DNA from: Cupriavidus gilardii J11
GTDB taxonomy: Bacteria > Pseudomonadota > Gammaproteobacteria > Burkholderiales > Burkholderiaceae
Direction: 5' to 3'
NCBI RefSeq assembly: GCF_007829435.1
Contig: NZ_VLJN01000005.1
Span: 98,849-133,668 of the forward strand
Length of the DNA: 34,820 nt
Shown piece by piece: positions 1 through 34,820 of the stretch. The position numbers were made by a program, and so were the translations under genes. The first letter of the stretch is position 1. Each line of letters starts with the position of its first letter. Under the pieces are notes generated by a model. That model made no database searches. It was not told the DNA's origin and worked only from the letters and a program-made list of their open reading frames with translations.

Positions 1-8
1 GAGCCGAT

Positions 9-404
9 CTAGCGCGCGGCCGGCATCGGCGGGCGCTGCTTGCGATAGGCGCATTTGATGTGGATGAGGCCGTCGCGGAAGGTGAACACGTCCACGCCAT
101 TGGCCTCGATACGGCGCCCTTCCCTGTCGGTGCCGGTGAAGGTCCATTCGGACAGGCCGCGGTCTGCCGCCACCAGGTGCCGGCCGTTGCGCCATTGCGC
201 GTCCGGAACGTTGAGCCACGCCGCGGCAAAGGCCTCGCGCACGGCGGCATGCCCGACATGGCGCGTGCCCCAGGCTTCGTCGCCGGCGATGGTGTCGAAA
301 ATGCAGTCCTCCGTCATGAAGGACATCAGCGCATCGATATCGTGGCGATTCCAGGCATCGGCAAAGGCCTGCAGGGTGGCGACGGTGACGGTGGATTCGG
401 ACAT
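9..404 (-). CDS. SnoaL-like / NTF2-fold protein
   Basis: A 131-residue protein with the size and pattern of the SnoaL-like (NTF2-like) fold: an N-terminal helix with AFADAWNRHDIDALMSF, then FMTEDCIFDT, then strands ending in GVDVFTFRDGLIHIKCAYR. Members of this family are small cone-shaped proteins that act as isomerases, hydrolases or binding proteins, so the fold gives no substrate. The ATG at 404 is chosen; a TTG nine bases upstream would only add three residues. No strong ribosome binding site is visible. It lies 48 bases after the CobW-type gene on the same strand and is probably the last gene of the transporter/amidohydrolase operon, although the operon could continue beyond the left edge. 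The fold assignment is confident; the function is unknown. Confidence 0.75.
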   Translation of the reverse strand: MSESTVTVATLQAFADAWNRHDIDALMSFMTEDCIFDTIAGDEAWGTRHVGHAAVREAFAAAWLNVPDAQWRNGRHLVAADRGLSEWTFTGTDREGRRIEANGVDVFTFRDGLIHIKCAYRKQRPPMPAAR

Positions 405-452
405 GGTTCGCAATGAAGAATCGTGGAACGGTTGGTGATCGTGCTCACCAAG

Positions 453-1517
453 TTATGCGTTTTCGCCGGGGGCAGATAGAGCCAGCGCACGGACTTCGTT
501 CGTGCCAGCCGCTCCGACGCGGCACCGCGCCAGTCCCGATGCGAGCGCATCGACCGGCAGCGCGCCGTGCAGGCCGATCGCGACCAGCGCGTTCCCCGCA
601 TACCCGGGCGGCAGTCGCCGCAAACTGCCTCGCCGGCCTGCGAACTGGAGTTCGACCATGGCATCGCCTCCGGCACGCAGGCATCCCTTGGCGCGCAGCA
701 CGCCGTCAGGCATTGCCTTCAGCCAGCGTCGCAGCGCGTCGACGTCGAACACCGCGTCGGCATCGTCGAACAGCCACGATTCGAACTGCCCGCCATGATC
801 CGCCGGCTCGCATCGAGACGCCGCGGCATGGTCATGGGCGTGCGAGCCATGGCCCGCGCATCCAGCCGCGCGGCTTGCGCCATGATCGATGGCAGGCATG
901 GCCAGCCCGGTCAACGCCGCCATCGGCACGTCGGCGTGGCGCGCGCGAAAGACCGGCGCCGCGCCCCCGCGACTGGGCAGCCAGCGCTCCAGCGCCTCGC
1001 ATTCGCGCGCGGACAGCCCGTCGGTCTTGTTCAGGACCAGCAGATCCGCTGCGCGCAGTTGCCGCTCGATGGCATCGGTCAGGCGCGAATCGGCGGCCTG
1101 CGCCTGCACGCAGGTCGCATCCACCAGCACCACCACGCCGTCGAGCGTCAACAGCGGATCGACAAGCCCGACCTGTGCGATGCGCCACGGATCGGCCACC
1201 CCGCTGGCCTCGATCACGATCCAGTCGGGATGAGGATGCCGCGACGTGACACGCAGCAAGGCATCGGTGAGGTCGTCGCCGATCTGGCAGCACACGCAGC
1301 CGTTGGCCAGGCTGATGGTGTCGGCGTCGGCGCCGCGCACCAGCGCCGCATCGATGTTGATGCTGCCGAAGTCGTTGATCAGCACGGCGATGCGCAGGCC
1401 AGACGCGTCGCCGAGGATGCGGTTCAGCAAGGTGGTCTTGCCGGCGCCGAGGAAGCCGCCAATCACGGTCAGCGGTATGCGCGGCTGGGGCCGCGCGATG
1501 CGGGCCGGCGCCGTCAT
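453..1517 (-). CDS. CobW/COG0523-type GTPase metallochaperone
   Basis: A 354-residue G3E-family GTPase. The P-loop GGFLGAGKTTL is at about residues 20-30, the family metal-binding motif GCVCC at 73-77, and NKTD supplies the guanine-recognition motif. A His/Cys-rich stretch (GHGSHAHDHAAA and flanks) separates the GTPase domain from the CobW C-terminal domain, as in zinc-handling members. Proteins of this family insert or deliver metals (Zn, Co, Ni) to client enzymes, powered by GTP. The ATG at 1517 overlaps the stop of the preceding amidohydrolase as ATGA, so translation is probably coupled; earlier in-frame starts would lie inside that gene. The natural inference is that this GTPase serves the metal-dependent amidohydrolase encoded just before it. 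The metal and client cannot be read from sequence. Confidence 0.9.
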   Translation of the reverse strand: MTAPARIARPQPRIPLTVIGGFLGAGKTTLLNRILGDASGLRIAVLINDFGSINIDAALVRGADADTISLANGCVCCQIGDDLTDALLRVTSRHPHPDWIVIEASGVADPWRIAQVGLVDPLLTLDGVVVLVDATCVQAQAADSRLTDAIERQLRAADLLVLNKTDGLSARECEALERWLPSRGGAAPVFRARHADVPMAALTGLAMPAIDHGASRAAGCAGHGSHAHDHAAASRCEPADHGGQFESWLFDDADAVFDVDALRRWLKAMPDGVLRAKGCLRAGGDAMVELQFAGRRGSLRRLPPGYAGNALVAIGLHGALPVDALASGLARCRVGAAGTNEVRALALSAPGENA

Positions 1518-3172
1518 TGCCGCGGTGCCTCGAACACGCGTCCGCCCACCACGGTGCCCCACACTGGCACGTCCTTCAGCTCGGCTGGCGGCACCGTGGT
1601 GGGATCGTCGTCGAGCACGCAGAAGTCCGCGCGCTTGCGCACGGCGATGGAGCCGATCTCATGATCGAGCTTCAGCGTGAAGGCCGCGCCCAGCGTGATC
1701 GCGTGCAGGGCCTGCATCACGCTGATGCGTTCGGTCTCGCCAAGCACCACGCCGCTCGCGGTGGTGCGGTTGACCGCGCACCATGCGGTGAACAAGGGCC
1801 CGAGCGGCGTGATGGGGGCATCCGAGTGCACCGAGAACGGAACGCCGAGGCGCGCCGCGGTGCCGCATGCGTCCATGCGGCGCGCGCGGTCGGGGCCCAT
1901 CGTCATGCCCAGGTGCGCATCGCCCCAGTAGAAGAGGTGGTTGGCGAACAGGTTCACGCACATGCCCAGCCGTGCCATGCGGGCGAACTGCGCTTCGTCG
2001 GCCATCTGGCAATGCTGCAGCGTATGGCGGTGGTCGACGCGCGGATGCCGCGCCAGCGCCTGCTCCACCGCGTCGAGCGCGAGGTCGGTGGCCTCATCGC
2101 CGTTGGTATGGATATGCAACTGGAAGCCGGCGGCGTGGAAGGTCTGCACCGCTTCGTGCACTGCATCGGGCGCCATCACCCAGATGCCGTTGGGCGCGCC
2201 GTTGAAATAGCCGGGCCAGCGCACGCGCGCGGTGAAACCCTGGATCGAACCATCCACCACCAGCTTCACCATGCCGGCATGCAGGCGGTCGTGATTGAAC
2301 CGCATGGCGGCCCGCACGCGCGCCGGTCCTTCGTCGCCGCGCATGGCGTCGGGTGGGCGGAACGCCGGCACCAGCCGCAGGCCAAAGTCCTCGTCGGCGG
2401 TGATGCGCGCCATCGCCGCGACGCTCTCCTCCGACAGGTCGTTGACGAGATCGGTGGCGGTGGTCACCCCGGCCTGCGTGGCCACCTGCGCAAACATGCG
2501 CAGGCCCTGCTCGGACATGCCGACCTTGCGGAACAGGTTGCCGATCAAGCGGGTCACCGGGAACATCGCCGCGAATTCCTGCAGCTCGCCGGTGGGCTCC
2601 CCATCGGGAAAGCGCGCGATGCCCTCGATATCGGTGTCGCGATCGATGCCCGCGCGCGCCAGCGTGGCGCTGTTTACGTTCATAAGGTGCATGCTGGCGT
2701 GCATCACCACGATGGGCCGGGTGGTCGAGACGCGGTTCAGCTCGTGCACGCTCATGCGCGCGTCGCCGAAGAAGATCGGATCGAAGCCCCAGGCCAGCAG
2801 CGGCGCATCGGCCGCCACGCCAGCGCGCGCCATGTCGCGTTCCGCCTCGGCCAGCCGGCTCACCACCGCGTCGAAGCTGTCGAGCCCTTGCCACAGCGTG
2901 CCGTCGGGCCCCCGGCGGGGATAGAAGCCGACGTAGGGGAACTGCCACAGCCCCCCTTCCATGGCGTGCGAATGGCCTTCGATCAGCCCCGGCATCAACA
3001 CCTTGGCGGCGAAGCGGTCGTCGACGCGGCAAGGACCCCAGGTTTCGACGTCGGCCGCATTGCCGACCGCGAGGATGCGGCCGTCGCGCACGGCGACGTG
3101 GGTGGCTTCCGGCTGGGCCGGATTCATGGTGAGGATCTTTCTGGCGACGAAGACGGTGGTGGACATGGGCAT
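1514..3172 (-). CDS. Amidohydrolase family 3 (YtcJ-like) metal-dependent hydrolase
   Basis: A 552-residue member of the amidohydrolase superfamily, YtcJ/amidohydrolase-3 type. Visible signposts are the metal-ligand pair in GLIEGHSHAME (H67 and H69), HIHTNGDEATDLALDAVE, HRHTLQHCQMA, VHSDAPITPLGP near the C-terminal part of the barrel, and the closing composite beta domain (LDHEIGSIAVRKRADFCVLDDDP). The family hydrolyses C-N bonds in amides, formamides and cyclic ureides. There is no signal peptide, so it acts in the cytoplasm, presumably on the solute brought in by the adjacent ABC importer. It starts 29 bases after the last ATPase gene; the ATG at 3172 is used, but the ATG at 3166 (MSTTVF) is equally possible. 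The substrate is unknown. Confidence 0.88.
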   Translation of the reverse strand: MPMSTTVFVARKILTMNPAQPEATHVAVRDGRILAVGNAADVETWGPCRVDDRFAAKVLMPGLIEGHSHAMEGGLWQFPYVGFYPRRGPDGTLWQGLDSFDAVVSRLAEAERDMARAGVAADAPLLAWGFDPIFFGDARMSVHELNRVSTTRPIVVMHASMHLMNVNSATLARAGIDRDTDIEGIARFPDGEPTGELQEFAAMFPVTRLIGNLFRKVGMSEQGLRMFAQVATQAGVTTATDLVNDLSEESVAAMARITADEDFGLRLVPAFRPPDAMRGDEGPARVRAAMRFNHDRLHAGMVKLVVDGSIQGFTARVRWPGYFNGAPNGIWVMAPDAVHEAVQTFHAAGFQLHIHTNGDEATDLALDAVEQALARHPRVDHRHTLQHCQMADEAQFARMARLGMCVNLFANHLFYWGDAHLGMTMGPDRARRMDACGTAARLGVPFSVHSDAPITPLGPLFTAWCAVNRTTASGVVLGETERISVMQALHAITLGAAFTLKLDHEIGSIAVRKRADFCVLDDDPTTVPPAELKDVPVWGTVVGGRVFEAPRQ

Positions 3173-3201
3173 CGGATCGGAAAAGGTGGCGAGCGGAATG
3201 A

Positions 3202-4212
3202 TCAGGCGGGCATGGCCAGCGGCGGCAGAACAGCGTCACCGCTGACGGTCACGCGATGGCAGCGCACCGCGTGCCCCGGCGCGACCTCGCGTAGCGGCGG
3301 GCATTCGGCGTGGCACAGCGGTTCGGCCACCGGGCAGCGGCCGGCGAAGCGGCAGCCCGGCGGCGGCGCGATGGGGCTGGGTGGATCGCCCATCAGGCGG
3401 ATGCGCCTGGCCGCGCGCTCGCGCCCGCCGCGCACCGTCGGCACCGCGGAACTGAGTGCCACGCTGTAGGGGTGCAGCGGCCGAGAGAAGAACGCCTCGC
3501 GCGGCGCGCGCTCGACGATCTGGCCCAGGTACATCACGGCGATGTCGTCGCAGACGTACTCCACCACCGACATGTCGTGCGAGATGAACAGAAAGGCCAG
3601 CCCGCGCTCGCGCTGCAGGCGCCGCAACAGGTTCAGCATCTGCGCGCGGATGGCGATGTCGAGCGCGGACACCGGCTCGTCGCAGACGATCAGGTCCGGC
3701 TCGGTGGCCAGCGCGCGCGCGATATTGATGCGCTGCCGTTGGCCGCCGGAGAACTGGTGCGGAAACAGCTGGCGCTGTTCCGGACGCAAGCCGACCGCCT
3801 CGAACAGCTCGGCCACGCGCGCGTCGCGCCGCGAAGGCTCGCCGACGTCCATCAGGTCGAGCGGCGCGCGCACGATGTCGCCGGCGCGCTGGCGCGGATT
3901 GAGCGACGAATACGGGTCCTGGAACACCATCTGGATGCGGCGGCGCGCCTGGCGCAGCGTGTCGCCGCGCATCAGCGTGAGATCGCGCCCGGCGAGCCTT
4001 ACCGTGCCGCCGGTAACGGGCGCGAGCCGCGCCACGGCCAGCGCCGTGGTGGACTTTCCCGAGCCGGATTCGCCGACCAACGCCAGCGTGCGTCCGCGCT
4101 CGATCGAGAAGGACAGGCCGTCGACGGCCCGCACCACCGGGGCTGGCCGGAACAGCCGGCCGCCGCGGCGCTTGAAATGGACTCGCAGGTCCTCGACTTC
4201 GAGCAGCTTCAT
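3202..4212 (-). CDS. Peptide/nickel-type ABC transporter ATPase, OppF/DppF type
   Basis: A 336-residue ATPase of the oligopeptide/dipeptide/nickel ABC family. Walker A is GESGSGKST at about 47-55, the signature is [15 protein letters not shown], Walker B is [12 protein letters not shown], and the switch histidine is in FISHDMS. The C-terminal oligo_HPY extension with its cysteine motif ([15 protein letters not shown]) is intact and marks the OppF/DppF branch. It pairs with the OppD-type ATPase just upstream; the ATG at 4212 overlaps that gene's stop as ATGA. An open frame extends further upstream, but it is out of family and runs over the oppD-like gene, so it is not used. It energises import across the inner membrane. 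Confidence 0.93.
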
Positions 4213-5246
4213 GCGCAGGCTCCTTCTGGCGCGGGGAGGGTCGCGACGGCATCGGCTTCCAGGGCCCAGCATGCCGCGCGGTGGTCGTCGCCGACCTCGC
4301 GCAACGCGGGCACCTGTGTCCCGCATTGCGCCATCGCGCGCGGGCACCGGTCGCGGAAGGCACAGCCAGTGCCGAGCTCCCAGATCGACGGCACCACGCC
4401 GGGTATCTCGGGCAGCGGCGGGCGCGTGCGGCGGGCCTCGCCCTCCAGTTCAGGCAGGCAGGCGATCAGGCCCTGCGTGTAGGGATGCGCGGGCCGCTCC
4501 AGCACATCGCGGGTGGCGCCCTGCTCCACCACGCGGCCGCCGTACATCACCACCACGCGATCGGCCATCTCGGATACCGCGCCCATGTCGTGCGTGATCA
4601 GCACGATCGCGGTGCCTTCGCGGGCCTGCAGCTCACGCAGCAGATCGAAGATCTGCGCCTGCACCGTGACGTCGAGCGCCGTGGTGGGTTCGTCGGCGAT
4701 CAGTATCGCCGGCCGGCATGCCAGCGCCATGGCGATCATCACGCGCTGCTTCATGCCGCCGGACATCTGGTGCGGATACTCGTCGATGCGGGCCTCGGGG
4801 GCCGGAATGCCGACGGCGCGCAGCAGTTCGATGGTCCGTGCGCGGGCGGCCTCGCGCGACAGCTTCAGGTGCAGCCGCAGCGATTCGACCAGCTGGCGGC
4901 CCACCGTCATCACCGGATTGAGCGACGTCATCGGTTCCTGGAAGATCATCGCGATGCGGTTGCCGCGGATCTCGCGCATGCGCTGCTCGGTGGCCTGCAG
5001 CAGCTCCTCGCCGGCAAAGCGCACGCTCCCGCCGGTAATGCGGCCCGGCGGTGACGGAATCAGCCGCATGGTGGCGAGCGAAGTCATGCTCTTGCCGCAG
5101 CCGGATTCGCCGACGATGCACAGCGTCTCGCCGGGGCGCACCTGGAAGCTGACGCCGTTGAGCACGCTCGCGGCGCCGCGCGAGGTGCGGAACTCCAGGC
5201 GCAAGTCCTTGACATCGAGCAGGGGTTCTCGGGCGTGAGTCATCAT
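4209..5246 (-). CDS. Peptide/nickel-type ABC transporter ATPase, OppD/DppD type
   Basis: A 345-residue ABC ATPase. Walker A GESGCGKS is at 46-53, followed by the Q-loop [10 protein letters not shown], the signature [15 protein letters not shown], Walker [13 protein letters not shown] and the switch histidine in LITHDMG. The C-terminal oligo_HPY region ([16 protein letters not shown]) is present. The ATG at 5246 overlaps the stop of the preceding permease by four bases; a second ATG follows at 5243. It is the first of two ATPases that normally work as a heterodimer in peptide, glutathione or nickel importers. Both ends are translationally coupled, which suggests fixed stoichiometry of the complex. 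Confidence 0.93.
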
Positions 5247-6184
5247 CGCTCCCTGAGGCGCGGGTTGAGCGCGTCGTTGAGGCCATCGCCGATCAGGCTG
5301 ACCGACAGGACGCTGGCGAAGATCGCCAGTCCGGGAAACACCACCGCCCACCAGCAGGTCAGCAGATAGGGGCGCGCCGAGCCGATCATCAGGCCCCAGC
5401 TCATGCGGTTGGGGTCGCCCAGGCCCAGGAAGGACAGACCCGCCTCGAACAGGATGGCCGAGCCGATCGCCATCGTGGCCGACACCACCAGCGGCGGCAG
5501 TGCATTGGGCAGGATCACGCGCCAGACGATGCGCGCATTGCCGGCACCGATGGAGCGCTCGGCGCGCACGAAGTCCAGGTCGCGGAAGCGCATGAACTCG
5601 GCGCGGGCCAGCCGCGCGGTGGCGGTCCAGGTGGTCAGGCCGATCGCCAGCGAGATCGTCGTCAGAGAGGGCGAGAACAGCGTGACCAGCACCATGGCGA
5701 ACAGCAGCGCGGGCAACACCTGAAAGAACTCCATCACCCGCGTCAGCGCCTCGTCCACCAGGCCGCCGTAGTAGCCGGCCAGCGCGCCGGCCGTCAGGCC
5801 GATGCATACCGACAGCAGCGCCGCCACCACGCCGACCGCGAGGCTGGCGCGGCCGCCGTAGATCAATCCGGTGAGCACGTCGCGGCCGAGCTGATCGGTG
5901 CCCAGCAGCGCATCGGCGTCCCCGGGTGCAGTCTGCGGCGCCGCCACGATGGCGAAGGGGTCGGCCTCGTACAGCACCGGGCCGAACAGCGCCACGAGCA
6001 GGATCAGCGACAGCAGCACGGTGCCCGCCACCGCCGCGCGGCTGCGCAGGAACATGCGCCACGCTTCGCGGGCCGGGCCTGGCGGTGCATGCGCCGCGGG
6101 TGTGGCGCCCGCGGCCGACGCGGCGGCAAGCTCGGCGGCAGCGGCCGGAACGCCCGGTTCCGCAAGGGAAGATGGCTGGCTCAT
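5243..6184 (-). CDS. Peptide/nickel-type ABC transporter permease, DppC type
   Basis: A 313-residue inner-membrane permease. A low-complexity Ala/Pro-rich cytoplasmic N-terminus (about residues 1-40) precedes the first membrane segment ([20 protein letters not shown]). The DppC hallmark [20 protein letters not shown] follows, then the BPD_transp_1 membrane domain with the EAA loop [21 protein letters not shown] that docks the ATPases. It ends in [15 protein letters not shown], typical of this subfamily. The ATG at 6184 overlaps the dppB-like stop as ATGA. The extended N-terminus is unlikely to matter for substrate choice. Confidence 0.92.
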
Positions 6185-7152
6185 GCGCGTATCCTCGGAT
6201 CGATCAGACGGTAAAGCGCGTCGGTGATCTGGTTCATCACCACCACCACGACGGCGGAGAACAGCAGCACACCCAGCACGGTGGGATAGTCGCGGCGCAG
6301 GATGGAGTCGAAGGCCAGACGCCCCAGCCCTGGCCAGTTGAACACGGTCTCGACCAGGATCGCGCCGGCCACCACATTGCCGAACTGCAGGCCGAGCATC
6401 GTCACCACCGGTAGCAGCGCATTGCGCAGCGCGTGGCGATACAGCACGTGGCGCTCTGCAAGCCCCTTCGCGCGTGCCGTGCGGATATAGTCGGAGCCCA
6501 GCACATCGAGCATGCTCGCGCGCGACAACCGGCTGTACTGTGCGAGATAGACCAGGCTCAGCGTCAACGTGGGCAGCACCATGTGCCACGCCACATCGAG
6601 TACGCCGGCCAGGCCTTCGCCGTCCGACGTGACCGAGCGCATGTCGGAGATCGGCAGGATGGGCCAGATCGACGCGAACAGGATCACCAGCATCATGCCG
6701 CTCCAGAACACCGGCGCCGCATGTCCCATCATCGACAGCACGGTGATCGCCTGCGACAGCGCGCCATGCGGTTTGCGCGACGCCAGCACGCCCAGCGCGG
6801 TGCCGAGCAGGAAGGCGGTAACCACGGATGCCAGCACCAGCAGCAGCGTGGCTGGCACCCGTTCGGCGATCAGCCCGCTGACCGGCAGGTTGAAGAAGTA
6901 CGAGAAGCCGAGGTCGCCGTGCAGCACCTTGCCGACGTAGGTGCCGAGCTGTACCCACAGCGGCTGGTCCAGGCCGTACTGCGTGCGCAGCTGGGCGCGA
7001 AGCTCCTCGCTGATGCCGCCCATCGACCCGGCGATGGTCTCGACCGGATCGCCAGGGGCGAGCCGTATCAGCAGGAAGTTCAGCACCACCACGGCGAGCA
7101 CCAGCAGCGCTGCGTGGCACAACTTGCGCAGGAGCGCGAGTAGTTGGCTCAT
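6181..7152 (-). CDS. Peptide/nickel-type ABC transporter permease, DppB type
   Basis: A 323-residue inner-membrane permease of the DppB/GsiC type. It opens with a membrane segment ([22 protein letters not shown]) containing the RLAPGDP motif typical of DppB, has the large periplasmic loop carrying [12 protein letters not shown] and GDLGFSY, and then the BPD_transp_1 domain with the EAA loop ([23 protein letters not shown]). It ends with the family motif [10 protein letters not shown]. It starts nine bases after the binding-protein stop and is translationally coupled to the DppC-type gene. Confidence 0.92.
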
Positions 7153-7161
7153 GGCGGCGCC

Positions 7162-8763
7162 CTACTTCATCCAGACGTCGTCGAACGGCGACGCCGGGCC
7201 CCAGATGGAGGCCGGCACGTTGACCACCCGCTTGTTCGCCACGGTGTGATACGGCGTGTTGTTGATATAGAAGATCGGCAGATCGTCGGTCACGATCTTC
7301 TGGAAGGTGGCGTAGTACGCCTTGCGCTTGGTGGTATCGAGCGTGCTGGCCGCGGTTTCCAGCAGTTCGTCGACCTTCGGGTTGCGGTAGGACTGTGTAT
7401 TGGTCCACACCACCGGCTTGATGTTGGTCGACATATACGTCCGCGCCACGCCGATCACCGGATCGCCCCAGTTGAAGACGTTGTCCATCGTCAGGTCGAA
7501 GTCATGGGCCGCCATGCGCTTGGCCCACGACGCGAAGTCGGCCGACGCGCGCACCTGCACGTTGACGCCGACCTTCTTGAGCTGGGTGCGGATGTACTCG
7601 GCCACGTTCTTCTGCTGCTCGTCGGTGCCCGGCAGATAGTCGATGGTCAGCGTCATGCGCTCGCCGTTGCCGCCCTTCTTGTAGCCCGCTTCGTCCAGCA
7701 ACTGCTCGGCGCGCTTCAGGTCGTAGGCGTAGCGGTGCAGATCGGGCGTGGCGTACGGACTGGTGGCCACGATGGGACCGTCCGCGATCTGCGAGAAGCC
7801 GCCATGCAGCGCCTTGACGATGAAGTTGCGGTCGATGGCATGGGCGATCGCATGGCGCACCCTGGCGTCGGACAGCGGCTTGCGTTCGAGATTGAAGGCC
7901 AGCCAGTTGATGGCGCCGATCCCCTCATAGCCGTTGCGGGTCAGCACCAGATTCGGATTGGCCTGCAGGCGGCGCAGATCGGTGGTCACCGACAGGAACG
8001 GCAGCATCTGGATATCGCCGCGTTCGATGCCCATGGCCAGCGCCTGCGAATCGGGGTTGATGGTGATGACGAGCTTGTTCAGGTAGGGCTTGCCCGGCAG
8101 GAAGAACTTGTCGAAGCGGTTCAGCACGATCCGTTGGCCAGGCACGAACTCGCCCAACCTGAACGGGCCCGATCCCACCACACCCGACGAGTTGGCCGGA
8201 TGGGTGGTGATCTCGCGGCCGTCGCCATAGATGTGCTTTGGCAGGATCGGGCACAGCGCCGGCGACATCGCGAGCAGGATGGCCGGGTGCGGCCGGCTCA
8301 TGCGCACGATGGCGGTGTGCGGATCGGGCGTCTCCACCTTCTCCACCGGGCCCAGCATGGTCTGGAACGGATGCTTGGCCTTGATCGTCATGATCGAGAA
8401 CGCCACGTCCTCCGAGGTGATCGGCTTGCCGTCGTGGAACACCGCGTTGCGGCGCAGGTTCAGCGTCAGCGATTTGCCGTCCTCCGATACCTTCCACGAT
8501 TCGGCCAGGTAGGGCTGCGGATTCCACTTGTCGTCGAAGCGCAGCGGGCTGGCGAACAGCTGCGTGGACGGCATCGCGGTGGCGAGACCCGATTGCACCG
8601 CCCCGTTCAGATGGCGCGGCGATTGGGTCGAGCCGAGCACCAGCGTGCCGCCCGTCTTGGGTGTTTCCGCGGCCGCGGCATGGCCGGCATAAGCAGCCGC
8701 GGTCACGGTGCAGGCCAGCAGCGTGGTGCGCAGCAGCGGCAGCACCGGGGCAAGTCGTTTCAT
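7162..8763 (-). CDS. Periplasmic substrate-binding protein, SBP family 5 (DppA-like)
   Basis: A 533-residue extracytoplasmic solute-binding protein, family 5. The N-terminus (MKRLAPVLPLLRTTLLACTVTAAAYAGHAAAAE) has a basic n-region, hydrophobic core and AXA-type cleavage region and fits a Sec signal peptide. The mature part starts with TPKTGGTLVLG and has family landmarks such as LAESWKVSEDGKSLTLNLRRNAVFHDGKPITSEDVAFS. The ATG at 8763 is supported by GGAG eight bases upstream; the earlier in-frame start at 8823 would hide the signal peptide. It is the first gene of the importer operon. The ligand may be a peptide, an opine-like or another amide compound; the downstream amidohydrolase suggests an amide substrate rather than nickel. 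Confidence 0.92.
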   Translation of the reverse strand: MKRLAPVLPLLRTTLLACTVTAAAYAGHAAAAETPKTGGTLVLGSTQSPRHLNGAVQSGLATAMPSTQLFASPLRFDDKWNPQPYLAESWKVSEDGKSLTLNLRRNAVFHDGKPITSEDVAFSIMTIKAKHPFQTMLGPVEKVETPDPHTAIVRMSRPHPAILLAMSPALCPILPKHIYGDGREITTHPANSSGVVGSGPFRLGEFVPGQRIVLNRFDKFFLPGKPYLNKLVITINPDSQALAMGIERGDIQMLPFLSVTTDLRRLQANPNLVLTRNGYEGIGAINWLAFNLERKPLSDARVRHAIAHAIDRNFIVKALHGGFSQIADGPIVATSPYATPDLHRYAYDLKRAEQLLDEAGYKKGGNGERMTLTIDYLPGTDEQQKNVAEYIRTQLKKVGVNVQVRASADFASWAKRMAAHDFDLTMDNVFNWGDPVIGVARTYMSTNIKPVVWTNTQSYRNPKVDELLETAASTLDTTKRKAYYATFQKIVTDDLPIFYINNTPYHTVANKRVVNVPASIWGPASPFDDVWMK

Positions 8764-8877
8764 GTCGTTTCTCCGGAACAGGTGGGGCTTGCGTGCAAGA
8801 TACGAGAGCCGGGATACGGGCACGTAGAGCCAACCACGCGCGATCGATAGCGCCAGCGCGCACCACGATGAGTGCGC

Positions 8878-9600
8878 TCAGATCAGCAGCGTGGCGCCAC
8901 CGATCGCAATCAGTGCAAGCTGCACCACGCGGGCGAAGACCGAGGACGGCAGGCGCGCAAACAGTGCCTCGCCGGCGAGCGCGCCGACGCAGAAGAACGG
9001 CAGCAGCAGCACGCTGTCGCGCACGGTTGTCATGCCGAGCTGGCCTTGCAGCAGCAGGCCGATCGAGGCGCCGATGAACAGCACCATGAAATAGGCGAGC
9101 AGGTTGGCGCGAACCGCGGTGTGCGGCTCGCCTTGACCGTTGAAGTAGTAGACGACCGGCGGGCCGCCGAGCCCACCGAGCGCGGTGAACACGCCGCTGA
9201 CCATGCCCGCCAGCACGGTGGCGAAGCGTCCGCCGCGATGGCGCAGCTCGATGCCAAGCAGCGCGAGCAGGCCCATCGCCAGCACCGCCGCGCCGATCCA
9301 GCGCCGCAGCAGCGCCGGCTCCACGCGGTTGACGGCATGCAGCGCCAGCTGATGGCACAGCAGCGCAATGGCGGCCAGCGCGGCCACGCGGCGCCAATCC
9401 ACGGTGCGCCAGGACTTCCCCAGGCCCTGCCATGCGGTCAGGCCATGCAGCAGCACGATCATGGCAGCCGACTGCGCGGGCGCGACGATGAGGCCGAACA
9501 GTGGAGCCATGATCATCGCCGCGCCGAAGCCGGTCAGCCCCTTGGCCAGGCCGGCCGCCGCCGTGATGCCCGCGAGCACGGCGAACGTGGGCAGGTCCAT
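8878..9600 (-). CDS. TauE/SafE-family (DUF81) membrane exporter, candidate IsfE
   Basis: A 240-residue integral membrane protein of the TauE/SafE family, with about seven or eight hydrophobic segments, the N-terminal motif AGLAKGLTGFGAAMIMAPL, and the central GLGGPPVVYYFNGQG that is typical of the second half-repeat. Characterised members export sulfite, sulfoacetate or isethionate-like organosulfonates. The start at 9600 lies one base after the stop of the reductase gene upstream, so the pair is probably co-translated. Together with the YdfG/IsfD-like reductase and the divergent tauABC genes, it fits an isethionate exporter (IsfE role). That substrate is inferred from neighbourhood only; family membership is secure. 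Confidence 0.85.
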   Translation of the reverse strand: MDLPTFAVLAGITAAAGLAKGLTGFGAAMIMAPLFGLIVAPAQSAAMIVLLHGLTAWQGLGKSWRTVDWRRVAALAAIALLCHQLALHAVNRVEPALLRRWIGAAVLAMGLLALLGIELRHRGGRFATVLAGMVSGVFTALGGLGGPPVVYYFNGQGEPHTAVRANLLAYFMVLFIGASIGLLLQGQLGMTTVRDSVLLLPFFCVGALAGEALFARLPSSVFARVVQLALIAIGGATLLI

Positions 9601-9601
9601 G

Positions 9602-10363
9602 TCAGCGTTCGTTTTCCGGCGCGCGCGCGATCGCGAAGTTGGCGAATCCCTGGCAGGTCGGCATCAGCTCCATGGTGTTGATATTGACGTGCGCGGGCCG
9701 CGCCAGCAGCCAGCTCACCGCCTCGGCGATATCCGCCGCGCTCAGCGCCTGCGTGCCGGCGTAGACCTGGGCCGCCCGCGCGGCGTCGCCATGAAAGCGC
9801 GTGACCGAGAATTCCGTGCCTGCGCACAGGCCCGGCTCGATCGACGTCACGCGGACGTTGCGGCCCACCAGATCGGCGCGCAGGTTCAGGCTGTACTGAT
9901 GCACAAAGGCCTTGGTGCCGCCATAGACATTGCCGCCGGGATAGGGATAGGTGCCGGCCACCGAGCCGAGGTTGACGATCACGCCGTTGTCGCGCTCGAC
10001 CATGCCGGGCAACACCGCGTGGGTGCAGTACAGCAGCCCCTTGATATTGGTGTCGATCATGGTCTCCCAGTCTTCCAGGCTGGCCTGGTAGGCGGGCGCC
10101 ACGCCGAGCGCGAGGCCGGCGTTGTTGATCAGCGCATCGATCGGTCCGATCGTCTCGCCGATGTACGACACCGCGGCGAGCACCTCGTCCTTGTAGCGCA
10201 CGTCGAGCGCGAGGGGATGCAGTCGCGACCCGCAGCGCGCCGCCAGCGCGGCCAGCTTGTCGGCGCGGCGCGCCGTCGCGACCACGGTATGGCCATCGCG
10301 GCAAAGACGTTCGGCGATCGCTTCGCCGAATCCGGCCGAAGCGCCGGTCACGAGCACGATCAC
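9602..10363 (-). CDS. ydfG: YdfG/IsfD-type short-chain dehydrogenase/reductase
   Basis: A 253-residue classical SDR. TGASAGFG (6-13) is the cofactor-binding motif, NNAG is at 80-83, and the catalytic residues are S134, Y147 and K151 (YGGTKAFV). The sequence follows E. coli YdfG closely through WETMIDTN, NVYGGTKAFV, LNLRADL and IEPGLCAGTEFS. YdfG is an NADP-dependent 3-hydroxy acid / malonic semialdehyde reductase. The sulfoacetaldehyde reductase IsfD belongs to the same branch, and the coupled TauE/SafE exporter plus nearby tauABC favour that role here. The start is GTG at 10363, matching the family N-terminus MIVLVTGAS, with a strong GGGGGAGG about seven bases upstream. The family is certain; the choice of substrate is inference. 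Confidence 0.88.
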   Translation of the reverse strand: MIVLVTGASAGFGEAIAERLCRDGHTVVATARRADKLAALAARCGSRLHPLALDVRYKDEVLAAVSYIGETIGPIDALINNAGLALGVAPAYQASLEDWETMIDTNIKGLLYCTHAVLPGMVERDNGVIVNLGSVAGTYPYPGGNVYGGTKAFVHQYSLNLRADLVGRNVRVTSIEPGLCAGTEFSVTRFHGDAARAAQVYAGTQALSAADIAEAVSWLLARPAHVNINTMELMPTCQGFANFAIARAPENER

Positions 10364-10535
10364 GATGCGGCCTCCCCCGTCATGACAAACGGCGGCAGGG
10401 CGATGAAAACGGAAAACGCGGACAGGCTTGGCACGATGGACCTCGCTCCATGACGAACTGGTGCCATGTTGCCTGCGCCCACGTTGGCATGGTTAATGCC
10501 AGTCAGCGGTTTCGATCGTACCAGTCGAGGTTGCC
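10364..10535. promoter_or_regulatory. Divergent promoter region between reductase and MocR regulator
   Basis: A 172-base divergent intergenic region. It holds an inverted repeat TGGCAT-N5-ATGCCA at 10485-10501 and the decamer ACTGGTGCCA at 10457-10466. The exact reverse complement of that decamer (TGGCACCAGT) occurs in front of tauA at 12123-12132. MocR regulators usually bind their own divergent promoter region, so these are candidate operators. No convincing -35/-10 pair could be assigned by eye. Confidence 0.5.
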
Positions 10536-12077
10536 ATGCGCAGTTCCGTCGTCCATCAGTTGATGTGGCACCAGCTCTTTCCCGCACCGGCGCGCGAAGG
10601 TCCCACGCTGCAGAGCCAGTTGCGCACCCATCTGGTCAACGCGGTGCTCGACGGACGCCTGTCGGCCGGCATGCGGCTGCCTTCCAGCCGCGAACTGGCC
10701 GACATGCTGGGCATCTCGCGCAATACGGTGGTGCTGGCCTACGAGCGCCTCGCCGAGGACGGCTATCTGGAGAACCGACCCCGCAGCGGCTACTACGTCA
10801 GCCCTCGCTACACCGGGCCGGCCGTCGAGCCCCTGCCCCCGGACGGGGCGGACGTTCCCGCTTCGTCCAGCGCAGGCACCAGCAAAGTGCAATGGCAGGC
10901 GCGCATGCACGCGGTCGGCGACGTGGCCAGATGGCTGGACAAGCCGCGCGACTGGCAACGGTATCGCTATCCCTTCCTGTACGGACAGTTCGATCCCACG
11001 CTGTTCCCGATCGCCGACTGGCGCGAATGCAGCCGGCACGCGCTGGATGTGGGCGCGATACGCGGCTGGGCGCCCGACGCTATCGATCATGACGACCATT
11101 CGCTGGTCGATCAGTTGATTCGCCGCGTGCTGCCCCGGCGCGGCATCGCCGCCAAGCGCGACGAGATCCTGCTCACCGTCGGCGCCCAGCATGGGCTCTA
11201 CCTGCTGGCCGAGCTGTTGATCCGTCCCGGCACGCCGGTGGCGGTGGAAGACCCCGGCTATATGGACGCCCGCAATATCCTCCTGCGGCGCGGCGCCACG
11301 CTGGCCGGATTGCCGGTGGATGCGCAGGGCGTGGTGCCGGACGAGGCGGTATTGCGCCACTGCCGCTACCTGTACTGCACGCCGAGCCATCAATGTCCCA
11401 CCGGCGTGACGCTGACCACCGAGCGGCGGCTGGCGCTGCTGGCCTGGACGCGCCGCCACGACGGCGTGCTGATCGAAGACGACTACGACGCCGAAACGCA
11501 ATACGCCGGCCAGCCGCTGCCCGCGATAAAGGCCATCGACCGCGACGAGCGCGTGATCTACGTCGGCAGCCTGTCCAAGACGCTCTCACCCGGCCTGCGC
11601 ATCGGCTATGTGGTGGCGCCCGCGCCGGTCATCGCGCAACTTCGCGTGCTGCGGCGGCTGATGATTCGCCATCCCCCGGCGAACAACCAGCTGGCGGCCG
11701 CGCTGTTCATCGAGCATGGCCACTACGACCGGTTGATGCACCGGATGCGCGATACCCTGGCGCAACGCGCCACGGTGCTGTGCGACGCGGTGCGCCGGCA
11801 TCTGCCGCAGATGGCCTTCGCGCCGCCGCCGGGAGGCTCGGCGCTGTGGGGCGCCCTGCCCGATCACGTCGACACCCGGCAGTTACGGCAGGCCGCCATG
11901 GCGCACGGCATCCTGATCGAATCGGGCGAGCCGTTCTTCCTTGCCGCCGCGCCGCCGCACCACCACGTGCGGCTGGGCTTCTCATCGATTCCGATCGAAC
12001 GGATCGAGCCGGGCATCCGCGAACTGGCACGCCTGCTGCCGGCACGCCAGCGGCCGCGGATCGTCCATGCCGCCTGA
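10536..12077 (+). CDS. MocR-type transcriptional regulator (GntR HTH plus aminotransferase domain), TauR-like
   Basis: A 513-residue MocR/PdxR-family regulator. Residues about 24-90 form a GntR winged helix ([25 protein letters not shown]). The rest is a fold-type I aminotransferase domain with [10 protein letters not shown] (281-290), EDDYDAE (314-320) and the PLP lysine K348 in [15 protein letters not shown]. Such proteins use bound PLP and an amino compound as effector and rarely catalyse. The best-known relatives regulate vitamin B6 (PdxR), GABA (GabR) and taurine (TauR) genes. Lying between the reductase/exporter pair and tauABC, a TauR-like role is likely. The ATG at 10536 has GAGG seven bases upstream; the ATG at 10563 is an alternative. 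Confidence 0.9.
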
Positions 12078-12257
12078 GGTGCCTGGCCGCATGCCAGATC
12101 TGGACTCAGCGAAAGGTGCGACTGGCACCAGTCACTGGCAAAGAAGCTGCATGGCATGGCACTGCATGCCGGGTCCGATGTCATGTTGTGATGTCGGGTC
12201 CGGCAACCATCGCTCGTCATCGAGTCAACATCCATTGCCCTTCGCTGAGGAACCCGC
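12078..12257 (+). promoter_or_regulatory. Leader/operator region upstream of tauABC
   Basis: A 180-base gap. It contains the palindromes CCAG-AT-CTGG at 12094-12103 and GACTGG-CA-CCAGTC at 12120-12133, and the direct repeat ACTGGCA at 12121-12127 and 12134-12140. CTGGACTCAG at 12100-12109 resembles the CTGGAC-type direct repeats I recall for TauR. The decamer TGGCACCAGT recurs inverted in the divergent region at 10457-10466, supporting control by the adjacent MocR protein. A GAGGAA ribosome binding site precedes the tauA ATG. Confidence 0.5.
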
Positions 12258-13277
12258 ATGAACCGCACTGTTGCACGCCTGCTGTCCGGTCTGGCCCTGC
12301 TGATGCCGATGCTTGCCGCGACCGGCGCCCACGCCGCAGACAAGGAAGTCACCATCGCCTATCAGGACATGATGGTGCCCTGGCGCTATGCGCAAAGCGT
12401 CGACGAGCTGGCAAAGGCCACGGGATACAAGGTCACGTACCGCAAGTTCGCGGGCGGCGGCGACGTGATCCGCGCGATGGCCTCCGGCAATGTGCAGATC
12501 GGCGAGGCCGGATCGAGCCCGGTCGCCTCCGGTCTCAGCCAGGGTCTGCCGATCCAGGTGTTCTGGATCCTGGACAATATCAACGATGCCGAAGCGCTGA
12601 TCGCGCGCAAGGGCAGCGGCGTGACCAGCGTCGCGCAACTCAAGGGCAAGCGCCTGGGCGTGCCGTTCGTGTCGACCAGCCACTTCCATGCGCTGCTCGC
12701 GCTGAAGCAGGCGGGACTGTCCGACCGCGATGTCAAGGTGCTGAACATGCGGCCGCCCGAGATCGCAGCGGCGTGGGAGCGCGGCGACATCGACGCCGCC
12801 TTCGTGTGGAATCCGGTACTGGCCAAGCTGAAGGCCACTGGCACGCCGTTGACCAGCTCCGGCAAGATCGCCGCCGAGACCGGCCACGCAACCTTCGACG
12901 CGGTGGTGGTCAACCGCGACTGGGCGAAGAACCACGCCGGGTTCATGACGAGCCTGACCCGGCTGTTCGCCAAGTACGATGCCGACTATCGCGCCAACCC
13001 CAAGGCGTGGGACGGCAGCACCGACAAGGGCGCGGCGGTGGCGCGGATGTCCGGCGGCATCGCCGAGGAGGTGGCCGGCACGCTGGCGCTGTACCAGTTT
13101 CCCGACCTGGCGCAACAGGCGTCGACGCAATGGCTGGGCGGCGGTGCCAACAGCGGCGTGGCGAAATCGCTGGCCGCCACCGCCGCCTTCCTCAAGACGC
13201 AGAACACCATCCAGACCGTGCTGCCCGACTACTCGGCCGGCGTCACCGACGCCTGGGTCAAGGCCGCGGCGAAGTAA
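12258..13277 (+). CDS. tauA: Taurine/sulfonate ABC transporter periplasmic binding protein
   Basis: A 339-residue periplasmic binding protein of the TauA/SsuA/NitT group. A Sec signal peptide covers about residues 1-26 ([24 protein letters not shown]). The mature protein begins [20 protein letters not shown] and shows the TauA-type segments [25 protein letters not shown] and [15 protein letters not shown]. It captures the sulfonate for the TauBC complex. It is first in tauABC, with GAGGAA in front of the ATG, 38 bases before tauB. Taurine is favoured over other sulfonates or nitrate by overall resemblance and by the MocR and TauE/SafE neighbours. Confidence 0.88.
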
Positions 13278-13315
13278 GCCCGACAGCCCCGCGCGGCGCC
13301 AAGGAGAACTATCCC

Positions 13316-14110
13316 ATGCTGCAGATCGACAAGGTATCCGTCGAGTACCCCGGCTCGCGCCGCAAGAGCGAACCGCCCACGGTGGCGCTGCGGGACGTGT
13401 CGCTCGACATCGAGGCCGGTGAGTTCGTGGTGGCGCTCGGCGCGTCGGGCTGCGGCAAGACCACGCTGCTGAACGCCATCGCGGGCTTCCTGCCGCCCAC
13501 GCGCGGCGAGATCCGGCTGGACGGCATCGACGTGCGGGGCCCGGGCCGCGAGCGCGGCGTCGTGTTCCAGAAGCATGCGCTGATGCCGTGGCTGACGGTG
13601 GTGGAGAACGTCGAGTTCGGCCTGCGCCTGCAAGGCGTGTCCCTGCACGAGCGGCGACCGCTGGCGATGGACTGCCTGCGCAAGGTCAACCTGTCGCAGG
13701 CCGCGCACCGTCCCGTCTACGAGCTGTCCGGCGGCATGCAGCAGCGCGTGGGCGTGGCCCGCGCCATTGCCATGTCGCCGCGCGTGATGCTGCTGGACGA
13801 GCCGCTCGGCGCGCTGGACGCCTTCACGCGCGAATCGATCCAGGAGCTGCTGCTGTCGCTGTGGCAGTCCGGCGAGCGCATGTTCTTCTTCATCACGCAC
13901 GACGTCGAGGAGGCCCTGTTCCTGGCAACACGGCTGGTGGTGATGGCCCCGCATCCGGGCCGCATCGTGGCCGAGATGGCCCTGCCCTTCTCCGCGCGCT
14001 ATGCCGAATGCGGCGATGCGCGCGGCGTCAAGGCGAGCCCCGACTTCATCGACATGCGCGAGCACGTGCTTGCGCTGGTCCATCGCGCATCTGCCGGAGA
14101 GCTGCAATGA
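13316..14110 (+). CDS. tauB: Taurine/sulfonate ABC transporter ATPase
   Basis: A 264-residue ABC ATPase of the nitrate/sulfonate/taurine family. Walker [10 protein letters not shown] is at 42-50, the Q-loop is in [14 protein letters not shown], the signature is [14 protein letters not shown], Walker B is [12 protein letters not shown], and the switch histidine is in FITHDVEEA. The start at 13316 has AAGGAGAA ten bases upstream; a much longer open frame reaching back through the regulator and tauA is only a shadow. The stop overlaps the tauC start as ATGA. Confidence 0.93.
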
Positions 14111-15000
14111 CATCGCCGCAAACCGTTCCCGCCCGGGTGGGCGATGCCACGCCACCCGCCGCCGCGCCGGTGCCGCCCGCGAAGGCCCCCATGACCGGCC
14201 GCGCCAGCCGCACACGCTACGTCGTTCCCGGCAGCGGCGACAGCTGGCGCATCAGCGCGGTGACCGTCATCGTGCTGCTGGCGGCATGGTGGCTGGTAAC
14301 GCGGATGGGATGGATCGCGCCGCTCTTCCTGCCAACGCCGGGCGCGACGCTGGACGCCTTCGTGGCGGCCCTGCAAGGCCAGACCCAGGGCGACGTGCCG
14401 CTGTACGAGCATGTGCTGGTCAGCATGGCGCGCGTGCTCGGCGCCTTCGCCCTCGCGGTGATCACCGGCGCGCCGCTTGGCATCGCCATGGGCACGTCGC
14501 GGACCTTGCGCGGCATCGTCGATCCTTTGATCGAGTTCTACCGGCCGCTGCCGCCGCTGGCCTATCTGCCGCTGATCGTGATCTGGCTGGGCATCGACGA
14601 GAGTGCCAAGGTCACCCTGATCTACCTGGCCTGCCTCGCCCCCATGGCGATGGCCGCCAAGGCTGGCGTGCGGTCGGTGCCGCTCGAACAGATCAACGCG
14701 GCCTATTCGATGGGCGCGACCCGCTGGCAGGTGATCCGGCTGGTGGTGCTGCCAGCCGCCTTGCCCGAGGTGCTGACCGGCATGCGCATCGCCATCGGCT
14801 TCGGCTGGACCACGCTGGTGGCCGCGGAAATGGTCGCGGCGGCCAGCGGGCTGGGCCAGATGGTGCTCAATGCGTCGAACTTCCTGCGTACCGACGTGGT
14901 GATCATGGGCATCGTGCTGATCGGGCTGATGGCGTGCGCCTTCGACATGCTGATGCGCTGGCTGGAACGCGCCATGACGCCGTGGAAAGGCCGCATGTGA
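14107..15000 (+). CDS. tauC: Taurine/sulfonate ABC transporter permease
   Basis: A 297-residue permease. A Pro/Ala-rich cytoplasmic N-terminus (about 1-50) is followed by a membrane segment ([19 protein letters not shown]) and the BPD_transp_1 domain containing [24 protein letters not shown] and the ATPase-docking EAA loop ([20 protein letters not shown]). This is the TauC/SsuC pattern. It overlaps tauB by four bases. Unlike the classic tauABCD operon, no TauD dioxygenase follows: the next gene is convergent and unrelated. Confidence 0.92.
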
Positions 15001-15086
15001 GCAAGGCGGCGCGATCGTCCCACTATCGCCGAATGCGGCCCGCGCGATGCGCGCTGCACACCGTCGCGCTGGCCTGGCGCGCAGAA

Positions 15087-15103
15087 CGCCGGTTCAGCCG
15101 GCG
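15087..15103. terminator. Hairpin spanning the DUF455 stop codon
   Basis: CGCCGG-TTCAG-CCGGCG forms a six-base-pair hairpin whose loop contains the stop codon of the DUF455 gene. It sits at the meeting point of convergent tauC and DUF455. No U-run follows on either strand, so it is at best a weak bidirectional terminator or 3' end stabiliser. Confidence 0.3.
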
Positions 15104-15996
15104 CTTGCCTCCAGCCACGCCAGCTCGTCGTCATCGAAGCCGGCCTGCCGCCGCGCGGCCAGATTGAACGGCGGTCGCAGCTTCGGCGCCTTGTAGCGCT
15201 CCGCCAGTTCGGCGTAGGCCCCCACCGGCTCCAGTCCGCGCCGCTCGCACAGCCAGCGGTACCAGCGATTGCCGATCGCCACGTGGCCGACCTCGTCGCG
15301 CAGGATGATGTCGATGATCGCCGCCGCCTCGGCATCGCCGGCATCCGCGAGCCGCGTGCGTACCACCGGCGAGGCATCGAGACCACGTGCCTCCAGCGTG
15401 CGCGGCACCAGCGCCATGCGCGCCAGCACATCGCCGGCCGTCCGGTCGGCCATTTCCCACAGGCTGTTGTGTGCCGGGAAATCGCCATACGCGTGCCCCA
15501 GCCTGCCCAGGTGCGCCGCCAGCAGCGTGAAATGCAGCGCCTCCTCGTCCGCCACGCGAAGCCAGTCGCGGTAGAAAGCCGCCGGCATGTCAGCAAACCG
15601 CCACACCGCATCGAGCGCCAGGTTGATGGCATTGAATTCGATATGGGCCAGCGCGTGGATCAACACGGCGCGGCCGCTGGCCGATTGCAGGGAGCCCCGG
15701 CGCTCGACCTTTTGCGGCGGCACCAGCACCGGCCGATCAGGTCGGCCCGGCAGCGGGTCCAGCGCGTTCAGCGGCTGCGAGATGCCCAGCGCTTCGTCTC
15801 CCAGCGTATCGGCTTCGGCCCGCAGCGAACGGGCCAAGGCGGCCTTGCGGACCGGATCCGTCTCGCACAGCGCGGCGAGCGCGCGTTCGCGGATCGACCG
15901 GCCGTCCGGCGGACTCGGCGCGGTAACGGCGGGGGGACACGGGGCGGTCGCGGCAGCGAAATCGGGCATCGGCGTAAAATCGAGGTTTGCCGCCAT
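15094..15996 (-). CDS. DUF455 ferritin-like protein
   Basis: A roughly 300-residue DUF455 protein, a ferritin-like four-helix family. Candidate metal-ligand clusters are visible in HALAHIEFNAINLALDA, DEEALHFTLLAAHLG and LRDEVGHVAIGNRWY, the spaced E/H pattern expected of a diiron or carboxylate-bridged site. The family is sometimes linked to tRNA-hydroxylase-like or rubrerythrin-like enzymes, but no reaction is firmly known to me. The start is uncertain: MAANLDF (15996) is used; 15969 (MPDFAA) and 16026 or 16053 are alternatives, and a TACAAT sequence overlapping the 15996 start could instead be a -10 box favouring 15969. It is divergent from the gamma-carbonic-anhydrase-like gene. Confidence 0.82.
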   Translation of the reverse strand: MAANLDFTPMPDFAAATAPCPPAVTAPSPPDGRSIRERALAALCETDPVRKAALARSLRAEADTLGDEALGISQPLNALDPLPGRPDRPVLVPPQKVERRGSLQSASGRAVLIHALAHIEFNAINLALDAVWRFADMPAAFYRDWLRVADEEALHFTLLAAHLGRLGHAYGDFPAHNSLWEMADRTAGDVLARMALVPRTLEARGLDASPVVRTRLADAGDAEAAAIIDIILRDEVGHVAIGNRWYRWLCERRGLEPVGAYAELAERYKAPKLRPPFNLAARRQAGFDDDELAWLEASAG

Positions 15997-16111
15997 TGTA
16001 GGGCCGGTGCGGTCGGGCGACGCCATCGGAGGCGCTCGATTCGGCGCCCGCATTCACCCTTTAAGCTGCGGCGGCCATCCCCATTTACAACGACATCCTG
16101 CAGGAGACCTC

Positions 16112-16636
16112 ATGCCGCTCTACCAGCTCGGCGAACTGATCCCTTCGATCGACGCAGATGCCTATGTGGCGCCGGAAGCGACCATCATCGGCAACGTGAC
16201 CTTGAAGGCGCGGGCCAGCGTCTGGCCGGGTGTGGTGATTCGCGGCGACAACGAGCCGATCGTGGTCGGCGAGTCGTCCAATGTGCAGGAAGGTTCCGTG
16301 CTGCATACGGACCCGGGTTGCCCGCTGACCATCGGCGACCGCGTGTCCATCGGTCACCAGGCCATGCTGCACGGCTGCACCGTGGGCGAAGGGTCGCTGA
16401 TCGGCATCCAGGCGGTGGTGCTGAACCGTGCCGTGATCGGCAAGGAATGCCTGGTCGGAGCCGGCGCCGTGGTCACCGAAGGCAAGGTCTTCCCCGACCG
16501 TTCGCTGATTCTCGGGGCGCCGGCCAAGGTCGTGCGCGAACTGACGGATGCCGACGTGGCCAACCTGTATCGCAATGCGGAAACCTATGCCAAGCGGCAG
16601 GCGGTTTACAAGACGGATTTGAAACGCATCGACTGA
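16112..16636 (+). CDS. Gamma-carbonic-anhydrase-like left-handed beta-helix protein (YrdA type)
   Basis: A 174-residue protein made of hexapeptide repeats (APEATIIGNVTLKARASVWPG and onwards), forming a left-handed beta-helix trimer. The three metal-binding histidines of gamma-class carbonic anhydrases are in place: H65 (SVLHTD), H82 and H87 (GHQAMLHGC). A C-terminal helix (NAETYAKRQAVYK) completes the fold. Many YrdA/PaaY-type members bind zinc but have weak or no carbonic anhydrase activity, so the reaction is left open. CAGGAG lies six bases before the ATG at 16112; an earlier in-frame start lies over the divergent gene and is rejected. Confidence 0.88.
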   Translation: MPLYQLGELIPSIDADAYVAPEATIIGNVTLKARASVWPGVVIRGDNEPIVVGESSNVQEGSVLHTDPGCPLTIGDRVSIGHQAMLHGCTVGEGSLIGIQAVVLNRAVIGKECLVGAGAVVTEGKVFPDRSLILGAPAKVVRELTDADVANLYRNAETYAKRQAVYKTDLKRID

Positions 16637-16681
16637 AGGTTTTCCGGGGCGGGTGGCAGGCTGTGACTGCCTCTCCCCTGG

Positions 16682-16707
16682 CCCCTCTCCCGCACGCGGG
16701 AGAGGGG
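16682..16707. repeat. Palindromic intergenic repeat, full copy A
   Basis: A perfect inverted repeat: CCCCTCTCCCGC at 16682-16693 and its complement at 16696-16707, separated by AC. It is preceded by ACTGCCTCTCCCCTGG. It has the same 12-base arms as copy B at 25979-26005 and lies between the gamma-carbonic-anhydrase-like gene and hslO, where it forms a strong hairpin in the leader of hslO. It behaves like a REP-type element. Confidence 0.85.
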
Positions 16708-16739
16708 AAGAACTGGAAGTCGAATCAACCTGGATCATC

Positions 16740-17786
16740 GTGACAGACACCCTCACCTCCCTCGCGCCCCAGGGCGCCGACACGCTGCAAAAGTTCCTGT
16801 TCGACGCCGCCCCGGTGCGCGGCGAACTGGTACGCCTGCAAGCCACCTGGCAGGAGGCGCTGGAGCGCCATCACTACCCGGCACCGGTACGCCGCCTGCT
16901 GGGCGAGATGATGGCGGCGGCCGCGCTGCTGTCGGCCAATCTGAAGTTCAACGGCGCGCTGGTGATGCAGCTGCATGGCGATGGTCCGGTGCGCATGCTG
17001 GTGGTCGAATGCCTGTCCGACCTGTCGCTGCGCGGCACCGCCAAGCTGGCCGACGGTGTGAAACTGGACGACGATGCCACGCTGGCCGATATGGTCAACG
17101 TGCATGGCCAGGGACGGTTCGCCATCACGCTGGACCCGCACGACAAGCTGCCGGGCCAGCAGCCGTACCAGGGCATCGTGCCGCTGGCCGACGCGCACGG
17201 GCCGCTCGGTTCGATCAGCGCCGTGCTGGAGCATTACATGCACGCGTCGGAACAACTCGACACCCGGCTGTGGCTGGCGGCCGACGACCGCGTGGCGGCG
17301 GGCATGCTGCTGCAGAAGCTGCCGTCGTACGGCGGCACGCTGGAAGGCCAGCCGGACCGCCCGCCCGCGCAGGTCGGCGAGACCGGCGCGCCGCTGTCGG
17401 CCCACGGCCGCGCGCAGGACCTGGACACCTGGGACCGCGCCTGCCAGCTTGGCGGCACGCTGAAGACCGAGGAACTGCTCGCGGAAACGCCCGACACGCT
17501 GCTGCGCCGGCTGTTCTGGGAAGATCTGCAGGCGGCCGGCCTGCGGGTTTTCGAGCCGGGTACGCCGCGTTTCCGCTGCTCGTGCTCGCGCACCAAGGTC
17601 GCCAACATGCTGCAGTCGCTGGGGCAGGCCGAGATCGATGACATCGTTGCCGAGCGCGGGTCGGTGGAAATCCACTGCGATTTCTGTGGCCAGGAATACC
17701 GCTTCGATCCGGTCGATTGCGCCGGGCTGTTTGTCGAGGCGCATGTGGCGACGGGGGTGGGTGAAGGGGGGCATCGGCGGCACTAA
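16740..17786 (+). CDS. hslO: Redox-regulated chaperone Hsp33
   Basis: A 348-residue Hsp33. The N-terminal domain runs from LQKFLFDAAPVRGELVRL through LADMVNVHGQGRFAITLD; the C-terminal redox switch has C280-S-C282 and C313-D-F-C316, the four zinc ligands that form disulfides on oxidation and activate holdase function in the cytoplasm. The start is taken as GTG at 16740 (VTDTLTSLAPQ), because no ATG is available in frame and the upstream residues are simply the translated palindromic repeat. No clear ribosome binding site is visible before it. It is longer than the E. coli protein (292 residues), mainly in the middle and linker. Confidence 0.92.
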   Translation: MTDTLTSLAPQGADTLQKFLFDAAPVRGELVRLQATWQEALERHHYPAPVRRLLGEMMAAAALLSANLKFNGALVMQLHGDGPVRMLVVECLSDLSLRGTAKLADGVKLDDDATLADMVNVHGQGRFAITLDPHDKLPGQQPYQGIVPLADAHGPLGSISAVLEHYMHASEQLDTRLWLAADDRVAAGMLLQKLPSYGGTLEGQPDRPPAQVGETGAPLSAHGRAQDLDTWDRACQLGGTLKTEELLAETPDTLLRRLFWEDLQAAGLRVFEPGTPRFRCSCSRTKVANMLQSLGQAEIDDIVAERGSVEIHCDFCGQEYRFDPVDCAGLFVEAHVATGVGEGGHRRH

Positions 17787-17816
17787 GGGGTGTTTCCGCA
17801 GGATGGCTGGGCGGGG

Positions 17817-17836
17817 GACTGCCCTCTCCCCCGCAC
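17817..17836. repeat. Partial copy D of the intergenic repeat
   Basis: GACTGCCCTCTCCCCCGCAC matches the head of the full repeats at 16682 and 25979, but the long palindromic arm is missing. It lies between the hslO stop and the lipoprotein gene. Confidence 0.5.
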
Positions 17837-17904
17837 TACCCCCTATAAACTTTCCCCCCCGCCAGCATTCAAAGCCTTAAAGACTGCCTCATCGAGGGAT
17901 CATC

Positions 17905-18306
17905 ATGCACGCCCTGCCCGTTCCCGCCCGCCTTGTCGTGCTGGCGCTGCCGCTGCTGGCGGCGGCCTGTGCGGCGCCTTTGCCGCGCGACCTGAACGGT
18001 TCCCCGCCCACGGCGCGTCTGGCGCCCAATGCCGCGCCGGCGGCGCCGATGTCCGACGAGGAACGCAAGAAGCTGGATGCGCTGAACCGGCAGGTGCTGC
18101 GCGACCAGGAGGCCGCCATCGCGCGCGACCAGCAGGCACGTGCGTGGTCACGCGCGTACACATACAGCTATCCGTACTACGCGTATCCGAGCAGCTTCAG
18201 TTTCTTCTATGGGAGCGGCCGCCACGGCAGCCGTTGGGGCAGCGGCATCAGCTACGGATGGCCCGGCTATTGGGGCGGCTGGGGCGGTTATCCCTACTGG
18301 TGGTGA
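17905..18306 (+). CDS. Small putative lipoprotein with aromatic/Gly-rich tail
   Basis: A 133-residue protein. A hydrophobic signal (ARLVVLALPLLAAACAAP) with lipobox LAAAC, Cys at about residue 25, predicts a lipoprotein. The middle (SDEERKKLDALNRQVLRDQEAAIARDQQARA) is a predicted charged helix, and the last 50 residues are rich in Tyr, Trp, Gly and Ser (YSYPYYAYPSS, GWPGYWGGWGGYPYWW). No family is recognised. The tail might bind glycans or stack on surfaces, but that is speculation. It ends 18 bases before the convergent ftsB stop. Codon use looks like the neighbours, so it is probably a real gene. Confidence 0.7.
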   Translation: MHALPVPARLVVLALPLLAAACAAPLPRDLNGSPPTARLAPNAAPAAPMSDEERKKLDALNRQVLRDQEAAIARDQQARAWSRAYTYSYPYYAYPSSFSFFYGSGRHGSRWGSGISYGWPGYWGGWGGYPYWW

Positions 18307-18324
18307 TTCGGCGGGATGGCCGGC

Positions 18325-18666
18325 TCAGTGCCTGGCCGTGCCCCCCGCGGAATTGGGCGGCGGCGGCAGCGGCGGCGTTGCGCTGACCTTGGGCGCTGGC
18401 GCGACGAACTGGATGAACACCTCGCCGTCCTTGACCATGCCCAGTTCGTAGCGCGCACGCTCCTCGACGGCGCCAGTGCCGTCCTGCAGGTCGAGGACCT
18501 CCCCTTCCAGCTTGGCATTGCGCCGCTTCAGGGATTCGTTGCGCGCGGTCTGCTCCTGGACCTGCTTGTCGAGTTCCCATACCCGAAGCCAGCCGCCCTT
18601 ACCCAGCCACAGCGGGTATTGGATGGCGAGCAGCACCACGAACAACAACAACGTAATCAGGCGCAT
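18325..18666 (-). CDS. ftsB: Cell division protein FtsB
   Basis: A 113-residue bitopic membrane protein: a short N-terminus, one membrane segment ([18 protein letters not shown]), then a coiled coil ([33 protein letters not shown]) and the FtsB landmark [18 protein letters not shown]. FtsB joins FtsL and FtsQ in the divisome and helps trigger septal peptidoglycan synthesis. It lies downstream of eno, as in many proteobacteria. The tail after FIQF (Pro-rich, about 24 residues) is variable. Confidence 0.93.
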
Positions 18667-18754
18667 GACGGCATGGGAACGAACGGCTTGGCAACTTCGC
18701 TTGCAATTTCACCGGCGGCGGGAGCATTGAGCGCAGCCCATCGCCGGTGACTTC

Positions 18755-18790
18755 GCCGGCGGCCTGCCGCACCAGGCGGCAGTCGCCGGC
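18755..18790 (-). terminator. Strong nested hairpin after eno
   Basis: Two nested perfect arms, GCCGGCG/CGCCGGC (18755-18761 with 18784-18790) and CTGCCGC/GCGGCAG (18764-18770 with 18776-18782), close on an ACCAG loop. The structure begins seven bases after the eno stop. No U-run follows, so it may act as a processing or stability element, or a partial terminator before ftsB. Confidence 0.55.
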
Positions 18791-18796
18791 ACGGGC

Positions 18797-20486
<1,690 letters not shown>

Positions 20487-20607
20487 GCGTTGATCTCCAG
20501 TATGGTCTTGTCGTTGGTGAAATCGATGGGACCGATCCGATTTTCGGTCCCCGACGGTTGCCGCTCCGTCCGCCTGCCCACGCAGCCCGCGTGGACGGGG
20601 CAAACCG

Positions 20608-20624
20608 GCGCGGCCGGGCCGCGC
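20608..20624 (-). terminator. Hairpin after kdsA
   Basis: A 17-base palindrome, GCGCGGCC-G-GGCCGCGC, lies ten bases after the kdsA stop and can fold as a six-base-pair stem with a five-base loop. No U-run follows. Its distance from the stop matches the hairpins after the DUF1330 gene and eno. Confidence 0.45.
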
Positions 20625-20633
20625 ATATGCGGC

Positions 20634-21503
20634 TTACGCGCAGGCGGGCCAGCCGAAGTTGTCTTCGAGGAAGCCGGCGCGCTTGACCAGCGCGTCCAGG
20701 TCCTTCAGCACCGACAGCAGTTCCTTCATGCGCGACAGCGGCACGGCGTTCGGGCCGTCCGACATGGCCTTGCTCGGGTCCGGATGCGTCTCCATGAACA
20801 GGCCCGCGACACCGACCGCCACGGCCGCACGGGCCAGCACCGGCACGAACTCACGCTGGCCGCCCGAGCTGGTGCCCTGCCCGCCCGGCAACTGCACCGA
20901 GTGGGTGGCGTCGAACACCACGGGCGCGCCGGTCTCGCGCATGATGGCGAGCGAGCGCATGTCCGACACCAGGTTGTTGTAGCCGAACGAGACACCCCGC
21001 TCGCAGGCCATGAAGCTGTCCTCGGGCAGGCCCGCCTCGCGCGCGGCGTCGCGGGCCTTGTCGATGACGTTCTTCATGTCGTGCGGCGCCAGGAACTGGC
21101 CCTTCTTGATATTGACCGGCTTGCCGCTCTGCGCGCAGGCGCGGATGAAATCGGTCTGCCGGCACAGAAAGGCCGGCGTCTGCAGCACGTCGACCACCGC
21201 GGCCACGGGCTTGATCTCATCGATCTCGTGGATGTCGGTCAGCACCGGCACGCCGATCTCGCGCTTGACGGTCGCCAGGATCTCCAGCCCCTTCTCCATG
21301 CCGAGCCCCCGGAAGGACTTGCCCGACGAACGGTTGGCCTTGTCGAACGAGGACTTGTAGATGAAGGGGATGCCCAGCGCGCTGGTGATTTCCTTCAGCT
21401 CGCCTGCGGTGTCGAGCGCCATCTGCTGCGACTCGATCACGCAGGGTCCGGCGATCAGGAAGAAGGGCCGGTCCAGACCGACGTCGAATCCACACAGTTT
21501 CAT
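20634..21503 (-). CDS. kdsA: KDO-8-phosphate synthase
   Basis: A 289-residue 3-deoxy-D-manno-octulosonate-8-phosphate synthase, condensing phosphoenolpyruvate with arabinose-5-phosphate for the lipopolysaccharide core. Landmarks are [12 protein letters not shown] (13-24), [34 protein letters not shown] and [11 protein letters not shown]. Cys21 in AGPC is the residue that distinguishes metal-dependent enzymes (as in Aquifex) from the metal-independent E. coli type, which has Asn there. The ATG at 21503 has AGGAGA eight bases upstream; a longer in-frame start overlapping pyrG is rejected. It lies 25 bases after pyrG. Confidence 0.96.
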
Positions 21504-21528
21504 GTTGCTCTCCTGCGGCGGCGCGCGA

Positions 21529-23211
<1,683 letters not shown>

Positions 23212-23288
23212 TTATACATGAGCGGGGGGCGGCGACGGATGCGAATTGGGGTGGCGGGAGGGGCGCTTAGGGGAGGAGTTTGGCGGTT

Positions 23289-23303
23289 GCTGCCCTCTCC
23301 CCC
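23289..23303. repeat. Partial copy C of the intergenic repeat
   Basis: GCTGCCCTCTCCCCC, the head of the repeat, abuts the stop codon of the alpha/beta hydrolase. The palindromic arm is absent. It may be a remnant. Confidence 0.4.
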
Positions 23304-24097
23304 TACCGCATCGAATCAATCAACGAAACGATCTCCCACGCCGTCTCCAACGGCCGCTCCATCGGATAAAGATGCCCGCCCTCGACGAAGCGCAGCCGCT
23401 CGCCCACCAGGCGGCGGGTCGCCGCGAGACCCGCCTGCCGCACCTCGCGCGAATGCGTGCCGGCGATGAAGCCCACCGGGAACGGCGTGCCATGCGCCAC
23501 CCGCCGGCCGAGGCTGGCGGGTAGCGTGCGGTAGATCCGGTATTCGACCTCGCGGTCGAAGCGCAGCCGGCGTTCGCCATCATTGCCGGTGGGCTCGGTG
23601 CCATGGATCACATAGTCGCGCAGCACGTCGTCATCCCAGACGGCGAAGCCGGGCTTGGACTTGAAATGCGCATGCGCGGTCTCGGCATCGGGCCAGTGGG
23701 TGCGCCGGCGCTTGGTGGCCGCGGCCGGGCTCGACTTTTCATCCACGCCCAGCCATTGCGCGGCACGCAATAGTCCGGCGCGCCAGCCACCGATCACGGG
23801 CGAATCGAGCATCACCACGCCGCGCACGTATTGGGGCTTGCGCAGCGCCGCCATCAAGGACAGGAAACCGCCCAATGAATGCCCTGCCAGCCAGACGGGC
23901 TCGCGATAATTCCGCTCAATTGAATGCACCAGCTGATGCACCAGGTGCGGCCACTCCCGCGTCACCGGATAGGCCGGATCATGGCCGTAGCGGTCTACCG
24001 CGCGGATCTCGAAGCGATCCTCCAGCGCACTGAAGAGCTTCCGGTATGTGGTGACCGGAAAGCCATTGGCGTGGGAAAAGTGCAGCACGTCGCGCAT
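23303..24097 (-). CDS. Alpha/beta hydrolase, last gene of the Anbu cluster
   Basis: A 264-residue alpha/beta-hydrolase. The nucleophile elbow is GHSLGG with S74; the early HANGFP motif provides the oxyanion region; a C-terminal EGGHLYPMERP supplies the likely catalytic H241, and D97 (MLDSP) or a later acidic residue may complete the triad. A basic insert (about 118-135, SSPAAATKRRRTHW) may be the lid. The ATG at 24097 has GAGGGG upstream and lies 21 bases after the anbu stop, so co-transcription is likely. Substrate unknown; an esterase or amidase role on the product of the cluster is conceivable but unproven. Confidence 0.85.
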   Translation of the reverse strand: MRDVLHFSHANGFPVTTYRKLFSALEDRFEIRAVDRYGHDPAYPVTREWPHLVHQLVHSIERNYREPVWLAGHSLGGFLSLMAALRKPQYVRGVVMLDSPVIGGWRAGLLRAAQWLGVDEKSSPAAATKRRRTHWPDAETAHAHFKSKPGFAVWDDDVLRDYVIHGTEPTGNDGERRLRFDREVEYRIYRTLPASLGRRVAHGTPFPVGFIAGTHSREVRQAGLAATRRLVGERLRFVEGGHLYPMERPLETAWEIVSLIDSMR

Positions 24098-24118
24098 GGT
24101 GCCGGCCCCTCGCGGCGC

Positions 24119-24940
24119 TCAGCCCTCGCCGCGCGCCCGTTCGCGCCGCGCGCGCACCGGCTGGCCCCAGCGGTCGCCGTCGCCCGCCCTTGCCAGCGGA
24201 AATTCGGCGGGTGCGGCGGCGTCCCATTCGGGGTCGGCGATTTCGCCAAAGACCTGCCGCAGCCGTTGGCCCCAGGTGTCGCGGATCATGCGGAAGTACG
24301 CGTTGCGCTCGTCGATATTGACGAAGCGCGTCACGCGCAGCGTGTCGGTCTCATAGACCAGCAGATCGAGCGGCAGGCCCACCGAGATATTGGACTTCAA
24401 CGTGGAGTCCATCGAGATCAACGCGCACTTGGCCGCCTCGTCCAGCGGCATCGCGGGATGAATCACGCGGTCGATGATGGGCTTGCCGTACTTCGCCTCG
24501 CCGATCTGGAAGTAGCAGTTCTCGGGCGTCGCCTCGACGAAGTTGCCGGCCGCATAGATCTGGAACAGACGGGGCCGCTCGGTGCCGATCTGCCCGCCGA
24601 AGATCAGGCTGACATTGAACTCGACGCCGGCATCGCGCAGTGCGTCGGCATCCCGCTTGTACACCTGCCGCACCGCATCGCCCACCACCGAGGCGGCTTC
24701 GAACATGTCGCGCGCGGTCCACAGCGAGCGCTTGTCGTCGCGGCCCTCGGCCAGGATCTGCCGCACCGACTGGCTGATGGCCAGATTGCCGGCTGTCAGC
24801 AGCACGGTCACGCGATCGCCGGGATCTTCGAACACGGTCAGCTTGCGCGCGGTGGAGATCGCGTCGACCCCCGCATTGGTGCGCGAATCCGACAGAAATA
24901 CCAGGCCGGCATCGAGCCGCATGGCTACACAGTACGTCAT
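24119..24940 (-). CDS. anbu: Anbu, proteasome/HslV-related peptidase homologue
   Basis: A 273-residue proteasome-type protease of the Anbu (ancestral beta subunit) family. It begins MTYCVAMRLDAGLVFLSDSRTNAGVD; removal of Met exposes Thr2 as the N-terminal nucleophile, and D18 (LSDSRT) and K33 (ARKLTVF) occupy the catalytic positions equivalent to Asp17 and Lys33 of proteasome beta subunits. Later regions (VTVLLTAGNLAISQSV, AKCALISMDSTLKSN) fit the Ntn-hydrolase fold. The ATG at 24940 is decisive because only it puts Thr at position 2. Known Anbu proteins assemble into open helical rings with little detected protease activity, and no partner unfoldase is known. It follows the transglutaminase-like gene. 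Confidence 0.92.
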   Translation of the reverse strand: MTYCVAMRLDAGLVFLSDSRTNAGVDAISTARKLTVFEDPGDRVTVLLTAGNLAISQSVRQILAEGRDDKRSLWTARDMFEAASVVGDAVRQVYKRDADALRDAGVEFNVSLIFGGQIGTERPRLFQIYAAGNFVEATPENCYFQIGEAKYGKPIIDRVIHPAMPLDEAAKCALISMDSTLKSNISVGLPLDLLVYETDTLRVTRFVNIDERNAYFRMIRDTWGQRLRQVFGEIADPEWDAAAPAEFPLARAGDGDRWGQPVRARRERARGEG

Positions 24941-24967
24941 GATCTTGTCTTGTCTTCGTTGGGTGCG

Positions 24968-24990
24968 GCCGGCGGGCCGTGGCCGCCGGC
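24968..24990 (-). promoter_or_regulatory. GC-rich hairpin in the anbu leader
   Basis: GCCGGCGG and CCGCCGGC form perfect eight-base arms around a seven-base loop, 28 bases before the anbu start in the 154-base gap after the transglutaminase gene. With no U-run it is more likely an mRNA processing or stability element, or an attenuator, than a simple terminator. Confidence 0.45.
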
Positions 24991-25094
24991 ATTGTAGCGT
25001 CGCCGGCTGGCGCGGCACGGACCAAACGGTCACTCTATCGGCCCGGCGCCGCGCGCGTCAACGTGCGATTTGGCGCTGACTCCATGCGCGCCAT

Positions 25095-25916
25095 TCAGGA
25101 GATGACTTCGATGACGATCTCGACCGACATGGTTTCGGTGCCGCCACCCTCGCGCACGCCGCGGATCGGCGCGGCCGAGCGGTAATCGCGCCCCACCGCG
25201 AGCCTGACATGACGTGCGTCGGTGAAGCACCCGTGCGTGACGTCGATGCTGCACCACAACTCACGGTCGGTGTCCACGCAGACATCGGCCCAGGCATGGC
25301 TGGCGAGATAGGTGGCGGCGGGGTCGTGGAAATAGCCGCTGACATACCGCGCCGGAATGCCGAAGGCACGGCATGCCGCCACCATGACCTGTGCCTGGTC
25401 CTGGCATACGCCCGCGCCCAGACCGAACGCCTCCGCGGCGCTGGTGCCGACGTCGGTGGTGTTGGGCTGGTAGCGCACGCGCTCGCCGATCGCCTGCGCC
25501 AGCGCCAGCAGCGCCGCCGTGCCATGGCCGGCCGCAAGGTAGGGCGCGGCGAACGACACCAGCGCCTCGGGCGCCGCGGTCAAAGGCGTGCTGGAGCGGA
25601 AATACAGCGGCGACACGCGCGCCTCGCCCTCGGGCGGAGCGTCGCCGAACAGTGGTTCGGATGCCGGCAACGGTCGCGGCTCCACCTCGCCGCTGGCGAC
25701 GATGGTGATCGTGTCCGCGGGCCGCGCCAGCGTGAAGTGGTGGACGATATTGCCGAAGCCGTCGACCGCCTCCGACAGGTTGCCCGGCACCGACAGTTGC
25801 CAGCCCCGCACCTCCTGCAACGGTCCGGAGCGCGGCGCGAGGCGCAGTTCATGGACGCTGCGCACGACCGGCTCGGCATAGCGATAAACGGTGCGGTGGT
25901 GAATTCGGTATGTCAC
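25095..25916 (-). CDS. Transglutaminase-like cysteine protease homologue of the Anbu cluster
   Basis: A 273-residue protein with a bacterial transglutaminase N-terminal domain (about 1-80, YRIHHRTVYRYAEPVVRSVHELRLAPR) and a transglutaminase-like core. The triad is complete: C171 in GAGVCQDQAQVM, H206 in SHAWADV and D224 in SIDVTHG. The core fold is used for peptide-bond cleavage or amide/isopeptide exchange. No signal peptide is seen, so it acts in the cytoplasm. It is one of the four genes that recurrently accompany anbu. A palindromic repeat lies between it and the alpha-E gene upstream. The target is unknown. Confidence 0.92.
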   Translation of the reverse strand: MTYRIHHRTVYRYAEPVVRSVHELRLAPRSGPLQEVRGWQLSVPGNLSEAVDGFGNIVHHFTLARPADTITIVASGEVEPRPLPASEPLFGDAPPEGEARVSPLYFRSSTPLTAAPEALVSFAAPYLAAGHGTAALLALAQAIGERVRYQPNTTDVGTSAAEAFGLGAGVCQDQAQVMVAACRAFGIPARYVSGYFHDPAATYLASHAWADVCVDTDRELWCSIDVTHGCFTDARHVRLAVGRDYRSAAPIRGVREGGGTETMSVEIVIEVIS

Positions 25917-25978
25917 GATGGGTGAAGCGGTCGGCGCAGGGGCGCTCGGCCCTGGATGGTTACTGCCCTCTCCCCCGG

Positions 25979-26005
25979 CCCCTCTCCCGCGTTGCGGGAG
26001 AGGGG
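25979..26005. repeat. Palindromic intergenic repeat, full copy B
   Basis: Twelve-base perfect arms CCCCTCTCCCGC (25979-25990) and complement (25994-26005) around GTT, preceded by ACTGCCCTCTCCCCCGG. It lies in the 115-base gap between the alpha-E and transglutaminase genes, that is, inside the presumed Anbu operon, and would form a very stable hairpin in the transcript. Confidence 0.85.
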
Positions 26006-26031
26006 AGAAAGGGCGGGGCGCGAGGGCATCG

Positions 26032-26985
26032 TCAGGACGCCAGCGGCGGCACCAGGAAATCCCGGCTGATGCCGCTGCCCAGATCGCCGATGCGCTCCAG
26101 GAAGCTGGTCAGGTAGGCATGCAGGCCGACCGCGAAGATGTCGTCGATGCGCGCGTATTTGAGTTCGGCGTGCAGTTTACCAGCCTGACGCTCGGTCTCG
26201 GCCGATTGCTGGTTGCGAACCAGCGCGAGGATGGCGACGACCTCGTCCATGCTCGCCACCAGCGAACGTGGCATGTCCGGCCGCAGGATCAGCAGCTCGG
26301 CGACGCGTTCCGGCGTGATCACGGTGCGGTAGATCTTGCGGTAGACCTCGAAGCCGGACACCGAACGCAGCACCGCTGCCCAATGGTAGAAGTCGTTACC
26401 GACCGGCGCGGGCGTGCCGTCACCCACTCCGGCCGAGTGGAACTTGACGTCGAGGATCCGCGCGGTATTGTCGGCGCGCTCCAGAAAGGTGCCAAGCCGC
26501 ATGAAATGGAACGCGTCGTCCTTCAACATGGTGCCGAACTGCACACCGCGCGCCAGATGGGAGCGGAACTTGACCCATTCGAAGAACTGCGGCGGGTCGT
26601 CGTGCAGCACGCCGTCCGCGATCATGCGCGGCACGTCCAGCCACGTGGTATTGAGCGTTTCCCACACCTCGGTGGTCAGCGAGCCCCGCACCGCCCGCGC
26701 GTTCTCGCGCGCGGCGCGAAGGCAGCTCATGATCGATGACGGGTTGCTCATGTCGCGCACCATGAAGTCGATCACATCGTCGCGCGACAGCAGGCCGTAC
26801 TTGTGGTCGAACGCGCGGGTCAGTTCGGAGATGTCGAGCATCGCCCACCAGCCCTGCTCCGCCACTTCCAGCGATTGCGGCAGCAGCGAGGTCTGGTAGT
26901 TGACATCGAGCATGCGCGCGGTGTTTTCCGCGCGCTCGGTATAGCGCGCCATCCAGAACAGATGGTCGGCGGTGCGGCTCAACAT
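26032..26985 (-). CDS. Alpha-E domain protein (DUF403)
   Basis: A 317-residue all-helical alpha-E protein. It contains two copies of the motif ERAxNTARxLDV, at residues 17-28 (ERAENTARMLDV) and 169-180 (ERADNTARILDV), and a weaker ARENARAVR at 92-100, which shows an internal duplication. The ATG at 26985 (MLSRTADHLFWMARY) has GGGAGA upstream. The frame stays open far upstream, through a hexanucleotide repeat and into the ATP-grasp gene, but those residues are not family-like. The family always travels with the circularly permuted ATP-grasp protein and has been suggested to be its partner. The biochemical role is unknown. Confidence 0.93.
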   Translation of the reverse strand: MLSRTADHLFWMARYTERAENTARMLDVNYQTSLLPQSLEVAEQGWWAMLDISELTRAFDHKYGLLSRDDVIDFMVRDMSNPSSIMSCLRAARENARAVRGSLTTEVWETLNTTWLDVPRMIADGVLHDDPPQFFEWVKFRSHLARGVQFGTMLKDDAFHFMRLGTFLERADNTARILDVKFHSAGVGDGTPAPVGNDFYHWAAVLRSVSGFEVYRKIYRTVITPERVAELLILRPDMPRSLVASMDEVVAILALVRNQQSAETERQAGKLHAELKYARIDDIFAVGLHAYLTSFLERIGDLGSGISRDFLVPPLAS

Positions 26986-27051
26986 GGTTCGGTCTCCCGG
27001 GGACTGCGCGGCATGGGCAAGAAACGCATGCCGATGATCGGCTTGTGCTGC

Positions 27052-27096
27052 GATGTTGTTGTCGATGTCGTTGTCGATGTCGATGTCGATGTCGTT
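27052..27096. repeat. Hexanucleotide tandem repeat in the alpha-E leader
   Basis: Fifteen consecutive triplets of the types GAT, GTC and GTT, dominated by the unit GTCGAT with GTCGTT variants, fill 45 bases between the ATP-grasp stop and the alpha-E start. It is A/T-richer than its surroundings. On the coding strand and in frame with alpha-E it would read as an Asn/Asp/Ile run, but it is upstream of the likely start. Hexamer slippage would alter leader length without changing frame. Confidence 0.85.
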
Positions 27097-27131
27097 GGCC
27101 AACACGGGCCCGGCGACGGATGCGCCCGCGG

Positions 27132-28604
27132 TCAGCGCTCCAGCACCCACGTGTCCTTGGTGCCGCCGCCCTGCGAGGAATTGACCACCAGCGAGCCTTC
27201 GCGCAATGCCACGCGCGTCAGGCCGCCGGGAACCATGCGCACCTCCTTGCCCGACAGCACGAAGGGCCGCAGGTCGATATGGCGCGGTGCGATGCCGGAC
27301 TCGACGTAGGTGGGACAGGTCGACAGCGCCAGCGTCGGCTGCGCAATGTACTGGTGCGGTCGCGCCTTGACCACGTCGCGGAAGGCCTCGATTTCCGCCC
27401 GCGTGGCGGCGGGGCCGACCAGCATGCCGTAGCCGCCCGCGCCGTGCGTTTCCTTGACGACCAGTTCGTCCAGATGGTCCAGCACGTACCGCAGGTCGTC
27501 CGGCCGCCGGCACATGTATGTCGGCACATTGGACAGCAGCGGCTCCTCGCCGAGATAGAAGCGGATCATCTCGGGCACATAGGGGTAGATCGACTTGTCG
27601 TCGGCCACACCGGTGCCGATCGCATTGCATATCGTGACATTGCCGGCGCGGTACACCGACAGCAGCCCTGCGGCGCCCAGCGACGAATCCGGGCGGAATA
27701 CCAGCGGATCGAGGAAGTCGTCATCGACGCGGCGGTAGATCACGTCGATGCGCTGCGGGCCCTGCGTGGTCCGCATATACAGGTGCTCGTCCTGCACGAA
27801 CAGATCGCTGCCCTCCACCAGCTCCACGCCCATCTGCTGAGCCAGGAAGGCGTGCTCGAAATAGGCGGAGTTGTACATGCCGGGGGTCAGCACCACGACG
27901 GTGGGATCCGCGATGGCGGCGGGCGACACGCTGCGCAGCATGTCGAGCAGCAGGTCGGGATAGTGGGCCACCGGCGCCACCCGGTTGCGGGCGAACAGCT
28001 CGGGGAACAGCCGCATCATCATCTTGCGGTTCTCGAGCATGTAGGAGACGCCGGACGGTACGCGCAGGTTGTCCTCCAGCACATAGAACTCGCCCTCGCC
28101 CGCGCGCACCACGTCGATGCCGGCCACGTGCGCATAGATATCGCGCGGCACGTCGATGCCCAGCATCTCCGGACGGTACTGCGCGTTGTCGTAGACCTGC
28201 TCGGCGGGTATCACGCCGGCCCGGATGATGTCCTGGCCGTGGTAGATATCGTGGATGAAGCGGTTCAGCGCGGCCACGCGCTGGCGCAGTCCGAGTTCAA
28301 GGGTCTGCCACTCCGACGCGGGGAAAATGCGCGGAATCACGTCGAACGGAATGGTCCGCTCGGTGCCGCTATTGTTTTCGTCCTTGTCGCCGTACACGGC
28401 AAACGTGATCCCCACGCGCCGGAACACCAGATCGGCATCGGCGCGCTTGTTGGCCATGATGGCCTCCGACTGCCGCGACAGCCAGTCGGCGAAATGGCGG
28501 TAATGCGGCCGCACCTGCTCCTGCGACAGCGGCTGGCCTGCCCGGATGGCCGCGGGCGCCCCCTCCTGCCCATCCATCATCTCGTCGAAAAACCTCGCCG
28601 CCAT
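27132..28604 (-). CDS. Circularly permuted ATP-grasp protein (DUF404/DUF407)
   Basis: A 490-residue circularly permuted ATP-grasp type 2 protein. Visible motifs include the N-terminal IPFDVIPRIFPASEW, GEFYVLEDNLRVPSGVSYMLENR (about 171-193), the nucleotide/metal segment KETHGAGGYGM (384-394), RHIDLRPFVL (441-450) and the C-terminal SSQGGGTKDTWVLER. ATP-grasp enzymes join a carboxylate to an amine through an acyl phosphate, so this protein is the likely ligase of the cluster. The ATG at 28604 has AGGA nine bases upstream; the upstream extension from 28718 is rejected as low-complexity. It is first in the presumed operon, 200 bases after gntK. Substrates are unknown. Confidence 0.93.
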   Translation of the reverse strand: MAARFFDEMMDGQEGAPAAIRAGQPLSQEQVRPHYRHFADWLSRQSEAIMANKRADADLVFRRVGITFAVYGDKDENNSGTERTIPFDVIPRIFPASEWQTLELGLRQRVAALNRFIHDIYHGQDIIRAGVIPAEQVYDNAQYRPEMLGIDVPRDIYAHVAGIDVVRAGEGEFYVLEDNLRVPSGVSYMLENRKMMMRLFPELFARNRVAPVAHYPDLLLDMLRSVSPAAIADPTVVVLTPGMYNSAYFEHAFLAQQMGVELVEGSDLFVQDEHLYMRTTQGPQRIDVIYRRVDDDFLDPLVFRPDSSLGAAGLLSVYRAGNVTICNAIGTGVADDKSIYPYVPEMIRFYLGEEPLLSNVPTYMCRRPDDLRYVLDHLDELVVKETHGAGGYGMLVGPAATRAEIEAFRDVVKARPHQYIAQPTLALSTCPTYVESGIAPRHIDLRPFVLSGKEVRMVPGGLTRVALREGSLVVNSSQGGGTKDTWVLER

Positions 28605-28751
28605 GATCACCGTCCTCGCGTGTCGCGCGCCGGACCGCCCTTCCCATTCCGCCGGGCCGGGCCATGGCGCGCCGTTCTTGTCGTCTTCAAGCATACGTCG
28701 GGCCGGATCGCGCGCCAAAAATCGCGCCGGGCCCGCCCTACCTGTTGAAGC

Positions 28752-28765
28752 CTTGCATAAGCAAG
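28752..28765. promoter_or_regulatory. Short inverted repeat in the gntK/ATP-grasp gap
   Basis: CTTGC-ATAA-GCAAG, a perfect five-base inverted repeat, lies about 40 bases after the gntK stop and about 150 bases before the ATP-grasp gene. It could be an operator for the Anbu cluster or a weak gntK terminator. Nothing else recognisable was seen in this 201-base gap. Confidence 0.3.
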
Positions 28766-28805
28766 ATGTCTGCCAACCAAGGTGGCGACGGGCGCTGGCC
28801 GACAG

Positions 28806-29309
28806 TCAGACGCAGGTTTCGCGGTCCGGCGGCAGTTCGGCCAGGATGCGCTCCACCAGCGTTTCTGGAGACCCCCGGATATCGAGCACCAGCGCGTTGG
28901 TGGGTTCCTCCAGCGTATCCAGCTGGCTTTGCAGCAGGCGGGGATCGAAGAAGTGCCCGCTGCGACCGGACAGGCGCTGCCCGAGCACCTCGGCGTCGCC
29001 CTTCAGATAGACGAAACAGACGCCGCCATCGGCCGGGGTCAGCCGGTCGCGATAGCGCTGGCGCAAGGCCGAGCAGGTAAACACATGGGTGCGTCCCTCG
29101 GCGCGTGCGGCCTCGATGGCGGCGCGCATCGCGTCGAGCCACGGCCAGCGGTCCTCATCGGTCAGCGCGATGCCGGCGGCCATCTTGGCCTTGTTCGCGG
29201 CGCTGTGGAATTCGTCGGCATCGTGGAAGCCGCAATGCAGGCGCTCGGCCAGCATCGTGCCGATCGTGGTCTTGCCGCTGCCGGACACGCCCATCAGGAT
29301 ATAAATCAT
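28806..29309 (-). CDS. gntK: Gluconokinase
   Basis: A 167-residue gluconate kinase of the GntK/P-loop family. The Walker A motif GVSGSGKTT is at 7-15, followed by FHDADEFHSAANKAKMAAGIALTDEDRWPWLD, the typical gluconokinase signature, then FTCSALRQRYRDRL and FVYLKGD. It phosphorylates gluconate to 6-phosphogluconate, the substrate of the upstream edd product. The ATG at 29309 (MIYILMGVSGSGK) fits the family N-terminus; a longer start is not family-like. It lies 131 bases after edd on the same strand. Confidence 0.94.
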   Translation of the reverse strand: MIYILMGVSGSGKTTIGTMLAERLHCGFHDADEFHSAANKAKMAAGIALTDEDRWPWLDAMRAAIEAARAEGRTHVFTCSALRQRYRDRLTPADGGVCFVYLKGDAEVLGQRLSGRSGHFFDPRLLQSQLDTLEEPTNALVLDIRGSPETLVERILAELPPDRETCV

Positions 29310-29430
29310 GTCTGCTCCATCGTTTGCGATCGGATGGTGGGTTCCATCCTTGTCGGTACAGGCCGGCGCAACGCGCCCGCGAAGGACACGGCCGAACCGG
29401 TCGCCCGTGCTGCCACCGGCAATCCACCTC

Positions 29431-29445
29431 GGTAACAAAACTATA
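29431..29445. promoter_or_regulatory. Possible third HexR-like site at the edd/gntK junction
   Basis: GGTAACAAAACTATA matches 12 of 15 positions of the gammaproteobacterial HexR consensus as I recall it (TGTARTWWWAYTACA). It overlaps the edd stop and lies about 120 bases upstream of gntK. It is unlike the two sites in the divergent region, so this is weak. Confidence 0.25.
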
Positions 29446-31312
29446 GTGCGCGGGACGGCGCCGCCGGTTCCGCCGGCGCGTCCAGCTCTGACAGGTCGAG
29501 TGCGCTGCCGCCCAACTCGGCGCCGCGGGCATTGCGCCGGAACAGGCCGAACAGGCCGCGGCCCACGCTGAAATCGGCGAACGTATCCCTCGGCGCGCTG
29601 GCGGGCGGGCGCGCCGCCAGTTCGGCGACATCCCCCATCCAGGTCAGCGTGCCAGCCACGGCGTCCACACGAATGCGGTCGCCGTCGCGCACGCGTGCGA
29701 GCGGACCGCCGGCCAGCGCCTCCGGCCCCACGTGGATCACCGCGGGCACCTTGCCGGATGCGCCGGACATACGGCCATCCGTCACCAGCGCCACCCTGTG
29801 GCCGGCATCCTGCAAGGCGCCAAGCGCGGGCGTCAGTCGATGCAGCTCGGGCATCCCGTTGGCCATCGGTCCCTGGAAGCGCACCACCGCGACGACATCG
29901 CGGTCCAGTTCGCCACGCTCGAACGCCTGCTGCAGCGCCTGCTGCGAGTCGAACACCCGCGCGGGCGCCTCGACCACCCGATGCTCGGGCGCGACCGCCG
30001 ACACCTTGATCACGCCGCGCCCCAGATTGCCCGACATCAGCCGCAGGCCGCCCTCGGCGGCGAAGGGCTGCGCGGCCGGTGCCAGCACGGCCGGGTCGCC
30101 GCTGGTGGACGCGCCCTCGCGCCAGCGCAACGCGCCATCGCTGAACACCGGCTCCCGGGTATAGCGGGCCAGGCCTCGGCCGGCCACCGTCCGCACATCC
30201 TCGTGCAACAGCCCGACATCAAGCAATTGCGCGATCACGAAGGCCACGCCACCGGCCGCATGGAAGTGATTGACGTCCGCCGCGCCGTTCGGATACACGC
30301 GGGCCAGCAGCGGCGTGATCCGCGACAGCCGGTCGAAGTCGTCCCAGTCGATCACGATGCCCGCCGCGCGGGCCATCGCCACCAGATGGATGGTGTGGTT
30401 GGTCGAGCCGCCGGTGGCAAGCAGGCCGACGATGCCGTTGACCACCGCGCGCTCGTCCACCACGTGGGCAATCGGCAGATAGTGGTCGCCGCGCGCCGAC
30501 AGCGCCAGCGCCCGCTGCGCCGCCGCGACGGTCAACGCATCGCGCAGGCCGCTGTCCGGATGGACAAAGGCCGCGCCAGGCAGGTGCAGCCCCATGATTT
30601 CCATCAGCATCTGGTTGCTGTTGGCGGTGCCATAGAAGGTGCAGGTGCCGGCGCCGTGGTACGCCTGGCATTCGGCTTCGAGCAGCGCATCGCGGCCGAC
30701 CTGGCCGGTGGCGTACAACTGTCGCACGCGCGCCTTCTCCTTGTTCGGCAGACCGCTGGCCATGGGACCGGCTGGCACGAACACCACCGGCAGATGACCG
30801 AACTGCAGCGCGCCCATCACCAGTCCGGGCACGATCTTGTCGCATACCCCGAGCATCACGGCGGCATCGAAGGTGTTGTGCGACAGCGCGACCGCCGTGG
30901 CCATGGCGATCGCATCCCGCGAGAACAGCGACAGCTCCATGCCCGGATTGCCCTGGGTAATGCCATCGCACATCGCCGGCACGCCGCCCGCCACCTGCGC
31001 CACGGCGCCGACCGCGCGTGCCGCCTCGCGGATCAGCGCGGGGTAACGCTCGTACGGCTGATGCGCGGACAGCATGTCGTTGTACGCGGTGACGATGCCG
31101 AGGTTGCGGGCATGCTCGACGCGCAGCTTCAGCTTGTCCTGCGCAGGCAATGCCGCGTAGCCATGCGCCAGATTGGCGCACGACAGGCCCTGCGAGGGCG
31201 CGAGTTCGGCCTGGGCCCGCTTGCAGCGAGCCAGATAGGCCGCACGGCTGTCACGGCTTCGCGCGACGATGCGTTCGGTGACGGCAAGGACTTCGGGATG
31301 AATGGCTGGCAT
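29441..31312 (-). CDS. edd: 6-phosphogluconate dehydratase
   Basis: A 623-residue Edd of the IlvD/Edd family, normal length, converting 6-phosphogluconate to 2-keto-3-deoxy-6-phosphogluconate in the Entner-Doudoroff pathway. Three cysteines expected to hold the [4Fe-4S] cluster are visible: C115 (PAMCDG), C157 (GVCDK) and C224 ([13 protein letters not shown]). Other signatures are [33 protein letters not shown] and [19 protein letters not shown]. The ATG at 31312 ([15 protein letters not shown]) fits the family start. It is divergent from hexR; eda is not in the window. Confidence 0.96.
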
Positions 31313-31419
31313 GGAGTGGTCTGGCGCGGGATGCCGTGGGGGTCGACAGGTGCGATGTGTCCGCTGCGGTGCGGTGGGTGCGGCAGCGCACCGTCGCGCG
31401 AGCACCGTGGGCCTTCGTT

Positions 31420-31434
31420 AGTAGAATTTCTCCA
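31420..31434. promoter_or_regulatory. HexR-like operator 1 (edd side)
   Basis: The core GTAGAATTTCTCC at 31421-31433 is followed by ATTC, sharing 15 of 17 bases with the site beside hexR (GTAGAATYTCTMCATTC). It also contains TAGAAT-N6-ATTCTA, a perfect inverted repeat at 31422-31439. It lies about 110 bases upstream of edd. Confidence 0.6.
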
Positions 31435-31659
31435 TTCTAACGGACAAGCGGCATGCTGCGGAAGCCGGCCGGCGCAGCAACTCCTCGGGAGCGTCGAGGG
31501 CGATGGCTCCCCGTGGCCGCATTGCTGGCCGTTTTTCCGGCTATTTCACCGTCCTTTCGGTGCCCTGCCACTCCTACGTCGGCCGATACCCATCGAGGAT
31601 CTCAGGGTAATTCCCGACTGCGCACCAAAGCGCGAGGCCCGATCATGGCGGCCGCATTT

Positions 31660-31674
31660 CGTAGAATCTCTACA
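31660..31674. promoter_or_regulatory. HexR-like operator 2 (hexR side)
   Basis: GTAGA-ATC-TCTAC at 31661-31673 is a perfect inverted repeat, with half-sites GTAG and CTACA matching the half-sites recalled for HexR. It ends 20 bases before the hexR ATG, a position that suggests autorepression. Confidence 0.6.
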
Positions 31675-31694
31675 TTCACGCCACCGCCCCGATC

Positions 31695-32597
31695 ATGCGC
31701 GACCGCATCCTTGCCGTCTACGACTCCCTTCGCCCGGCCGAGCGCCGCCTCGCCGACTACGTGGCGCGCCATGGCGCCGCCGTCATCCGCCTGTCGATGC
31801 CGGAGCTGGCCCGACGTGCCGGCGTATCGCAACCGACTATCGCGCGCTTCTGCGCCGCGCTCGGCTACGATGGCTTTCGTGAGTTCAAGTTGCAATTCGC
31901 GCAGACCGTCGGCGGCGGCACGCCCTTCGTGCACCAGGATGTCGAGCCCTCGGACCAGCCGGCCGATATCGCCGGCAAGGTGTTCGACCGGACCATTGCC
32001 ACACTGATGGCCGTGCGCAATGCGCTGTCGGCCGACCAGATCGAGCGCGCGATCCGGCTGCTCGCCCATGCCCGGCGGATCGAGTTCTACGGCTGCGGCA
32101 ACTCCGGCATCGTGGCACTCGATATCCAGCACAAGTTCTTCCGGCTTGGCATACCTACCGTCGCCTATTCGGATTCCCATGTGTTCAGCATGTCGGCGGC
32201 GCTGCTCGGTCCGGGAGACGTCGCGGTGCTGGTGTCGAACAGCGGCCGGACCTGGGACATGCTGGCCGCCGCCACGCTCGCACGCGGCGCCGGTGCGAGC
32301 GTGCTGGCGCTGACCCACAGCGGCTCGCCGCTGGCGGCGCTGGCCGATGTCTGCGTGTTCTCGGATGTGGAGGAAGACAGCGAGGTGTACACGCCGATGA
32401 CCTCGCGCATCTGCCATCTGGTGCTGGGCGACGTGCTGGCCGCAGGCGTGGCGCTGGGACGCGCCGACAGCGTGGCGGCGGGACTGCAGCGCGCGAAGGC
32501 GCATCTGCGCGAAAGGCGCATTGCGGGGGCGGAGCCTGCGCCTGTTGTTGGCAAACGACCTCGTGGGAAAGCGGGGCGGGATGTACGGCAGGGGTAG
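31695..32597 (+). CDS. hexR: RpiR-family regulator, HexR-like
   Basis: A 300-residue RpiR-type regulator: an N-terminal helix-turn-helix (about 30-56, SMPELARRAGVSQPTIARFCAALGY) and a C-terminal SIS sugar-phosphate-binding domain (about 120-260) with IEFYGCGNSG at 130-138 and VSNSGRTWDM. HexR senses 2-keto-3-deoxy-6-phosphogluconate, the Edd product, and controls central sugar genes. The divergent edd and the twin operator sites support that assignment, but another RpiR paralogue cannot be excluded. The last 30 residues are basic and variable. It converges with comEC. Confidence 0.85.
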   Translation: MRDRILAVYDSLRPAERRLADYVARHGAAVIRLSMPELARRAGVSQPTIARFCAALGYDGFREFKLQFAQTVGGGTPFVHQDVEPSDQPADIAGKVFDRTIATLMAVRNALSADQIERAIRLLAHARRIEFYGCGNSGIVALDIQHKFFRLGIPTVAYSDSHVFSMSAALLGPGDVAVLVSNSGRTWDMLAAATLARGAGASVLALTHSGSPLAALADVCVFSDVEEDSEVYTPMTSRICHLVLGDVLAAGVALGRADSVAAGLQRAKAHLRERRIAGAEPAPVVGKRPRGKAGRDVRQG

Positions 32598-32621
32598 GCA
32601 TGTTGTGCGTGGCGGGTTGCC

Positions 32622-32660
32622 ACTGCCCTCTCCGCCCCCGTCACCAAGCCCCTCACCCCG
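32622..32660. repeat. Partial copy E of the intergenic repeat
   Basis: ACTGCCCTCTCCGCCCCC followed by AAGCCCCTCACCCC resembles a degenerate copy of the repeat head between convergent hexR and comEC. The inverted arm is not preserved. Confidence 0.35.
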
Positions 32661-34820
32661 GCGCCACCGGCGCCTCCCTCCAGTACCGCCGCTCACTCTG
32701 CCGATACGGCGTCACCGAAATCCTGCCATCCATGGCGACAATGCGCACCGCCCCGCTGTCGTCGCTGCGATAGCGCGCGCTGCCCAGCCTGCCATAGCGC
32801 GCCCAAACATCCGGATGCGGATGCCGGTAGCGATTGCGATAGCCCAGCTGGAACAGCGCCACCCTGGGGCGCACCGCGTCGAGCCATGCCTGCGTCGACG
32901 ACGTGCGGCTGCCATGGTGCGGCACCACGAGTACATCGGCGCGCAGCGATTCGGGCCCTTGCCGGCGCAATAGCGCACGCTCGGCGTCGCGGTCGATATC
33001 GCCGGTCAGCAACACCACCGCCGACCCGGCCGTGACGCGCAGCACGCAGCTTCTCGTATTGCTGGCGATGGCGGGATTCCCTGCCTCCGAAGGCAGAGGG
33101 TGGACGACGTCGAAGCGCACGCCATCCCATTCCCAGTCGATTCCGCTGGCGCATGGCCTTTGGGGCGGCGCGTCGATGCCAGCCGGCGCGCGCAGCAGCG
33201 GATGACCGGGCGGCACCGAAGCCAGCATCGTCCCCACCGGCACCGACGCCATCACATCGCGCGCGCCGCCCGCATGGTCCGAATCCTCATGGCTGATCAC
33301 CAGGGCGTCGAGCCGGCCGATGCCCATGGCGCGCAGATAGGGCACCACCACGCGTTCGCCCGCGCTCGATATCGGCGCGGTCACCGGGCCATGGACGGGT
33401 CCCGCGTCGTACAGCAATTGATGGGAGCGCGTTTCCACCAGCACGGCCGTGCCCTGCCCGACATCGAGCGCGGTCACGCGAAGCGCGCCGTGAGGCAGCG
33501 GTTGCCGTCCGCTGGACAGCATTGGCAGCAGCAACAGCACGCCCGGCAAGTGCCAGCGCCAGCCGAAACGCCACGGGGCAAACAGGATCACCGTGCCGAC
33601 CACACCCGTCATCCATGCGATGCCGCTCGGTCGAGCCGGCTGCCACACCGCCCAATCGGGCGCCGCGAGCCAGCCAAGCCATGCGACGAGCCATTCCAGC
33701 AAGCGGTGCGCGATCCCCAGCAGCGTGGATGCCGGCGCAGCCAGGAACGACCACGCCTGCCCTTGCGCGGCCAGCACCGCGAACAATGCGGCAACCAGCG
33801 CGGCCGGCGTGACGGCAAAGCTGACCAGCGGGATCGCGATCGCATTGGCCAGCGGCGACACCAGCGGAAGCTGCTGGAACAGCAGCGCCGTCGGCACCAG
33901 CAGGCCCACGGTGACCGCCCACTGCGTGCGCACCGCTTCGGCGCCATGGTTGACGAGCCTGCGCCATGCGTGACGCCAGACGCGGCCCTTCTTCACGCCG
34001 GGATCAGCCGCGTCTTCATGCTGCGGCCCGGACGACCCGAGGCTGCTCCCCGCCGCAACGCCGAAAATGGCCGCCACCGCACCGAACGACAGCCAGAAAC
34101 CGGCCGACAGCGCCGCCCATGGATCGATTGCCAACGCGACTGCCGCGGCCCAGGCGAGCGCCAGCGAAGCCGGGGGCGTACGATGCCGCCACAGCGCCAG
34201 CGCGGCCACCGATACCATCGCCACCGTTCTCTGCGCGGGCACTTCCATGCCCGCCAGCAAGGCGTAGCCAAAGGCGGCGGTGAGCGCGACTGCGGCAGCG
34301 ACCCGCGGCGTCGGGCACCACAACGGCAAGGGCCGGCGCAAGCGCTCGCCCAGGCCGAGCGAACGACGCCACAGCGCGCCGGCACAGGCGCCGGCGAGTC
34401 CGGCAATCATCGTGATATGCAGTCCGGAAATGCTGATCAGATGGCCAATGCCGGTGCGCGTGAAGATGCGCCAGTCCGCCGGCGCGATACCGCTCTGGTC
34501 GCCGATGGCCAGCGCCACCAGCACGCCGGCGAGCCGCGCATCGGCCGACATGGCACCGAGCATCCGCGCCCGGACGACGGCGCGCGCACGCGCGACCCGC
34601 ACCGGCAAGGGCAACGGCACCGAAGCCGCCTCGGAGGCGGCGAGCACGCTGCCGGTCGCACCGATACCGCGCTGCATCAGCCAGTACTCGTAGTCGAAGC
34701 CATGGGGGTTGGCCAGGCCATGAGGTCGCTTCAGCCGTACGGTGACGGTGAACGATTGCCCTGGCTCCAGCGTGGGCGGAGGCTGCCCGGCATGGCGGCC
34801 GCGATCGACGAGGAACGGGA
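32653..34820 (-). CDS. comEC: ComEC/Rec2 DNA-uptake channel, N-terminus outside the window
   Basis: The C-terminal 721 residues of a ComEC/Rec2 protein; the frame is still open at the right edge. The visible part starts in the soluble DUF4131-like domain (LKRPHGLANPHGFDYEYWL), continues through the Competence domain with many membrane helices (from ISISGLHITMIAGLAGACAGALW, the family signature), and ends in a metallo-beta-lactamase-like domain (TALDVGQGTAVLVE, VISHEDSDHAGG, VPHHGSRTSS). ComEC translocates single-stranded DNA across the inner membrane in natural transformation; the C-terminal domain has been proposed as the nuclease acting on the incoming strand. No frameshift is seen in the visible part. 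Confidence 0.93.
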   Translation of the reverse strand, partial: PFLVDRGRHAGQPPPTLEPGQSFTVTVRLKRPHGLANPHGFDYEYWLMQRGIGATGSVLAASEAASVPLPLPVRVARARAVVRARMLGAMSADARLAGVLVALAIGDQSGIAPADWRIFTRTGIGHLISISGLHITMIAGLAGACAGALWRRSLGLGERLRRPLPLWCPTPRVAAAVALTAAFGYALLAGMEVPAQRTVAMVSVAALALWRHRTPPASLALAWAAAVALAIDPWAALSAGFWLSFGAVAAIFGVAAGSSLGSSGPQHEDAADPGVKKGRVWRHAWRRLVNHGAEAVRTQWAVTVGLLVPTALLFQQLPLVSPLANAIAIPLVSFAVTPAALVAALFAVLAAQGQAWSFLAAPASTLLGIAHRLLEWLVAWLGWLAAPDWAVWQPARPSGIAWMTGVVGTVILFAPWRFGWRWHLPGVLLLLPMLSSGRQPLPHGALRVTALDVGQGTAVLVETRSHQLLYDAGPVHGPVTAPISSAGERVVVPYLRAMGIGRLDALVISHEDSDHAGGARDVMASVPVGTMLASVPPGHPLLRAPAGIDAPPQRPCASGIDWEWDGVRFDVVHPLPSEAGNPAIASNTRSCVLRVTAGSAVVLLTGDIDRDAERALLRRQGPESLRADVLVVPHHGSRTSSTQAWLDAVRPRVALFQLGYRNRYRHPHPDVWARYGRLGSARYRSDDSGAVRIVAMDGRISVTPYRQSERRYWREAPVAPG

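Follow-up and report, generated by a model that had tools for sequence, protein, structure and literature searches.

An Anbu gene cluster of Cupriavidus gilardii with a predicted sigma54-type promoter before its ligase gene and a separate promoter-like element before Anbu

We analysed a 34,820 nt stretch of DNA from Cupriavidus gilardii J11, referred to here as the window, which carries five genes on the minus strand between 23303 and 28604 (Table 1). The sequence-only reading of this DNA had described an Anbu gene cluster, and family and PDB matches confirmed the cluster and the identities of all five genes. ATP-grasp, alpha-E, transglutaminase-like and Anbu, the first four genes, make up the recurrent set known from the literature, in its published order, and look like an intact Anbu operon of the known kind. 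The spacers from ATP-grasp through alpha-E, transglutaminase and Anbu to the hydrolase were 146, 115, 154 and 21 nt, and the five genes are therefore not tightly packed.

Table 1. Genes and candidate promoter elements of the Anbu cluster, with positions in the window
Feature	Position	Strand	Basis
ATP-grasp, circularly permuted amide ligase, 490 aa	27132..28604	-	PF14403 E 5e-170; PF04174 E 4e-158; PDB 3n6x E 1e-218
Alpha-E protein, 317 aa	26032..26985	-	PF04168 E 3e-101
Transglutaminase-like cysteine enzyme, 273 aa, GTG start	25095..25916	-	PF08379, PF01841; PDB 3isr E 6e-8
Anbu, proteasome-like Ntn protein, 273 aa	24119..24940	-	PF00227; PDB 5loy, 5nyw, 5nyj, 5nyf, 5lox
Alpha/beta hydrolase, 264 aa, GHSLG at 72-76	23303..24097	-	PF12697 E 2e-13
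Candidate sigma54-type -24/-12 element TGGCAGACATCTTGCT	28760..28775	-	exact match to TGGCAN6TTGCW
Candidate Anbu promoter TTGACG-N18-TAGAGT	25032..25061	-	promoter-like pattern match

The ligase gene was well supported, with PDB 3n6x covering residues 26-489 of the window ATP-grasp at 730 bits. The ATP-grasp motifs, claimed earlier to be intact, were checked through the matches to PF14403 and 3n6x, which run over nearly the whole protein. Phosphate release from ATP has been published for the Yersinia ATP-grasp. Fused ATP-grasp-alpha-E proteins of 820-994 aa were found in the flanks of 17 of 80 loci (e.g. L142 and L188); they share both domains and the ER motifs with the window pair and differ in being a single chain. 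The ATP-grasp part of the fusions was 31-38% identical to the window ATP-grasp (16 of the 17 aligned, L167 left out). A sister-family fusion was modelled with moderate confidence (pLDDT 80.5, pTM 0.77), and a Foldseek search with the model returned 3n6x at the top followed by glutathione, homoglutathione, glutathionylspermidine and trypanothione synthetases, the alignments to glutathione-synthetase-type folds having 9-14% identity. The lone RimK-domain protein in this list was 5i47 at E 0.28. An ATP-grasp fold of the glutathione/glutathionylspermidine synthetase group was found for the window protein through PF14403 and 3n6x and for the fusion through Foldseek, and the modelled fusion ATP-grasp resembles both kinds of synthetase. 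The glutathionylspermidine synthetase/amidase and the eukaryotic-type glutathione synthetase are the nearest solved folds to it after 3n6x, a likeness of structure, and no alpha-E or Anbu is known to be described with either.

Alpha-E consists of two tandem repeats with the motifs ERAENTAR (from residue 17) and ERADNTAR (from residue 169). The two halves were aligned by hhalign with a probability of 99.3 and E 1e-20, in a test run at three split points without a negative control. Alpha-E thus arose by internal duplication, and its AF2 model was all-helical and confident (pLDDT 94, pTM 0.92). Membership of a solved fold was rejected as alpha-E had no sequence match in the PDB and the model gave no Foldseek match at E 0.001 in the PDB (best E 0.19); BFVD likewise gave none at E 0.001. 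All-helical folds are easily missed, and the absent PDB match is therefore no proof of a new fold.

The PDB gave five Anbu matches for the window Anbu, with E between 2e-92 and 2e-63; one of the five is a designed sequence. Checking the residues showed T2, D18 and K33 to be present as claimed, corresponding to Thr1, Asp17 and Lys32 without the start Met. The transglutaminase triad had been placed at C171, H206 and D224; the cysteine stood where claimed, but the other two residues sit one position further on, as H207 and D225. Results from PMC5666114, PMC6376114, PMC7801951, PMC8050072 and PMC8665760 are given throughout as they appear in the consulted parts of these papers. The S1 pocket of the window Anbu (T20, A30, T48, L52 and S55 in mature numbering) matched the reference T20, F30, T48, L52, S55 at four of five positions (PMC5666114), residue 30 being Ala in the window and Phe in P. 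aeruginosa and Y. bercovieri Anbu, suggesting a type 1-like Anbu. Purified Anbu proteins were inactive on the substrates tried, casein included (PMC6376114, PMC5666114). The Y. bercovieri protein showed no specific binding to its operon partners and cleaved no tested peptide (PMC6376114), and Thr1 of P. aeruginosa Anbu reacted with epoxomicin with no hydrolysis seen (PMC5666114).

The sequence-only reading expected the families to co-occur across genomes, and Anbu and alpha-E did so far above chance in counts left uncorrected for phylogeny. Alpha-E was present in 123 of 125 distinct Anbu genomes (75/76 at order level, 52/53 at phylum level). In the order draw a protein search found it in 67/76 (Fisher p 3e-26 without regard to phylogeny), which rose to 75/76 with a profile search. 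Lone Anbu as a common state was rejected: nine order-level genomes were without alpha-E at E 1e-40, and the profile search recovered it in eight. G265 and G153 had Anbu without alpha-E after profile search and likewise had no PF14403 match. Among the 67 order genomes with both genes, 49 carried them within 2 kb on one strand, and in 8 the two were more than 15 kb apart or on different contigs; this count took one place per genome, set aside any second copy of Anbu and, in G211, used the alpha-E gene that shares a contig with Anbu. Alpha-E lacked Anbu in 31/83 (phylum draw) and 5/72 (order draw) genomes, and Anbu lacked alpha-E in 1/53 and 1/76. Anbu depends on alpha-E in a near one-way manner.

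The alpha/beta hydrolase had also been counted in the cluster. It does directly follow Anbu in the window, but its linkage is lineage-limited and it was rejected as a fifth core gene in favour of a lineage-specific neighbour. Among the 22 Cupriavidus loci it adjoined Anbu in 16 (14 of the 20 sampled, the window and L121) and had no match in the other 6. In the order-wide draw it adjoined Anbu in 4 of 18 genomes carrying both. A single further family also had the pair, in its genomes G078, G141 and G313, where it lay far from alpha-E or on a different contig. At E 1e-20 the hydrolase was found in 24 of 150 order-draw genomes, 6 of them without Anbu, a mild enrichment with Anbu (Fisher p 0.008). 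A limited look for a small substrate protein found none among ORFs of at least 60 aa, the floor of the search, in 60 loci and the window, 11 loci being inspected.

The sigma54 consensus consists of GG at -24 and GC at -12 with 10-nt spacing. The window element TGGCAGACATCTTGCT, whose first base lies 171 nt upstream of the ATP-grasp ATG, fits this consensus. The pattern TGGCAN6TTGCW was observed once in the window versus 0.18 expected, and at least one match also occurred in 15 of 100 shuffles, so the window by itself is weak evidence for a sigma54 site. Upstream regions were scored across loci that we chose ourselves: 20 Anbu genomes out of the 34 others in the genus, 40 stretches including lone-Anbu cases, and 80 further loci, of which 20/20, 31/40 and 75/80 could be scored for ATP-grasp, the remainder having no ATP-grasp match of at least 45% identity or too little upstream DNA. 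Score weights came from the general consensus and the 0.88 threshold was fixed after the first scores were known. A candidate site preceded ATP-grasp in all 22 Cupriavidus loci by score (21/22 exact) and in 73 of 126 scored loci, versus 2/344 for other genes (alpha-E 0/132, transglutaminase 1/85, Anbu 1/88, hydrolase 0/18, pyrG 0/21); random windows passed in 257 of 15,000 cases. The loci are related, and fractions and p values are therefore not independent events. The site was absent in 53 of the 126, including 3/3 Polynucleobacter and 9 of 11 loci that we take to be Oxalobacteraceae. An identical exact pattern was found upstream of urtA and ntrC in the same genome. Of 23 other exact sites in this genome, 9 lay within a same-strand ORF; the downstream protein was typed for 10, among them RpoE, P450-like and aminotransferase genes, and the pattern is therefore not nitrogen-specific. 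No palindrome like TGCAC-N5-7-GTGCA beat shuffles within 250 nt above the sigma54 site (117 nt in L068) in the 22 Cupriavidus loci, where a degenerate NtrC site is still possible. We infer that the predicted sigma54 promoter of the Cupriavidus ATP-grasp gene would be active.

A separate candidate element lay before Anbu. Its region held three promoter-like matches versus 1.0 expected. Of the 22 Cupriavidus loci, 21 had the strict motif CTA[GA]AAT no more than 150 nt from Anbu; the window was the exception, its variant TAGAGT sitting where the others carry (C)TAGAAT. In Cupriavidus this -10-like motif preceded ATP-grasp, alpha-E and transglutaminase in 0/22 loci each, and outside the genus it was found at 0 of 67 Anbu loci. 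Since a conserved promoter-like element of its own precedes Anbu in Cupriavidus, the four-gene set is probably not one simple co-transcribed unit.

Published work bears on this regulation. In wild-type P. putida nitrogen limitation raised PP_2688, PP_2687 and PP_2686 11-15 fold and Anbu (PP_2685) 1.12 fold (PMC7801951), and the isolated PP_2688 promoter was induced 3.7 fold while the isolated PP_2685 promoter was nitrogen-agnostic (PMC8050072). In the consulted parts of other P. putida reports Anbu mRNA rose 11.1 and 4.0 fold in one study and by log2 4.44 in another, so Anbu is not simply uncoupled. Induction of PP_2686-2688 and urtA persisted in an rpoN mutant (PMC7801951), which argues against sigma54 dependence in P. 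putida. These data support nitrogen control, while the rpoN-mutant dataset speaks against sigma54 dependence. Induction of the B. cenocepacia DUF403/404 cluster depended on rpoN/ntrC (PMC5491218). The sequence-only reading had called the purpose of the system unknown, which goes too far: nitrogen limitation is already tied to the P. putida operon and a conserved sigma54-like site precedes the ligase here; that substrate and product are unnamed still stands, as neither was named in the consulted portions of the literature.

The closest known system is the Anbu operon of Pseudomonas and Yersinia (Iyer 2009 cited in PMC5666114, PMC6376114), which shares the four families, their order, the catalytic residues and, at four of five residues, the S1 pocket; Cupriavidus differs in the extra hydrolase after Anbu in the 16 loci above. 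B. cenocepacia I35_5080-83, an example of the sister clusters, shares ATP-grasp (DUF404/407) and alpha-E (DUF403) in an NtrC/sigma54 regulon, but has two transglutaminase-like genes, the second one large, and Anbu is not among the four genes listed (PMC5491218). Connectase resembles Anbu in being a proteasome-like protein with Thr1 for which no unfoldase partner is known, but it is an archaeal monomer that carries a helical insertion of its own (PMC8665760).

The surrounding DNA suggests that nitrogen shortage may switch on the ligase half while Anbu has a separate switch. We give an even chance to a nitrogen-starvation-induced, glutathionylspermidine-synthetase-like ligase whose product is processed by the transglutaminase-like enzyme and Anbu. 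Nitrogen shortage would induce the ligase, alpha-E and transglutaminase-like genes from the sigma54 promoter, and Anbu would additionally be transcribed from its own sigma70-type promoter. ATP-grasp with alpha-E would form an amide bond in the style of glutathione/glutathionylspermidine synthetases, presumably joining an amino acid or amine to a short-peptide carboxylate, with the substrate class and the part of alpha-E both conjectural. Transfer, trimming or hydrolysis of the product would follow, carried out by the transglutaminase-like enzyme and Anbu; in which direction Anbu works is likewise conjectural. The E. coli glutathionylspermidine synthetase/amidase pairs the making and breaking of one amide, and we liken this pairing to it. 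A more specific version, a two-part nitrogen-starvation circuit in which the sigma54-driven, glutathionylspermidine-synthetase-like ligase and alpha-E build a new peptide amide that separately expressed Anbu hydrolyses or, in the manner of connectase, transfers, is more tentative, and we regard it as possible but doubtful.

Protein tagging is an idea already in the literature (PMC6376114, PMC5666114): ATP-grasp/alpha-E would add an amino acid or peptide to proteins, and Anbu, likened to a deubiquitinase or small proteasome, would remove the tag or degrade the tagged proteins. Anbu is indeed a proteasome relative with a reactive Thr1 (PMC5666114) and its dependence on the ligase pair fits equally, but the cluster genes include no unfoldase, Anbu was inactive on casein and the other reported substrates, and the folds closest to that of the ligase belong to small-peptide ligases of glutathione-synthetase type, with RimK-domain 5i47 at E 0.28; we think tagging unlikely. 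The published induction by nitrogen limitation would also suit scavenging, printed in one form in PMC6376114, in which the transglutaminase deamidates protein glutamines, Anbu breaks proteins down and ATP-grasp recycles the products. The part that persists alone, however, is ATP-grasp with alpha-E and not Anbu (31/83 and 5/72 versus 1/53 and 1/76), whereas a system centred on proteolysis would predict the opposite, and we consider scavenging quite improbable.

Anbu might instead be a connectase-like transpeptidase or ligase, Thr1 passing an acyl group to an amine rather than water, so that the operon builds. Ligation by a proteasome homologue is known from connectase (PMC8665760), and P. aeruginosa Anbu Thr1 takes epoxomicin, yet no hydrolysis was seen (PMC5666114). 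The consulted parts of PMC8665760 mention a two-helix insertion in connectase, with none described in Anbu, and report no ligation by Anbu, and we hold this reading to be just as improbable as scavenging. That the five genes sit side by side but share no function would accord with the 115-154 nt gaps between core genes, the separate promoter-like elements and the 8/67 genomes with distant Anbu; set against the co-occurrence (67/76 rising to 75/76) and close one-strand linkage (49/67), it is very improbable. It is disfavoured for the core four and possible for the hydrolase.

Relative to the literature searched, to which the founding 2009 paper did not belong, the additions made here are the sigma54 site, the Anbu -10-like element, the alpha-E dependence, the alpha-E duplication and model, the fold likeness of the fusion and the status of the hydrolase. 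Alpha-E, whose ER motif is duplicated and for which the PDB gave no match, is a good structure target. The conserved sigma54 site, the Anbu element and the alpha-E dependence together give a long-unsolved system a testable purpose. If the two-part circuit is true, Anbu would be an amidase or transferase for one dedicated metabolite and not a protease, which would explain the failure to find peptidase activity.

The sequence-only reading had given the gene order as ATP-grasp ligase, alpha-E, transglutaminase-like protein, Anbu peptidase and alpha/beta hydrolase, and this was borne out by gene coordinates and Pfam assignments with all five genes on the minus strand. The locus adds one more example of the known Anbu operon. 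The closest named match in the genome collection, which may omit the window's own record, was Cupriavidus campinensis, and the genus is accordingly taken as Cupriavidus. The ATP-grasp protein matched PDB entry 3n6x at 730 bits and Anbu matched five PDB Anbu sequences, one of which is designed. The Anbu residues T2, D18 and K33 were present as previously named; in the transglutaminase C171 was also as given while its His and Asp had been numbered one off, the true residues being H207 and D225. Direct sequence inspection detected a short GACATC/GACAAC tandem run at about 27051-27096 in the ATP-grasp/alpha-E spacer. The spacer between the alpha-E and transglutaminase genes holds the palindrome CTCTCCCGC-N3-GCGGGAGAG (25982-26002), which is a dispersed repeat found at 233 places in the genome versus 0 for the reversed control. 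In one other Cupriavidus locus (L068, genome G017) Anbu and the transglutaminase gene are 3.4 kb apart (intervening stretch about 3862-7233).

Genes and candidate regulatory elements of the Anbu locus (window positions)
Feature	Position	Strand	Detail
Sigma54-type TGGCAN6TTGCW element	28760-28775	minus	exact match; first base 171 nt upstream of ATP-grasp ATG
ATP-grasp	27132-28604	minus	Pfam PF14403/PF04174
alpha-E	26032-26985	minus	Pfam PF04168
Transglutaminase-like	25095-25916	minus	Pfam PF08379+PF01841
Candidate promoter TTGACG-N18-TAGAGT	25061-25032	minus	between transglutaminase gene and Anbu
Anbu	24119-24940	minus	Pfam PF00227
alpha/beta hydrolase	23303-24097	minus	Pfam PF12697

A lack of co-occurrence across genomes had been named beforehand among the outcomes that would refute the system, and Anbu and alpha-E do co-occur. 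Within the genus Anbu was found in 35/36 genomes searched, our own counted, and the sole genome without a match was 54% complete. In a draw of 150 genomes from the order, our own among them (cut-offs E 1e-20 for Anbu and 1e-40 for alpha-E), 76 carried Anbu, 72 alpha-E and 67 both (Fisher p 3e-26, phylogeny ignored), and a profile search recovered alpha-E in 8 of the 9 Anbu genomes first scored without it, raising the count to 75/76. A phylum draw of the same size, sharing 4 genomes with the first, gave 53, 83 and 52 (p 3e-17, phylogeny ignored). With both draws pooled, alpha-E was present in 123 of 125 distinct Anbu carriers; the two others, G265 and G153, had neither alpha-E nor CP ATP-grasp matches and are either assembly gaps or cases of lone Anbu. 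Anbu was absent from 31/83 alpha-E genomes of the phylum draw and 5/72 of the order draw. Anbu is thus nearly always accompanied by alpha-E, and alpha-E can occur without Anbu. Counting a single place per genome, the two genes of the 67 order genomes lay within 2 kb on the same strand in 49 and on opposite strands in 3, at 2-5 kb in 3, at 5-15 kb in 4, farther apart on one contig in 3 and on different contigs in 5.

The hydrolase adjoins Anbu in 16/22 Cupriavidus loci. It occurred in 24 order-draw genomes, 18 of them also with Anbu, and was beside Anbu in four (our own, G078, G141 and G313); we therefore rejected it as a core gene on this 4/18 count and regard it as a linked neighbour in two lineages. 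The Anbu-hydrolase pairs of G078 and G141 (loci L091 and L093) are far from the ATP-grasp/alpha-E genes, with alpha-E 0.27 Mb and 1.7 Mb away, and in G313 alpha-E is on a different contig. The gene adjoining the pair in L091 and L093 we take by eye to resemble mutS.

The exact TGGCAN6TTGCW match ahead of the ATP-grasp gene is the only one in the window (0.18 expected; at least one in 15/100 shuffles), and the whole genome has 24 versus 10 for the reversed pattern. Nine of the 23 other sites sit within a same-strand ORF, and a downstream protein was assigned for 10. Four of these scored above curated cut-offs, namely ntrC (TIGR01818), urtA (TIGR03407), a TorF-type porin (TIGR02001) and rpoE (TIGR02939), and six below (nitrilase-like, two SsuA-like, aminotransferase, P450-like and monooxygenase-like), so the pattern catches nitrogen genes yet is not specific for them. 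By score the element was kept in 22/22 Cupriavidus loci (the window, L121 and 20 more), 21 of them exact and one, L074, with TGGCT replacing TGGCA, and it forms a conserved island amid a poorly alignable spacer. Sites scoring at least 0.88, a threshold set after the first scores were seen, preceded ATP-grasp in 20/20 Cupriavidus, 13/31 other fetched and 40/75 genome-collection loci (73/126 in total), versus alpha-E 0/132, transglutaminase 1/85, Anbu 1/88, hydrolase 0/18, pyrG 0/21 and random windows 257/15,000. No such site was found in 3/3 Polynucleobacter loci or in 9/11 taken as Oxalobacteraceae. No candidate NtrC-like enhancer stood out upstream of the Cupriavidus site.

Anbu itself was preceded by a different element. 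In an alignment of 22 Cupriavidus, (C)TAGAAT occupies the place of the window's candidate promoter, and strict CTA[GA]AAT lies within 150 nt of Anbu in 21/22, the window's variant being the exception. The strict motif was found at 0/22 each of ATP-grasp, alpha-E and transglutaminase, at 0/16 hydrolase genes, at 0/67 Anbu loci outside Cupriavidus and in 52/6,600 random windows. Judged from this sequence distribution, Cupriavidus Anbu has a separate promoter-like element of its own. In locus L095 (G050) Anbu adjoins ATP-grasp and alpha-E in divergent orientation, which implies separate promoters there.

Published reports already describe nitrogen control. In P. putida on nitrate versus ammonium, PP_2685 (Anbu) and PP_2688 (ATP-grasp) rose by log2 4.44 and 3.99, and of the isolated promoters under nitrogen limitation PP_2688 was induced 3.7x and PP_2685 was nitrogen-agnostic (PMC8050072). 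Elsewhere, nitrogen limitation induced PP_2688 14.7x, PP_2687 (alpha-E by our reading of gene order) 11.0x and PP_2686 (transglutaminase) 12.6x, whereas PP_2685 changed 1.12x in wild-type cells, with 4.81x for relA/spoT and 1.45x for rpoN; in the same table the rpoN mutant gave 19.6x, 16.0x and 14.2x for PP_2688, PP_2687 and PP_2686, and urtA also remained induced (PMC7801951). These values count against sigma54 dependence unless the mutant was unsound. A third P. putida study gives 11.1x and 4.0x for PP2685 (PMC3325844). The B. cenocepacia sigma54/NtrC regulon includes a cluster in which DUF404/407, DUF403 and two transglutaminase-like proteins are each encoded by a gene of their own (PMC5491218), and in marine metagenomes these domains are associated with urea metabolism (PMC3597751). 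Neither a genus-wide sigma54 element, a separate Anbu element nor an alpha-E duplication was found in the literature searched, and earlier mention is possible. The alpha-E duplication and the arrangement of candidate regulatory elements are what the analysis adds to the known.

The alpha-E halves (1-150 and 151-317) aligned over 146 columns by hhalign with probability 99.3 and E 1e-20 (23-sequence alignment, run without a negative control), and two alternative split points agreed. The motif ERAENTAR (from 17) is the counterpart of ERADNTAR (from 169), and E17, R18, R24, E169, R170 and R176 are among the (near-)invariant positions. Both ER pairs are invariant across 16 aligned natural ATP-grasp-alpha-E fusions (E538 R539 and E686 R687, first fusion's numbering). 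The AlphaFold2 model of alpha-E (66 sequences) was all helical with pLDDT 94 and pTM 0.92, and Foldseek gave no match at E 0.001 in PDB or BFVD. A model of fusion L142 (16 sequences, pLDDT 80.5, pTM 0.77) matched 3n6x best, followed by glutathione, homoglutathione, glutathionylspermidine and trypanothione synthetases at 9-14% identity. These matches point to a short peptide as the target of amide ligation, although the model is of a sister family and the fold does not fix the substrate.

In Yersinia the ATP-grasp protein frees phosphate from ATP, and neither peptidase activity nor specific partner binding was observed for Anbu (PMC6376114); epoxomicin modifies Thr1 of P. aeruginosa Anbu (PMC5666114). 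General scavenging proteolysis and a connectase-like Anbu both appear improbable, to the same degree, and protein tagging is somewhat less so while still unlikely. The dependence of Anbu on alpha-E is expected if Anbu acts on a product of the ATP-grasp/alpha-E pair. Over all of these rivals we favour, with confidence evenly balanced between right and wrong, a ligase of ATP-grasp plus alpha-E that would be induced by nitrogen starvation and would form a small peptide amide, which the transglutaminase-like enzyme and Anbu would then process.
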